Positions 1 through 64,000 of a stretch of DNA of 64,000 bases are shown piece after piece. The stretch lies in NCBI RefSeq assembly GCF_000186865.1, contig NW_008705571.1, forward strand, positions 1,312,465 to 1,376,464, read 5' to 3'. The translations under genes and the position numbers were made by a program. Below the pieces are notes generated by a model. The model did no database searches. It was not told the origin of the DNA and saw only the letters and a program-made list of their open reading frames with translations. Origin of the DNA: Aureococcus anophagefferens (lineage: Eukaryota > Sar > Pelagophyceae > Pelagomonadales > Pelagomonadaceae). How positions within the stretch are numbered: position 1 is the first letter of the stretch; each line of letters opens with the position of its first letter.

Positions 1-1223
1 CCCTCTGCCGGTCGTCGCGCGCCAGCGAGGCGACCGCCGCCCACGGCGCCGCGTCGGCCAAGGTCCGCGCGGCCCTCGCCGAGGCGGAGGTGGCCCTGCG
101 GCTCCTCGCCGCGGACGCGGCCGTCGCGCCCGTCGTGCCGCGCGCGGAGGTCCGCGTGTGGATGGACGGCGCCTTCGACATGATGCACTTTGGCCACGCG
201 AACGCGTTCCGCCAGGGCAAGGCGTTGGGCACGCACCTCATCGTCGGCGTCAACAGCGACGCGTCGATCACGGAGGCCAAGGGCGCGCCCATCATGAACG
301 ACGCGGAGCGCACGCGCATGGTCCGGAGCTGCAAGTTCGTCAACGAGGTCGTCGAGAACGTGCCCTACGTCATGGACGCGGACTACGTGCGCCACGTCCT
401 GCAGAAGCACCGCGTGGACCTCATCGTCCACGGCGACGACCCCTGCATCGTCGACGGCCGGGACGTCTACGAGGCGGCCAAGGCCGCGGGCCGCTACCGG
501 ACGATCCCGCGGACGGAAGGCGTGTCGACGACGGACCTCGTCGGGCGCATGCTCCTGCTGGCGCGGAAACCGTCCTTGGAAGAGCCGGCGACGCCGACGC
601 GCTGCTCGGAGCTCGGCGAGTCCGAGCACCGCGGCAAGCTGCTGCGCCGGAGCCGCGCGTTCCTTTCGACGAGTCGCATGAACTCGTGCTTCGCGCGAGG
701 CACGCGCGCGCCCGCGCCCGGCGCGGCCGTCGTCTACGTGGCCGGCGCCTTCGACCTCTTCCACGCGGGCCACGTCGCCTTCCTCGAGGCGGCGCGGGGC
801 CTGGGGGACTACCTGGTGGTCGGCGTGCACGGCGACGCGGTCGTGGCCAAGAAACGCGGCGACGCGTTCCCGGTCATGAACATGCAGGAGCGCGCGCTCT
901 CCGTGCTGGGCTGCCGCTTCGTGGACGACTGCCTCTTCGACGCGCCCCTGCACGTGTCGGAGACCATGGTCCAGTCCTTCAAGATCACCGTGGTCGCCGT
1001 CGCGGCGCGCGGGCCCGACGCGGCCCGCCCCGACGGGGACCGCGACGACCCCTTCGCCGTGCCCAAAAAGCTCGGCCTCTTCACGACCGTCGACTCGGGC
1101 AGCGACCTGTCCTCGACGAAGATCGCCGACCGCATCCGCGACCGCCACGAGGCCCTCCTCGCGCGCTACCACAAGAAGGCCGCGAAGGAGGAGGCGTACT
1201 ACGACCAGCGCCACGCCGCCTAA
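1..1223 (+). CDS. PCYT2: Ethanolamine-phosphate cytidylyltransferase (5' partial)
   Basis: Makes CDP-ethanolamine from CTP and phosphoethanolamine in the Kennedy pathway to phosphatidylethanolamine. The frame is open to the left window edge with no ATG, so the N-terminus lies outside. Two nucleotidyltransferase folds are visible: the first has HFGH in the context DGAFDMMHFGHANAF and a later RTEGVSTTDLVGRML signature; the second has AGAFDLFHAGH and ends with STKIADRI. Two tandem cytidylyltransferase domains with intact HxGH motifs separate PCYT2 from the single-domain choline enzyme. The C-terminal tail is Lys/Glu-rich and ends YYDQRHAA. The stop overlaps the end of the convergent minus-strand gene by a few bases. 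Identification is firm; the first ~30 visible residues are low-complexity alanine-rich sequence and may be linker. Confidence 0.9.
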   Translation, partial: LCRSSRASEATAAHGAASAKVRAALAEAEVALRLLAADAAVAPVVPRAEVRVWMDGAFDMMHFGHANAFRQGKALGTHLIVGVNSDASITEAKGAPIMNDAERTRMVRSCKFVNEVVENVPYVMDADYVRHVLQKHRVDLIVHGDDPCIVDGRDVYEAAKAAGRYRTIPRTEGVSTTDLVGRMLLLARKPSLEEPATPTRCSELGESEHRGKLLRRSRAFLSTSRMNSCFARGTRAPAPGAAVVYVAGAFDLFHAGHVAFLEAARGLGDYLVVGVHGDAVVAKKRGDAFPVMNMQERALSVLGCRFVDDCLFDAPLHVSETMVQSFKITVVAVAARGPDAARPDGDRDDPFAVPKKLGLFTTVDSGSDLSSTKIADRIRDRHEALLARYHKKAAKEEAYYDQRHAA

Positions 1224-3865
1224 CGTCGCTTCCTATTCAGCCGCGACGCCGCCTTCCGGTTCGTCAGGTCGTCGAGGACCCAGTCGGGCGCGGGGATGCC
1301 GAAGAGGAGGTAGTCGTTGACGTAGTGGTCCACGAGCACGCGCGTCGCGCGGCCCGTGGCGTCCGCGGCGAACCACTCGCGCGTCGACGACGCGGCGTTC
1401 GTGTTGTGCTTGAAGGCCGCCGCGACGGCGGGGAAGAGGTCGTCGAAGAGGGGCACGTCGGCGTGGGACACGTTGACCTTGGCGAGGAGCGCGATGACCT
1501 TGTCGCGCGACGTCGCGCGGTCGAGCTGCTCGACGGTGTCGTAGTAGCGCAGCGAGTGGCCCAGCCCGCCGCAGAACTGGGACTGGCGCCGGAAGTGGAC
1601 GTCCTCGTTGACGCGCTGCAGCGCCGCGTCCGTCGCGTTGTCCTCGCGCGCGATGTGGTCGACGGCCTGCGCGAACCTGGCGGAAAAGCGCGCGACGTGC
1701 CCAACTTTGGAGGCGCCTCTCTCGGTCTTCGTTTCGGCTCATGTTTGGACGGGCGATGATCTCTCGGAGCGCCCTCGACGCGTGGATCCGTTCTCCGGAA
1801 CGATCGACGTTGAAGCGACCTCGAATCACCCGTGTCCCGCCCCGCGCGCGAACGTCGCGGTCTCCGTCCCGAACTCGCCCCGGCAGTGGTCCTTGCCGTC
1901 GCCGTCGACCTTGGCGCCGCCGAGCTCGCACTTGGACTGGAGGGCGGAGACGAAGCGCTCCAGGGGATCGCGGTAGAAGACGGCCTTGTGCCACGCGGGG
2001 TCCTTCAACATCGCCATGATCTGCGCCGCGGAGCCCATCTTCAGGGCCTTGGGGCTGTTGAGGCCCCAGGGCACCCAGGACTCGGCCTTGCCCACGAGGC
2101 TCTGGGACGGCACGGCCCTGGAGCGCACGGACGCGAAGAGGCGGTTGAAGGCGCTGCAGGAGTTCTTCTCGATGTAGCAGAAGAGCAGCTTGTGCTCGGG
2201 CACGACGATGAAGCGGTTCGTCAGGCCCGAGAGCTCGTTGTAGCGGAAGGGCCACGTCGGGTTCGTCGACGCCGGGCCGGCGCCGGGAATGACGAGGTCG
2301 AGCGTCGCCGCCGGCGGCGGCGGCGGGCCCGCGCGCGCCTTCGGCGGCGGCCTCGGGGGCGCGGGCGCGGGCGCGGGCGGGTTCGCGGGCGCGGGCGGCG
2401 GCGGGTTCGCGGGCGCCGGCGGCGGCGGGTTCGCGGGCGCCGGCGGCGCCTCCACCGGCGCCGCCTCCGCCGGCGGCGCCTCCGCGGGCGCGCCCGGGAT
2501 GCCCCGGGACCATTTCGCCGCGAACTCGGCGATGGCCTTGGGCGTCTTGAGGTCGAAGGACACGGGCCGCTCAGGCGGCCGCGCGAGGTCCAGGGGCGCC
2601 GCGTCCCGGAGCCGCCCGACGGCGGCGCCCCGCGGCGGCGGCGGCGCGGGCGCGGGGCTCGTCCCCGCCGCGCCCGCGGCGACCCTCGATTCGACGTCCG
2701 TGTGGAGCGTCTTCTTGTCCGCGACGCGGCCCGGGTAGCGCGCGCCGCAGGCGCTGTCCTCGCCCGGCGCGCCCGCGAGGCGCGCCTGCACGGCCTCGTG
2801 GTGGAAGGCGGCCTCGAAGCGCGCCGTCGCCGACGCGTCCGCGTTCAGGTTCGAGACCCGCGCGGTCTCGTGGTTCTCGACCAGGCCGTCGAAGGGCGGG
2901 CCGTCGTAGACGAGGCGGCAGCCGTGGCCGTGGACCTTGTTGACCGTGTAGTGGTCGATGGGCAGCACGAGCTCCTTCTCCGCGCAGACGAGGCCGAACA
3001 TGCGCGCCGCGGCCTCGCGCGGGTAGACCTGCGCGGGACAAGCGCGCGAGGGTGTCGCCGTCTCCCTCGGCCGCGTGCCGCTCGTTTCGGCTCATGTGTG
3101 GACGGGCGATCGTCTCTCGGAGCGCTCTCGACGCGTGGACGCTTTGTCCGGAACGATCGCGCGCGGACCACTCACGTTGAAGCGACCTCGAATCGCTGCC
3201 CCGGGGGAGACCATGCCCGTGGTGTACGCGCCGAGGCGGTACGCGCTGTAGCGGTTCCGCGGCGGCATGGCCGCGAGCGCCGCCTCGAGCTTGGCCTCGA
3301 AGCCGTCCACGGGCGCGGCGTCGTCCTCGAGGAGGACGCCGTAGGGCTTGCCGCTCAGCAAGAGGCAGAAGAGGAAGCGGAGCTCCGTCAACCACAAACC
3401 CGCCTGGCCCGGGTTCATCTTGAAGGCGAGGCGCAGGCCCAGCGCCTCGTAGTGGGCCAGCGCGGCGTCCGGGTCGTGCTTGTCCGTCGCGTTGAGGATC
3501 GCGAAATTCGGGTGCCGCGCGACGAGCTCGCCGACCCACGCGGCGCGCGGCGCCGACGTCCGCAGGAGGCCCACGGCGTAGAAGACGTCGCCGTCGGCCC
3601 TGCGCAGGTCGACGTCGTCGATGGCGAGCGCGCCGCCGAGCTTCGAACGCAGCGCGTCGGCGTCGCCGCTCCAGTCCGGCCGCATGGACGCCTCGAGCGC
3701 CGCGCCGCAGCGCTCGACGCGCGAGCGCGTGAACACGTTCTCCGCCTTGCTCACGCCGGCGCCGCGCGCGATCGCGACGACGGCCAGCAGCCGCAGCGGG
3801 AGGTCGCTGCCGCGTCGCCGGTTGCTCGTCATCGGCGCGGCGGCCGGCGACCGGACGCAGCCCAT
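1220..3865 (-). CDS. Glycosyltransferase (GT25-like) / sulfotransferase fusion, 3 exons
   Basis: Exons (minus): 3865-3212, 3028-1854, 1676-1220; both introns are family-B introners. Splicing gives one 761-residue frame. A basic N-terminus with a hydrophobic stretch (LPLRLLAVVAIARGAG) suggests a signal anchor, so Golgi/ER lumenal. Residues ~50-270 look like family-25-type glycosyltransferase: YGVLLEDDAAPVDGFE (acidic nucleotide-sugar/metal site), RLGAYTTGMVYPREAA across the first splice junction, then PIDHYTVN. A proline/alanine linker (~398-457) follows. From ~495 is a carbohydrate sulfotransferase: FCYIEKNSCSAFNRLF fits the PAPS 5'-phosphosulfate loop and YRDPLERFVSALQSKC the 3'-phosphate site. 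The two domains suggest one protein that builds and sulfates a glycan. Start could also be the Met at 3832. Domain order is clear; substrate unknown. Confidence 0.72.
1677..1853 (-). mobile_element. Introner element, family B, intron 2 of the GT/sulfotransferase gene
   Basis: The intron is 177 bp. Read on the minus strand it begins with GTTCGCGC, and exon 3 begins with the same eight bases, a perfect 8 bp target-site duplication. After the duplication comes a decayed family-B 5' end (GGGGCGGGACACGGGTGATTCG) and the last bases are CGCTTTTCCGCCAG. Donor is the GT of the duplicated target, acceptor is the AG at the element terminus. Phase 2; splicing restores ETATFAQAVDHI with no added residues. 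TIRs have diverged, so this is an older copy. Confidence 0.85.
3029..3211 (-). mobile_element. Introner element, family B, intron 1 of the GT/sulfotransferase gene
   Basis: The intron is 183 bp, in forward family-B orientation relative to the gene. The first eight bases GTCTCCCC match the first eight of exon 2 (GTCTACCC) at 7 of 8. Element start CGGGGCAGCGATTCGAGG, end CTTGTCCCGCGCAG. Donor GT from the target duplication, acceptor AG from the element. Phase 0; junction reads TTGM-VYPREA. Confidence 0.82.
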
Positions 3866-4047
3866 GCTGCCAGTTTGCAGACCTCCAAAAGGGAAGCGGT
3901 GCGTTGCCTTATTCAACGCCTCCGACTTGCACTCCAATGAAAGCCTGCGGTTTCTAGCGCGGGGCCGACGCCGCGCGCGCGGCGGTCGGGGCTGCACTGC
4001 ACACTGTTGTCGGCTACCGGATCAGCCTCGTCTTCGGTGTTGCGCCC

Positions 4048-5040
4048 ATGGGCCCCTGCAACAGCAAGAGCGCCGCCGACGGCGGCGGCGAGACGCGCGT
4101 CGCACCCGGCGACGCCGCCCCGGCGGACCACAAGGTCGAGATCAAGAAGCGCTACACGCGCATGTCGCAGATCGCCAAGCCCAAGAAGGACACGGGCCCG
4201 GAGACGCACATGAGCAAGGCCGAGGTGCGGGCCCTCTGGCCCGACGCCGACGAGCAGATCTTCAACAGCGCCTACAAGATCTTCGACTGGACCGCGCACT
4301 CCGAGGACGAGAAGGCCGACAACGTCAAGATGTTCACGATCTTGATGGTGTCGCTGCTCGCGCCCGACGAGGCGCAGCGGTCGCCGACGCATCTGTACGA
4401 GGTGGCCTTCCTCATCTTCGACGTCGACGAGAGCGGCGCTTTGGACAAGGAGGAGTTCGCGAAGATGATTTCTGTGATCTACAAGTCGAAGGCGAACGCG
4501 CTGCGCCTCGTCTTCGACACCAAGGCGGGCCACGACATGCTCGAGTCCTTCGCCTCCAAGGAGCACTGCGCCGAGAACATCGCCTTCCTCGACGCGGTCA
4601 CGGCCTGGGCGGCCAGGGCCGCGGCCGGCGACGCGTCGGCGGCCGAGGCCGCGCACGTCCACGACACGTACTGCACGGAGATCGCGCCCTACCCCGTCAA
4701 CCTGTCCGCGCGGACGAAGAAGCTCCTCGACGAGGGGCTCGCCAAGGACCCGCTGCCGCCGGACCTCTTCGACAAAGCGAGGAAGGACATCCTCAAGCTC
4801 ATCGAGCAGGACACGTTCGCGCGGTTCAACAAGGACAAGGACCGCCTCGACGAGCTCGTCAAAAAGCTGTTCGTCGAGGTCGACAAGTCCCACACGGGCA
4901 AGATCGAGCGCGACGAGTACGTCGAGTGGGCCAAGAACAACCCGGAGGTCACCCAGTTCTACCAGCCGCTCACGAAGCTCACGGAGGACGTCAAAAAACG
5001 ACGAGCCGCCGCCGACGCCAAGCCCGCGGACCCGGCGTAA
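4048..5040 (+). CDS. EF-hand / RGS-domain protein, probably lipid-anchored
   Basis: 330 residues, no intron. The N-terminus MGPCNS fits N-myristoylation at Gly2 plus a palmitoylatable Cys4. Two canonical EF-hand loops are visible at D125-E136 (DVDESGALDKEE) and D279-E290 (DKSHTGKIERDE). Between them, residues ~161-262 read as an RGS domain: a helix with FASKEHCAENIAFLDAV, then PYPVNLS, PPDLFDKARKDILKLIEQDTFARF. RGS domains accelerate GTP hydrolysis by G-alpha subunits; Ca2+ binding on both sides suggests Ca2+-gated control of G-protein signalling at a membrane. Start chosen because it gives the acylation motif. It is transcribed divergently from the GT/sulfotransferase gene (182 bp between starts). 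Confidence 0.82.
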   Translation: MGPCNSKSAADGGGETRVAPGDAAPADHKVEIKKRYTRMSQIAKPKKDTGPETHMSKAEVRALWPDADEQIFNSAYKIFDWTAHSEDEKADNVKMFTILMVSLLAPDEAQRSPTHLYEVAFLIFDVDESGALDKEEFAKMISVIYKSKANALRLVFDTKAGHDMLESFASKEHCAENIAFLDAVTAWAARAAAGDASAAEAAHVHDTYCTEIAPYPVNLSARTKKLLDEGLAKDPLPPDLFDKARKDILKLIEQDTFARFNKDKDRLDELVKKLFVEVDKSHTGKIERDEYVEWAKNNPEVTQFYQPLTKLTEDVKKRRAAADAKPADPA

Positions 5041-5133
5041 CACACAGACAGGGGAAGACCCGGCGCGGATTGCGACGGCTCGACCAGTGCAAGATGCAGT
5101 TCAACATTGTCTCAGCTCGTCTGACACAGACCG

Positions 5134-6449
5134 ATGGCCGTCGCACGCGGCCTCATGCGCGCCCTGCGCGTCGCCGTCTGCGCGCTGTTGCTGCGCGCCG
5201 CGGCACTGAGCCGGCCGAGCGTGCGCGACGCCATGCCCAAGCTCGCGGCGGGCGACGGCTGCGGTCCGAACAGAATATATGAGTGGAAGGGCCTGAACAC
5301 GCGCTACTACGCGCTCAACGAGGACGGCGACGGCCCGTCGGTGATCCTCGTCCACGGCCTCTTCGTCAACGCGGACCACTGGCGCCGCAACGCGCCGGCC
5401 CTCGCGGCGGCGGGCTGCCGCGTCTTCGCCGTCGACCTGCTGGGCAACGGCTACAGCGACAAGCCGTACCCCGAGGACCCCGCGGCCGTCGCCGTCTCCG
5501 GCGAGAACTCCCGCTTCCCCGACGGCGCGTCGTCGACGGTGGTTGCCAATTTGGGCACGGCGGGCGGCGGCGCGCGACCGGGCATCGACGTCGAGCAGCG
5601 GCACCCGCGCGCCGGGTCTCCCTACAACTTCTTCACGTGGGCCGACCAGCTCACGGACTTCGCCGAGGCCGTCGTGAAACCGCAATCGGGCTCCTGCGCC
5701 CTCGTCTGCAACTCCATCGGCTGCATCTCCGGCCTCGTCGCCGCGCGCGACCGGCCGGACCTCTTCGGCTCGTGTTTATTGGTCGCGCCGAACTTCCGCG
5801 AGCTCCACGTCGCCGAGTCGCCGGCCTTCCTCCAGCCCGCCGTGTCCTGGGTCCAGGCCCAGCTCCGCGCCAAGGGCCAGGGCCTCTTCGACGCGCTCGC
5901 CAAACCGGACACGGTCAAGAGCATCCTCAAGGAGCCCTACGCGGACGAAAAGGCCGTCACGGACGACCTCGTCGACTGCCTCCTGACGCCGCTGCTCACG
6001 GAGGGCTCGGCGGACGTCGTCTTCGACACGCTCTCCTCGGCGTCCATGCACAGGAGTGTTTTTTCGCGTGAATTTCGCCTGAAGATGTGCAGAAATCCGA
6101 CCCCGTCGCACTTGGTAGGCTCTCCTACAGCGCCGGCCCGCTGCCGGAGCAGCTCCTCCAGGACGACGCGCTCGCGGCCGCGAAGATCTGGGCCTGCGTC
6201 GGCGACCGCGACCCCTGGACGCCCATCAAGCGCGTGGCCGCGCTGGAGAAGTACGCGCCCGTGAAGCGCGTCGACGTCCTCCGGGGCGCGGGCCACTGCC
6301 CCCACGACGAGAACCCGGCCCTCGTCAACCCCCTCATCCTCGAGTTCCTCGGGCTGGAAACGCCGGAGGCTGAGCCCGCGGCGGCGGCCTCAGACGGGAA
6401 GAAGACGGGCGTGGGCACGCCCCTCTTCGACAAGAAGGTCCGGGCGTAA
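5134..6449 (+). CDS. Alpha/beta-hydrolase with N-terminal leader, 2 exons
   Basis: Exons 5134-6029 and 6119-6449 under the co-opted GC donor (or 5134-6041 with a GT donor; both keep frame). The N-terminus carries a hydrophobic leader (LRVAVCALLLRAAAL), secretory or plastid. HGLFVNADHWRRN is the oxyanion region, LVCNSIGCISGL the nucleophile elbow with Ser, VGDRDPWTP the acid, and GAGHCPHDENP the catalytic His. The order and the phrase SYSAGPLPEQLL match plastid alpha/beta hydrolases of the pheophytinase-like group in plants. A ~50-residue insertion (Gly/Ser-rich, ~130-170) lies before the nucleophile. Substrate not deducible. The intron in SYSAGP carries an 8 bp direct duplication (see 6030-6118). 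The stop is only a few bases from the stop of the convergent GST gene. Confidence 0.82.
6030..6118 (+). mobile_element. Short introner-like intron (class C) with exact 8 bp duplication
   Basis: GCTCTCCT occurs at 6030-6037 and again at 6119-6126, the first bases of exon 2. The 81 bp between starts CGGCGTCC and ends TTGGTAG. Taking the duplicated target's GC as donor and the TAG as acceptor gives an 89 bp phase-2 intron and the clean product FDTLSYSAGPLPEQ. A GT donor lies 12 bases further in (6042), so either donor preserves frame; the GT choice adds four residues. Confidence 0.65.
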
Positions 6450-6456
6450 CTTGGCC

Positions 6457-7265
6457 TTAGGCGAGGAACTCGGCGAAGGAGTAGCCGCCGGCGCTCGAGA
6501 GCATGGCCGCGGCGGGCGCCGCGGCGACGAAGTCGTCGACGTACTGCTTGACGCGCGGCGGCGCCTCGAAGCCCGTCTTCTCGGCGACCTTGGGCAACGT
6601 CGCCGGGAACAGGAACGGCGCGACCTTGTAGTCCGCGATGGAGAGCGCGTCGCCGGTGACGAACTTGCCCGCGAGGTGGACGGCCGCGAACTTCTCGAGC
6701 GCGTCCTTGTACGCCGCGGACGCCGCCGCCTGGTCCGCGGGCGCGGGCACGAAGCCCAGGACCACGTAGACGACGCCGACGTGCTTCGGGTAGACCTCGC
6801 CCACGAAGTTGTCCATGGCCATGTCGATCTTCGCGCAGGCCGCGGGGTCCGCGACGGGGTACATCGCCGGCGCGTACTGCAGCGCGAGGTAGCGCAGGAT
6901 CGCCGTGCTCTCGCCCATGTTCACGCCCGTGGCGGCGTCGGACATGCCTACCAATCGAAACCTCGTGTTCTCTCGAACGTCGTCGCGACCGCGGGACGCC
7001 GCGCGATGCCGGGAATCTTCTGGTACGGGTTGATCTTCGCGTAGTCCGCCGTCTTCTGCATCTGGGGCTCGGTGATGTCGCACATCTCCAATCCTCCGAC
7101 CTTGGCGTCCATGGCCAGGAGCGCCGGGCCCATGCTGTTGGACGAGAGCGTCATCCCGTGGACTTTGACGGATTTGTTCTCCGCGAGGTAGGCGTCGACG
7201 TCGGCCTGCGCCTTGCCGTCGGCGAGCGCCGCGCCGACGGTCTTGTACGACGCTGCGGCGCCCAT
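6457..7265 (-). CDS. Glutathione S-transferase-like protein, 2 exons
   Basis: Exons (minus) 7265-7010 and 6947-6457 with a GC donor (or 7265-6998 with a GT donor). About 248 residues. The N-terminal thioredoxin-like half has a short hydrophobic strand (VKVHGMTLSSNSMGPALLAM), NPYQKIPG with the cis-Pro, and GESTAILRYLALQY, the ESxAI glutathione-binding motif. The C-terminal helical half has LSIADYKVAPFLF, matching the conserved D of the GST C-terminal N-capping box. Cytosolic glutathione transferase or a related ligandin. Start MGAAASYKTV at 7265 fits a possible myristoylation signal (MGAAAS). It shares a ~310 bp divergent upstream region with the phosducin-like gene. Confidence 0.78.
6948..7009 (-). 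mobile_element. Short introner-like intron (class C) in the GST gene
   Basis: On the minus strand the intron starts GCATCGCG and exon 2 starts GCATGTCC (first four bases shared). Eight bases in, the element begins CGGCGTCC, identical to the hydrolase element, and it ends TTGGTAG, also identical. 62 bp with the GC donor, 50 bp with a GT donor 12 bases further in; both phase 1. Confidence 0.55.
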
Positions 7266-7575
7266 CTTACTATCGTCTGACTGGCCCTGACGAAATCCAA
7301 TGCGGCTTAGATGCAGCTCACAGCCAAAACGCGCTGGTGGGAAATCCGCACCAGAATGCGGGGTAAATTTTGACCTTTGGCTCCGAGCCACCAAACTTTT
7401 AGAAACTTGAAAACCTCATCATTGCTACGCCGTGCGCCACAGCCTGATTGCGCTCCGTCAGGGATTACAGCAAGCGGCGCGTTGAGAGCTCCTTTATTGC
7501 CGTAAACATCGGCGCGGGAGCAGCAGCTATAGAGCTCTAGAGCTCTCTCAGCTCGCCCGAGCGCACTGCCGAACC
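7266..7575 (+). promoter_or_regulatory. Divergent intergenic region, GST / phosducin-like
   Basis: 310 bases between two divergent start codons. Noticeably AT-richer than its surroundings from ~7380 to ~7520. Ends with repeated GAGCTC hexamers (CTATAGAGCTCTAGAGCTCTCTCAGCTC), a short palindromic cluster ~35-45 bases before the plus-strand ATG. Likely a bidirectional promoter; no factor site can be named. Confidence 0.4.
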
Positions 7576-8412
7576 ATGGCCGGGCGCGGCGCGACGACGG
7601 TGCCCTTCACGACGAAGCTCACGGACTTCGACGATGCGCTCATCAAGCGGGACATCTGCACGCGCGAGCAGTGCTTGTTGGCCAAGGGCATGGACGAGGA
7701 GCAGGTGCTGGACCTGCTCGTCCACGAGGACGTGACGCGCGAGATGGCGAAGCTCGACGAGGCGGCGCGCGAGGCCGAGGCCGAGGTCGCCCGCGACCCG
7801 CTGAGGCACGCGACGGCGCACGCGACGCGCGACGAGCTCGACGACCTCGACGAGGACGACGAGTTCCTCGACGACGCGTTCCTGGCCAAGTACCGCGAGG
7901 CGCGCATCGCGGAGCTCACGGAGGCGTCGAAGGCGGACCGCTTCGGGTCCGTCTTCGAGATCGAGAAGGCGGACTGGACGCGCGAGGTCAACGAGGTCTC
8001 GAACGCGTGCTGGGTCTTCGTCCACCTCTACCAGGACTACGTCGCCGACTCCGCGGCGCTCAACGTCTGCCTCGAGTCGCTGGCGAAGACCTACCCGCAC
8101 GTCAAGTTCGTCAAGATCCGCGCGACGTCCGCCGTCGAGAAGTGGCCCGACTCGAACCTGCCCGCCGTCTACCTCTACCACGAAGGCGAGATGCAGCACC
8201 AGCTCATCGGCAGCCGCGCGATCTCCGAGGGCCCGCCGCCCTTCACGGCCAACTCCGTCGCGCGGAAGCTCGCGACCTTCAAAATAGTCGACGAGCACGC
8301 GCGGCTGCCCGACGCGCCGCCGCCGCCGCCACCCGCGTCCGACGGCGGCACGGCCGCGAAAGTCCGGCGGAGCGCCTACTCGCGCGAGGACGACGCGACC
8401 TGGGACGCGTAA
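7576..8412 (+). CDS. Phosducin-like protein (PDCL3/VIAF type)
   Basis: 278 residues, single exon. Contains an acidic helix region (DELDDLDEDDEFLDDAFLAKYREARIAEL) followed by a thioredoxin-like fold: ADRFGSVFEIEKADWTREVN, CWVFVHLYQDYVADS, the LAKTYPHVKFVKIRA strand, and LPAVYLYHEGEM with the cis-Pro. The redox CxxC is absent, as in phosducin-like proteins. PhLP2/3 proteins are cytosolic co-chaperones that work with the CCT chaperonin on tubulin, actin and related clients. The C-terminus is a Pro-run then a Ser/Arg tail. Length and domain order match PDCL2/3. The start is ATG with the family-typical WxxxLxxxxI-like helix following (FDDALIKRDI). Confidence 0.83.
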   Translation: MAGRGATTVPFTTKLTDFDDALIKRDICTREQCLLAKGMDEEQVLDLLVHEDVTREMAKLDEAAREAEAEVARDPLRHATAHATRDELDDLDEDDEFLDDAFLAKYREARIAELTEASKADRFGSVFEIEKADWTREVNEVSNACWVFVHLYQDYVADSAALNVCLESLAKTYPHVKFVKIRATSAVEKWPDSNLPAVYLYHEGEMQHQLIGSRAISEGPPPFTANSVARKLATFKIVDEHARLPDAPPPPPPASDGGTAAKVRRSAYSREDDATWDA

Positions 8413-8559
8413 CGTGTACGACCGGGGCAGGTCGGGCCCGCGTGACGAAGCCGAACCCCGACCCGTCATTCCGCGCGGCGATTTGGCGGCCCGATACCGG
8501 TTACGTGCGCTCCCGGGGAGGCGACCGTCACGGCGTGACGCGACCTGGAGAAAACATCG

Positions 8560-9915
8560 TTACGCGACCTGGATCCCCGCCCTCCCGACGGCCGCCGCGC
8601 GGCGCCGGTCGTCGTCCTCGCGGCGCAGGATGCGCAGCGCGCGGAGCTGGAGAACCTCGTGGACGAGCGCAAAGGCGCAGAGGCCGTAGAAGAGCGGCGT
8701 CACGGCGCCGCTCACGCGGAAGACGCTCGCGTCGATAGAGACGCCGAGGCGGTGCGCCGTCTTCTCGAAGAGCCACGCGATCATCCGCTCGATCTCGAGC
8801 GCGACGAACAGGGAGCAGACGGCCAAGGGACCCGCGCCGCTCCAGGGCGCGAGGTAGCGGACCGCGCGGAGGGCCCGCGCGCGGACGCGGTCCGGGAGCG
8901 CGCCGAGCTCGGCGACGTCCGCGAGCAACAACGCGAGCGTCGCGAGGGGCGGCACGACGACGCAGCTCCAGACGAAGAGCACGACCATGAGATTCGTGAT
9001 GTCGAGCTCGTCGTCGGGCATGGCCTTGTAGAAGTCGGAGATCACGTCGGGCACGAGGACGACGCCGTCCCAGAGCCCGCCGCCTTTCACGGGCGTCGTC
9101 ATGAACATGGTCGACGCGCCTTGATACGTGAAGGTCACGAACGGGTGGCACAGGGACCGCACGTAGACGCAAAACACGACGAAGTGCGCCGCCGCCCGCG
9201 CTGCCGCCATCCTCGGGCGCCGCGGCGCCTTCGTCGCCGGCGGCGCGGCGGCGGCCGGGAGCGCCGCGTCCGAGAGCGCGCGGATACCGTTCACCGCGAA
9301 GCTGCCGACGATGATGGAGCAGATGAACGACTCCTGGCCCGCGCCGATGGCGAAGACGTCGCGGCCCGTGACCTTGAGCGCGTCGGACCGGACGCGCACG
9401 GCGACGACGATCATCATGAGCCCGCCGGTGAAGATCTGCGCGAGGCACCACTTGGCGACGCAGCCCTCGAGCAGCACCAAACACGCGTCGCGGATCTTCG
9501 CCCGCGGCAGCCAGAGCGCCGCGAGGCTCAGGAACGCGCGGAGCAGGGGCAGCGCGACGCCCGTGGCCTCGAAGAGCGCGAGCAGCAGCCCGGAGCTCGA
9601 GCCCCGGAAGATGTGCTCGAGGTCCCAGAAGTTCGGCTTGCGCAGCACCTGCGTGATGTCTACATGTTTGGCGAGGCCGCCGTGGCCCTTCGCGCGGACG
9701 AAGAACGTCGCGGTCGCGAGGTGCCAGCCGTTGATTTGCAGAGCGAGCGACGCGACGACGCAGCAGCTGAGGACGGCGGCGCTCAGGGGCGCGGCGCAGC
9801 CCAGCGTCTTCCTGCCGCCGTGTCTGAGAGGATTCCAGCGCGCGATCCACGGCCCGTCGTTCGAGCCCTCCCGCGGCGCCAGCGCCGTGTACGAGACGTC
9901 ATCTGCGGCTGCCAT
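8560..9915 (-). CDS. Multi-pass membrane protein, possibly PqiA-like
   Basis: 451 residues, no intron. About eight hydrophobic segments can be seen, for example LSAAVLSCCVVASLALQI, SGLLLALFEATGVALPLLRAFLSLAAL, IFTGGLMMIVVAV, LMVVLFVWSCVVVPPLATLALLLA and GPLAVCSLFVALEIERMIAWLF. The second half repeats the pattern of the first loosely. The spacing of a cysteine/lysine stretch before a membrane pair (EGCVAKWCLAQIF) recalls eukaryotic PqiA-domain proteins, but the zinc cysteines of bacterial PqiA are not evident, so the family call is tentative. It is transcribed divergently from the ABC transporter gene 189 bp away. Confidence 0.6.
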   Translation of the reverse strand: MAAADDVSYTALAPREGSNDGPWIARWNPLRHGGRKTLGCAAPLSAAVLSCCVVASLALQINGWHLATATFFVRAKGHGGLAKHVDITQVLRKPNFWDLEHIFRGSSSGLLLALFEATGVALPLLRAFLSLAALWLPRAKIRDACLVLLEGCVAKWCLAQIFTGGLMMIVVAVRVRSDALKVTGRDVFAIGAGQESFICSIIVGSFAVNGIRALSDAALPAAAAPPATKAPRRPRMAAARAAAHFVVFCVYVRSLCHPFVTFTYQGASTMFMTTPVKGGGLWDGVVLVPDVISDFYKAMPDDELDITNLMVVLFVWSCVVVPPLATLALLLADVAELGALPDRVRARALRAVRYLAPWSGAGPLAVCSLFVALEIERMIAWLFEKTAHRLGVSIDASVFRVSGAVTPLFYGLCAFALVHEVLQLRALRILRREDDDRRRAAAVGRAGIQVA

Positions 9916-10104
9916 CGGCCGGAATCAGGACCAATCTTCGGGTCTACGCTGCCAACATCGTTGAGAAAAAGGCTGCCCTCTGGAGTTCACTCACTTCAGG
10001 TTCAACAAAAAGTTCGAGCTGCCACTTCTGGCGACATGATGTCCACCTCAGTGCGCCTCTCATCGTGAGCGACCAAACCTCTCATCGTTGCTCGCGATCA
10101 AACG

Positions 10105-13100
10105 ATGTGCAAGGCTGACGTCGCCAAGGCGGCGGACGTCGACGTCGAGTATGCTACGTGCGGCGGCGCCGTGGCGCCCAACGACGCCGCCGGCCTCTTG
10201 AGCACGCTTACCTACGACTATGTGCGGCCGCTGCTCCAACTCGGCCTGCAGCGCCCGCTCATGCTCGACGACCTGCCGCCGGTCGCGACGCGCGACGGCA
10301 TCGCGCCGATCACGGCGCGCATCGCCGCGGCCTGGGATCGCGAGGCGGAGGGCCGCGGGTCGCTCATCGCCGCGCTCGTCGCGGCCTTCGCCCGCGAGCT
10401 GCGCGAGGCCTTTGGGTGCGCCACGCTCGACGTCGGCCTCCTCGTCGGCCAGGCGCTGATCCTGCGGCCGCTCATCGAGGCGCTCGCGGACGCGGCCCGG
10501 GTCGAGGCCGCGACGTGGGCCGCGATCTTCGTCGGCCTGAACGTCTTCCGCTGCGTCTTCATCCACCGCATGTTCTACGTCAACATGCGCACGGGCTGGA
10601 ATTTAAAAATGGGCCTCACGTCGCTCATCCACGACGCGCTCCTCGAGACGCGCGCCGCGTCCATCGAGAGCCGCGGCCTCGTCTACGGCCTCGTGACGTC
10701 CGACGCGCTCCGCTTCGAGGCGATCATGCCCTGCTCCATGGTTCTCCCCGGCGTCTTTTCGTCCGTCGACCCTTCCATACGGCATCACACCATAGGCGCC
10801 CTGGATGGCGACCGTCGCCTTGGTTTTTTGCGCGGCGTCGCTGGCGCTGGAGCTCGGCTGGCGCGCGGCCGTCGTCGGCACGGGCGTCTGCGTGTCGTCG
10901 GCGGCGGCGCAGATGTTCCTCGGCAAGCGCTTCAAGCGGCTTCGCGCGCAGACGGCCACGGCGACGGACGCGCGGATCCGGCTCACGTCCGAGGCCGTCG
11001 GCGGGGCAAGAACGCTGAAAAGCTTCGCGTGGCAGCGGCCCTTCGTCGACGCCATCGGCGCGCTGCGGGCGGCCGAGACGGCCATCATCTTCAAGGCCCA
11101 GAGGCTCAAGGCCTTCGCCGCGGGCGTCTACTTCGCGACGACGCCCCTCGCGGCGTTCGCGGCGTTCGCCGTCTTCGTCTACGAGGAGTCCAACAAGGAT
11201 GCGCCCCTGTCCGTGGGCAAGGTCTCGACGGTCATCGCCATCGTCACGATCCTGCGGACCTACTGCTTCATGCTCGGCCGCTTCGCCATGGCCTGGCCCG
11301 AGGTCGTCGTCGCCTGCCAACGCATGGGCGCGTTCCTGCGGCTGAGCCGCGGCGGCGGCGACGCCGCGCCGCCCGCGCCGCCGGGCGACGAGGTCTTCGC
11401 GCTCGAAGGCGCGGCGTTCCAGCGCCGCGGCGCCGCGGCGACGGCGCTCCGCGACGTTTCGGTGACGCTGCGCCGCGGCGAGGTGCTCATGGTCGTCGGC
11501 GCCGTCGGCAGCGGCAAGAGCACGTTCCTCGACGCGCTGCTCGGCGAGCTCGAGCTCGCGTCGGGCACGATGACCAGGGCCGCGGGCCGCGTCGCCTACG
11601 CGCCGCAGGCCGCCTGGAACGTCGCGGGGACGGTGCGGGAGAACGTCGTCCTCGGCGCGCCGCGCGGCGCGCCCTTCGACGAGGGAGCCTACAAGGCGGC
11701 CGTCGAGGCCGCCGCTTTGTCCGACGACGTCGCCGAGTGGCCCGAGGGCGCGGACACGGAGATCGGCGAGCGCGGCATCTCGCTCAGCGGCGGCCAGGCG
11801 GCGCGGCTCGCGCTCGCGCGCGTCTGCTACGCCTGCGCGCTCGCCGAGAGCTCGGACCCGCCGGCCGTCGCGCTCCTCGACGACCCGCTCTCGGCCGTGG
11901 ACTCCGGCGTCGCGCGCCAGCTCGTGCGCCGCTGCGTCGGCGACCGGCTCAAGGGCTGCGCCGTCGTGCTCTGCACGCACCAGCTCCAGTTCCTCGCCGC
12001 CGCGACCAAGGTCCTGGTCCTCGACGACGACGGCACGGCGCTCGCCTGCGCGCCCCTCGCGGAGATCGTCGCGCGAGGCGGCCGCGCGGCGGCGCTCGTC
12101 GCCGTCGACGGCGCCGAGGACGTCGACGCGGCCGGCGCGACGCGCGCGCGCGCCGCGTCCGTGTCCGCCGACGCCGCCGGCGGCGACGACGGCAGGCGCG
12201 CGCTCGTGGCGAAGGAGGACCGGCGGACGGGCGCGGTGCAGGCGCGGACCTGGCGCCGCTTCCTGCTCGGCGGCGGCGCGGCGCTCTTCGCCGTCGTCGT
12301 CGCCCTCTTCCTCGCGGCCCAGGTGCTCATGTTCTGGGCGGATCTCTACGTGCTCCGGTGGTCGCGGCGCGAGGACGGCCAGAAGCGCCGGCGCCACCTC
12401 GTCTGGTACGGCGCGCTCTCGGGATCGACGGTCGTCCTCGGCGTGGCTCGCGCCGTCCTTTTCTTCGCGCTGACGCTGCGGTCGTCGACGCGGCTCCACG
12501 CGGACGCGCTGACGAAGGTGCTCGACATGAAGCTCGCCTGGTTCGACATGAACCCGCTGGGGCGCGTGCTCAACCGGTTCTCGAGCGACCTGGCGCAGGT
12601 CGACGAGCTGCTGTCGACGGGGCTGTTGGACTTTGGCATGCTCGTGCTGATCATGCTGTCCGTCGTCGTCGCGTGCCTGATCGCGCTGCCCTACCTGGCC
12701 CTGCTCCTCCCGGTGCTCGCCGTCGTCACGCGGCGCGCGTCACGCGAGTGCTCCGTGTCGATGAAGGAGCTCAAGCGCCTCGACGGGCAGTCGCGGAGCC
12801 CCGTGCTGTCGGCGTTCACGGCGTCGCTCGACGGCCTCGCGGCCGTGCGCGCCTTCGGCATCCAGCGGGCGCAGCAGGCGCGCCTCGTCGAGGCGCTCGA
12901 GCTCAACTCGCGGGCCTACTTTTGGTGGTTCGTCACGAATCGCCGCTTCGGCTTCGTGCTCGACGCGATCTGCACGGCGTTCCTCGCCGCCGTCGTCGCC
13001 CTGGCGGTGGCGCTCGCGGGCGCCGTGGCGCCCGAGCTCCCGGCGCTCGCGCTCGTCTACTCGCTGCAGCTCTGCGGCAACTTCCAGTACACGCTGCGCC

Positions 13101-13942
13101 TCTTCGCCATGGCGGAGAACTTCATGACGAGCGTCGAGCGGCTGCTGGCCTACGGCGGCCTCGAGACGGAGCGCGCGCTCGAGCCGGCGGCGCCCGCGGC
13201 GGTGCCGGACGACTGGCCCGCGCGGGGCGCCGTCGCCTTCGAGGACGTGTCCTACCGCTACCGCGCGGACCACCCGCGCGTCCTATCGGGCGTCACGCTC
13301 GCGGTGCCCGCGGGCGCGAAGCTCGGCGTCTGCGGGCGCACGGGCGCGGGCAAGAGCTCGCTCCTCTCGGCGCTGTCGCGGCTCCACGAGCTCGAGGGCG
13401 TCCTGTCCTTCGACGGCGTCGACACGGCGACGGTGCCGCTGCAGCGCCTCCGCCGCGCGCTCTCGTGCATCCCGCAGGCGCCGATCCTCTTCAGCGGGTC
13501 GCTGCGCTTCAACGTCGACCCCTTCGGCGAGCACGCCGACGACGACCTCCGAAACGTCGTCGCGCTCGCGAGCCTCGGCGACAAGGCCGCGAGCCTCGAC
13601 GCCGCGGTCGCCGAGGGCGGCGAGAACTGGTCCGTCGGCGAGCGCCAGCTCCTCTGCCTCGCGCGCGCGGCGACGCTCCGGCGGAGCATCGTCGCCATCG
13701 ACGAGGCCACGGCGAACATCGACCACGCGACGGACGCGCGGATCCAGTCCATGCTCCGGACCCACGGCGCCTTCCGCGACGCGACGATCCTGACCGTGGC
13801 GCACCGCATCCGCACGATCCGCGACAGCGACCTCGTCGTCGTCCTCGCCAAGGGCGCCGTCGCCGAGGTCGGCCCGCCCGAGGACCTCATCGCCGCCAGG
13901 GGCAAGTTCTACGACATGCTCCTGGCGAGCGCCGAGGCCTAA
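10105..13942 (+). CDS. ABC transporter, subfamily C (MRP type), 2 exons
   Basis: Exons 10105-10740 and 10796-13942, 1260 residues. Layout TMD1-NBD1-TMD2-NBD2 without the extra N-terminal TMD0, the short MRP4-like form. The TMD1 opening reads LLSTLTYDYVRPLLQLG, typical of ABCC. NBD1: Walker A GAVGSGKST (~447), signature LSGGQ (~541), Walker B VALLDDPLSAVDS (~571). NBD2: Walker A GRTGAGKSS (~1060), signature-region VGERQLLCLARA (~1158), Walker B IVAIDEATANID. The NBD1 Walker B ends in D instead of the catalytic E and NBD2 has the catalytic E, the asymmetry known for ABCC proteins. Probably exports conjugated or anionic organic compounds across the plasma or vacuolar membrane. NBD2 lacks the LSGGQ form, as in many MRPs. 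Confidence 0.92.
10741..10795 (+). mobile_element. Short phase-0 intron with class-C 5' terminus
   Basis: 55 bp, GTTCTC...CACACCATAG. Eight bases after the splice donor the sequence is CGGCGTC, the same terminus at the same offset as in the hydrolase and GST introns. Target duplication is no longer recognisable (GTTCTCCC against GCGCCCTG). A second GT sits 12 bases in and also keeps frame. Splicing gives EAIMPCSM-APWMATVAL. Confidence 0.5.
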
Positions 13943-13943
13943 G

Positions 13944-13969
13944 TTGACCAAGTTATTGAAGGGGATGCG
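13944..13969 (+). repeat. 26 bp dispersed repeat, copy 1
   Basis: Directly after the ABC transporter stop; 25 of 26 bases recur at 26270-26295 (core AAGTTATTGAAGGGGATGCG). AT-rich compared with its surroundings. May be the end of an unrecognised dispersed element. Confidence 0.5.
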
Positions 13970-14158
13970 CGCTCGACTGAGCGCCCTTTGGCCGGGGGAG
14001 GGAGGTAAGTTGCACACTTGTTGACTCGAGCCGAGCGGCTGAGGCGCGCGCGAGGGCCGACGCGGAGCGACGGCGCGCGGCCGCGGCCGCGGCGCTGCGA
14101 CCCTGAAACACAAAGCGCCGAGCCCCGTGATTGGCCGCGCAGCCACCCGCCGCACGAT

Positions 14159-15067
14159 ATGCCACGGCTACCCCGGAAAATTGCCGACGCCGCCAGGGAG
14201 GGAGACGTGCAGGAGCTTCGACGATGGCTTGAGGATGGAGGCGACCCCAACTCTACCTACATGAAAGCGACGCCGCTCGACCACCTCATGATCAGTAAGA
14301 GAGAGTCTCACCGAAACACACTGGCCGCGATGCGCGTGCTGCTTGAACACGGAGCGAACCCGAACCGGCGAAATAGAGTAATGGATTGCCCACCCATCTT
14401 TCTCGCGAAAAACACCGATGTGCTGGGCGTACTCCTCGACGCAGGAGCGAACATTGACGCAGGAGCGAACTTTGCGGGGAAAAAGAATGGAAGTAGCCTG
14501 CTCATGCGGTGCGTCGCCGGCCACCGACTTTCGACCGCGCGTTATCTCGTACGTCGAGGCGCCGACGTGAACTTCTTGGCCGCCCCAAGAGCCTGGAGCA
14601 ATCGGCCCGGGCGCTGCGATGCCGAGGCGTTGTCTCGACGCATGTTTCCCAACAGTCACGAGATGCGCGCGTTCTCGAACTTGCTCGCTCGCGTCAAGGC
14701 GTCGGGCGGCTTCCAGCCCTACGTCAAGCACCCGCGCGTCGAGCTCGTTCGGCTTCGCTCGCTGTGCGCCCGCGGTCGCGCGGCGCCGCCCGCGCAGGAC
14801 GTCGTTCTCCAGCACCTCTTCAGCGGGACGCGGAGCCCGCCGCTCCCGAACGGCGTCTTCTGGCTCGTCCTCTCGTACTGGAGCTCCAGCCGGGACGACA
14901 AAGCTCATTACAGGGACGGACGCTGCAGACATCAGCGTCTAGCGAGCCAGGTGCTGATGCGCGGCCACTCGCATCTACGATTTCGTTCTCTGTGGTCTTT
15001 TGAATTCCCCGGCCCGGGCCGGGCACTCAGGGCAGCAGTACCATCGGCCGAGGACCGACGCTCCTAG
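14159..15067 (+). CDS. Ankyrin-repeat protein
   Basis: About 302 residues from the Met at 14159. Ankyrin repeats are visible as IADAAREGDVQELRRWLEDGGDPN, then AMRVLLEHGANPNRRNR, DVLGVLLDAGANID and STARYLVRRGADVNFL. The C-terminal third has VELVRLRSLCARGRA and NGVFWLVLSYWSSSRD, a tail that recalls the many small ankyrin proteins with a VFW-containing C-terminal motif found in expanded families of unicellular algae. Predicted soluble scaffold, partner unknown. Base composition of the first half (more AT, codons such as AGA/AAA) is unlike neighbouring genes, which could reflect recent duplication or transfer. The upstream in-frame Met at 14018 is not preferred because it adds a basic low-complexity tract. 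Confidence 0.7.
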   Translation: MPRLPRKIADAAREGDVQELRRWLEDGGDPNSTYMKATPLDHLMISKRESHRNTLAAMRVLLEHGANPNRRNRVMDCPPIFLAKNTDVLGVLLDAGANIDAGANFAGKKNGSSLLMRCVAGHRLSTARYLVRRGADVNFLAAPRAWSNRPGRCDAEALSRRMFPNSHEMRAFSNLLARVKASGGFQPYVKHPRVELVRLRSLCARGRAAPPAQDVVLQHLFSGTRSPPLPNGVFWLVLSYWSSSRDDKAHYRDGRCRHQRLASQVLMRGHSHLRFRSLWSFEFPGPGRALRAAVPSAEDRRS

Positions 15068-15129
15068 ATCTAGCTGCTGGTAATACAGGGTGTTCCCTGG
15101 AGGGAGATAAAATACCAGATCGCGTAATG

Positions 15130-16971
15130 TTACGACCCCCCCTGGAACGCCTTGAAGAGGGCGCCGAGGCTCGACTGCGCGTCGTTCGCGGCGCGCGCGG
15201 CCTTGACCGCCTCCGCGAGCCGCTTCGGGACGACGTCGGCGCCCTCGACGGACGCGGACGCGACGGCGACGGCGTCGACGGCGCCGCCGCGGACCGTGTG
15301 CGTGACCCTGACGGCGACGTCGGGAGAGCTGCGGCGCCGGAGCGTCAGCGCGACGCCCACGGACCGGTCCCGCTCGAGGGTGACGGCGTCGACGGCGCAG
15401 GTCGCGGGGAAGGGGCCGACGAGGAGCAGCGCGCGCGCGGCCTTCAGCGCCGCGGACACGTCGCCGCGGCCCCGCGCGAGCGTCTCGCCCGCGAGCCCGG
15501 TCACGCGGACGTCGTCGGCGACGCCGGCGGCGTCGAGCCAGTCGTCGACGCCCGCGTCGCCGCAGAGGGCCTCGGCGAGCAGCGCGTGGTGCGCGTCCGC
15601 CGCGCGGAGGACCGCGGCCGCGTCCTCGGGTTTCGCGGGTTTCGCGGGCGCCGTGGGTGCCGCCGCCGCCGCGCGCGGCCGCCGGTCCGCGGCCGGCGAC
15701 CCCAGGGCCGCGGCGGCCGTCGAGGCCCAGGTGTAGAGCGCCGGCGCCTGAAGTTTTTGGCCGTTGACGGCCACGGCCGCGACCTCGAGCGACGCCGCGA
15801 GGCCCGTGGACGCGTCGAAAGAGTACGTCACGTTCGCCTCCGCGTCCAACGCGCCGCCGCCGAGCCCCAGCGCCGACGCGAGGAAGGGCGACAGGGCCGC
15901 CGTCGGCTCGACGTGGAAGCCCAGGACGACGTCGAGCGCGCGGTCCCCGGGGCGGAACGTCGCCGCGACGAGGTCGACGTCGTCGGACGCGGCGACGCCG
16001 CCGGCGCCCGCGAGCGCGTCGCGGCTGCGCTTCGCCAGCGCGAGCGCGCGCAGCACCTCGTCCAGCGACCCGTCCAGACCGACGACGGCCTCGCCGGCGA
16101 GGCCGGACACGCGCAGGTCCGCCGCGTAGGCCCGGCGCGCTTCGACGGGCGAGAGCGCGAACGCGCCGCGCTCGAGCGTCGCTAACACGCGGCGCGCGCC
16201 GGCGTCGGCGACGACGTAGGCGTCGAAGCCCGGCGCGCCGACGGCCGCGGCGTCGGGCGCCGCGGCCGCGCCGTCGCGCGGTTTCTGTGGCTTCGTTTCC
16301 GAGTCGGGCCGCTCGAAGACCGGGCTCCGGAGCGTCGAGAGCACGGCGCGCTGGCCCCAGTCCGCGAGCGTGTTGTAGTTGTCCGCGTTCTCGCCGCCGA
16401 GGAGACCCACGAGGGCCGCGCGCGCCGCGGCGACCGCGCGGTCGTTGTCGCCCGAGAGCTCGACGCCGTTGAGCGTTTCTAAGACCAATTCGACCTCGGC
16501 GACGGCGCCGTCGGCGCCGACGGTGAGCCTGGACTCGCCCGCGAGGGACGCGACGCCCGCGGCGATGCGCCAGGGCTGCGAGAAGTTGCCGTAGTCGTCG
16601 GAGACCGACGGCGGGTCGAGCGACGCGCGGTCGACGACGCGCGCGAAGAACTCGCCGACGCGCGCGACGCCCTCGGGGCCCGTCGCGATGGGGTCGCCGT
16701 ACTGCGAGCGGAGCACGCAGTCCGGGGCGAACAGTGAAGCGTCCTCGACGGCGCCGCGGGTCGTTAGAGAGGTCGCGACCTCGTGCACGCGCGTGAGTGT
16801 GGCCAGGTCGTCCTCGTCGAGCAGGCCCGCGACGTGGGCGCTGCGGTGCGTGCTGCCGCGCGGTCTCGCAGTCCGTTGTTGTGTGATCATGCGTCTCACG
16901 GTGCGCGGCGGTGCCAGCGCGACGGCGCAGACGATGAAGGCTGCGCGCATTGCGGCGTGATGCAGCCGCAT
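15130..16971 (-). CDS. Plastid-type protein with SnoaL/NTF2-like repeats
   Basis: About 613 residues. The N-terminus MRLHHAAMRAAFIVCAVALAPPRTVRR looks like a signal peptide ending in an LAPPR cleavage-type motif, as in complex-plastid targeting leaders (a second Met at 16950 is equally possible). The body contains about three repeats of an alpha+beta unit: a helix with VHEVATSLTTRGAVEDASLFAPDCVLRS, a strand with AGESRLTVGADGAVAEVELVL, then a second weaker unit (ADLRVSGLAGEAVVGLDG) and a third (DDVRVTGLAGETLARGRGDVS). LAGE recurs in each unit. This pattern fits SnoaL-like/DUF2358-type domains, small-molecule-binding or structural folds. Function unknown. C-terminal helix AVKAARAANDAQSSLGALFKAF. 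Confidence 0.55.
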   Translation of the reverse strand: MRLHHAAMRAAFIVCAVALAPPRTVRRMITQQRTARPRGSTHRSAHVAGLLDEDDLATLTRVHEVATSLTTRGAVEDASLFAPDCVLRSQYGDPIATGPEGVARVGEFFARVVDRASLDPPSVSDDYGNFSQPWRIAAGVASLAGESRLTVGADGAVAEVELVLETLNGVELSGDNDRAVAAARAALVGLLGGENADNYNTLADWGQRAVLSTLRSPVFERPDSETKPQKPRDGAAAAPDAAAVGAPGFDAYVVADAGARRVLATLERGAFALSPVEARRAYAADLRVSGLAGEAVVGLDGSLDEVLRALALAKRSRDALAGAGGVAASDDVDLVAATFRPGDRALDVVLGFHVEPTAALSPFLASALGLGGGALDAEANVTYSFDASTGLAASLEVAAVAVNGQKLQAPALYTWASTAAAALGSPAADRRPRAAAAAPTAPAKPAKPEDAAAVLRAADAHHALLAEALCGDAGVDDWLDAAGVADDVRVTGLAGETLARGRGDVSAALKAARALLLVGPFPATCAVDAVTLERDRSVGVALTLRRRSSPDVAVRVTHTVRGGAVDAVAVASASVEGADVVPKRLAEAVKAARAANDAQSSLGALFKAFQGGS

Positions 16972-18016
16972 CGTGTGTTGTGGCGGAGCTCCGGAAGCTC
17001 CCACGCCGGGGGTCCGGCGTGGGTCCGGCGCGCGCTCCGCGCGCGCGTTCCTCGGCGCGCGCGCCTACGCGCGCTGCCGATCCGTCTCGCAGCGCGTCGC
17101 TTCGCTGCGCTGGGCGCGGGCGGGGTGGCGTACAAGGCGAGTAGGCTGTATTTAGCAGCACCTGGAGATTGCCAAGGGCGCGCCCCCCCCGCCCGGCAGT
17201 GTCGTCGGCTCGACGAGCCGCTGGCGGTTGCAGCGCGCGCAGGACCAGCCCCGGGCCAGGGGGTAGGACTTGATGTGGTCGAGGCTGATCGGATTGAGGC
17301 GCGTGCCCTTGTCGCAGGTCCTCGCCGTAGCCTGAGTGGGGCGGCGCGCGCCCCGCGCGCCTACGAGTGGAAAGAAGCTGATAAAAAATTCGTCAGGACT
17401 CTGGTCGCAGCTTGAATTGTATGTACCCTTCGGCATCATCGAGAAAAAATTCAAAACGTACCTCGCACCGTATGATTGCTGTGTGCTTGCCCCCGATGAT
17501 TTCAACAACGGGGGGAGGAAGATAGGACGGTGACCGCGGCCGAGAACGCCGCCCACGCGACCGGCGTACGACCTCGGCGCAGGCCGTCGGCGGCTCGCTC
17601 GGCTTCATCGAGTCCCGCTGGACCGCCGAACTCGAGGCGAGCGGCGTCTCGCTCCTGGGCGTCCTCGGCGCGGCCGGCGAGCGCGAACTTCGGCCGCCGC
17701 GAGTCGGCGTGGGCATGGAGCCGTCCGAAGACACCGACCACCTCAACGATACGGAAGATTTGAGTCGTTGAGACGCCGTGCCGGACCGGGTGCGCGGCCG
17801 CGACCACGACGAAGGCGTCGACCGAGACGGGCGAGCGCCGCGCGGGCCAGCGCCAATTCGAGAACTTCACCTTGAAGCGGTGCTCTCGAAGCTCCGCCCG
17901 GAGCCGGGCTCAAGCCATCGAGACTCTGAGAGGCTGGGATCGTCGCAGCGCACGCTCGACGCGTGACACCCCCGGAGCCTCCGGGAGCCCAGCGTTCCGC
18001 TCGTTCCGCCCTCCCC
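16972..18016. other. Intergenic tract, no confident gene
   Basis: About 1 kb between divergent genes. 17000-17120 is an Arg/Ala-coding-looking GC tract with many GCGCGC runs. 17380-17520 is AT-richer and carries no long frame with family features. Several short frames exist on both strands (for instance a minus-strand one at 17152-17556 with CDKGTRLNPISLDHIKSYPL and two CxxC-like pairs) but none is convincing. Probably promoter sequence plus decayed DNA. Confidence 0.4.
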
Positions 18017-19255
18017 ATGGTCGCCGCCGCGGTCGTCATGCCGCCCGCGCCGCCGAAGGGCGACCTGACGGAGGGGGCCAAGAAGGCCAAGCCCGCCGAG
18101 GAGCGCGTCGGCGGCCGCGGCGGCGCGGCGGGCGGCAGCACGGTGCGCGTGGGCCAGCGCACGAACTCGAAGAAGGCCCCGACGGGCAGCGGCGGCCACA
18201 AGTTCGAGTGGAAGGACAAGACGAACGACGGGACGACGTCCTACATCCCGTGCGCGCTCGACGACGGCGACCCCATGTACAACAGCGGGCCCGAGGAGGA
18301 CGAGAACTACGTGCTCGTGAGCGAGGGCGACGGGACGACGGGCGCGCCGCGGGCGCCCCAGTACTGCCCCGAGCACGCGACGACCTTGATCGGGCCCAAG
18401 TACACGCTGGCCGAGTTCAAGCGCCGCGTCGTCGAGGCGCTCGACGAGCTCTTCGCGTCCGGCGACGTCGACGAGTGCGTGACGTCCCTCGTGGAGCTGA
18501 GCTGCCCCGAGTTCGGCTTCGAGGTCGTCAAGCGCGGCGTGTCCAAGGCCGTGGACCGGCGCGCGCGCGAGTGCGAGCTCGTGTCGCGGCTGCTGTCGGC
18601 CGCGTGCCCCGCGCTGCTCCAGCCGCGCGACGTCGCCAAGGGCTTCGAGCGCCTCTTCGAGGCCATGGACGATTTGGTGCTCGACGCGCCGCGGGCGCCG
18701 CTGGTCGTGGGCGACTTCCTCGTGCGGTGCGTCGTCGACGAGGCGCTGCCTCCCGCGTACCTCGGCGACCGCGTCTTCGTCGCGCTCGGCGGCGACATCG
18801 TCGCGCGCGCGCGGCGCCTCCTGAGCCGCGAGCACGCGCTCTCCAAGTTCGAGCGCATCTGGGGGCCGGGGGACGGCCGCGAGAGCTCCGAGCTCAAGAA
18901 GGTCGTCGACATGCTCCTCCACGAGTACCTCGCGACGAAGGAGCTCCCCGAGGCGAAGCGCTGCGTCCGCGAGCTCTCCGCGCCGCGCTTCGGCCACGAG
19001 GTCGTCAAGCGCGCCGTGACCCTGGCGCTGCCGCGGTCCGCCGACGACCGCACGGCCATCTCCGCGCTCCTCAAGGCCCTCGTCGTCGACCCGGACCAGA
19101 TCCTCTCGACGACGCAGGCCAAGCTCGGCTTCGGCCGCCTCGCCGAGGCGCTCCCGGACCTCACCTGCGACGTGCCCAACGCCAAGGCCCTCCTCGACGA
19201 GTTCCTCGCCCAGGCCAAGGCCGACAAGGTCGTCGTCGACGACGACGGCAACTAG
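18017..19255 (+). CDS. PDCD4-like protein with two MA3 domains
   Basis: 412 residues. A Gly/Lys-rich N-terminus (~1-70) precedes DALDDGDPMYNS-like acidic sequence. Two MA3 (eIF4G-type HEAT-like) domains follow: residues ~131-243 starting LAEFKRRVVEALDELFASGDVDEC and ~290-400 starting ELKKVVDMLLHEYLATKEL. Each has the conserved HEVVKRAV / FEVVKRGV motif, the pattern DYFSSGD-xEVxxxLxEL being replaced by related residues. PDCD4 binds eIF4A and blocks the cap-dependent helicase; the plant/algal relatives (MRF proteins) tune translation under stress. Start chosen at 18017 because the upstream in-frame Met (17963) only adds low-complexity sequence. Family call is strong; regulation unknown. Confidence 0.85.
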   Translation: MVAAAVVMPPAPPKGDLTEGAKKAKPAEERVGGRGGAAGGSTVRVGQRTNSKKAPTGSGGHKFEWKDKTNDGTTSYIPCALDDGDPMYNSGPEEDENYVLVSEGDGTTGAPRAPQYCPEHATTLIGPKYTLAEFKRRVVEALDELFASGDVDECVTSLVELSCPEFGFEVVKRGVSKAVDRRARECELVSRLLSAACPALLQPRDVAKGFERLFEAMDDLVLDAPRAPLVVGDFLVRCVVDEALPPAYLGDRVFVALGGDIVARARRLLSREHALSKFERIWGPGDGRESSELKKVVDMLLHEYLATKELPEAKRCVRELSAPRFGHEVVKRAVTLALPRSADDRTAISALLKALVVDPDQILSTTQAKLGFGRLAEALPDLTCDVPNAKALLDEFLAQAKADKVVVDDDGN

Positions 19256-19681
19256 GCGAGGTCGTTAGGCCGAGCCCGCGGCGCCGCGCGCCGACCAAGT
19301 TTACCCCCGTCACGCCCCCACGACACTGTACAACGCACCCGTGTTTCTCTCGTTCTCTCCTTCTTTTCTTTCTTGGGGGGTTGGAAGTTGCGGGGTCGGA
19401 AGACCTTGTCGGGCGAACGCTCTGATTACGCTCTGTAAGTCGCCCTGCCAGCGTTGAAAGCCTGTGGCAAGCCGCTGTTGCCGAGTCCGCCGACCTCAAC
19501 GCGTCAAGCTCAAACGACGGCCACCGCCGTTTGCGAGAGCGCATTCAAAGGCGCGCCGAACACACACACCCCCGAGCCAGCTAACAAACTCGGGACCGCG
19601 TAGCCGTCGCGCACGACAACCGCCACCCCAAAAAGCGCGAACTAACCGCCAAAAAACCGCGCGCGCCGCGTCGTCAACGGT
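19256..19681. other. Intergenic, pyrimidine-rich tract
   Basis: 426 bases between same-strand genes. A C/T-rich run at ~19340-19380 (TTTCTCTCGTTCTCTCC...) lies ~90 bases after the MA3 stop. No gene seen. Confidence 0.4.
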
Positions 19682-22508
19682 ATGCGCAACGCGAGCACCC
19701 CGCGGGGGTCCGCCAAGGCGTCGAAGAAGGCGCGGACGCCCTTCAGCGACCAGAAGAACATCAAGAGCGCGTCGCCGAAGCAGAAGGGCGCCCGCGCCGC
19801 GAAGAAGTCGGCGGCGCGCGCCGCGCGGCCGCCGTCGACGTCGCCGCGGCGGCCCGCGTCGCCGGACCGCGACTTCAGCAAGGCCGAGGCCCTGGCCGCG
19901 GCGGCGGCCCACGTCTGCAGCCTGCGGCACCAGAGCGACCACCCGCTGCTGAGCGGCGGCGGCGGGTCGAGCGGCCCCACGGGCGTCGACGGCCGCGGCG
20001 GCGCGTGGCACGAGGTGTCGTTCGCCGCGGGCCCGCTGGGCATCGAGTTCGAGCCCGAGGGCGTGGCGCGCGGCAGCGGCGTGGAGACGGGCTGCATGGT
20101 CGTGCGCGTCCACGAGCTCGCGAGCCACCCGGCGCAGATGGTCGCGCGGCGCGGCGTCTGCGCGGGCGACTGCGTCGAATCCGTCGACGGCGAGCCGCTC
20201 CGGGGCTCGCCCTTCGGCCGCATCGTCGACGTCCTGCGGTCGCGGTCCACGAAGGAGGCGCGGGTCGTGCGCTTCGCGCGGCCCCGGGGCGCCGCGGCGG
20301 CGACGCCCCTGTCGCCGGAGCGAGAACAAGACGGCGACGGCGCGAGCAGCAAGCTGCGGGGCGCGGTGCTCTTCGGGTCGGACCGGGGCGCGTCGGAGAC
20401 GACGGGGTCGGCGCTCGACGGCATCACGGACGCCGACGTCTCCGACGCGGCCGCGACCGTCGACGCGCTCGACGCCGTCGCCGACGCGGCCGCGGCCGTC
20501 GACGCGCTCGACGCCGCCGCCGGCGCGACGGCCGACGCCGCGGCCCGCGAGGAGCAGGGCGCCGCGGACCTCGCGCTCTTCGCGACGTGCGCGAAGATCG
20601 AGGACCTGCAGGCGGCCATGCCCGACGGCCGCGGCACCTTCGCGACGCCCCTGCTCGCCGCGGAGCTCCGGGCGATGCACGACGAGATGGCCCTGGCCGC
20701 GCGCGACAACGCGGCGCTCGCGGACGACGTCGCCGCGCGGCGCGCGGCGGCCGCGCGCGCGTCGCGGACGCTCGCGGTCGCGGTGTCGCCCGCCAAGAGC
20801 CAGGCGAGCTCCGAGGGCGCCGCCGCCGTGGCGCTGCCGGGCCGCGCGCGCCGCGTCGTCGAGGCGCTCGCGCGGGCCACGGACGCCGCGGCGTCGACGC
20901 GGCGCGACCTCGCGGCCGCGGGCCGCGAGGACCTCGCCAAGGCCCGGGGCCTCGCCGCGGAGGCGAGCGCGGCGCTCAAGGCCTACAAGGCCTTCGCGAC
21001 GGCGCGCATCGACGAGCTCGAGACCGCGAAGGGCGGCGAGGCCGCGGCGCTGCGGCGGGAGCTCGAGGACCTGAAGGCGCGGACCGAGTCCGGGCGCGTC
21101 GCCTTCGAGATGGACGCCGTGCGCAAGGCCCGCGAGGCGCTGGAGCGCGAGCGCGCGTGCCGCGCGGCGCGCGAGGCCGACGCCGCGGCGGCCGCGGCGG
21201 CGCGCGAGGCGTCGCTGCGGAGCCGCGTCGCCGCGACCGAGGCCGCGGGCTTCCAGGCGCTGGAGGCCGAGCGGTTGAGCCACGCGGCGGAGTTCGAGCG
21301 CTTCAAGCGGTCGGCCGACGCGCGGCTCCGCGCGTCCGCGCTGAAGCTCGGCGACGGCGACGAGCGCCGGCGCGGCGAGGTCGACGACGAGCGCGCGCGC
21401 GGCGCGAAGCGCTTGGCGGCGGCGGCCGCGGAGCACGAGGCGCGGCTCGAGACGGCGCTCGCCGCGCGCGACGCGGCCCACGCGCTCGCGCTCGACCGCG
21501 AGCGCCTCGCGCACGAGCGCAACGCCGAGGCCGAGCTCCGGGACCGCGACGCGGCCGTCGAGGCCGCCGAGGCGCGCGCGGCGGCCGCGGAGCGGAGCGC
21601 TCGGGAGGCCGAGGCCGCCCCGGCCGCCGACGCCGCGGCCGTCGAGGCCGCCGAGTTGCGCGCGGAGGCCGCGGAGCGGCGCCTCCGCGAGGCCGAGGCG
21701 CGCGCGGCCGACGCCGAGGCCCGCGCGCGGGAGGCGGACCACGCCGCGGCCGTCGTCGCCGAGGAGGCGCGCGACGCCTTCGACGACGGCGCGGCGGCCG
21801 CGGCGGCCGCGCGCGCGGACGCGGCCGACGCGCGCGCGGCGCGCGCGGAGGCGCGCGCCGCCGCGGCTTTGACGGAAGCGTCGGCCGTCGCCGCCGAGGC
21901 GCTCGACGCCGACGCGCGCGCGCGCGCGCTCGAGGCCGCGCTCGAGGCCGCGGCCGCGCGCGAGGCCGCGGCCGTCGAGGCGTCCGCGGCCGCGGCCGCG
22001 CGCCACGACGGCCTCGGCTGCGAGGTCGTCGCGCTCCAGGAGGAGCTGGGCCACGCGGGCGAGGCCATCGCCGCCCTCGAGGCCGAGGTGGACCGCCGGG
22101 GGCGCCTCGCGAGCGAGCTCGGCGACAAGGTCGTCGCGCTCCGCGCCGCCGCGCCCGAAAAGGACGCCGCGGCGCTCGAGGCCGCGCTCCGCGAGCGCGA
22201 CGCCTGGATCGCGAAGCAGCACGACGTCATCGAGGCCATGGAGGCCGGCTCGCGCGACCGCCTCGCGGCCGCCGAGGCGGCCGTCGCCGCCGCGCGCGCC
22301 GAGGCCGGCGACGCGGCCGAGTCCGAGCGCGCCGCGATGGCGTCGGCCGCCGAGGCCGCGGAGCTTCAGCGGCTCCTGTCGGCGGCGCGCGCCGAGGCCG
22401 CGACCCTTTCTCGGGCCCTCGAGGCGCGCGACGCGGCGGCCGCGGACTTGGAAGCGCGCGCGGCCGCCGCGGACCGCGACGCGTTCGCGGCCATGGGCGC
22501 GGCGCGGA
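19682..22508 (+). CDS. PDZ-domain long coiled-coil protein (3' cut by gap)
   Basis: At least 942 residues before the assembly gap. The basic N-terminus (Ser/Lys/Arg/Pro, ~1-65) is followed by a PDZ-like module at ~108-203: HEVSFAAGPLGIEFEP (carboxylate loop GPLGIEF), then CMVVRVHE, GVCAGDCVESVDGEPL and a final strand VVRFARPRG. From ~330 on it is almost continuous Ala/Glu/Arg-rich coiled coil (AEAAERRLREAEARAADAE-type heptads). Likely a structural or scaffolding protein, perhaps centrosomal or cytoskeletal. The reading frame enters the N run; the downstream MetRS frame is in register with it only because the gap was written as 312 N, so the apparent 1486-residue fusion is not real. Confidence 0.7.
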
Positions 22509-22820
22509 CNNNNNNNNNNNNNNNNNNNNNNNNNNNNNNNNNNNNNNNNNNNNNNNNNNNNNNNNNNNNNNNNNNNNNNNNNNNNNNNNNNNNNNNNNNN
22601 NNNNNNNNNNNNNNNNNNNNNNNNNNNNNNNNNNNNNNNNNNNNNNNNNNNNNNNNNNNNNNNNNNNNNNNNNNNNNNNNNNNNNNNNNNNNNNNNNNNN
22701 NNNNNNNNNNNNNNNNNNNNNNNNNNNNNNNNNNNNNNNNNNNNNNNNNNNNNNNNNNNNNNNNNNNNNNNNNNNNNNNNNNNNNNNNNNNNNNNNNNNN
22801 NNNNNNNNNNNNNNNNNNNN
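22509..22820. other. Assembly gap (312 N)
   Basis: Run of N. It hides the 3' end of the PDZ/coiled-coil gene, any intergenic sequence and the 5' end of the MetRS gene including its HIGH motif. Confidence 0.99.
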
Positions 22821-24142
22821 GCCGCGACCTCGCGGAGTCCTTCGACGTCGACTTCGACCGCTTCGTGCGCACGACGGAGCCCGCCCACGCCAGGGCCGTC
22901 GAGAAGCTCTGGAAGGCGTTGGAGGCCAACGGCATGATCTACCTCGGCTCCTACGAGGGCTGGTACTGCGTCCGCGACGAGTGCTACTACACGGAGTCGG
23001 AGCTCGTCGACGGCAAGGCGCCGACGGGCGCCGACGTCGAGTGGAAGGCCAAGGAGCCGTCCTACTTCTTCAAGCTGAGCGCCTTCCGGGAGAAGCTCAT
23101 CGACTTGTACGAGGGCGACGAGGACGCGCTCGGCCCGAAGAGCCGGCGGAACGAGGTCCTGTCGTTCCTGAAGGGCGAGGAGCTCCGGGACCTGTCCATC
23201 TCGCGGACGACCTTCAAGTGGGGCCTGAGCGTGCCCGGCGACGACGACCACGTCATCTACGTCTGGGTCGACGCGCTCGCCAACTACCTCACGGCGCTCG
23301 GCTACGGCGACGACGACGACGAATGGCGCGACATGTGGGCCGGCGCGACGCACGTCGTCGGCAAGGACATCCTGCGCTTCCACGCCGTCTACTGGCCCGC
23401 GCTCCTCTTGGCCGCGGACCTGCCGCCGCCGAAGAAGATCTTCGCCCACGGCTGGTGGACCAAGGACGGCGCGAAGATCTCCAAGTCGTTGGGCAACGTC
23501 GTCGTGCCCGCGGAGCTGCTCGCGGACTACGGCGTCGACGCGACGCGCTACTTCCTGCTCAGCGAGGTGCCCTTCGGGGGCGACGGCGACTTCTCGCGCA
23601 CGGCCATGCTCGCGGCGGCCAACGGCTTCCTCGCGAACGCCGTGGGCAACCTCTGCCAGCGGTGCTGCGCGATGATCGCGAAGAACTGCGGCGGCGCCGC
23701 GCCCGCGCTGCCGGACGAGCCGACGGACGACGACGCGGCGCTCCTCGCCGCGGCGCGGGGGCTCGGCGACGCCATGCGGCCCCACGCGGACGCGCTGCGC
23801 CTCGACGGGGCGCTCTCCGAGGTCGAGGCCGTCGTCCGCGCGGCGAACCGCTACTTCGACCGCGCGGAGCCCTGGAAGCTCAGGAAGAGCGACCCGGAGC
23901 GCATGGGCGACGTCCTCGCCGTGTCCCTCGAGACGCTCCGCTGCATCGCCATCGCCTACCAGCCCTTCATGCCCGACGCCGCGGGCCGCATGCTCGCGCT
24001 CCTCGGCGTCGCCGAGGGGCCCGACCGCGCGCTCGCGGCGCTCCCGGCCGGCGGCGTCCCGGCGGGGGCGGCCCTCCCGAAGCCGAAGCCCGTCTTCCCG
24101 CGCATCGAGGACGACGAGGGCGCGGAAGGACCGCGCTCTTAG
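22821..24142 (+). CDS. Methionyl-tRNA synthetase (N-terminus in gap)
   Basis: 440 residues visible. Charges tRNA(Met) with methionine. The visible part begins in the catalytic domain (FDRFVRTTEPAHARAV), runs through the insertion GWYCVRDECYYTESEL, the substrate-pocket strand VIYVWVDALANYLTALGY, VGKDILRFHAVYWPALLLAA, then AKISKSLGNVVVP with the KMSKS-equivalent KISKS loop, and the anticodon-binding helical domain (NRYFDRAEPWKLRKSD). The HIGH motif is missing because it lies in the gap. The insertion has only one Cys pair, as in bacterial/organellar-type MetRS without full zinc knuckles, so a plastid or mitochondrial enzyme is likely. It ends without the tRNA-binding C-terminal extension. Confidence 0.9.
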
Positions 24143-24270
24143 TCCGCGAGGGAGAGCGCCGTCGACGTCGCGCGCGCGGCCGCCACGCGGTCGACGTCCG
24201 GCTCGGATGCAACACGCCGGCGCCCTTAGTCCGCGAGGGAGGACGCCGCCGCGCGCGCGCCGCCGACGAC
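24139..24270 (-). repeat. Duplicated 3' end of the PH-protein gene
   Basis: TTAGTCCGCGAGGGAG occurs at 24140-24155 and again at 24226-24241. Read on the minus strand both encode a terminal SLAD-stop preceded by Ala/Arg-rich sequence, spaced 86 bases. The left copy overlaps the MetRS stop. Looks like a small tandem duplication of the gene end. Confidence 0.65.
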
Positions 24271-26154
24271 GCCGCCGGCGACGTCGCCGACGCCGTCGAC
24301 GACGCCGCCGACGGAGGACGCGACGCCTCGGACGAGGCCTCCGCCCAGGGCCGTCGCCGCGTCGCCGAGGCCCTGGGTCACGTTGCCCGTCGTCGCGCCG
24401 CGGACGAGCGCGCGGCCCGACGCGCCGACGCCCTCGACGACGGCGACGCCGCCGCCGACGACGCCGCCGACGACGCCCCGCACGCCGCCCGTCACGCCCT
24501 CGACGACCCGCGACCCGCCGAACTTCTCCGCGAGCGCGTCCGCGGCGTCGAGCGGCGCGAAGGCCACGGTCGTCGCGAGGCCCGTCGCGCCGCCTAAAAC
24601 CGCGTCGACGGTGTCGAAGCTGAGGTTCACGAGGGACCGCAGCGCGAGGCCGTTGACGACCACCAGCACCTTGGCCCAGGAGCCCAGCTTCTTCGCGTCG
24701 ACGCTCTCGTCCTCGAGCGTCACGCTGCCCAGACGCCGCCGGCCGAGCGCGCCGACGGCCTCGAGCCGCACCTCGACCCGCTTGAGCCGCGCGGCGCGGA
24801 AGACGACGCTCCGCGCCGCCGCGGCGGCGTCGGCGGCGGGTTCCGGCGCGGCGGCGGCGTCGGCGGCGTCCTCCGCGGCCGCGCCGCCGCGCGCGGCCGC
24901 GATCAGCCGGCTGAGGTTCGTGTCGCGGAACCGCGCGTCGTAGGACGCGTAGGTCAGCACGACGCCCGCGAGCTCGGCGCTCGCCTCGAGGCGCAGGCGC
25001 CGCGACCGGCCCACGCGGCGGAGCGCGAGGCCCACCGTCGCCGTCTCGACGGCCGCGAGCGCGCCGTCGTCGTCCGCGTCGCCCGCGTCCGAGTCGTCGT
25101 CGAAGGGCGACGCCGGCGGCCGCGCGGGGTCCTCGAGTACGATGCCCTCAAGGACGACGTCGGCGCGCAGGAGCGCGTCGTCGGCGCGGCGCAAGTAAAC
25201 GTCGAGGCGCGGCGCGCGCGCGACGTGGAGCGCCCAGCGCGCGTTGACGATTTCGACCGCGCGGGCGACGAGCCGCTGGCGGAAGAAGTACGCGTTCGCC
25301 AGAAGGACGACCAGCGGCACAACGACGAAGCGCACGAGGGGCGCGACCAGCGCGAGGAGCAGGCGCGGCGCGGCGACGGCCAGCGCCGACGCGACGACCA
25401 TGACCGCCGCGGCGCCGGCCGAGCCCGCGCCGGCCGCCGCGGCGCCGCCCCCGGGCCGCGGCGCGGCGCGGTCGAGCCCGTCCCAGAGCGCGCGGAGCTC
25501 GCCGCGCGGCGCGTCGCGCGCGCAGACGACCTCGAGCACCCTAATCCAGCGCTCCGCGTCGGCGCCGTCGAGCGCGCGGACGACGACGCTCGCCGGCGCG
25601 TCGCCGGCCTCGACGACGCGGAACCGCGCGTCGCCGAGCCGCTCGACGCGGCCGCCCGCGAGGCGCAGGCGCCCGCCGCCGCGGTCCTGCGCCGCCTCGT
25701 CGGCCCACTCGAGGCACCGCCGCCGCACGACGAAGCAGCGCCGGTTCCAGAGGACGGCGCCCTTCTTGACGAGCACGCCGAAGACGACGGGCCGCTCCGG
25801 CGGCGCGGCGGCCGCGGCCGCGGCCGGCGCGGCCTCGCCGGCCGCCGCCGCGGCGAGCGCGCGCAGCCAGCGCGCCTTGTCGGCGCCGGACTCGCAGCGG
25901 AACGCGTAGCGCGCGCCGGCGACGACCGCGACGTCGTGGCGCCCGGGCTCGTCGACGTCCTCGACCGTCGCGCCGGCGAGGTCGACGGTCCGCGGCGCGC
26001 CCGTCGACGAGTAGGCGAGCCGGCCGCGCGTGAGTCGGATTCGGCGCCGCGACCAGCGCCACTTGCCCTTTCGCAACAAGAAGCCCTCGTGGATCGGTGC
26101 GTCGGCGTCGTCGTCCGCTGCGTTGGCCTTCGGCTCGCACGGCGAGCAGAGCAT
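24226..26154 (-). CDS. Membrane protein with two PH domains
   Basis: 642 residues, single exon. Residues ~20-100 form a pleckstrin-homology domain (HEGFLLRKGKWRWSRRRIRL ... RYAFRCESGADKARWLRAL with the conserved terminal Trp). A second PH domain follows at ~120-220 (FGVLVKKGAVLWNRRCFVV ... DAERWIRVL). A hydrophobic pair at ~255-305 (AVMVVASALAVAAPRLLLALVAPLVRFVVVPLVVLLANAYFF) is followed by a beta-rich region (ALHVARAPRLDVYLRRADDALL ... VEVRLEAVG) resembling a lipid-transfer/VPS13-adaptor type fold, and an Ala/Gly/Val-rich C-terminus with GVTGGVRGVVGGVVGG repeats, similar to the VPS13-like C-terminal helices. Suggests a phosphoinositide-binding protein at a membrane contact. The lipid-transfer idea is inference. 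Confidence 0.65.
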   Translation of the reverse strand: MLCSPCEPKANAADDDADAPIHEGFLLRKGKWRWSRRRIRLTRGRLAYSSTGAPRTVDLAGATVEDVDEPGRHDVAVVAGARYAFRCESGADKARWLRALAAAAAGEAAPAAAAAAAPPERPVVFGVLVKKGAVLWNRRCFVVRRRCLEWADEAAQDRGGGRLRLAGGRVERLGDARFRVVEAGDAPASVVVRALDGADAERWIRVLEVVCARDAPRGELRALWDGLDRAAPRPGGGAAAAGAGSAGAAAVMVVASALAVAAPRLLLALVAPLVRFVVVPLVVLLANAYFFRQRLVARAVEIVNARWALHVARAPRLDVYLRRADDALLRADVVLEGIVLEDPARPPASPFDDDSDAGDADDDGALAAVETATVGLALRRVGRSRRLRLEASAELAGVVLTYASYDARFRDTNLSRLIAAARGGAAAEDAADAAAAPEPAADAAAAARSVVFRAARLKRVEVRLEAVGALGRRRLGSVTLEDESVDAKKLGSWAKVLVVVNGLALRSLVNLSFDTVDAVLGGATGLATTVAFAPLDAADALAEKFGGSRVVEGVTGGVRGVVGGVVGGGVAVVEGVGASGRALVRGATTGNVTQGLGDAATALGGGLVRGVASSVGGVVDGVGDVAGGVVGGARAAASSLAD

Positions 26155-27216
26155 CGCGTTCGAGCACTAGCGTTTAGCGCGCGCGCGTGGAACAGGGCAA
26201 TTCTCACGGCGCATCACGGGCGCTCGGCCCGGCATCAATCAAACGCTTCACTATGCAACGTTGACATTATTGACGAAGTTATTGAAGGGGATGCGTGGAT
26301 TATTGCACAACGACGTCGCTTCAAGCAAGGGGATATAAATCTAGATGGGGTGGCAGGCAAAACGCGAGGTCCTCCGACTGCCCGGGGCCGCCACCAGCGT
26401 TTTCTTTCTTCTTCCACGCCGCAGCGCGCGGGCTGAGTGCAACGATGGCGGGTCACGCGGCGCGGCGCGGCTGCGGAACCCTTCGACGGGGCGGGGCAGC
26501 GAGTTCGGGCTGCTGAGATCATCGCGTTGGCTCGCGAGCGCGACGGTTGTTCGGCGGCGGGACGAGAGGGCGGCGGTGTGAGCCGAGTGTGCGATATTTT
26601 CTTGTCCTTAGAGGTTGGAGGCGCCCTATGGGTACCCCCGAAGGGCTCCAGGGCCTCATGACCCACCAATTTTACGATCCCAGAGCCTGCACAGCCCCGG
26701 CGCCGACGGTGTCGCGACGCAGTTTCTCGGGCAGCGTGCAGTCGTTCGAGGTCGAGAAATTTTCTTGTCCTGAGATGCTCGAGCCCATCCATAGGTACCA
26801 ACGAAGGGCTCTGCCGCGCCAGCAGACGGTCCACGACCATCATCATCGCGAACACGTACAAGAGCTGCCCCAAAACTCAATTCCTCGCGTGGCGCCAAAC
26901 CGGACACGGCGCCCTCCAGCGCGCCTCGGTCTCCTTCCACCGGACCCGAACCGCCCGGACGCGTAAGTCTTGTCGCGGGCGCCTTCGCGGGGGAGCGAAT
27001 ACCGCTGCGGTCCGCCTGGGGCCGCGTCGACGACGGCGGCGTCGAAACATCCCCGGCCAAAAGTCGTCAACATTGCCCCAAAACGATGGGTTGCAGTACG
27101 AGGACCTCGCGGGGCATAATCTCGTTGAGCTGCCACCCCATACTATTTATTACCCCTTGCTTCGGGAATGGGCTGAGCCCAGGCCGGCGGACCGGAGGCT
27201 TTCGTTTCCCTGTGCC
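26155..27216. other. Intergenic tract with an imperfect tandem duplication
   Basis: About 1.06 kb between divergent genes. Contains repeat copy 2 at 26270-26295. Two related ~60-base blocks start at ~26594 and ~26758 (both have TTTTCTTGTCCT then GGTACC and GAAGGGCTC), 164 bases apart; on the minus strand they encode similar peptides (EPFGGTHR / EPFVGTYGW-like and DKKIS). A decayed duplicated coding fragment is likely. No intact gene. Confidence 0.45.
26270..26295 (+). repeat. 26 bp dispersed repeat, copy 2
   Basis: Matches 13944-13969 with one mismatch (TTGACG versus TTGACC at the start). Both copies are outside genes. Confidence 0.5.
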
Positions 27217-28792
27217 ATGGCCGAGGAGCGGGTCCTCGACGTGCGCGAGATCGCGACGCTCGTGACGACGCTCTACGCGGACCGGCTGCCCGCGTCGTCG
27301 TCGTCGTCGGGCGTCCCGGCCGTGCGGAGCTCCACGGGCGTGTCCGAGAGCAGCGAGGAGCACGGCGTCGTGCTCATCCGCGACTCGAGCCTCAAGTCCG
27401 ACGAGGCCTGGACCGAGCGGGGCTGCAGCTTCGGGTCCGGCGCGTCCGGGTCGACGTCCGCGGTGCCGCGGTGCGGCACGGACGGGAGCCTCGGGCTCGG
27501 CGCGCCGTCGCCGGAGCGCCACGGCGTCGGCGGCGGCCTGGCCGCGGCCCGGGCCCTCAGCGCGCCGCGGGCCGCGCGGCGCCGCCTCACGGAGCCGCGC
27601 GCGTCGCCGCCGCCCCTCGAGGACCCCCTGGCGGACCTCGGCGCGCGCGTCGGCTTCCGGTCCGCGTACGAACTGGGGCGGACCATCGGCCGCGGCGCGT
27701 CCTCGACGGTCGCCGAGGCGACGCGGCGGCGCGACGGCGTGCGGGTCGCCGTCAAGGTCGTGGCGCCCGCGCGCGCGGCGGGGCTCGCGGACGCGCGCGA
27801 GGAGGTGAGGATGCACCGCCTCGCGTCGGGCCTGCCCGGCGTCGTGGAGCTCCTCGACGTCTTCTTCGAGGACGGGATTTTATATTTAGTCCAGGAGCTC
27901 TGCGCCGGCGGCGAGCTCTTCGAGACCATCGCGCGCGGCGACACGTACGACGAGCGCGACGCGGCCGCGGTCACGCGGCGCGTGCCTGTGTGGAAACCAA
28001 CCACCGGTTCCGGGGGTCCCGACCAACTTCACACCTCTCGATCTACGCAGGCGCGTTTTGGGCGCGCTCGCGGCGCTCCACGACGTGGGCGTCGTCCACC
28101 GCGACGTCAAGCTCGAGAATATCTTGCTGCGGTCGCCGGGCTCGAGGACGGACGTCGTCCTGGCGGACCTCGGCATCGCGCGGCGCGTCGCGCCCGGCGG
28201 CGGCGACCGGCCGACGAGCCTCGGCGGCTCCGTGCACTACCTGTCGCCCGAGGTCGTGCGCCGGGAGCCCTACGGCACGCCCGTCGACGTCTGGGGCCTC
28301 GGCGTCGCGCTCTACGCGCTGCTCACGGGGCGGCTGCCCTTCGTGGGCGCGTCGACGGCCGCGCTCTTCGACGACATCGAGCGCGGCGACGTCGACTTCG
28401 AGACGCCCGAGATGCGCCGCGTGTCGCCCGGCGGCCGCGCGGCCGTGGCGCGCATGCTCGCGCGCGACCCGGGCGACCGGCCGAGCGCGCGCATGCTCCT
28501 CGACGGCGAGCCGTGGCTCGCGGACGACGCCGCGACCGCCGTGCTCGACGAGAACATCCCCCAGCTCCGGGCCTTCCTGTCCTGGCGCGCGACGTGGCGC
28601 CGCTCCGTCCACGCCATCCGCGCGGTCAACATCCTCGCGTCGCCCTTCGCCGCGCTGCGCACCATCGCCGCGCGGCCGTCCTACGACAGCGACGCGCCGA
28701 CGCCCCGCGCGCCGCCCACGCCCGCGCCGAGCCCGCTCCGCAGCGCGAGCCCCGCGCCCGTGGAGACGAACGTGCCCGATAACGTGGACTAG
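27217..28792 (+). CDS. Serine/threonine protein kinase, CAMK-like, 2 exons
   Basis: Exons 27217-27977 and 28051-28792, 500 residues. The N-terminal ~145 residues are Ser-rich regulatory sequence. Kinase domain: Gly loop GRGASSTVAEA (~158), AVKVV lysine, VQELCAGGELFETI hinge, HRDVKLENILL catalytic loop completed only after splicing, DLGIARR in place of DFG, LSPEVVRREPYGTPVDVWGLGVALYALLTG (APE replaced by SPE) and RMLARDPGDRPSARMLLD. The pattern is CaMK/SNF1-like. Metal-binding Asp of DLG is kept, so activity is plausible. The tail is Pro/Ser-rich. The intron is a shrunken introner inserted in the helix just before the catalytic loop; without splicing the frame breaks. Confidence 0.88.
27978..28050 (+). 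mobile_element. Internally deleted family-A introner in the kinase gene
   Basis: 73 bp intron. The first eight bases GCGCGTGC match the exon-2 start GCGCGTTT at 6 of 8. The element then starts CTGTGTGGAAACCAACC, the family-A terminus, keeps ~40 bases, and jumps to a 3' end ATCTACGCAG. Phase 2 with a GC donor from the target duplication; product TRRVLGALAALH matches the kinase fold exactly. Shows that a 65-base remnant still splices. Confidence 0.82.
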
Positions 28793-28902
28793 GCCGGGCG
28801 ACTAGCGCCGCGATGCCTCCCTTGGCCGTCCCCGAGCTGAACACGAGGCGTCCGCTTGCTCCTTACGCGACCTCCGGCCCCGACGACGCGGGATCGCCCT
28901 TC

Positions 28903-30681
28903 CTAGGCGCGGCTCCGCGCGGCGTCGAGGTGGCGCTGGAGCGTCGGCGCGTAGAGCGGCGGGAACGCGAAGGCGCCGAGGTCCGCCGCGTAGGCGTCGC
29001 AGAGCGCGTCGATGGCCGCCGCGACGGCGAGCTTCAACCTGCCGAGGGCCGCGGGCTCGACGACGCCCGGCGGCGCCGCGGGGCCCGCCGCGCGGAGCGC
29101 GTGCTGGCACCCGAGGAGCGCCACGAGCGCCGCGGGGCAGCGGTCGCGCGACTTCGCGGCGCCCCAGGCGCCGCCGGCGACGAGCGCGGCCGCGAGCCGC
29201 GCGGCGTTGGCGCAGTGGCCGCACTCGCAGTCGGACACGCGGCCGCCGTCCGCGCGCGCGTCGGGCCGCGGGTCCACCAAATCGAGGAGCCATTTCGGCG
29301 CGCCGCGATCCGCGAGCAGCCGCGCGAGGCCCAACACGCTCCGCTTCTCGTCGGCCGCGACGCGCGCGGCGCGGCCCGCGGCCAACGCGTCCGCGAGCGC
29401 GCCGCCGGCGACGACGGCGCCGCCGCGGGTCCGCGGCGGCGCCGCCGCGGCCGCGCGGAGCTCGAGCCGGAGGCTCAGCCCGTCGAGCGCGAGGAGGCAC
29501 GCGCGGAGCGCGCGGTCCCGCGCGGCGTCGCCGCCGGCGTCGGCCAACAGCCACCCCGCCGCGTCGCAGGCGCCGTCCGCGAGCGCCTCGAGCGCGAGCG
29601 TCTTCGCGCGCTTCGCCGCGAAGCGCAATTTCACGGCGTCGCCGAGGACGAGGCCGCCCGAGTCGAGCGCGAGCGGCGGCGGCGGCGCGACCCAGGACGC
29701 GAGCGCCGCGCGCTCGCCGGCGGCCGCGGCCTCCGCCGCGGCGCTCAGCGCCGCCCGGTGCTTTTCGTCTTCCGCGCGCCACGCGGGCGCGTCGCCCGCG
29801 CGCCCGAACGGGTCGCCGCCGGCCGACGCGTACCAGCCCGGCGCCCGCGCGGCCGGCGCCGGCGCCTTCCGCGGCCCCGGCTCCTGCGGCGGCGGCGCGC
29901 CGTCGCCCGCCTCCAAAGCCGCGAGCGCGACCTCGACGAACCACGGCGGGTCCGGCTTGGCGCCGCGGCGCTTCGCGGCCGCCGCGCGCGGGTCCGGCGC
30001 GCGGTCGCACGCGGCGTCGACGTCGAGCGGCCGCGCCGCGATAAAGCGCAGCCAGGCGGCCTGGAGGCCCAGGGCGACGTGCGCCGCCAGCGCGCCGAGG
30101 AAGCACGCGCGGACGCCGCCCGCCGGTCCCGCGCCCGGGAACGCGCGCGCGAGCAGGACGCCGAACGGCGCGGACCGCAGCGCCGCGAGCGCGGACTTCG
30201 CGAGCGCGTCGGCCGCGCGGAACGGCCGTCGGCCGTCGCCGCGGCCGCCGGCGGCCGCCGCGCGGACGCCGTGCGCGAGGCCCGCGACCAGGCCGCCGGC
30301 GACGCGCGCGCGCTCGGCCTCGGGCCCCGCGCACGCGCCCAGGGCGGCGCCGATGGCCGCGCCGACCACGGCGAGCGCCGACGTCGTCGCGAGCGCGCGG
30401 CGCGGCGGCGTCCGCGACCCGGCGCAGCCGTCCCAGGAAACGGCGACGGCCGCGACGGCGAAGACGCCGCACGCCATCCCGAAGCCGACGGCCTGCCGGA
30501 GCCCGACGGCGCCGTAGCAGGCCACGCGGAGCACGACGCTCAGCGCCGCGGCGCCCGCCGCGCCCACGCCCACGCCGTTGGCCACGCGCCGCTCCACGGC
30601 CTCGCGCAGCACGAGCTCGAAGCTCGGCGCCGGGGGCGGGTTGTCCGCCGCCTTCGGCGCCGGCGGCGCGGCGGTCGCCAT
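28903..30681 (-). CDS. Polytopic membrane protein, possibly NDC1-like nucleoporin
   Basis: 592 residues, no intron. The N-terminal half has about six hydrophobic segments (for example GVGAAGAAALSVVLRVACYGAVGL, FGMACGVFAVAAVAVSW, ALAVVGAAIGAALGACAG, ACFLGALAAHVALGLQAAWLRFIA). The C-terminal half is soluble, helical and Ala-rich, with ALRACLLALDGLSLRLELR and a cysteine cluster SDCECGHCANAARL. Six N-terminal membrane helices plus a helical C-terminal half is the architecture of NDC1, the transmembrane nucleoporin, but no diagnostic residue can be confirmed by eye. Convergent with the kinase gene (110 bp) and divergent from the LRR gene (241 bp). Confidence 0.5.
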   Translation of the reverse strand: MATAAPPAPKAADNPPPAPSFELVLREAVERRVANGVGVGAAGAAALSVVLRVACYGAVGLRQAVGFGMACGVFAVAAVAVSWDGCAGSRTPPRRALATTSALAVVGAAIGAALGACAGPEAERARVAGGLVAGLAHGVRAAAAGGRGDGRRPFRAADALAKSALAALRSAPFGVLLARAFPGAGPAGGVRACFLGALAAHVALGLQAAWLRFIAARPLDVDAACDRAPDPRAAAAKRRGAKPDPPWFVEVALAALEAGDGAPPPQEPGPRKAPAPAARAPGWYASAGGDPFGRAGDAPAWRAEDEKHRAALSAAAEAAAAGERAALASWVAPPPPLALDSGGLVLGDAVKLRFAAKRAKTLALEALADGACDAAGWLLADAGGDAARDRALRACLLALDGLSLRLELRAAAAAPPRTRGGAVVAGGALADALAAGRAARVAADEKRSVLGLARLLADRGAPKWLLDLVDPRPDARADGGRVSDCECGHCANAARLAAALVAGGAWGAAKSRDRCPAALVALLGCQHALRAAGPAAPPGVVEPAALGRLKLAVAAAIDALCDAYAADLGAFAFPPLYAPTLQRHLDAARSRA

Positions 30682-30922
30682 GCGCGCGCGCGCAGACGGT
30701 GCCGCGAGACGGCGCGCCGACGGTGCCGCGCGAGACGGCGAGCGCAGCGCAAGTTGTGCGGGTGCGCAAGGGGCCGCGACGGCGCCGGCGAGCAGTCGTC
30801 CTTGCGCGCCAAAAGGTCCGTGCTGCGCGCGCCAGGTGATGTTTGGGCGGCCGAGATGATGTAGTAGGCAGTTTTTAGCTCTCCGTACTGATGGCCGCTC
30901 AGTAGCAGCCCCCCAGGAAAGC

Positions 30923-33900
30923 ATGGACGAGCCCATGTCGCTGGAGGTGTTGAAGCAGAGCGAGAAGCGGGAGGAGGAGGCGACGGCCCGGCGGAGCTCC
31001 ACGAGCCCGCGGCGGTCCCAGGTCGCCGCGCGGTCGAGCCTCGTGCCCCGCCAGGTCGACGGCCCCGTGGCGCGCATCACGCGGCCCGTCGTCGTCGAGC
31101 CGCCCGCGGGCCCGTCGCGGGCCTACGCGCGCGCGGCGACGGTCTTCCAGCGGTCCCTGCGCAAGATCACGCAGCTGCGCGTCGAGGAGCGCGAGCGGCG
31201 GCGCGCGGCGAACATCAGGGCAGCAAAAGGGTGATTCAACGTCGCTTCAACGTGAGTGTTCCGCGCGCGCTCGTTTCGGAAATAGCACCGACGCTTCGAG
31301 AGCGCTCCGAGAGATGATCGCTCGTCCAAAAATCAGCCGAAACGAGCGGAAAACGACCGAGATCGGAGCCTTTGAAGTTGGGCATGTCGCACCCTTTTGC
31401 TGCCCAGGCGAACATGCCGTTCGAGGCCGACACCGCGGGCAGCCGCTTCAAGAAGGTGCTGCGGGACGCGCTGCGCGTCTTCCCGACGAAGAACCCGGCG
31501 GCCCTGCGCGAGGCCATGCAGAACGACAGCAGCTCCGAGGAGGGCAGCGACGACGACGACGACGGCTTCTCGGACGCGGGCGAGGAGATGGCGCTCCTCG
31601 TGGGCGAGAGCGAGGGCAAGGCGCGCGACGCCTACCGGGCGACCTGCGCCGAGAAGCTCGTGCTGCCGTCGAGCCGGGCCCTCGTGTCCTTCCGCGCGGG
31701 CGCGTGCGACGTCCGGAGCACGCACTTGGGCGACCGCGCGGTCGAGGCGCTCGCCGCGGCCGTGGCGTCCCACGGCAAGCTCGCGAAGCTGAACCTGGCG
31801 TCGAACGGCGTCGGGCCCGCGGGCTTCGACGCGCTGGCGGCGGGGCTCGCGGGCGCGGGGCACGGGCTCCTCGCGGTGTGGAAACCAACCACCGGTTTGG
31901 GTGGTCCCGACCAAACTTGAGAATTCTCGAGCTCGGTCACATCGAAGTTGATTCGGCTGATTTTTGGACGGATCGATCGCTCTCGTCGAGTTCTCGAGGC
32001 CCAGCCGAAGAGCCTGTGTCGAAACATTCGAAGACGCTCACATTGAAGTCGGGTTGAAGATTTGGTTCCACGCAGGCTCCTCGAGGCGGACCTCGGCGGC
32101 AACCGCGCGGGCGACGGCGCGCTCGCGCGCGTGGCCCTGGCGCTCGGCGCGCACTGCCCGCGGCTGCGCACGCTGTCCCTGGCGTCCTGCGGCATGTGTG
32201 ACGGCGGCGCCGGGGCCCTCGGGCGCGCGTTCCGCTGCCACGCGGACCTCGAGGTCTTGGACGTGTCCGGGAGTCGCATCACGTCCGCGGGCTGCCTCGC
32301 GCTGTCCGCGCTGCTCCGGGGCGCCGGCTCGGCGGAGCCCGCGGGCCGGGGTCCGCGCGACGGCGGCGTCGTGAGCCTCAACGCGAACTGGAACCTGCTG
32401 GGCGACGACGGCGCGGTCGCGTGCGCGGTCGCGGGCGTCGCGGCGCCGACCTGTGTGCAAATCAAATCTTCAACCCGACTTCAATGGCGCGTATTCGAAT
32501 GTTTTGACACGGGTACTTCCGCTGCGCTTCGAGAACTCGACGAGAGCAATCGATCCGTCCAGAAATCAGCCGAATCGACTTCGAATTGACCGAGCTAGAG
32601 AATTTCAAAGTTTGGTCGGGACGTCCCAGCTCACTGGTTGATTCGCACACAGGCGCCGACGGCCGTGCTCCTCACGCTGGACCTCTCCTACAACGCGCTC
32701 GGCGACGCCGCCGGCATCGGCGTCGCCCGAGCCCTGCGCACGAACCACACGCTGCGGCTCCTGGACCTGTCGCGGAACCGCCTCGGCGCGCCGTCCGCGG
32801 CCGCGTGGGCCGGTGCCGTCGCCGCGGGGCGCCACCTCGCGACGCTGAAGCTGGGCTGGAACCGATTGGGCACGGCGGGGGCCCTGGACATCATCGCCGC
32901 CTGCGCCAAGGCGCCGCCCGTGGGCCGCACGGTCGCGCCGAGCCCGCTCCACACGCTCCGCCTCGAGAACTGCTGCGGCGCGGGCCACGAGCACGCGCTT
33001 TTGGAAGCCGTGCACACGGTCGTCGCCTTCCTGAGCCGGCTGAACCGCTCCGCGCCGTCCATCGTCGTCGAGTTCCCGGACCGGCACCGCACGGTGGTCC
33101 GCGACTGCGAGTACGGACCCGCGTGGAAATCTTCAACCCGACTTCAATTTGCGCGTATTCGACGGTTTCGACGCAACTTGTTCTAATTTTCGTAGAGAAC
33201 TCGACGAGAGCAATCGATTCGTTCAAAAATCAGCCAAATCGACCTCGATTTGACCGAGCTAGAGATTTCTGAAGTTTGGCCCCGACCCCCCAGCTCACTG
33301 GTTGATTTCCACGCAGGTACGGCGACGACGAGCTCACGTTCCTCTCCGGCGCGCGGCCGCGGCTCGGGAGCGACGACCTGTCGATCGCGACGTCGCCGTC
33401 CATGGACGAGCTCACGGGCGGGCCCACGGCGCCCGTCGCCGACCGCGCCGACGACGCCGACGACGGGAGCCTCGCGGACGCGTCGCTCGGCGGCGCGAGC
33501 GCGAAGACGCTGTCGACGCACGCGTCGTGGCTCTCGCGCGAGGGCGACCGGCGCAAGGCGCGGCGGCGGCCCTTCAGCCGCATGCTCGAGATCCCCGCCG
33601 ACGCCCTCTCGAACCAGAAGTTCGCGCCGCCGGCGCCCCAGAACGAGCACGGCCGCGGGTCCATGACGGCCGCGGGCCGCCGGTCGCTCCGCGACGGGCC
33701 CGGCCGCGGGTCGCTCCAGGGCGCGCCCGGCGGCCGCGCGTCCATGCAGCGCGGGTCCTTGAACGGCGGCGGCAACCGCGGGTCCCTCAACGCCGGCGGC
33801 GCGTCGCGGGGGTCGTTGAACAGCGGCGGCGGCCGCGCGAGCCTCCAGCGGCTCCAGAGCGGCCTCCAGCGCGGGTCCCTGAAGCAGGCCTCGGCGGCCA

Positions 33901-36083
33901 TGGCCGCGCTCGGCGGCCTCCAGATCGGCCGCCAGTCCAAGGTGAGCCGCCAGAAGTCCATGGCGCGCGGCGTCTCCGTGCTCGGCGGCCCGGAAGCCGC
34001 GCGGAACCCGTTTCGGGGGGTCTCCGACGCGCGCGCGCACGCGGGGCGAGCGCTTCGGGTTTCCGGTCGCGGACGCGCCGCTCGTCGAGCTCCCGCGCGC
34101 GCGCCGACGCGCGCGGACCGCAGGCCTGAAGCCCGCGGACGGGGGCGCGACGTACGACCGCGTGTCGTCGATGCAGACGTGGAGCCGGCGCAAGGACGAG
34201 ACGTCCTACTTCAACATCGAGGCGCTGGACCGCCTCGCGGCCGCGGACTTCACGTTCCTCGTGGCCCACGGCGCGCTGCGCGACGAGCTCGCGGCGAAGC
34301 GCGTGCTCCTGCCGTCCGACGACCGGTCGCCGCCGAAGCCGCCCAAGGGCGGGCGGCGGCGCACGGACCGCCGCGCGCCGCAGAGCGACGGCTCGCGGTC
34401 CAGCGTGATCCTGAAGAAGCCCGTGTCGCCGGGTCTGGCGCGGCTCGAGGACGTCTTCGCGAAGCACCACGCGGCGCTCTGCCGCGTCTTCCGCTTCTTC
34501 AGCGCGGCCTTCTCGCCGGACCCGCGGCTGCCCATCGTGCGGCTCCACCGCTTCGCCTTCCTCGAGCTGCTCGAGGCCCTGGGGCTCGTGGACCGGCGGC
34601 GCGTCGCGTCGAACGTCGCGGCCGTCGACTTCGCGTTCGACCGCTGCGCGTCGCTGGACCCCTTCGCGGGCCGGCTGGCCGGCGACGCGCCGGCGGCGCC
34701 CGCGCCGGACCCGGCCCAGCCCGAGGGCGCCGACGCCCTCGAGCAGCTCGGCGGGGCCGTGCTCGCGGCGGGCGCCGCGCCGAAGACGTCGCTCGCGCGG
34801 TCCGAGTTCGTCGCCGCCGTCGTCCTCTCCCGCGCGGAACTCGTCCATCCGACTTCAATGTGCGCGTCGTCGAACGGAGTGCACCAGACTCGTTCATCGG
34901 GTTTCGAGAACTCGATGAGAGCACTCGATCCGTCCAAACATCAGCCGAAACGACGTCGATGTCACCGAGCTCGAGCATGTCAAAGTTCGGGCGGGACGTC
35001 CCGAACCGGCGGTCGATGTCCGCGCAGGTCCTCTACGTCGCGCGCCTGCTCCGCGACGACCTCAGCGCGCCGGCGCCCGAGGCCAAGGCGGCCCCGCAGC
35101 CCGCGGACCGGCCCCGGCTGCCGCCGGCGACGGGCCCCGCGCGGCGCCGGAGGAGCTCGAATCTGACGCCGGCGATGCTCCTGGGCCTCGACGCGCCCGC
35201 GGCGGCCGACGCGCCGCGGGCCGGCGGCGGCGGCGACCGGGGCGTGCTCTTCCCCAAGGTCCTGGCGTCGGTCCTCGAGGGCGCCTTCGCGCGGCTCCAC
35301 AAGGCGCGGCCGCGCGCGCTCCTGGACCCGGACACGTTCCGGCGCCACGCGCTCTACTCGCCGGAGGTCGACGTCGCCCTGAAGCCCCACGCGCGGCCGC
35401 TGAGCGAGCTCTACAGCGCCTACAAGGACGGCCCGGACCACGCGTCCGTGCTCATGGGCGTCGACGGCTGGCTCCGGCTCCTCCACGGCGCGGGCCTGCT
35501 CCGGGGCGACGCGCGGCCGCGCCACGACCTGCCCCGCGACGACGACGACGACGACCGCCCGGGCAAGCCCCGCTTCACGGACCGGCCCGAGCGGCCCTAC
35601 GAGGGCGACCTCACGGAGGCCGACGCGCGCTGCTGCTTCGCGTACGCGCAGGTGCAGACCGGCGGCGACGACGGCGGCAAGGAGAAGGGCCGGCGGAAGA
35701 ACACGGACGAGTTCATCACGCGCATCGACTTCGTCGAGGCGCTGTGCTGGCTCGCGCTCATGAAGCCGCTGCCGTCCGCGCGCGCGCTCACGCACGCGTG
35801 GGAGCCGGGCACGTCGCTCGAGGATTTCGTGGAGGTCCTCGACGAGCCCGACGTCATCAACTCGCCGGACCTGCACCACTTCATCGACATGCCCAAGCCC
35901 CTGCCCCAGACGCCCCGGGACGCCGCCTGGCTCTCCCTCGAGTCCCTCGTGATCAAGATGCTCTTCGTCGTCTACCGGAGGGTCGCGCGGGCGAACCCGG
36001 CGCTCGAGCACGTCTGCCTCTCCATCGGCCAGCCCGCCTGCGAGCGCCAGCTCGAGGCCCTCGTCGCCGCCGGGCTCGGGTGA
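30923..36083 (+). CDS. Large leucine-rich-repeat protein, 6 exons, one apparent frameshift
   Basis: Exons 30923-31207, 31408-31865, 32076-32442, 32653-33110, 33317-34842, 35028-36083. All five introns are introners. About 1380 residues. A basic N-terminus (MDEPMSLEVLKQSEKREEEA) precedes an RNI-type LRR array in exons 2-4 (LAKLNLASNGVGPAGFDAL, LEADLGGNRAGDGAL, LRTLSLASCGMCDGGAGAL, LLTLDLSYNALGDAAGIGV, LRLLDLSRNRLGAPSAAA, LATLKLGWNRLGTAGAL). Exon 5 holds a Ser/Arg/Gly-rich segment with GSL repeats. A one-base excess around the six-G run at ~34011-34020 shifts frame; removing one base gives FRGSPTRARTRGERFGFPVADAPLVEL and a downstream helical domain (RVFRFFSAAFSPDPRLPIVRLHRFAFLELL). The C-terminal ~350 residues look calponin/EF-like but are unassigned. 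Likely scaffold. Confidence 0.75.
31208..31407 (+). mobile_element. Introner element, family B, LRR gene intron 1
   Basis: 200 bp. GCGAACAT at 31208-31215 repeats exactly at 31408-31415. Element 31216-31407 has near-perfect TIRs: CAGGGCAGCAAAAGGGTG and CACCCTTTTGCTGCCCAG. Donor GC from the duplicated target, acceptor AG is the last two bases of the element. Phase 0. A young copy and the best reference for family B. Confidence 0.95.
31866..32075 (+). mobile_element. Introner element, family A, LRR gene intron 2
   Basis: 210 bp. GCTCCTCG at 31866-31873 repeats exactly at 32076-32083. The element begins CGGTGTGGAAACCAACC (expected CTGTGTGG) and ends TTGGTTCCACGCAG. GC donor, AG acceptor, phase 2; junction AGHGLLEADLGG. 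Forward orientation reference for family A. Confidence 0.95.
32443..32652 (+). mobile_element. Introner element, family A reversed, LRR gene intron 3
   Basis: 210 bp. GCGCCGAC at 32443-32450 repeats exactly at 32653-32660. The element is inverted relative to intron 2: starts CTGTGTGCAAATCAAATC and ends TTGATTCGCACACAG. Both orientations splice because both TIRs read ...CAG outward. GC donor, phase 0. Confidence 0.95.
33111..33316 (+). mobile_element. Introner element, family A reversed, LRR gene intron 4
   Basis: 206 bp. GTACGGAC against GTACGGCG (6 of 8 bases) flank the element CCGCGTGGAAATC...TTGATTTCCACGCAG. GT donor from the target copy, phase 2; junction DCEYGDDEL. Confidence 0.9.
34843..35027 (+). 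mobile_element. Introner element, family A reversed and 5'-truncated, LRR gene intron 5
   Basis: 185 bp. Intron starts GTCCATCC, exon 6 starts GTCCTCTA (GTCC shared). The outer ~20 bases of the left TIR are gone: the sequence enters family A at CCGACTTCAATG. Right end GATGTCCGCGCAG. GT donor, phase 0; junction SRAEL-VLYVARLL. Confidence 0.85.
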
Positions 36084-36407
36084 GGGGGGATGCGTAACCC
36101 GGGGAAGACGGGCGCGCCGCGGCGGGCGACCATCACGCCTTCGGACGAACACCGCGGACGTCGCGCGAGGCATATAGGAAATGAGCCGTAGTGATTATAA
36201 TTGCCCAACGTATATATCATAAACGATGCGAGCCATTCGTTTTAAAGTTTGCATCTTCTTCAATATTGGCTGTGCACTCACAGCCATTCATATCCCAAAG
36301 TTCATCGAGCTCAGTGAAGTACGGGCGCGCCGCGGCGCGCCTTCGGACGAACACCGCGGACGTCGCGCGAGGGAGGGGGGGGATGCACTTACACAGGCGG
36401 GGGCGAC
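36084..36407. repeat. AT-rich insert between 34 bp direct repeats
   Basis: A 34-base sequence (GCCTTCGGACGAACACCG...) is identical at 36137-36170 and 36339-36372, 202 bases apart; a shorter GGGCGCGCCGCGGCG block precedes each. The ~150 bases between are strikingly AT-rich for this genome and contain a small hairpin GGCTGTG-CACT-CACAGCC. No coding frame seen. Confidence 0.65.
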
Positions 36408-38195
36408 CTAGAGGAAGAGGCGGATGGGCGTGCCGTGGAGGACGAAGACCTTGGACTTGTTCCACATGTAGCCGCCGAAGACGCCGGGCTTGGAGAGGAG
36501 GCGGGAGAAGAAGTTGAAGACGGACATGCCCAGCCCGACGAAGAACATGACGGTCATGACGACCCAGTCGTTGTTGCCGAACTCGCCGCCGCCGGGCTCG
36601 CAGCGGTCGAGGACGGCCTTGAGCGTCTCGGGCTTGGCGCCCGGGCCGCGCTGGCGGAACCAGCACGACCACGACGGCAGGTACCACCACTGGAGGAACT
36701 TGAGGGGGCGGAGGAAGGACGGCGCCGACGGCGTGCAGCCGATGAGCTTGGCCAGCGACTCGGAGAAGGACGGCCAGTCCACGAGGGACGTCAGGTGCGG
36801 CGTCGCGAAGTAGAACGCCGTCTCCGCGTCCGCCTCCTCCTTCGTGCGCTTCGCGACGTCGTCGGGCAGGGCCTTGTCGCCGCTCAGCAGCATGGCGTGG
36901 TAGCGCGCGAGGAGCTCGGCGCACTGGGGGATGCCGCCCTGGTGGGGCCGCGCCCAGCCGATGAACGCGAGGTCCTTGCCCGTCGTCGGCGGGAAGCAGT
37001 GCTTGTACCACGTCCGCGGGCAGGGGCAGACGCCCTCGGCCTCGAGCCAGGGGAAGCCCGTCTTGTAGCCCGTGCAGCAGACGACGACGTCGAGGCCGGT
37101 CAACGTCTTGGAGATCGCGGGCAGGTGCTCCGTGTCGTTGACGAGCGTCGTCTCCGGGAACGTCACGGAGTCCGCGCCGAAGACGGCCGTCTTCGAGACG
37201 ACCATGTCGAGCTGGCCCTTGCCGACCATGCCCGCGAAGCGCGAGTTCTTCGTGACCCAGCCGATCTGGTCGCCCTGCCAGAAGGCCTTGGACTTGTTCG
37301 GGTCGTCCGCGGGCAGCGACCGGTAGTAGTGGTGGCCCCAGATGCCCGTCATGATCATCGCGGGGTTCGTGTGGCTCTTGTCCGTCCAGAGGCCCGTGCG
37401 CAGGATGCCGTAGAACCAGAGGGGGGCCATGTTGGCGATGCGCGACGTCGTCACGGCCTCGAGCATGTCGAGCGCTTTGGCCTTGCTCCAGAGCGACTCC
37501 GTCTTCATCGCCTCGAACTCGTCGTGGTGCCGGTCGTTGACGGCCCAGTTCACGAAGCGCGGCGCGATCATGAAGGGTCGCCGGCTCCAGCAGGTCACGT
37601 GCTTCGCCGTCGTCGACAGCTCCGACGAGATGTCCGCCGCGGACTCGCCGGTCCCGATGACGAGGCACGTCTTGCCCGCGAAGTCGCTCGCGTTCTGGAA
37701 CTCGGACGAGTGGAGCTTCTCGCCCTCGAAGCCCTCGGCGACGCCCTTGATGCACTTGGGCGTCGCGTTCGACCCCGTGGACACGACGAGCGCGTCGGCG
37801 TCGAAGGCGACGACGGAGCCGTCGTCGCGCGTCGCCTCGACGCGCCACTTCTTCGCCGTGCCCGTGCCGTACGACGCTTTCGTGACGGCGTGGCCGAACT
37901 TGATGCAGTCGCCGAGGCCGAAGGCGGCGCTGTAGCGGTGCAGGTACTGCGCGTACTCCTCCTTGCGCGAGTACTTGACGTAGGCCTCCTCGCAGGGGAA
38001 GTCGCTGTAGGCCATGAAGACGTTGCTCACCGTGAGGAAGAGGTCGTCGTAGGAGCTCTCGCGGAGCGTGCTGAAGACGCCGCCGATGACCTGCGACTTC
38101 TCGAGGCACACGACGTCGTGGCCCGCCTCGCGCAGCTCCTTGGCGGCCACGAGGCCGCAGGGGCCCGCGCCGATGACGACGCAGCTCTGCTTCAT
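36408..38195 (-). CDS. Flavin-containing monooxygenase
   Basis: 595 residues, no intron. FAD-binding GAGPCG at 9-14 near the N-terminus, the FMO fingerprint FEGEKLHSSEF at 156-166, and NADPH-binding GTGESAAD at 181-188. Later VVVCCTGYKTGFPW carries the conserved TGY motif. NADPH-dependent oxygenation of soft nucleophiles (N or S); in algae some relatives work on sulfonium or amine compounds, but substrate cannot be read from sequence. The C-terminus has a hydrophobic segment (VMTVMFFVGLGMSVFNFF) and ends in RLFL, so it may be anchored to a membrane like animal FMOs. Start is the first Met, giving the FAD motif at its normal place. Confidence 0.92.
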   Translation of the reverse strand: MKQSCVVIGAGPCGLVAAKELREAGHDVVCLEKSQVIGGVFSTLRESSYDDLFLTVSNVFMAYSDFPCEEAYVKYSRKEEYAQYLHRYSAAFGLGDCIKFGHAVTKASYGTGTAKKWRVEATRDDGSVVAFDADALVVSTGSNATPKCIKGVAEGFEGEKLHSSEFQNASDFAGKTCLVIGTGESAADISSELSTTAKHVTCWSRRPFMIAPRFVNWAVNDRHHDEFEAMKTESLWSKAKALDMLEAVTTSRIANMAPLWFYGILRTGLWTDKSHTNPAMIMTGIWGHHYYRSLPADDPNKSKAFWQGDQIGWVTKNSRFAGMVGKGQLDMVVSKTAVFGADSVTFPETTLVNDTEHLPAISKTLTGLDVVVCCTGYKTGFPWLEAEGVCPCPRTWYKHCFPPTTGKDLAFIGWARPHQGGIPQCAELLARYHAMLLSGDKALPDDVAKRTKEEADAETAFYFATPHLTSLVDWPSFSESLAKLIGCTPSAPSFLRPLKFLQWWYLPSWSCWFRQRGPGAKPETLKAVLDRCEPGGGEFGNNDWVVMTVMFFVGLGMSVFNFFSRLLSKPGVFGGYMWNKSKVFVLHGTPIRLFL

Positions 38196-38554
38196 CTCGG
38201 CGAGCGTGGCGGTGCGGACCGTTGGCGGGTCCGGCGCGGAGGCTCGGGTCGTCGGGTCGGCGGCGACGAGCTGATGTCAACACGGAGTCCCGAGGCTTTT
38301 TCGACGTGGCTTACGTTTCCGCGGCGAAAAAGCTGCGGACGATGAGGGGTAAAAAGTCAATGTTGAAGCGCGAAAAACACTCGGGCAGCCACAGCTGCCA
38401 CGCTAGACGCCACACGAGTGCTCGAAACGATGACCAGCGCGCGACCCGCGCCCACAGCGACACGCGCGTCGCCGGACGAAGCGTCACCTCTCCCACGCGC
38501 AGGCGGCGTCGGCATCGCGGCATGCGTGCTCATGGGTGCGTCGGCCGGCGAGCG

Positions 38555-39437
38555 ATGGAGTCGCCGCGCTCGAGCTTCGTCCCCCGCGCAGCCGAATGGG
38601 CGATGATGCACATCATGGCCGGCCTTCTGACCATCGGCGACGGCCTGAGCGGGAATATCGCCGAGTACTACAAGAAGGTCGCGGGGAAGCTGGGCATGAG
38701 CCCGAAGATCAAGGTCTTCGACGACGTCCAGGCGCAGGGCGGCTGCAACGACGACAACGGCAAGGGCTACCCGTACCTGATGAACCGCGTCTTCATCCAG
38801 CACTCGCTGAACCTCTTCTTCGTCGGTGCGTCGCGCCGCGCGCGCGCGCCGTCGCAGCGCCGCCTCGCAGGCGTCGAGGCCTGGGTCGCCGTGGCCTGCA
38901 TCGCCGTGGGGTCGCGCTGCGTCCTCCTCGCCTGCATGCCGCCGTTCCTCTTCGACGTGGGCTACTGGGTCGCGATGGACATCCCCGACATCGGCGGCCC
39001 GCCCGGCGCGGTCCAGACCTACATCGTCTCCACCGCCGTGATCTGTGTGGAAACCAACCGCTGGTTCGGGTGGTCCTGACCAAACTTGAGAATTCTCTAG
39101 CTCGGTCAAATCGAAGTCGATTCGGCTGATTTTTGGACGGATCGATCGCTCTCGTCGAGTTCTCGAAGCCCAGCCGAAGAGCTTGTCTCAACACATTCGA
39201 ATACGCTCACATTGAAGTCGGATTGAAGATTTGGTTTCCACGCAGGCCGTGATCCTCGCGACCGTCGCCCTCAAGGACGAGTACCCGAACATCAACGACG
39301 GCGAGTACTTCCTCGGCCTCGCGCTCCCGGTCCTCTTCATGCTCGTCGCGGCCGCCCGCCTCGTCGCCGGCGCCGCGGGCATCATGCCGTCCGTCTGCGA
39401 CAAGGTCGGCTCTGCGGCGCCGCTCTCGACCTCGTAG
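38555..39437 (+). CDS. Small multi-pass membrane protein, 2-3 exons
   Basis: Exons 38555-39034 and 39246-39437; a further 45 bp in-frame GT-AG intron at 38826-38870 is possible. The N-terminal region MESPRSSFVPRAAEWAMMHIMAG is followed by IGDGLSGNIAEYYKKVAGKLG and then four or so hydrophobic stretches (VEAWVAVACIAVGSRCVLLACMPPFLF, GAVQTYIVSTAVILATVAL, FLGLALPVLFMLVAAARLVAGAAG). I do not recognise the family. The frame is open upstream to 38222 so the true start is uncertain. The introner sits inside a predicted membrane helix and splices cleanly. Confidence 0.6.
39035..39245 (+). mobile_element. Introner element, family A, in the small membrane protein gene
   Basis: 211 bp. GCCGTGAT at 39035-39042 repeats exactly at 39246-39253. 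Element CTGTGTGGAAACCAACCG...TTGGTTTCCACGCAG with 13 of 14 matching terminal bases. GC donor, phase 0; junction VST-AVILATV. Confidence 0.95.
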
Positions 39438-39459
39438 GCGGGCGCGGCCCGCTCCCCCC

Positions 39460-39597
39460 CCCCCGGCCGTTTTCCACTCGTCTTGACTGATTTTTGGACG
39501 AGCGATCAGCTCTCGGAGCGGTATCGACGTGGAGAGCGTGCGCGCGGAGTTCCCACGTAGAAGCGACGTTGAATCACCCCGGCTTTTGCTGCCCACA
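39460..39597 (-). mobile_element. Truncated family-B introner outside a gene
   Basis: Starts about TTTTCCACTCGTC, continues through CTGATTTTTGGACGAGCGATCA and ends GAATCACCCCGGCTTTTGCTGCCCA, i.e. the inverted family-B sequence lacking its first ~50 bases. Lies ~25 bases after the stop of the membrane-protein gene. One half-site is missing, so no duplication can be checked. Confidence 0.75.
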
Positions 39598-40579
39598 AGG
39601 GGAACTCTATTAAGCCTGGGGATGCAACTAAACGATTGACGGCCGCGCGAGCTCTGTCCGGTTCGACGCTCAATAAACCAAAGTTACTCCAGATTTCGTG
39701 GCTACGGACGAAAGCGCCGTGGGCGTCTCATGGGCTGCGATGGGCGTGAAATCACCACTTGCAGCCCCATAGCGCCGCACGACGACCCTAGCGTGCATGG
39801 CCCCCAAGGCGACTCTCGGGGGGACGAACGAGGTCTGTCCGTCGGAAGAGACGCGACGCGAAACCGATTGCGTGGAGCGGAGAACGAGTCGTTTTGAGGG
39901 GTAAAATGGGTAGTTCGGCCCCCTCCAGACCCGTTTCTGGCGCTCCCGGGCGCAGCTCAGCGTCGGAGATCGCTCATAGACACCCCACGCGCCTCCGGTT
40001 GCGCGGGTCTGACCACAGAGTCAGAAGTCGTTGATCTGGCCTCCTCTCAAGAACCGGCGCCGCGCCGCGGTCCGGAGCCCGAACGTCTGCTGCGCCAGCA
40101 ATAGGTCGCCTCGTTCCGTTTTTTCGCGGAGGCCCCGGGGGAAGGGGTTGGGATGGGCGGACGGCGAAAAGCGGAACGAGGCCCGCACCTGCCGCGACCG
40201 TGGACCGCCAGAACCGATTTCGAGGAGACGGACGCAGCCCGTGCGTCGCCGCATCGACGCCCGCAGCGAAGCGGCTTCGCCGGGTTCGTCCAGGGACCGG
40301 GGGCGACGCGCCGCGCCAGGCGCCGGCCCCGGGGAGCCCCATGGACGGCCGTCCCAAAATGGGCTGCTTCGAAAGAAACGACGGACACAGCTCCCGTGGC
40401 CCAGTCCCGTGAAGCACCCACCCCAGTCTAGATACAGATCCCCTTGCTGCCCAGGCCGAAGATCGTTGAAGACTTCATTGAAGCGCGCCTAGCGAAAAAA
40501 GCATAAACATCCATGACGATGCCGGTGCATTGCGGCTGAAGCCCGCGAGAACCCAAACCCGCCAGCTCCGCGAAACCTC
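39598..40579. other. Intergenic tract, no confident gene
   Basis: About 1 kb. Several overlapping open frames on both strands at 39974-40492 give Arg/Pro-rich peptides with no recognisable motif. Composition is less GC-rich near 39640-39720. Possibly an unclassified repeat; no terminal repeats seen. Confidence 0.35.
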
Positions 40580-42292
40580 ATGCGGGCCGCCCTCCTCGCC
40601 CTCGCCGGGCTGCGCCGCTTCGCGGCCCCCACGCAGTGCCGCTACCGCTACGGCAGCGAGGAGTTCGTCTCCGCGGAGACGCTCGAGAACTACATCCTGG
40701 GCGACGCGGGCAACGAGCGCGGCGACCGCACGGACCTCTACGACGCGTCCGTGCGGCCCTCGTCCGCGGCCGCGGACGACCTGTACGCGGCGCCGACGGC
40801 CGTGTCCTTCGACTTCGAGCTCCTCGAGTTCCGCATGAACGAGGAGGACAACTCGTGGAGCATCGCGGGCGACGCGACGACGCGCTGGCTCGACCCGCGC
40901 CTGGCCTTCAACACGAGCGACGCGTGCACCGCGATCTGGCGCGTGTCGCCGAGCCACTGGTTCAAGGTCTGGCAGCCGAACCTCTACATCAAGAACCAGC
41001 TCGAGACGCCGACCGTCGCGACGACGGCGACGGCGACCATGTTCATCTCCGAGATGGGGGGCGTCACGTGGCGCTACCACCTCGTCATCCGCATGCGGTG
41101 CCTCATGCGCTTCAGCCGGATGCCCTTCGACACGCAGCAGTGCGCGATCATGGTCCAGTCGCTGAACTACGACGCCCGCCAGGTCGCGCTGGCCCGGACG
41201 TCGACGCTGAGCTTCGAGCAGCTCGACAACGACCGCCCCCTGACGAACGCGCAGTGGTCCGTCGAGTCGACGTTCTGCATGTCCCGCGCCGTCAACATCG
41301 TCTCGGGCGGCGTGCCCTTCGCGTTCTCGCAGCTCGCGCACGTCGTCGACATCCGGCGGCGCCACATGTACCACGTCAACGAGATCTTCATCCCCGCCTT
41401 CTTCTTCTTCCTCGTGACCTACTGCGGCTTCTGGATCGAGCGCACGAGCGCGCCCGCGCGCGTGTCCATCGCCGTGCTCCCCGTGCTCATCACGCACTCG
41501 TTCATCAACCACGTCTACGACTCGCTGCAGCAGCTGCCCTACTACACGGTGCTGACCATGTACCTGACGGCGCTGCAGTACTTCGGGATCCTCGCCGTCG
41601 TCGAGTACGCGGCGGTGCAGCACTTCCTCGCGCGGGAGCGCGCGGCGGCGAAGCGCCACTCGCAGCTCGCGAAGCTCCTCTCGAACATCGAGGCCGTCTT
41701 CGAGGACCTCGGCAGCCCCGCCGGCGGCGACGACGGCGGCGCCCGCGACGGCGACCTCGGCGCGCTCAACGCCGCCCTCGAGGAGCCGCCGAAGCCCGCG
41801 CTCGCGCGGAGGAAGTCGAGCCGCGGCGCGGAGTGCAGCCTCGTGCGCCTCATGTCCGCCAAGGGGTCGAACCCCGTCGCGGAGCGCGCCGTCGCCGCGG
41901 TCCGCGCGTGCTACGCGTCCGCGGACCTCGACGGCGACGGCCGCGTGTCCGTGCGCGAGTTCACGTTCGCCCTGCAGAACTACGGCATCTACGAGGTGCC
42001 TGCGCACGCGCGCCTCGCGCTGTCCAACTACCGCCACGCCGAGGGCGCCGACGACGGCGACGGCCACCTGACCGAGCAGGAGTTCGCGGGCTTCCTCCTG
42101 CGCTACGAGGACTTCCGCATCGCCGACATCTTCCCCAACGAGCTCGACTGGAGCCCGGCCCACTTCCTCTACCACCCGCGGTCGCTCCAGCTCGACATCT
42201 TCTTCCGCTGGACCTTCATCCCCGCGGCCGTCGCCGTGACGACCATCGTCTGCTTCTACGTCCACGGCGACAACGCGCTCTTCTCGGCGTAA
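40580..42292 (+). CDS. Cys-loop pentameric ligand-gated ion channel with EF-hands in the M3-M4 loop
   Basis: 570 residues, no intron. N-terminal leader (MRAALLALAGLRRFA). Extracellular ligand-binding domain: WKVWQPNLYIKN-type WxPD-like strand (FKVWQPNLYIKNQ) and a true Cys-loop, Cys174 and Cys188 with exactly 13 residues between and the MPFDTQQC hallmark. M1 ~270-286 (FIPAFFFFLVTYCGFWI) with the conserved Pro, M2 ~293-309 (ARVSIAVLPVLITHSFIN), M3 ~322-345, M4 ~540-562. The cytoplasmic M3-M4 loop (~350-537) carries a canonical EF-hand loop D449-E460 (DLDGDGRVSVRE) and a second, weaker one ending E501 (DDGDGHLTEQE). So a neurotransmitter-receptor-like channel that could be tuned by intracellular Ca2+. 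Ligand and ion selectivity unknown. Confidence 0.9.
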   Translation: MRAALLALAGLRRFAAPTQCRYRYGSEEFVSAETLENYILGDAGNERGDRTDLYDASVRPSSAAADDLYAAPTAVSFDFELLEFRMNEEDNSWSIAGDATTRWLDPRLAFNTSDACTAIWRVSPSHWFKVWQPNLYIKNQLETPTVATTATATMFISEMGGVTWRYHLVIRMRCLMRFSRMPFDTQQCAIMVQSLNYDARQVALARTSTLSFEQLDNDRPLTNAQWSVESTFCMSRAVNIVSGGVPFAFSQLAHVVDIRRRHMYHVNEIFIPAFFFFLVTYCGFWIERTSAPARVSIAVLPVLITHSFINHVYDSLQQLPYYTVLTMYLTALQYFGILAVVEYAAVQHFLARERAAAKRHSQLAKLLSNIEAVFEDLGSPAGGDDGGARDGDLGALNAALEEPPKPALARRKSSRGAECSLVRLMSAKGSNPVAERAVAAVRACYASADLDGDGRVSVREFTFALQNYGIYEVPAHARLALSNYRHAEGADDGDGHLTEQEFAGFLLRYEDFRIADIFPNELDWSPAHFLYHPRSLQLDIFFRWTFIPAAVAVTTIVCFYVHGDNALFSA

Positions 42293-42823
42293 CACTGGCG
42301 TCGCCGTCGAGCGCGCGCTCGGGGCCGGGCTCGCGCGCGATCTCCGTCCCGTACGCGTCGTGGTCCCAGCGCGATACCCACGACCTCGAGTCTCGACGAC
42401 TCGGACGCGCCCGCCCCGCGCGCGCCCGCACGAGCGTGGCGTGGGCACGTCGCGTGGTGGTCCGACGTGGGCTCGATGTCCGTGACGCGGCTGCCGCGCG
42501 GGCACGCGCCTTCGGCCCTTCGCCCTTCGTAAAAACGAGCGCCGCCTGCGTGGCCGAGCGCTCGCAGCTCGCAGTGGTACCGCGGGCCGCGAGGCCTTTC
42601 GCGGTGATATGGGAGATAGCAGGGCTTTACCACGCCGCCGGCGGGGCCCGGCGTGTTTCGGGACCGGGGGCGGGCGGCCGGTGAAGCGGAGGGAGGGAGG
42701 CGGGAAGGGAAGGGCGGGGCTGGGGTTGCGGTTTTTCGGACCGGCGTACGATGATGATGACGACGATGACAACGATGACGACGATGAATCAAACAAAGCT
42801 CGCCGGTCCGGGGCGGACGGCGC
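42293..42823. other. Intergenic tract with trinucleotide microsatellite
   Basis: Between convergent genes. Contains a GAT/GAC trinucleotide run at ~42748-42790 and a G-rich purine tract just before it. No gene seen. Confidence 0.45.
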
Positions 42824-44266
42824 CTAGTACGGGGACCAGGGCATGTACGTCTCGCCGACGTAGTCGACGGGGTACTCGTACGACGTCGTGCCGGTGACCT
42901 CCTCGGCCTCGTTGTACAAGTCGCAGTAGCCCGCCGTGTACTTGGCGCACATGTCGTCCCCGTCCCAGACGGGGTTGCTGACGAAGGAGAGCGGGTCGAG
43001 GATCATGAAGTCCGAGAGGTCGCCGTTCCCGTAGAACTCCTGCGGCGCGGCGCCGATGGTGCACGAGTACGGGTGCGTCGGGTCGTCCACCGGGATGCAG
43101 AAGTGGAGGCCCCACGTGCGGCCGTGGGCGAGGGCCAGGCCGCCGGCCGCGGCCGAGGCCTCGCCGAACGCTTCCGCGTTCTCGGGGCTGTAGGTGTGGG
43201 CGAGGAGCGCGTTCGACTGGGGCTCGTACTTGTCGATCGGGCAGACGCCGAAGAAGTCGATCGTGCCGTCCTTGAGGGGCTTGTAGAAGGGCCACATCTG
43301 GCCGTTCTCCATGTGGGGGCCAGCCTGGTGGATGTGGAAGCAGGCCTTCGGGAGGCCCATGAACTTGGCGTCGCCGTCCGCGTCGCAGGGGTCGTACTCG
43401 ATGGCGATGGCCGAGAGGTACGTGGCCTTGAGGGTGATGTCCGAAGCGTCGTACTTCGTGGGCTTGTAGATGATCGAGCCGCTCGCGGCTTCGTAGCCGG
43501 TGTCGTTGAGGGCGTAGAGGAAACCCTCGGACTCCCAGTGGTCTTTGAAGAAGACCGGGCCGTCCGCGGTCGAGCCGGTGGGGTCCTCGCCGAACTCGTA
43601 GTCCTCGGTGTCCGTCGTGTAGGCGGCGAGGTTGATGGCGAAGTAGGAGAAGTTCCCGGAGCCGGCCGACGACGCGCCCACGTTGACGCCGAGGCCCATG
43701 TTGATGAGGTTCGCGAAGTTGTGCGGGAAGAAGACCGCGCGGTAATTGCCGTACATGTCCGTGCCGGTCTCGAACAGGGCCTCGAGGCCCGCCTCCGAGT
43801 TCCAGACCTCGTAGATCTGCGCCCAGATGTCCTTCATGGACGCGCCGATGCCGTAGACGTCCTCGTCCGTGTCGAAGTCGAGCCCGCAGGCCACGTTCAT
43901 GTTCGTGAGCTGGTACGGCTTGCAGATGTCGTTGATGTCGAGGCCCGAGCAGTAGGTCTCGTAGTCGAGGCCCGCCTCCGTGCACTGCACGACGCAGCCC
44001 TTGTCGGCCATGTAGTTCTGGGTCAGGCACAGCGGCGTGTACATGTTGCCGACGTCGACCTCCGCGGAGTCGCCCGACAAGATGATCTCGCGGGGGTACG
44101 ACTTGGTCGTGTAGAGGCGCATGACGGGGCCCGTCTGCACCCAGTTGAGGCTGCCCGGCGCGTCGTCCGTCGACGGGGCCGCGAGCGTGCACGTGCTGGC
44201 CGCCGTGCTCACGTAGCCGAAGCCGGAGACGGCGGGGAGGGCGGCGAGGGCGGCGGCGACCTTCAT
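42824..44266 (-). CDS. Secreted protein of unknown function
   Basis: 480 residues, single exon. A clear signal peptide (MKVAAALAALPAVSGFGYVS) and a cysteine-containing, Asp/Gly/Tyr-rich body suggest a secreted or cell-surface protein. Paired cysteines recur (CLTQNYMADKGCVVQC, DINDICKPYQL, YDPCDADGD, CFHIHQAGPHMENG). HIHQAGPH might bind metal. I do not recognise the family. Codon use is notably balanced and the protein less Ala/Arg-rich than neighbours, typical of a highly expressed gene. Shares a ~170 bp divergent promoter region with the receptor gene. Confidence 0.7.
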   Translation of the reverse strand: MKVAAALAALPAVSGFGYVSTAASTCTLAAPSTDDAPGSLNWVQTGPVMRLYTTKSYPREIILSGDSAEVDVGNMYTPLCLTQNYMADKGCVVQCTEAGLDYETYCSGLDINDICKPYQLTNMNVACGLDFDTDEDVYGIGASMKDIWAQIYEVWNSEAGLEALFETGTDMYGNYRAVFFPHNFANLINMGLGVNVGASSAGSGNFSYFAINLAAYTTDTEDYEFGEDPTGSTADGPVFFKDHWESEGFLYALNDTGYEAASGSIIYKPTKYDASDITLKATYLSAIAIEYDPCDADGDAKFMGLPKACFHIHQAGPHMENGQMWPFYKPLKDGTIDFFGVCPIDKYEPQSNALLAHTYSPENAEAFGEASAAAGGLALAHGRTWGLHFCIPVDDPTHPYSCTIGAAPQEFYGNGDLSDFMILDPLSFVSNPVWDGDDMCAKYTAGYCDLYNEAEEVTGTTSYEYPVDYVGETYMPWSPY

Positions 44267-44437
44267 GGTGGCTGCTTTGCGATCGACGGCGGGCGTGGAC
44301 TGCGACGGCGACAAATTTGGGCTGCTGAAAAATCTATTCGTTTCAACATCGGTTGATCGCATGGATCTCATCCAACGCCAAGGTGACGCAGTATTGAAGG
44401 TACCTCGCCAGAGGGCAGCCCCTGGATAGAGAATAAC

Positions 44438-47400
44438 ATGGTGGGCGTCCCCGCGACGCTGTCGCTGCTCTTCGGGGCCCCGGGCCTCTGGTACCGGGAG
44501 ACCATGCGCGAGACCCAGTCGGGCTTCCTCTGGGCCATCGACGAGGTGAACAACTCGACGGACTGGCTGCCGGACACGCAGCTCACGAGCTACAGCGGCA
44601 TGACGAGTTGCAACCTCCTGAGCGGCATCGACCTCGGCAACGAGTGGCGCGCCGCGGCGCCTCGGCCCTCGTTCTCGCCGAAGACACCGTCCCATCGCCG
44701 AAGACACCGTCCCATCGTAGGCTCGCGGCGACGCCCGACGCGGAGCTCGGCGGCATCGTCGGCGAGTCGTGCAGCGACGGCACGATCGGGCTGAGCTACC
44801 CGAGCTACAGCAAGTCCGTCGCCCAGGTCTCCTACGCGTCGACGTCCAAGGACCTGAGCGACAAGACGCGCTACCCGCTCCTGAGCCGCGCCATGGCGAG
44901 CGACGCCGTCGGCATCGAGGCGCTCATCGCCGCGATGGACGAGTTCGCGTACGACTCCATCGGCGTGCTCACGGAGACGGAGTCGACGTTCAACGCGAAC
45001 CTGCTGGAGGTGCTGAACCAGCTCTACGCGGACCGCGTGGCCATGTCCATCAGCATGGAGGCCACGATCGACCATTGGGCCGCGCGCTTCGGCGCGGACG
45101 TGCTGGGCCACGCCGTCGGGTCGAACCTCCGCGTCTGGGTCCTCCTCATGTACGGCGACATGCAGACGGAGATGCTCGAGATCTTGGCCGCGAACCACTC
45201 GCTGTCGGAGCACGTCTTCCTGACCAACAGCCAGGTCGACAACCACCGCAAGTCCATCCCCGACGAGTGCCGCGTCGTCTACGTGCGCGAGCGCGTCGCG
45301 GACGTCGACGCCTTCGAGGCGCGGTGGCAGGCGGACCTCCCGGAGAGCCTCCGGGAGAACTCGCCCCTCCGCTACCTCGTCGGCAACGGCTCCACGGCGG
45401 CGTCGCGCGAGACCTTCGAGCTCCACTCCTGGGCGGCCTACGCCTACGACGCGACCTGGGCGCTCGCCAAGGCCGTCCACGGCGCGGTCTACGACCGCGG
45501 CGCCTACAACGGCACGCTCGACGGCTACCTCGTCTCCGACGACCTGCGCGCGCGGGTCATACCGGACGCGGCCACGGGGCCCTGGCTGCTCGACGACAAC
45601 GGCGACATCGAGCGCACCTTCGAGGTCGTCCACTGCAGGCCCGTGACGGGCGGCCGCCTCGTCGACGACGGCTGCGAGGTCGTCTACCACTGGAACGCGA
45701 CGTCGGGGCTCGTCGCCGCCGTCGACGACCCGGACGCGGACATCCCGCCGGACCGCTTCGCGCCGTCGCGCATGGCGCCCTACAACAGCGTCATCGACGG
45801 CGACGCCGCCGTGTCGTGGTCCTTCGACGTCGACGCCGACCTCAGGGCAGGACAAGAGAGATTCAACGTCGCTTCAACGTGAGTGTTCCGCGCGCGCGCG
45901 TTCTGGAAAAAGCACCCACGCTTCGAGACCGTTCCGAGAGATGATCGCTCGTCCAAAAATCAGCCGAAACGAGCGGAAAACGACCGAGAGAGGAGCCTTT
46001 GAAGTTGGGAATTTCGCACCCTTGTCCTGCCCAGGCCGACCTCCGCGGCGCCGCGGTCGAGGACGTCCGCCTCCGGAGCTACGAGGGCGGCGCCTTCCAG
46101 TTCGAGGCGTCGCTCGGCGCCGCCGCGCGGTCCTACCCGCTGGCGACCCTGAGCCTGTCCGCCGCCGCCGTCGCCGAGTACAACGCGACGTGCGTGCGCA
46201 CGTCCGTCGAGACGTCCGGCGGCGACGGCGCGTGGTCGAACGCGACGTGCGAGCTGTGCCACGCGGGCTACGAGCTCACGGCCGGCGAGACGTGCGGCGC
46301 CTGCGCGCCGGGCTTCTACAGCGAGAAGGGCGGCGTCTGCGAGCCCTGCGCCGTGGGCTCGTACTCGGCCTTCCGCGGCGCGACGGTCTGCGAATTCTGC
46401 GTGGGCGCCGAGTTCCAGCCCCTCCCCGGCCAGGCGGCCTGCGAGGCGTGCCCGCGCAACTCCTACCGCGACCTGAGCCTGCTGACGCCCCACACGCTCG
46501 AGAGCTGCGTCTGCGTCGAGGGCTCGTACGCGCCGTACGTCAACGCGACGGGCACGGAGTGCCTCGACTGCCCGTCCTACGGCGAGTGCCCCGGCGGCAC
46601 CGCGCCGCCCCAGCCGAAGAAGGGCGCCTACGGCTACTCCCTGAACCAGCTGCAGAAGAAGGGCCTCGAGCCGCCCATCCGCTACGCGCTCTGCGAGCCG
46701 GGCCACTGCACGGGCGGCTACCCGGCGAACGGCTGCGAGCGGGGCTTCGAGGGCAAGCTCTGCGAGCGGCCCGTCAACGACGAGTACTTCCTCGTCGGCG
46801 AGGACCTGTTCTCGTGCCCGGAGAACGACGCGGGCATGTTCCTCCTCTACGGCGTCGTGCTCGCGCTCCGCCGCGCGGGACTCGAACCTTCGATCCGACT
46901 TCAATGTAAGCGACCGTTTTCACACGAGCGCTTCTGTGGTGCTTCGAGAACTCGACGAGAGCCATCGATTCGTCCAAAAGTTACTCGAATCGACGTCGAC
47001 GTGTCCGAAGTTTGGCGGGGACCCCCCGAACCGGCGGTCGACGTCCACGCAGGTGCTCTGGATCTGCATCAACGTCTTCGTCTGCGAGGCGCTCCCGACG
47101 GTGGACCAGGCCATCACCATGGGCCAGATCGTCGCCGTCATCTACGAGAACTCGGGCGTGGCCTTCCCGTCGCAGCTCAACTACCTCCACACCCCCTTGC
47201 AGGTGCTCCTCTTCGACGTCAACATCGTCACGCCCGAGTGCTTCGGCTTCAAGTACCACGTCGCCGACGGCCTCGTGTTCCAGCTCATGGTGCTGGCCCT
47301 CTTCGCGACGTGCTACGCGCTGCCCTTCCTCGCGCTGCCCGCGCGCGCGGCGCTCGCCAGGGCAGGACAAGAGAGCGAAATTCCCAACTTCAAAGGCTCC

Positions 47401-49312
47401 GATCTCGGCCATTTTCCACTCGTTCGGCTGATTTTTGGACGAGCGATCATCTCTCGGAACGGTCTCGAAGCGTGGATGTTTTTTCCGGAACGCGCGCGCG
47501 CGGAACACTCACGTTGAAGCGACGTTGAATCACTCTTGTGCTGCCCAGGCGCTCGCCGCGGCGCTCCCGGGCCGCGTCGCGCCGCCGCCGGGCGCGGGCG
47601 CGGCGACGCGCGAGCCCTGGTACTCCCACTTCCACCCGGTCTACGGCGAGGCCTACTCCGGCTTCTTCAGCCGGCTCTTCCGCATCACGGCCGTCTGCTA
47701 CGTGTCCATCGCCATCTCCGCGTACGAGGTCTTCCCCTGCCGCCACGTGCTCGGCGAGAAGCTCATGGCCGGCAACGTCGACGCCGAGTGCGGGGGGACC
47801 GCGCACAAGGCGGACATGCTCGTCGGCACCCTCACCTTCGCGGCCATCGTCGTCGGCTTCCCGCTCGCCGTCGTCGTCCACCTCTACGCTTCCAAAAAAC
47901 GCTACGGCGGCCTCCACACGCCGCACCTCCTCGCGCGCTTCGGCTCGTTCTACGGCGACTACCGCAGCGACGTCCAGGTCTACTGGTACGGCTTCGAGAC
48001 GACGGCCGTCGTCGGCGTGTGCCTCGCCTGCGTGTGCTTCACGTCCGCGGCGCTGTCGGTCGTGCTCACGACGACGATCGTCTTCGTCATGTACCTCGCG
48101 GCCTTTGGGGTGCGGCCCTACACGGGCATCCTCCAGACGACCATGGCCCACGACCTCTACTGCTGCGGCCTCATGTTCTGCGCGGGGTCCGTCCTGCTGC
48201 TCGAGGACGACGGCTCGCGGACGACGGTCGGCGACAAGACGCTCGGCGAGCTCTACATCCACTGCAGCGTCGCCCTCTGGTTCTACGCGCTCCGCCACTC
48301 GTTCACGGAGTTCGTGGAGCTCGGCGTCCATACGCGCATCGACGAGCGCCTCAAGGGCGTCTTCGACGAGCCCGAGCCCGACGCGCTCCTCCCCCGGACG
48401 CCGCGCGCGTCGAAGCTCGCCCAGGACCTCATCAAGCAGGCCACCGAGGGGTCGAACGTGCCCGACGACGTCCGGGACGCGGCGGCCTTCTTCCGCAAGA
48501 ACCGGCAGCTCCTGGGGCACCTCGACGACAACGTGTCGCGCCTCGCGGACCCCGCGGCCTACCTCGCGGCCGTCGGCGCGGCGCTGGAGCCCTACGTCGC
48601 GGACACGTCGCCGCTGTCGGCCTACAGCAGCGACCGGCGCGCGTCCTACTGGTGCCGCGTCGCCGCGGCGATCCCGAACCTGCTCCACTACGCGACGTCG
48701 ATCGACGACGCGCACCGCGCGCACCTCTTCCAGGCCTTCCGGGAGCTCCAGGTGCGCGAATCGGAGACGGCGCTCGCGGATGTCGTGTTGACCAGGTTCC
48801 GGGGGCCCCTGCTCCACGCGCTGCTGTCCGCGCCGCCGGCGGAGGCCGCGCGGATCCGCGAGTACGCGCTCGCCGTCGTCGCCGCGCGGCCCGGCGACGT
48901 CGCGGGCGGCGCGTTCGGCGCCGCCGTGGCCGTCGGCGACGGCTTCGAGGGCGCGGTGGCGGCGGCCGCCCGCGCGATCGCCCCGCGGTCGCGCGGCGGC
49001 GCGCGCGCCTCGCGGCCGGCGGCGATGAGCCGAGACGCGTCCGTCGCGTCGCTCAACTGCAGCCGGCGCGAGTCCACGTTCAGCGCCCTCGAGGACCGCG
49101 CGCTGTCCGCCGCCGCCGCCGACGACGAGGACCAGCAGGCGATCCTCGAGTCCATGAAGGCGAAGATCGCCGCGGGCGTCGCGGACCGCCACCGCGACGA
49201 GGAGGCCGCGTCGGCGGACGGCGAGTCGCCCGCCGGCGTCCAGGTGACCCTGGCCCTCGGCCTGCCGACGAACGGCGTCTGCTGTCGCACGGCGTGCGAT
49301 GCGGGCGAGTAG
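44438..49312 (+). CDS. Receptor-like membrane protein: ANF-type ligand domain, Cys-rich region, multi-pass domain; 5 exons
   Basis: Exons 44438-44643, 44721-45834, 46035-46856, 47053-47349, 47549-49312; 1400 residues in one frame. The N-terminal domain resembles the bilobed receptor ligand-binding (ANF/periplasmic-like) fold: ETQSGFLWAIDEVNNST, AELGGIVGESCSDGTIGLSYPSYS, YDSIGVLTETESTFN, LRVWVLLMYGDMQTEMLE, WAAYAYDATWALAKAV. Next a cysteine-rich EGF/TNFR/GCC2-like stretch (CGACAPGFYSEKGGVCEPCAVGSYS). Then about seven hydrophobic segments from exon 3 to exon 5 (FLLYGVVLWICINVF across the introner junction, VFQLMVLALFATCYAL, MLVGTLTFAAIVVGFPLAVVV, TTTIVFVMYLAAFGV). A ~400-residue cytoplasmic tail follows. 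No signal peptide is obvious at the ATG used, so an upstream exon may be missing. Probably a chemosensory receptor. Confidence 0.75.
44644..44720 (+). other. Short intron with 20 bp tandem repeat
   Basis: 77 bp GT-AG intron, phase 2 (GTGGCGCG...CATCGTAG). A 20-base unit (CCGAAGACACCGTCCCATCG) is repeated exactly, 44678-44697 and 44698-44717, directly before the TAG acceptor. The duplication lies wholly inside the intron. Junction IDLGNELAATPD. Confidence 0.7.
45835..46034 (+). mobile_element. Introner element, family B, receptor gene
   Basis: 200 bp. GCCGACCT at 45835-45842 repeats exactly at 46035-46042. Element CAGGGCAGGACAAGAGAG...CACCCTTGTCCTGCCCAG. GC donor, phase 0; junction FDVD-ADLRGAAV. 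200 bp, the same length as the copy at 31208. Confidence 0.95.
46857..47052 (+). mobile_element. Introner element, family A reversed, decayed, receptor gene
   Basis: 196 bp. GTGCTCGC against GTGCTCTG (6 of 8). The left TIR has decayed (GCTCCGCCGCGCGGGACTCG) but CCGACTTCAATG and the core are clear; right end GACGTCCACGCAG. GT donor, phase 0; junction LLYGV-VLWICINVF inside a membrane helix. Confidence 0.88.
47350..47548 (+). mobile_element. Introner element, family B reversed, receptor gene
   Basis: 199 bp. GCGCTCGC at 47350-47357 repeats exactly at 47549-47556. Element CAGGGCAGGACAAGAGAG...TCACTCTTGTGCTGCCCAG, inverted relative to the copy at 45835. GC donor, phase 0; junction ARAALAAALPG. 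Confidence 0.95.
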
Positions 49313-49506
49313 CCTCCTTCGACGTCCTCGACGCGGGCTCGACGGGCCGCGGCGCGCGCCTACCCCCCCCGCGTTTCGATCGCGAAGAAGCGCGAACACG
49401 GCTCCCCCACGTGCGATCGCCAAGAAACAGACGACCGTGCGGCTCCCTCCACGCCGGCGGCGTGGCGTAAGCAAGGTACGTCGCGACGACGCGCAACGTG
49501 GCCGCG

Positions 49507-51851
49507 TTAGACGAGCTCGACGTCGTCCATGATGAGGTCCGAGGACGAGTCGACGCGGTCGCGGAGCGGGTCGTCGGCGGCGGCCGCGCGGCCCGGCGGG
49601 CCCGGCGCGGCGCCGTCGGGCGGGTCGGGCCACCGGCGCTGCCTCCGGAGGCGCGCGGGCATGACGGACTTGAAGTCCTTGACGATGTCGTTGATCGCGA
49701 GCTGGTCGCCGAGCGACGACGCGGCGACGCGCACGGGCACGTAGTCCGCCTGCCACTCGTCGGCGCCGAAGATGGCGGAGTGCGCGAGCGCCGCGACGAA
49801 CATCTCGACGCAGACGAGGAAGTTCTGGAAGGCCTTGGCCAGGCCCGCGTCCGCGAGCGGGCCGAGCTTGAAGCGGAGCGCGAGCGTGATGAGCACGCCC
49901 TGGAACCACGTCATGAAGACGACGCCCTTGATGGACAGGAACTTGGGCCAGGGCCGGTGGGCCTCGAGGCGCGGCGACGCGTGGGTCGCGTGGAAGAACT
50001 TGAGGAGCGCGGTCAGCGCGACGGACACGGACACGTTGAGCAGGATCGTGATCCAGAGCTCGGGCTTCCGCCAGTCGACGAGCTCGCCGCCGCCGAGCGC
50101 CGTGTAGCTGAAGGCGTAGTCGAGCACGCTCAACGCGGGCTTGACGACGACGAACTGGAGCGTGCCGAGCTTGCAGTCCCGCAGGAACCGCTGCCGGCTC
50201 ACGCGCGCCGCGCCAAAGACCGCGAACGGCGCGCGCGGCGCCGCGGGCAGCTCCTCCAGCGCCCGCTCCTCGCCGCCGCCGCCGCCCAGAATCGCCACGA
50301 GCAGCGCGAAGAACATGTGCACCGTGTAGGCCTCGTAGATCGACGACACGAGCAGGAACTCGCCCGCGGCGCCCGGCCACACGATCGCGAACCACGAGCA
50401 GAGCGCGTAGATGGGCACCATCCATAGAATCGCCAGCACCTTGCGCTGGGCCTCGGGCCGGTTCAGCTTCGTCGCGTGGGCGTAGACGTGGCGCAGCGTG
50501 AGGACGACGGCGAGCAGCGCGAAGAAGCCCGCGATCCACGCGCGGAGCAGCGCCGACTGCTTCTCGAAGCGGCCGTCGGTCCGCTCCTCGTAGCTCGTCA
50601 CGGACCCCTCGAGCGCGTCGACGCGCGCGTAGGACTCGGCGATGCGCGCCTCGAGGGCCGCCGCCGCGGCGTCGATGGACGCGAGCGCGGCCGCGAGCGA
50701 GTCCGCGTACGCGCGCTCCTCCGCCGCGAGCGCGGCGAGCGCGCCTGCGCGGAACCCGCACCTTCGACCCGACGTCGATGCGCGCGCCGTCGAACGGATC
50801 GGACCAGAGGGCGCTCCGTCGAGCACTCGACGAGAGCCCACGACTCGTCCAAACATCAGCCGAATCGTCGACGCGACCGAGCTCGAGCGTTCTCGAGTTC
50901 GGCCGGGACCCCCCGAACCAGTGGGTGGCGTCCACGCGGCGGCGCGCGGTTCGTCGTCGCGTTGACCCGCGCGGCCGCGCCCGCCGCGAGGCCGTCGGCC
51001 TCGGCCCGGGCGACGGCGGCGGCCGCGAGGAGCGCCGCGGAAGCGTTCTCCGACGCGCCGAGGCTCAGGTCCGCGGCGGCGACGGCCGCGTCGACGCGCG
51101 CCGCGGCCGCCGCGCCCGCGGCCGCGACGGCGCCGACCGCGTCGGCGCCCGCGGCGCCGAGGGCGGCGCCGAGCCGCGCGGCCGTCGCGTTCGCCGACGC
51201 CGCCAGGCCGGCCTCGGCGGCGCCGACGGCGCGCTCCGCGGCGTCGAGCACCGCGGCGGCCGCCGCGTCGTGCGCGGAGAGCGACGCCGCGACGGCGCCG
51301 CGGACGCGGCCCTCGGACGCGTTGAGCGACGCGGCGACGGCGGCCTCGCTCGCCGCGGCCGTCGCGTCGACGGCCGCGACGGCGCCGCGCACCTCCCGCT
51401 GCAGCGCCTCGTTCGTGACGACGAGCTCCCTCTCCGCGACGTAGGCGCCGAAGGCCCCGGCCGTCGCCGCCGCCGAGGCCCGCGTCGCGTTCACGGCGGC
51501 CCAGAGCGTCGCCTCCGCCGCCGCGGCGCGCGCGTCGGCCGCGGCGGCCGCGGCCGACGCGCGCCCGGCGGCCGCGGCGCGCGCGTCGCCCGCGGCCGCG
51601 TCGGCCGCGGCGCCGGCCGCGACCGCGGCCGCGAGCGCGTCGACGGTCGCCTCGAGGTCCCCGACGCGCCGCGCCGACGACCGCGCGGCCGCCGCGCCGG
51701 CGTAGCCGAGGCCCGCGACGGCGAGCAGCACGGCGACGACGGCCGCCGCGGCGCCGCAGCAGGCGCCGCGCGACCGCCGTTTCTCCTGCGGCGCGCGGCT
51801 GCTGCGGAGCAGGCCGTTCTGCCCATTCGTGTCGCTGTCCGACGAACTCAT
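49507..51851 (-). CDS. TMEM184 / OST-alpha (DUF300) family membrane protein with long N-terminal stalk
   Basis: Exons (minus) 51851-50948 and 50744-49507, 713 residues. Exon 1 encodes a basic N-terminus, one hydrophobic segment (AAAAVVAVLLAVAGLGYAGAAAA) and ~250 residues of Ala/Asn-glycosylatable helix (repeated AAVNATRASAAA, ASLNASEGRV, SASANATAARLG) that look like an extracellular or lumenal coiled stalk. Exon 2 holds the seven-helix domain: KVLAILWMVPIYALCSWFAIVWP, IYEAYTVHMFFALLVAILGGGG, DCKLGTLQFVVVKPALSVLDY, KPELWITILLNVSVSVALTALLKFF, PWPKFLSIKGVVFMTWFQGVLI. The phrases VPIYAL..SW, YEAY, LQF and KFLxIKxVVFxTWxQ are the DUF300 signature. Possible organic-solute or lipid transporter. The long stalk is unusual for the family. 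Confidence 0.85.
50745..50947 (-). mobile_element. Introner element, family A, in the TMEM184-like gene
   Basis: 203 bp. On the gene strand the intron starts GCGCGCCG, exon 2 starts GCGCGCTC (6 of 8). Element CCGCGTGGACGCCACCC...GTTCCGCGCAG in forward orientation. GC donor, phase 1, one of only two phase-1 insertions here. Confidence 0.88.
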
Positions 51852-52074
51852 GGGGAGCTGCGCATCGTGCTTTGTTTGTTCTCCTCCACAACCGCTCGAC
51901 ACCCTCACCAACCTCCGCCGCGACGGCTAGGGGGCGGCCTCCGGCCGCCACCTGGCTCGGCTCGCCGAGGTACCCCACGTTCGAACCCCCCTGGATAAGC
52001 GCCTCCACAACCGCTCGCCGGGGTCGTGGCCTCGGTCGCGCCCGGACGACACGGCTTCGGAGGAGGCCTCGCGA

Positions 52075-53360
52075 TCATCTTACGTCGTCGCCCCGCCGCG
52101 GCGGCGCGAGGTTCCGGTCGGCGAAGGCGCCCGCGAGGAGCGCGACCTGGCCGAGGCCGAAGGCGTCCGGTGACCGTTCGAAGCAGACGGCGAGCGCGGC
52201 GAAGAGGCGCCGGTCCGCGTCGCCGTGGTCGACGTCGGCGACCGGCCGGCCCGCGGCCCGCGCGCGGCGCTCGCCGTCGCGCGAAAAGCCCGCCGCGAGC
52301 GCGGCGACGTGCGCGGGGTCGGCGAGCGCGAAGCCGCGGACGCGCGCGACGGCCTCGTCGGCGACGGCGGCGAAGAGGGCCGGCGCCGCCGCGCCGGCCG
52401 TGCCGAAGGCCCAGGCCACCTTGGCGAGGTCGCCGTCGGCCATGGCGCCGACGCGCGGCGCCGCCTCGCGCGCGAGGAGCGCGAAGAGCTCCGGCGCGCG
52501 CGCCGCGGCGCCGTCCGCCGCGAAGGCGGCGGCGACGTCGGCGAGGGCCGGCGCCGCGCGCCGGCGCGCGGCCGAGGACGCCGACGAGGCGCGCGAGGAC
52601 GGCGGGCTCGAGGGCGTCGCCGGCGAGCGCCGCGGCCCGCAGCTTGTCGCGCGACGCCGCCGCGAGCGCCGCGTAGACCTGTGTGGAAATCAACCACTGG
52701 TTTGGGGGGTCCCCACCAAACTTCATAACTCTTTATCTCAATCAAATCGAAGTCGATTCGGCTGATTTTTGGACGGATCGATTGCTCTCGTCGAGTTCTC
52801 GAAGCACAGCGAAAGAGTCTGGTCCAAATCGTTCGCGCACATTGAAGTCGGGTTGAAGATTTGATTTCCACACAGGCGTAGACGGGCGACGCGCCGTCGA
52901 GGCCCCACGTCGAGAGCGCGCCCGCGGCCGCCGCGAGCTCCGCGAGCGACAGGCGCCCCGCGCGCCGCGCGGCCGCGTCCGCCGCGAGGGTCACGACGCG
53001 CGCCTCGCCGGCGCGGCACGCGCCGCGGCGCGCGCCGAGGCGCACGAGGCTCCGGAGGAGCGAGACGACGGCCGCGCCCGACGCGGGCGCCGCGGGCGCC
53101 GCGGGCGGCGCCGCGGCATCCGCGACGCCCGCCTCGGCCTCGAGGCGCGCGCCGACGTCGGCGACGAGCCCGAGGAAGCCGCGGTCGCCGCGGAGCGCCG
53201 CGCGCCGGCCGCCGGCCCAGGTCGCCGACGCGACCGCGACGACGCGGACCGCGGCCGCGAGGCGGTCGATTCCGCCGGCCTCGCCCCGCGCGAGGAGCGC
53301 CGCGTGGAGGTCCAGGACCGCCGCGGGGTCCGCGCAGGCCTCGTAGGTCGCCGGGAGCAT
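52075..53360 (-). CDS. Organelle RNA-binding-type helical repeat protein, 2 exons, apparent frameshift
   Basis: Exons (minus) 53360-52884 and 52678-52075. Repeats of ~35-40 residues such as LAKVAWAFGTAGAAAPALFAAVADEAVARV, LADVAAAFAADGAAARAPELFALLAREA and HVAALAAGFSRDG match the LxxxxWAFA-type helical repeats of Tbc2/octotricopeptide/FASTK-like proteins, which bind plastid or mitochondrial RNAs. Exon 2 is one base too long: the frame changes between GVLGRAP and ALADVAAAF near ~52555, in a GC-only run. The start is uncertain; the frame is open further upstream without ATG, so a leader exon may be missing. Confidence 0.6.
52679..52883 (-). mobile_element. Introner element, family A, in the organelle-type repeat gene
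   Basis: 205 bp intron. The target duplication is exact: GCGTAGAC (plus strand) at 52671-52678 and 52876-52883, i.e. GTCTACGC on the gene strand. Element CTGTGTGGAAATCAACC...TTGATTTCCACACAG on the plus strand, with 15-base near-perfect TIRs. GT donor, phase 0; junction GASP-VYAALAAA. Confidence 0.95.
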
Positions 53361-53615
53361 CGGGCCGGACGTCGGTGACGCCGTCGACCTCGATCGCTTC
53401 GCGCGCGCCTTGTACGAGTTCCGGTCGACGACGAGCGCCCGCTTGTGCACGCCTCGCCTCCGCGGTTGCGAACGGCGAGTCCTTGGACGCGAACAAGAGT
53501 TTTCACGTCGAGCGCGGCGCGCCGATCTTTTTAGAACACGCGGTCCTGACTTCGTGCGAGTCGGCCCGTGTGTGAAACAGTGTGGAAACCAACCATAGGC
53601 GGAGGACCCCCCATA

Positions 53616-54004
53616 GCGTAAAAGTTAGATTAAGGTTAGGGTTAGATTAAGGTTAGGGCGATTTCGCCGGCGCACCCCTCCTGACACCTCTACCGCCGCG
53701 CGCGCGCGCGCCATACGTCCGGAAATTCTTAAAAAATTTTCGACTCAACTTCCTGAGAAAAGCTCAAATCCGAAGAGTTTTCGCGTGGACCTTAATCTAA
53801 CCCATCTCACAGCTATGGCTCCGGCGCCGTGAGCGCGCGCATAGACGCAGCGGTCCAACGATGTCCGATTTGGACCCGCCGATTTTTGTCAGTCGTCTCC
53901 GTCGCCCGAGCTGTCCGCCGGCAGCGAGGGGCGCGCGTTTCCGGTGCCGGAATGTTCGGTTTAATTTTGCGCCGCTTAGCTCGACCTTAATCTAACTTTC
54001 ACTC
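53616..54004. mobile_element. Nested 385 bp inverted-repeat element with TTAGGG-like motifs
   Basis: Left end GCGTAAAAGTTAGATTAAGG, right end CCTTAATCTAACTTTCACTC; 17 of 19 arm bases pair, with TA on both flanks. Next to the left arm is a second TTAGGGTTAGATTAAGG unit, giving a telomere-like look. A further inverted copy of the motif lies at ~53793. No coding frame. Probably a MITE inserted in the hAT-like element. Confidence 0.7.
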
Positions 54005-54078
54005 TAGAAGTATTATTTATTATTCTGAGGCGGGAGGCGTTACTCCTCCATAGAGGTGCTCCGTCGACGACGGCGTCG

Positions 54079-54627
54079 TCACTTCGTTATCACGACCCAT
54101 GTTTGAGCAGCACCATACTCGTTGATGGGCAGCGTGTGGCTCCACTCCGTCCGGTCCGTGGCGTAAAAGAAGAAGTAGCGGTCCGGGGCGCCCTCCTGGA
54201 GTCGCCCGCCAAATTTGCGCTTGAAGGTCGAGGTGTCCCAACCATCCTCCCAGAGATGAGCGAGACGCTTGTTCCGCCACCACGTCTTGTTCGAGCAGAG
54301 CGCGTCCCAGGCCCCCTGCGTCTCAGCGGGCTTGTCGACGAGAGAGTAGCCGGCAGGTACTGTGAAGGGGCCCCAATGCGATTGCAGGCGCTCATCATCC
54401 AGATCTTCGTCTCCGACGGGTGCATCCTCGTCTTCTGGAGGACGGCCTCGAAGTACTCGGCGATGGAGTTGTCCTTGGCCGCGTCCGCACATGCTAGGGC
54501 ATGCCTGTGGGCGATGCAATGCACGAGGAGCATGAAGGCGTTGGCCAAGTGCCGCACGAGGACCCCGCAGCCGCCCTGGTCCCCAATAAAAGAAACATCT
54601 AAAACCCCCAGCTGATATTCTCCTCAA
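54079..54627 (-). pseudogene. hAT-type transposase remnant plus second frame
   Basis: Minus strand. From ~54590 to ~54350 one frame reads GDQGGCGVLVRHLANAF then LLVHCIAHRHALACADAAKD, the conserved helix of hAT/ZNF862-type transposases just before the C-terminal RNase-H and dimerisation region (HCxAHRxxLA). It breaks near ~54350 and another frame continues as FTVPAGYSLVDKPAETQG ... DRYFFFYATDRTEWSHTLPINEYGAAQTWVVITK-stop, which I do not recognise. No catalytic DDE core is visible. Non-functional remnant; it could equally be joined by an unseen intron. Confidence 0.55.
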
Positions 54628-54782
54628 TGTGACGTCGCAGCCCGAGCCGCGCGTGAAGGGACGTAGTGCGACCGACCCACGGACCGCTCCTTCGGACTCC
54701 CTAGCTGGTTTAAGGAGCTGTTTTACGTGTACGTCCCGGAGGACTATCCTGGCAAGATTTTGGTTTTCACACTGGTGTGAAA

Positions 54783-54972
54783 CTCACGAGCTGCATCGAC
54801 ATTGAAGCGGCCAAAACTCGAGCCTGCATCGACATTGAAGCGACCAAAACGCCATTCATGCAGCTCTCCCAACCAAAAAAAGGGGAGCCCGCCCCCGCGA
54901 CGCCACAGGACACTGGCTTAGCGGCTCCCGCGCGCGCGCGCTCGCGCCGCCCCCCCGCGAACGGGCGAAGAA
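54783..54972. repeat. Tandem repeat downstream of the hAT-like element
   Basis: CTGCATCGACATTGAAGCGGCC / CTGCATCGACATTGAAGCGACC occur in tandem at ~54791 and ~54822 (31-base unit, one change), followed by a partial third start (ATGCAGCTC). ACATTGAAG recalls the internal end of family A. Confidence 0.5.
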
Positions 54973-55362
54973 TCACAGCTTCGTCTTGGGCAGCTCGGCG
55001 TGTCGCGGGTTCCAGGGCTTGCTGGCCTTGGGCGCCTTGTCGGCGGCCTTGGGCGCCTTGCCCTGGGGCGGCGCCTTGACGGGCGCGAGGTCGCGCGGCG
55101 TCTTCGGCTTCTCGTCGTCCGCCGCGCGCGCGTCCCGCTTGAGCTGGGCGAGGCGCCCCTTCTTCTCGTTGATCTGCCGTTTGTAGTCCTCGACGCGGTC
55201 GATGCGGTCCTCGGCCTTGAGGTCCTTGTTCGCGACGGCCTTGTCGACGCGGGCCATGAGGGCGTCGACCTCCTTCCGCAGCTGCTGCCGTTCGAGCTTC
55301 GGGTCGATGTGGCCCATGCCCGCGCTGTTCCACGACGACCCGACGAGCGACGAGCCGACCAT
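54973..55362 (-). CDS. Small coiled-coil protein, unknown
   Basis: 129 residues, single exon. N-terminus MVGSSLVGSSWNSAGMGHIDPKLERQQL, a helical charged centre (LRKEVDALMARVDKAVANKD, DRVEDYKRQINEKKGRLAQLKRD) and a Lys/Pro/Ala-rich tail ending HAELPKTKL. No known domain recognised. Compact, well-formed frame with strong codon use, so probably real. Divergent from nothing close; lies 150 bases from the sulfotransferase stop on the same strand. Confidence 0.6.
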   Translation of the reverse strand: MVGSSLVGSSWNSAGMGHIDPKLERQQLRKEVDALMARVDKAVANKDLKAEDRIDRVEDYKRQINEKKGRLAQLKRDARAADDEKPKTPRDLAPVKAPPQGKAPKAADKAPKASKPWNPRHAELPKTKL

Positions 55363-55504
55363 GGTGGAGTTCCGTCGGCGTCGGCCGCAGCGCGCGCTGC
55401 GCGGCGTCCCAACGAATGCGGAGGCTGCCCCGCCGCGGACCAGAGGTGCAACAACCGCTCTTTTACCTCCCGCGCGAACGGCGAGCTCCCGGGCGCCGAC
55501 TCCC

Positions 55505-56656
55505 TTACCCGGCGCTCGGCCGCCGGTCCTCGGGGAGGCCGAGGCCCTCGGCGCCCGGCCGCGCCCGCCGCCCGCCTGCCTCGTCGGGCCCCGGCCGCCA
55601 GCCGCCGTGGTCCGGCTTGCCGTCGCGCTTCGGGAGCGCGTACTTGACGTGGTCGAGCTTCTCGCAGTCCCGGGACGTCTCCCGGTCGTGCCAGTTCGGG
55701 TCGCCGACGGTCCGGTTGTCGACGACCTTCTGCATGCGGTCGGCGTTTACGCCGCAGCCCGTCTTCGCCTGCCACGCCGCGTTCTCCGCGCGGAACGCCG
55801 CGACGGCCGCGTCCGTGACGCGGTAGCAGCAGCGCTTCCAGGCGAAGACCTCCTTCGCCGCGGCGTAGAAGAGCTCGTCGAGGCTGTTGCGGTACCGGGC
55901 GTTTGCCACCGTCGCCGCGTCGAGGTACCGCGGGTGGTTCAGCGCGCCCTTCGTCGACCGCCGGTGGCAGTACGTCGCGTCGGGCAGGCCCGTCTCGGCC
56001 TGGAGCACGAGGAGCGACGCGTCGAAGTCCTCGACGATGCCCACGAAGAGGCGCGGCTGGCGCAGGATCTGCATCATGCGCTCCTTGAGCACGCGCTCGC
56101 CGCCGAGGCACATCGCGCCGACGGTGACGTGGCCGAGCTCGTGGCGCGGCCGCGGGATGAGCGACACGTTCGCGCCGGGCACGCCGCCGCCGCAGGCGGC
56201 CTTGCGGCTCCCGGCGATGAGCTGGCTGAACTGGTGGTTGTGCCGCGCGCGCCGCGACTCCACGTACTCGCCGAACGTCACGCAGCGGTGCCACTCGCCG
56301 AACGGGCCGCTGAGCGCGGACCGCACGTAGAAGAACTGGCTCAGCAGCTTCGCCGTCGGGTCCCGCGCCATGGCCACGAAGTAGCGGCCCCGCCACTTCT
56401 TGCTGTCGCTGTCGAAGTAGTGGCCGTAGGCCTGCTTGCCCGGCCCGTGGAGCTCGACGCCGCCGTAGCGCGTCTTGATCACGCTCCGCAGCGTCGTGCC
56501 CGCGTTCTTGGCGATGTGGTAGTGCACGAGGTCGTGCCACTTCCGCTTGCCGCTGCGGTCGCGGCTCGGCCCGCGGCTGCCGAAGGCGGGGCACTCGCGG
56601 CCGCAGCGGCCCGCGAGCGCCGCGGCGACCGCGAGCGCCGCGACGGCGGCGCGCAT
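55505..56656 (-). CDS. Golgi-type sulfotransferase
   Basis: 383 residues, no intron. N-terminal hydrophobic leader (AAVAALAVAAALAG). PAPS-binding 5' loop HIAKNAGTTLRSV (Lys50-Thr55) and 3'-phosphate site AMARDPTAKLLSQFFYVR (Arg98, Ser106) are intact. CVTFGEYVESR, FVGIVEDFDASLLVL and RCCYRVTD follow, the order of the carbohydrate 2-O/uronyl-type sulfotransferases. Transfers sulfate from PAPS to a glycan in the secretory path. Different from the sulfotransferase domain at 1220-3865. The C-terminal ~40 residues are Arg/Gly-rich and possibly disordered. A longer upstream in-frame extension (to 58096) is rejected because it is antisense shadow of the oxygenase gene. Confidence 0.8.
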   Translation of the reverse strand: MRAAVAALAVAAALAGRCGRECPAFGSRGPSRDRSGKRKWHDLVHYHIAKNAGTTLRSVIKTRYGGVELHGPGKQAYGHYFDSDSKKWRGRYFVAMARDPTAKLLSQFFYVRSALSGPFGEWHRCVTFGEYVESRRARHNHQFSQLIAGSRKAACGGGVPGANVSLIPRPRHELGHVTVGAMCLGGERVLKERMMQILRQPRLFVGIVEDFDASLLVLQAETGLPDATYCHRRSTKGALNHPRYLDAATVANARYRNSLDELFYAAAKEVFAWKRCCYRVTDAAVAAFRAENAAWQAKTGCGVNADRMQKVVDNRTVGDPNWHDRETSRDCEKLDHVKYALPKRDGKPDHGGWRPGPDEAGGRRARPGAEGLGLPEDRRPSAG

Positions 56657-56937
56657 CGCTCGCGGTGGTCGTGCGCGCGAAGCGGCGCGCGAAGCGGCGC
56701 TGCGCGGCTCGTTGCGGCGCTGCGGTCGCGCGCACGGCGGATGCGCGTCACGACTCGCGCGCAACTTTTTGTCGAGGCTGTGTCGCCGGCGCCGCGAGAT
56801 GGCGCCGCGACGTCGACGTCGGCAGAGAGGCAATGTAGGCCTCAATGTGACGTTGAGCACCGACGGGGTCGATCGCGTGGTCGATCGCCCGTGCTGTCCC
56901 CGGCGGGGAAGCGACGTCGCCGCCACGGCGCCCCTTT

Positions 56938-58958
56938 TTAGCCGACGCGCTCGCCCGCGGGGTCGTAGGCGGGCCCCTCGGGCCGGGGCTTGCGCTTCGG
57001 CGGGGGCCCCTTCGGGAGGCGCTCGACCCAGAGCGTGTAGGCCCAGCGCTCGCGGAGCTTCGCCGGGAGGACCTCGTGGGTGACCGTGCGGGCGAAGAAG
57101 AGGACGAGGCGCCCCGGCGCCGGGAGCAGGTCCGTGAGCGCGCCCGGCTCGCCGTCGGCCGGCGCGTGCTTCGGCCGGCGGTCGAGGTGCATGCGGAGGT
57201 GGCCGCCGTCGTCCTCGGTCCAGTCCGGGTTGAAGTAGAGGAGGCACGAGAGGAACCGGTAGTTGTAGGTCTCGTGGCTGTACCAGTCGCTGTGGGGCAC
57301 GTACTTGGAGCCGTCGGGCGGGTAGACCGCGACCATGACGTTGCCCGGCACCATGAGCTCGAGCCCGCCCGCGGCGGCGTCGACGTCGTCGGCGAGGCCC
57401 GCCATGAGCTCGAAGGCTTTCTTCACGGCCGGCGGCTCGGCGCCGAACTGCGCGCGGCGCTCGTCGTCCCTGACGGGCAGGAGCGCGGACGCGCAGCCGA
57501 CGTTGCACGCGTCCTTGGACACGTGGCTGAGCACGCCCGTCCGCAGCTGCGTCGAGTAGTGGTCGTAGAGCGCCCGGGACTCCGCCGCGTCCAGGCACCC
57601 GTCGATGACGCAGTAGCCGCGGCGGAAGAGGTCCGCGAGGGGCGACGACCCGCCGACGGGCGTCCGCAGCCGCGCCCGCGCGGACTCGGACGCGAGGGCC
57701 GGCGGGGCGACGAGCACCTTGTTCCGCTCCTGGCGCACCATGCCCCGGAAGACCTCCTTGAAGAGCAGCCCCGCCAGGTTCGACGTGATCTCCGCGAAGT
57801 TGCGCTCGAACTCGCAAAAGGGCCAGGGCCGCTCGACCGTGCAGCCCTTGAGGATGCCCGTCGCCGCGAGCGCGCGGCGGCCCGCCTCCGTCCGCGCGAA
57901 GTCCGTCGCGGGCCGGAGCTTGGCGCCGACGACGAGGGAGCTCGCCCGCTGGATGCTCTCGCTGATGTCCATGGGCGTCGGCTTCCTGCCCGGCGCGAGC
58001 ACGTCCTTGGCCGCGACGGCCTGCACGAGGAGCTTCGTCTTCGAGTCCCAGCCCTTGGTCGTCATGGGCAGCAGCACCGCCCAGGCCTCGCACCACGCGC
58101 CGGACGCGACGAGCTCCGCCTTCTTCCGCTCGAGGGGCTCGAGCGCGACCTGGGCAGCACGAGAGTGATTCAACGTCGCTTCAACGTGAGTGGTCCGCGC
58201 GCGCGCGTTACGGAAAAAACATCCACGCTTCGAGACCGTTCCGAGAGATGATCGCTCGTCCAAAAATCAGCCGAAACGAGTGGAAAATGGCCGAGATCGG
58301 AGCCTTTGAAGTTGGGAATTTCGCTCTCTTGTGCTGCCCTGAGCGCGACGGCGTCGGGGTCCTCGTGGAGCTGGAGCCGCGCGAGCCGCAGGGCCGCGCC
58401 CGCGGCGAGCGACGCGCCCCGGGGCCACGCGTCCGCGGCCCGGGCGGGGTACGCGCGCGGCGCGGCCGGCGGCGCGGGCCGGCCCCCGGCCGCGGCGGCC
58501 GGCGCCTCGCGCGCGGCGGCGCGCGGCGGCGCGGCGGCGGGCGGCGGCGCGGAGCGATCGCCGCCGCCGTCCGCGACGGCGCGGTCCAGCGCCGCGACGG
58601 CGCCGCGCGGCAGCGCCGACCGGCGGTCCTCGCCGCCGCCCGCGACGGCGCGGTCCAGCGCCGCGACCGCGCCGCGCGGCAGCGCCGCCGCGGCCGCCGC
58701 CGGGGCCGCGGGCGGCGGCGGCGGCGCCGCCGCGCTCTGGGCGGACCGCGCGCTGCGGAGCGCCTCGCGCCAGCTCTCGGCCTTGGCCTGGAACCGGGGC
58801 CGCAGCTTGCCGCCGGACTCGTAGAAGCGCTCGATGTCGCGCCGCGACCAGCGGTCCACGGCCTCGGCGGGCAGCGCGACGCCGACGTGCAGCCGCGCGA
58901 GGTCCGCCGCCAGCGCCGCCTTGCTCTCCTGCTCCCACTCGGACGTGACGCTCCGCAT
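56938..58958 (-). CDS. 2-oxoglutarate/Fe(II) dioxygenase, prolyl-hydroxylase-like, 2 exons
   Basis: Exons (minus) 58958-58350 and 58149-56938, 606 residues. Exon 1 encodes a charged helical start (MRSVTSEWEQESKAALAADL) then a Pro/Ala-rich linker in which RGAVAALDRAVA recurs twice. Exon 2 carries the catalytic double-stranded beta-helix: MVPGNVMVAVYPPDGSKYVPHSDW with the metal HxD (His ~487, Asp ~489), then LLYFNPDWTEDDGGHLRM, and RTVTHEVLPAKLRERWAYTLWV with the distal His and the 2OG-binding Arg. Motif wording (YPxDGSxYxxHxD) is like the PHD/EGLN and TPA1 prolyl hydroxylases. Could hydroxylate a protein Pro. All three metal ligands are present. The intron is a family-B introner with exact target duplication. 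Confidence 0.85.
58150..58349 (-). mobile_element. Introner element, family B, in the oxygenase gene
   Basis: 200 bp intron. AGCGCGAC (plus strand) at 58142-58149 repeats exactly at 58342-58349, i.e. GTCGCGCT on the gene strand. Element CTGGGCAGCACGAGAGTG...CTCTTGTGCTGCCCTG on the plus strand. GT donor, AG acceptor, phase 0; junction DPDA-VALEPL. Reverse family-B orientation. Confidence 0.95.
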
Positions 58959-59152
58959 GGCGCGGCTGCGTCCCGTCCGAGTGGCCTATATTGTGCGAGC
59001 TTCGACGCCGGGCTGCTGGTGCCATCACGGTCCTGAAGTCCTTGAGGACTGAGGTCGGTGGAGCCGCGAGATTGCCACAAACCCTCCCAGCGCCTCGCTG
59101 CCACAAGCTCCGCGTGTCCGCAGCCTCCGCGTCGAGACGCCACCCAGACACC

Positions 59153-59815
59153 ATGTTCGCGCGCCTCGTCGTCGCCCTCGCCGCCGTCGCGCCGCTCGCG
59201 TCGTCGACGGACGAGGCCGGCAAGGCCTGGCTCGCGGAGAAGGCGACGGAGGCCGGCGTCATCTCGCTGCCCAGCGGCCTCATGTACAAGGTCCTGCGCG
59301 AGGGCGACGGCGACGCGCACCCGCTGCCCGGCACGTCCTGCAGCTGCCACTACGCGGGCACGCTCATCGACGGCACGACGTTCGACAGCTCCTACGACCG
59401 CGGGAGCCCGACGTCGTTCGCGCCGAACCAGGTCATCGCGGGCTGGACCGAGGCGATGCAGCTCATGGTGAAGGGCGACAAGTGGGAGATGTACATCCCG
59501 TCGGAGCTCGGCTACGGCGACCGCGGGAGCCCGCCGAAGATCCCCGGCGGCGCGCCGCTCGTCTTCACGATGGAGATTCTGGAGATCAACGGCGCGACGA
59601 CGCCCGCGGCGCGCTGCGACCCGGCGACGAAGAAGGGCTGCGACGCCCGCGAGCTCGAATACGTCGCCAAGCAGGCCGCCAAGGACGCGCCCGCGCGCGC
59701 CAAGGAGCTCGCGCGCCTCGCGGGCATGAAGACCGGCGGCACGAAGCCCGAGCTCGCCGCCTGGCTCGGCAAGCGCAAGGCGATCCTCCAGAAGATGGTC
59801 GACGGCGAGCTCTAG
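59153..59815 (+). CDS. FKBP-type peptidyl-prolyl isomerase, secretory
   Basis: 220 residues, no intron. Signal peptide MFARLVVALAAVAPLASS, so ER or plastid lumen. FKBP domain ~45-150: GLMYKVLREGDGDAHPLPG, CSCHYAGTLIDGTTFDSSYDRG (usual FDSS core), VIAGWTEAMQLMVKGDKWEMYIPSELGYGDRG, LVFTMEILEING. Catalytic/FK506-pocket residues Y, FD, W and the YGxRG loop are kept. Catalyses cis-trans proline isomerisation in folding. A helical C-terminal extension (AKQAAKDAPARAKELARLAG ... PELAAWLGKRKAILQKMV) looks like a SAP-like or ARMET-C helix pair (KxELxxWLxK). Stop at 59813-59815. Confidence 0.9.
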   Translation: MFARLVVALAAVAPLASSTDEAGKAWLAEKATEAGVISLPSGLMYKVLREGDGDAHPLPGTSCSCHYAGTLIDGTTFDSSYDRGSPTSFAPNQVIAGWTEAMQLMVKGDKWEMYIPSELGYGDRGSPPKIPGGAPLVFTMEILEINGATTPAARCDPATKKGCDARELEYVAKQAAKDAPARAKELARLAGMKTGGTKPELAAWLGKRKAILQKMVDGEL

Positions 59816-60665
59816 GGGCGCGCCCTAACGGAGATCATCGCGCCGGGCGCTCCGGCCCCGATCTCGGGCCCGTCGCGGCCGGCTCGCGCCCGAGATCTCC
59901 CGCGGGTACCCGAGCCCCGCGGCGACGAGGGCCTCTCGGGAGCTCGACGAATTCGAACGACCAACTGAAGGGAATTTCTACTACACCGAAGGTTAAACAG
60001 CCAGAACGAGGCGGACATGGTTGGCACTGTGATAGACGGGGACGGCAACGTTGCTGTGCCCGTGTTCACGTAGGACGCCGCGAAGAGGTCCGCGGCGTCG
60101 CAGACCCAGCGCGCGGGGAGGAAGCCGCCGCCGCCGCCGCCCGTGACGTACATCTTCGCGCGGTCGACGGAGTAGGCCGCGTCGACGGTCTCGACGAGGT
60201 CGCGGAGCGCGGCCTCCTCCCACTTGAAGTTCTCCCAGGCCTCGTTGCCGTCTTCCTCGTCGAACCACTGGGTCTCGTCGTTGCCGCAGAAGGCGCCCTT
60301 GATGCAGGCCGTGCCGCCGGGCGTGCCCGCGTAGTAGCGGCCGCTGAAGTTCTCGGGGAAGAAGGCGTGCGCGTTCTCCGTCTTGTACGCGTAGGCGTCG
60401 TCCTGGCTCATGCGGTAGAGGGAGCGGTCGTTCATGTTCCCGCCCGTGCGGCCGTTGGGCACGGCGACGACGTACTCGAGCTCGTCGACGGCCCACTCGA
60501 GCATGTCCGTCTCCGAGTAGTTCGTCGTCTCGCCCGTCTCCGGGTCCGTCGACTTGCACGCGCCGAAGAAGTGGCACGTGACCTGCTCGCTCGTCGTAAC
60601 GTCGACGCCGAGCGCGGCGGCGAAGCGCGCAAGCCGGACATGCGCCGATGCAGCGGCGGCGTCGA
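59812..60665 (-). pseudogene. Decayed PHB-depolymerase/feruloyl-esterase-like hydrolase
   Basis: Minus-strand frame open from ~60665. Reads HVRLARFAAALGVDVT, TCHFFGACKS, DELEYVVAVPNGRTGG, then DAAYSVDRAKMYVTGGGGGGFLPARWVCDAADLFAASYVNTG. In LpqC/PHB-depolymerase esterases the matching segment is VYxTGxSxGG, so the nucleophile Ser is replaced by Gly. There is no start Met, and the C-terminal Asp/His half is missing; the frame drifts into Arg/Pro-rich sequence and stops at 59812 opposite the FKBP stop. Upstream lie three short GTCGAGG-containing tandem units (60671-60720). Best read as a truncated pseudogene; a catalytically dead protein is possible. Confidence 0.5.
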
Positions 60666-60750
60666 GGCGTGAGCGGCGGTGTCGAGGTCCCTTTTGAAGG
60701 GCAAGCGGCGGTGTCGAGGTCCCGAGGGCGCGGCGCTCTCTACCGCCTTC

Positions 60751-61045
60751 TTAGATCTCGGGCCGGTCGTGGCCGCGCATGACCGCGGGCGCGGGCAGCG
60801 AGATCGCGGGCGCGGCCGGCGGCCGGTCGGCCGCCGCGGGCGCGGCGCGCTTCGCCCGCGTCTCCGTGCGCTCGACGCGCACCTTCGAGTCGAGGTAGCG
60901 GTCCAGCGACCGCAGCGCGTCGACGCGGTCCGGGAAGAGCACGTAGAGGACCGACGACCCGTTGACGTACGTCGCCTCGAGGCGCCGCGCCGAGCCGTCG
61001 CGCCGCGTCACCGTCGCGTCGGAGAGGTGCGCGTTGAGGTTCGCG
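60751..61045 (-). CDS. LSm/Sm-fold protein (N-terminus in gap)
   Basis: The C-terminal ~98 residues are visible. NLNAHLSDATVTRRDGSARRLEATYVNGSSVLYVLFPDRVDAL carries Sm motif 1 (hL..v.v...DG...L) and Sm motif 2 (V.GSsv.YvlfPD), closest in style to SmD3/LSm4-type ring subunits of spliceosomal or mRNA-decay complexes. The tail is Ala/Pro-rich and ends HDRPEI. The first strand and start lie in the 50-N gap at 61046-61095. Confidence 0.6.
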
Positions 61046-61095
61046 NNNNNNNNNNNNNNNNNNNNNNNNNNNNNNNNNNNNNNNNNNNNNNNNNN
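61046..61095. other. Assembly gap (50 N)
   Basis: Run of N exactly at the edge of the left arm of a 190 bp inverted repeat; hides the start of the LSm gene. Confidence 0.99.
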
Positions 61096-61687
61096 GCGGC
61101 CCAAGACGCCGAATGTCGTTCAACGTCGATGCCATCGCCCGCGGGGAACCGCCCCTCGAAGATCTACAATGGCCGTCGCAGACGAATCCGCCACCGCGCA
61201 GCAGCCTCGCGAGACGTCGACCGCCCGGTCGGCGACGAGGACACGTTCTACACTCGTTCTCGCGCGGGCGGACAGCGCCGTCTGACCGCCGCCGCCGCCG
61301 AAGTGCTGGCGGTGGCTGTAGATGAGGCGGCCGGCCTCGGAGCGCGGCGGCCGGCGCGACATGATACGTCTGCGGCCGCTGCGCGCTGTAGCGGAGCCGC
61401 TGGCGGTGCCGCTGGCGAGCTCACAGCGGCCTCAAGAGGGCCTGCAAACGAGGGCCCATGCTGTGACAGAGGGGCAACATCGAGGCGGCGACGGCGATCA
61501 GACGGCACTGTCCGCCCGCGCGAGAACGAGTGTAGAACGTGTCCTCGTCGCCGACCGGGCGGTCGACGTCTCGCGAGGCTGCTGCGCGGTGGCGGATTCG
61601 TCTGCGACGGCCATTGTAGATCTTCGAGGGGCGGTTCCCCGCGGGCGATGGCATCGACGTTGAACGACATTCGGCGTCTTGGGCCGC
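61096..61687. repeat. 190 bp inverted repeat with 212 bp spacer
   Basis: Arms 61096-61285 and 61498-61687 are reverse complements over 190 bases with about one mismatch (AGCGCCG / AGTGCCG near the inner end). The spacer 61286-61497 has no gene. The left arm starts directly at the N gap. Confidence 0.85.
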
Positions 61688-63116
61688 CAGGACCACCAGG
61701 GTCACGCAGAAGGCGTCGGTCATGGCCCTACTCATGGGTCTCCGTGGACATTTTACTAGTGTTGGCACCCGTAGACCGTCGCCACGGGGTTCCCCGCGGC
61801 CTGCTGCGTCGGGTACCTTTCGCGCCAGCCGCGCATGACCGCCGGGAGCAGCGTCGGCACCTGGAACTTGAACACGCCGTAGATGGTCCTCGTTGGCGAC
61901 GCAGACACGCCTCGGGGGAGTCGTCCGCGACGACCCCTTTGAGCGTCAGCACGCGGTCCCACGCGGCCTAGGGCGACGGGTTCCGTTGATATTCGACGCG
62001 CATGAACGCGGTGGCCGGCGCCGGCACGTAGGAGACGCCCTACAGGGGCCGCGTCGTCGACGCGTGTGTGTCTCGCGACCCATCCCCAAATGACCGCTAA
62101 ATCGTCGCTACGTGCCTCCCGGCGGCCGACGGCATCGGATACGGTCCATTCCGGGTGCGGGACGACTTCGTGGCCGGCGGTGGCACGTAGAACGCGTCGC
62201 AGGCGGCTGACGTCGGCGACGAGCCCGCGAGTCTGCGGCGGGCCGCGTGGCGGACACGCCGCTCAACGCGTGTTTTGGGGTACGGCCCAAGGTCGCTGCT
62301 TGTCGAGCGGCCGGTACGGGCGGGAGGCGCCCCCGCGACGCCCCTGGGACGTCCGCGCAGAGGTGTTATGACGCACACTAGCTCCGCCGGCACCGCGCTC
62401 AACGCGGGGATTGCGGACGAACACGCGCTCAGCACCAGAAATGTGCCGTTTTGAGCGCCCACAACGTCTGGGATCGGTTCTAGGTATGTCTCGGGCAGTC
62501 TGAAGCGCTCTAGGACGTCGTCGTTGCCGTCGTCATCATCATCAGCTGCTGCTGCTGCTGCGGCGACGACGGCGGCGGCGGCGGCGGCGGCGGCGCGCGC
62601 GCGCGCGTGTGGACATGAGTCAGTGTCGGGAACCGTTTCATAGAGTATTGGCTGGGCTCTGCGCCGTAGATCTCCGCCGCGCTCCGTCGAGAAGCGCTCA
62701 CGCGGACGCGCGTTGAAATAGCACCCCGAGGAGCGCACTGCGGCAGCCGCGTGGCAGAACTCATGATCGCCACAGCAGCGATCCGTCGCCCCAGATGTTC
62801 CCACGTGCCCACGGACCGGCTCCCGACCTTCCCGGCCTCGCAGCGTAGAGCATACCCGCTCGACGATCCCGCCTCCGCGAAGCGACTCGGGATCGCGGCA
62901 GCCCCGCCCCTGCATTGCACGGAGGACGCCGGAGAGGGTCGCCCGACCCCGTGGGACCTTCGGGTACGTCGTCGACCACCTGCAGCGGCCGGTGGGCAGC
63001 GCTATGGCCCGCGGAGGCACGGAATGGGGCTCCCAGGCGCCCTGGAGCCAGCCAGAGACGGCCTAACGTTGCAGCGCCATAGGAATTTGGTTGACTCGTC
63101 GTTCGCCTCGTGATGA
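61688..63116. other. Decayed, gene-poor tract with microsatellites
   Basis: Only short or overlapping frames on both strands. A minus-strand fragment at ~61756-61960 reads RTIYGVFKFQV, faintly like the OST48/WBP1 C-terminal region, but frames are broken. At ~62520-62615 lies a CGTC/CATCAT/GCTGCT/GGCGGC/GCGCGC microsatellite series. No intact gene. Confidence 0.4.
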
Positions 63117-63986
63117 AGTTCTTATCCTACGTCCGACGAGGAATCGTCACCGGGCCTACCCGGCGTCGAGCTCACGGGGTCCGAGACCCACGATGAGCTT
63201 CGCGAGCTCGTCCGCCGCGGCTCTGTCGACGCCGCGGTCGTGTGCGTGTCCAATGAGGAGTGCGATCTGAGCTTGGAGCGAAAAGCCTGGGGCAACAAGC
63301 CGCTCGGCGTCAAGGGAGCGAACGCGCTCGGCGAGGCCATCGGTCGGCCGACGTGCAAGGCGAAGAAGCTCGTCCTCGCCGGGACCCTCGTGGGCGGCGG
63401 TATCTCCGGCCCCCCGGCGGGCATGGGCCTGAAGAAGTTCGCCGCGGGCCTGGCTGCGAACACGTCCATCGAAGTCTTGGATCTCTCGAACAACGAAATC
63501 AGCGATTACGGCGCGGAAAAGCTCGCGGCGGCGCTCGAGACGAACCGGACCGTGAAGACGCTCATCCTGTCCCGGAACCAGATCGGCATCATCGCCGCGA
63601 AGGCGTTCGGCAAGGCGCTCCGTCCCGGCGGCAACGACGCGCTCCGCGAGCTGCGCCTGAACGATAACGGCATCGACTCGGATGGGACGACCTCGCTCGC
63701 CGAAGCGCTCGCGACCAATTCGTCGCTCAAGGTCCTGCGCTACGAGTCGGGCGACATGTTCGATCCCACGACCCCCGGCGGACGAGGACCTTACTCCTAC
63801 CTCGGCGGCAAGGCTTTGCGCGCGCTTTCCAAGGCGCGTCCGGACCTAGACATCACCTTCACGTCAAATGCAGTACAGTCAGCGCCGGGATGTCGCATGC
63901 AGCATCTCCATTACGCCGGCGGCAAGCTCGTCCGCACGGTGGACTACAAGGGCGACTCCGGACCGCCCGTCGTCACCGCGTCCTAG
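63117..63986 (+). CDS. Leucine-rich-repeat (RNI-type) protein, 5' unresolved
   Basis: About 289 residues from a stop at 63114; there is no in-frame ATG before the repeats, so either a leader exon is spliced in from upstream or the gene is broken. ELVRRGSVDAAVVCVSNEECDLSL starts a solenoid with CKAKKLVLAGTLVGG, TSIEVLDLSNNEISDYGAEKLAAAL, RTVKTLILSRNQIGIIAAKAFGKAL, DALRELRLNDNGIDSDGTTSLAEAL and SSLKVLRYESG, i.e. 28-residue ribonuclease-inhibitor-type LRRs. It is unrelated in detail to the LRR gene at 30923. C-terminal HLHYAGGKLVRTVDYKGDSGPP. Partner unknown. Confidence 0.7.
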   Translation, partial: SSYPTSDEESSPGLPGVELTGSETHDELRELVRRGSVDAAVVCVSNEECDLSLERKAWGNKPLGVKGANALGEAIGRPTCKAKKLVLAGTLVGGGISGPPAGMGLKKFAAGLAANTSIEVLDLSNNEISDYGAEKLAAALETNRTVKTLILSRNQIGIIAAKAFGKALRPGGNDALRELRLNDNGIDSDGTTSLAEALATNSSLKVLRYESGDMFDPTTPGGRGPYSYLGGKALRALSKARPDLDITFTSNAVQSAPGCRMQHLHYAGGKLVRTVDYKGDSGPPVVTAS

Positions 63987-64000
63987 GTAGCCGAAGCGAA

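Follow-up and report, generated by a model that had tools for sequence, protein, structure and literature searches.

The window, the whole 64-kb stretch of DNA analyzed here (contig 11 of a 49.05-Mb, 86-contig genome; window G+C of 71%), holds several introners and one longer element whose ends closely resemble theirs. The base composition and the type of introner would suit a pelagophyte alga such as Aureococcus. This raises the question of what kind of transposase moved the introners and how a transposon end could have become a splice site. The reading that we favor, at a probability of about 0.8, is that this hAT derivative, a family of silent MITEs and the large introner family form one group that shares its ends and was moved by a hAT transposase, with a change from A to T at position 2 of the terminal inverted repeat (TIR) making the splice acceptor.

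Anatomy of the window element

The preliminary description of this DNA had reported a 1.2-kb hAT-like element with an exact 8-bp duplication of its target (TSD) and a pair of TIRs. The duplication was borne out, as were both TIRs, and the element between the two TSD copies runs from 53578 to 54774 (1197 bp). Its TIRs are about 15 bp, inverted, with one mismatch, which fits the short TIRs (10-25 bp) by which the hAT superfamily is recognized. The hAT part of the description held for about 806 bp. A single element of 1.2 kb was rejected, since 393 bp of it, element positions 37-429, belong to a different, unrelated repeat nested in the outer element. The features are as follows.

53570..53577, no strand: left TSD GTGTGAAA, exact 8 bp
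53578..53594, plus strand: left TIR CAGTGTGGAAACCAACC, identical at 16/17 positions to the introner left end CTGTGTGGAAACCAACC
53578..53613, plus strand: outer hAT element, initial 36 bp (it resumes at 54007); same start as nine MITE copies
53614..54006, no strand: unrelated repeat nested in the outer element, with a 389-bp body between two TA dinucleotides and inverted ends TAGCGTAAAAGTTAGATTAAGGT / ACCTTAATCTAACTTTCACTCTA
54007..54774, minus strand: remainder of the outer element, a hAT deletion derivative of about 806 bp once the insert is subtracted
54082..54402, minus strand: remnant of a transposase C-terminal domain, matching residues 520-647 of protein P0048
54403..54419, minus strand: probable site of an internal loss of about 480 codons, corresponding to P0048 residues 40-519
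54420..54533, minus strand: remnant with the hAT catalytic-region motif ...HCIAHRHALACADAAKD..., matching P0048 residues 1-39
54758..54774, minus strand: right TIR CAGTGTGAAAACCAAAA (inward reading), then TCTT like the introner right ends
54775..54782, no strand: right TSD GTGTGAAA, exact 8 bp

The nested repeat has 98-99% copies elsewhere (contigs C25 and C6), 23-nt inverted ends and a TA on both sides, and the copies at loci L010 and L011 are also flanked by TA on both sides. Where the window element holds this repeat, the MITE copies have the site with a single TA. The repeat looks like a TA-duplicating MITE of the Tc1/mariner type. An internal tandem pair of GTTAGATTAAGGTTAGG was seen in it, in the window (53614-54006) as well as in L010 and L011.

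Transposase remnants in the window element

The transposase-like peptide reported earlier is present, in frame, on the minus strand of the element, and there are two remnants whose frames differ from each other. The preliminary description had named a profile search giving no hAT similarity as a result that would speak against its assignment, and the Pfam scans of the remnants, taken alone, gave that result, since they recognized no hAT family. A profile built for this family, from a long ORF on contig C6 and 43 relatives (ZNF862-like hAT proteins), did match: the first remnant scored 25.2 bits over the whole frame and 24.7 bits over 37 residues, compared to at most 4.2 bits in 300 shuffles. 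With the C6 ORF and its relative P0001 removed from the profile, the score was 24.4 bits.

When the two remnants were joined and used as a query, P0048 was found at E 1.3e-15, the sole protein at E<=1 among 99 candidates. P0048 is a 648-aa hAT transposase that scores 260 bits against the family profile. Its residues 1-32 are 69% identical over 32 aa to the first remnant and its residues 525-647 are 30% identical over 123 aa to the second, in the same order as in the window; measured against P0048, about 480 codons between the remnants are absent from the window copy. The C-terminal dimerization region of P0048, which is lost in the window copy's deletion, scores 16.3 bits compared to a Pfam cut-off of 21.4, inside the 260-bit family match. 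The C-terminal domain of the second remnant is 83-95% identical to four short proteins from public assemblies. In addition, a family profile from an alignment of 24 relatives matched PDB transposase chains at E 7e-15 and Hermes-named chains at E 4e-14.

By homology and profile, the C6 ORF and the remnant belong with the ZNF862-like, or DUF4371, hAT proteins (PF14291, PF25431, PF05699). Unlike those proteins, P0048 and the remnant have in common a C-terminal domain of about 120 aa. A Pfam scan of P0044, a relative of P0048, gave no match; PF27046 is given for P0048, its position within the protein being unstated. These comparisons support placing the window element among hAT transposons of the ZNF862-like (DUF4371/PF05699) kind, as a copy with an internal deletion. 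Its 8-bp TSD, short TIRs, related transposase and occurrence beside deletion derivatives and MITEs agree with what is described of the hAT superfamily, in which the Ac, Buster and Tip groups have 8-bp TSDs, TIRs within 10-25 bp and autonomous elements of 2.5-5 kb (PMC3942097). In contrast to these autonomous elements, the window copy is dead and about 0.8 kb long.

Search for an autonomous parent

An intact element with these TIRs and a hAT transposase, which the preliminary description had proposed to look for genome-wide, was not found; the window copy is a deletion derivative, and the assembly yielded no autonomous copy of 2.5-5 kb with these ends. Searches of the assembly with both remnants and with the core of the C6 ORF likewise gave no autonomous parent. 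Since no intact element with these TIRs was found, the enzyme that moved the introners is one that we infer. The PF05699 search of the assembly gave four places, of which only C6 was convincing, and the other three were followed by TIR scans alone; the DUF4371 search gave C6 alone. With P0048 as the query, one extra frameshifted hAT remnant related to it was found at C7:308779-309307 (L102), with no such TIRs within the surrounding 4.2 kb. Around the hAT loci, no TIR pairs exceeded the level of chance for GC-rich DNA. Six head-to-head pairs of ends, 0.7-4.2 kb apart and chosen by eye from the first 100 of 853 genomic places with introner-type ends, turned out to be twelve ordinary elements of introner length, three of which ended too soon in the extracted sequence for their TSD to be read. 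Viral contigs gave no match to P0048, and a phage collection gave none to 39 bp of the left end. The 17-mer is present in 7 viral contigs, probably by chance.

The C6 ORF (L044:4053-7700, minus strand; G000:C6) is an uninterrupted, ZNF862-like hAT frame of 1215 aa. It keeps the catalytic aspartates and the RW pair (D252, D316, R410 and W411 in the numbering of the aligned 915-aa part). Its zf-C17orf113 domain scored above the cut-off, and its hAT dimerization domain scored above the cut-off in one scan and below it in another. P0001 is 96% identical to it over 57% of the query, with fragments at C15 and C1. As the only long open hAT frame found, and the only match of the remnant elsewhere in the genome, this ORF or its lineage could be the source in trans of the transposase for both introners and MITEs. 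However, the match to the remnant is weak (37% identity over a short stretch, E 0.06), the C-terminal domain of the remnant was undetected in the ORF, and no fitting TIRs lie within the surrounding 9.9 kb. We consider such a source rather unlikely; the ORF may be a domesticated or orphaned transposase.

Ends shared by introners, MITEs and the window element

The introner left end CTGTGTGGAAACCAACC occurs in the window at 27986 and 39043, and allowing up to three mismatches gives nine window matches, the window element included (shuffle mean 0.04). Genome-wide, GTGTGGAAACCAACC occurs 78 times, with no occurrence of the reversed pattern, and the end pattern CWGTGNNGAAWHCAAMC gives 853 matches, compared to 0 in 49 Mb for its reverse. 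The window introners discussed below are listed here.

31874..32075, plus strand: introner, TSD GCTCCTCG; left position 2 is G, right position 2 is T (predicted acceptor end)
32451..32652, minus strand: introner, antisense to its host gene, TSD GCGCCGAC (plus strand)
33119..33316, minus strand: introner, antisense to its host gene; right position 2 is C (predicted unused end), left position 2 is T (predicted acceptor end); TSD imperfect, 6/8
39043..39245, plus strand: introner, TSD GCCGTGAT
52679..52875, plus strand: introner, TSD GCGTAGAC

The preliminary description had stated that the window element and the introners share their first 17 bases apart from one and have duplications of equal length, and both statements were confirmed. 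The left ends are identical at 16/17 positions, and in a set of 71 introners with an 8-bp TSD the two copies were identical in 58, differed at one base in 11 and at two bases in 2. This set consists of 68 parsed rows, minus three, plus six added by hand (L090, L107, L113, L118, L119 and window 33119). The rows dropped were L060 minus (which resembles an introner by chance), L093 minus (a second, backward reading of one copy) and L101 (a doubtful right end). Left out were L082, whose right end is altered and whose TSD TCGCGGAC would fit the rule given below; L087, with no clear TSD; the decayed or truncated L089, L100 and L103; and a window copy (32451) that escaped the pattern and whose TSD GTCGGCGC fits. 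The commonest left-end subtype is AATC, in 33/71 introners, with AACC in 18/71, so that AACC is not the commonest among the copies read. A shortened introner of 65 bp was also seen at window 27986-28050; it starts with CTGTGTGG, ends with TACGCAG, is still intron-shaped and adjoins a frame that, judged by eye, is protein-kinase-like.

The silent MITE family comprises nine copies of about 313-333 bp with the ends CAGTG...CACTG. All nine have the first 78 bp of the window element (minus the insert) and similar last bases. Six of their TSDs are exact 8-bp duplications, one has one mismatch, and two are unreadable. TIR position 2 is A in the MITEs and usually T in the introners, which have the ends CTGTG...CACAG. 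An A at this position was found in 28 of the 853 matches, namely 19 introners, 8 MITE copies or the window element, and one end without a partner; the 19 introners are 195-204 bp long and have T at the right end.

Three TIR subtypes, TG-AACC, TG-ATTC and CC-AACC, occur in both MITEs and introners. The two ends of one copy match in subtype in 52/71 introners (5000 shuffles gave a mean of 20 and a maximum of 31) and in 8/8 MITE-type copies with a readable TSD. Five introners have a CAG end on the left and a CTG end on the right. They group in a single clade (support 0.998), with 92-97% identity and five different TSDs. The clade was sampled with all CAG-left copies and some of the CTG-left copies only, and it may include CTG-left members. 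Since these mixed copies belong to one clade and lie at five sites, one transposase probably accepts both CAG and CTG ends. Among the listed non-T ends of introners, A is more frequent on the left (15/47) than on the right (3/46, p 0.003), as if the form with A at position 2 were still spreading on the left side.

Another possible explanation for the likeness of the ends is that a transposase of another superfamily with 8-bp duplications moves the introners, and that the resemblance to hAT ends is borrowed or due to chance. The assembly search gave no autonomous hAT with these ends, the base at position 2 is not the same, and introners align with the MITE and the outer element over positions 3-18 and nowhere else (E up to 0.01), with nothing in common in the interiors (blastn, E 0.01). 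However, the agreement covers both ends, the right ones as well as the left (GTGTG.AAACCAAA, then TCTT; GTGTGAAAACCAAAATCTT in the window element and GTGTGGAAACCAAATCTT in introners), both groups have the same TIR subtypes, the mixed CAG/CTG copies have spread, and the reversed end pattern is absent from the 49 Mb. This explanation is therefore distinctly improbable. The hAT link proposed in the preliminary description for the introners is supported by the homology of the remnants in the window element, and by both ends, the 8-bp TSD and the TIR subtypes, which introners have in common with that element and its MITEs.

Two further repeats were observed. At L080 (G000:C31:44900-48100; minus strand, about 47931) lies a MITE with the ends CAAGGACAAAAACAA and the 8-bp TSD AACTAGCT. 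It has a subterminal CATAGG..AGGACCCCCCATAGAAGTATT in common with the CAGTG MITEs and a different TIR. L081 (G000:C1:2851950-2852500) and five more places hold a related repeat family, 68-69% alike inside, of which a single copy was read; it has ends of the CAGTGTCGA type and lacks a clear TSD.

Target duplications and position 2 predict the splice sites

The TSD starts with GY (GC or GT) or ends with RC (AC or GC) in 71/71 introners, compared to 57/142 neighboring octamers. Where left position 2 is not T (n=21), the TSD starts with GY in 20/21 copies and right position 2 is T in 21/21; where right position 2 is not T (n=21), the TSD ends with RC in 21/21 and left position 2 is T in 21/21. A TSD starting with GY was found in 20/21 of the former and 2/21 of the latter (p 2e-8). 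Overall, the non-T end lies on the predicted non-acceptor side in 41 of the 42 introners with a single non-T end. The exception, L064, has the TSD GACAAGAC, which starts with GA, and A on the left, and would need a GA 5' splice site. No introner has both ends non-T (0/71), and the 29/71 with T at both ends are uninformative on the acceptor side. Nine more copies with a readable TSD agree with both the TSD rule and the asymmetry at position 2.

The non-T copies were chosen for being non-T, and their share here is not their frequency in the genome. There are 138 places with non-T ends (control 3), 100 of the 138 being among the matches listed. On the right-end side, 20 places were taken, the first 18 in order and two CAG ends further down, and 19/20 were readable. 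Among 20 places in listed order, 15 were complete introners that were counted and five were altered, decayed or doubtful.

Because of these counts for TSDs and position 2, we take the AG to come from whichever element end adjoins the second TSD copy, in the direction of the gene, while the other end drifts. The host frames, which were checked for the window introners only, are consistent with removal of the elements. A gene on the plus strand at 31-34.5 kb contains three introners, one sense and two antisense. When each is excised, with the first base of the TSD and the last base of the element as its limits, an open frame of 852 aa is left; the 508 aa of it that were scanned contain leucine-rich repeats. 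Stops are present in all three plus-strand frames of each of the five window introners that were tested. These copies thus behave as introners with one predicted splice site from the element and the other from the TSD, the exon being restored.

Some target preference is possible, given that MITE-type TSDs also fit the GY/RC rule in 6/8 readable cases. Target choice as the whole basis of the rule was rejected, because the non-T end sits on the non-acceptor side. That the rule reflects an insertion preference only, and that the elements are ordinary MITEs and not introns, is very unlikely despite the MITE-type TSDs that fit, since such a preference cannot account for the placing of the non-T end, and the stops in the five introners and the 852-aa frame also speak against it.

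Discussion

In the reading favored here, a hAT transposase would have moved the window element, the MITEs and the introners, leaving 8-bp duplications at each. hAT ends usually start with CAG, with A at position 2, in contrast to the T of the introner ends; because of this usual start, the change presumably ran from A to T. It would turn the element end ...CTG into ...CAG, a 3' splice site placed after the T-rich TIR, and since the TIR is inverted, the same change would work in either orientation. The 5' splice site would be the first two bases of the duplicated target, GC or GT and perhaps GA in one copy. A sense insertion would use the start of the TSD, and an antisense insertion the reverse complement of its end. 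An intron reaching from the first base of the TSD to the final base of the element would then leave the exon exactly restored, and the end unused as an acceptor would be free to drift. We also lean toward the view that a silent MITE becomes an orientation-independent introner through one substitution in its hAT TIR, from A to T at position 2. The same transposase would take both A and T ends, MITEs and introners would be one end-matched population changing subtypes together, and selection for splicing would keep T only at the acceptor end.

Introners were reportedly recognized as non-autonomous DNA transposons by Huff et al. in 2016, and a later paper is said to derive them from many transposon classes, so that we cannot claim priority. 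In the text compared of Gozashti et al. (2022), some introner families carry one splice site themselves and borrow the other from the TSD, the length of the mRNA stays the same in most families, and GC and GA 5' splice sites are found (PMC9860276). The introners described here resemble those in being short, non-autonomous TIR elements in genes, and an Aureococcus sp. example in that paper has an 8-bp TSD. Unlike the introners here, that example has both splice sites inside the element and adds 12 bp (PMC9860276). The mobilizing elements of introners were searched for in that study, with a table of candidates in its supplement; the main text uses 'hAT' 0 times, does not contain 'superfamil' and names no transposase superfamily. 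The text of PMC9860276 that was compared mentions neither a hAT source that left a transposase remnant, nor the switch between A and T at position 2, nor drift of the unused end. Introners of Amoebophrya (PMC7789003) and of a mirusvirus (PMC12768974) have been treated as well. Literature searches for introners together with hAT returned work on fungal genomes only, and none for the hAT superfamily together with a splice site.

It has been proposed that introners cause bursts of intron gain, and here the superfamily of their source can be named, at the probability given above. The genome also contains a dead relative of that source, and what separates a transposon end from a splice site would be a single testable base. 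Drift of the unused end may also provide a readout of splice-site use without RNA, one that might be extended to other introner families whose ends are inverted.
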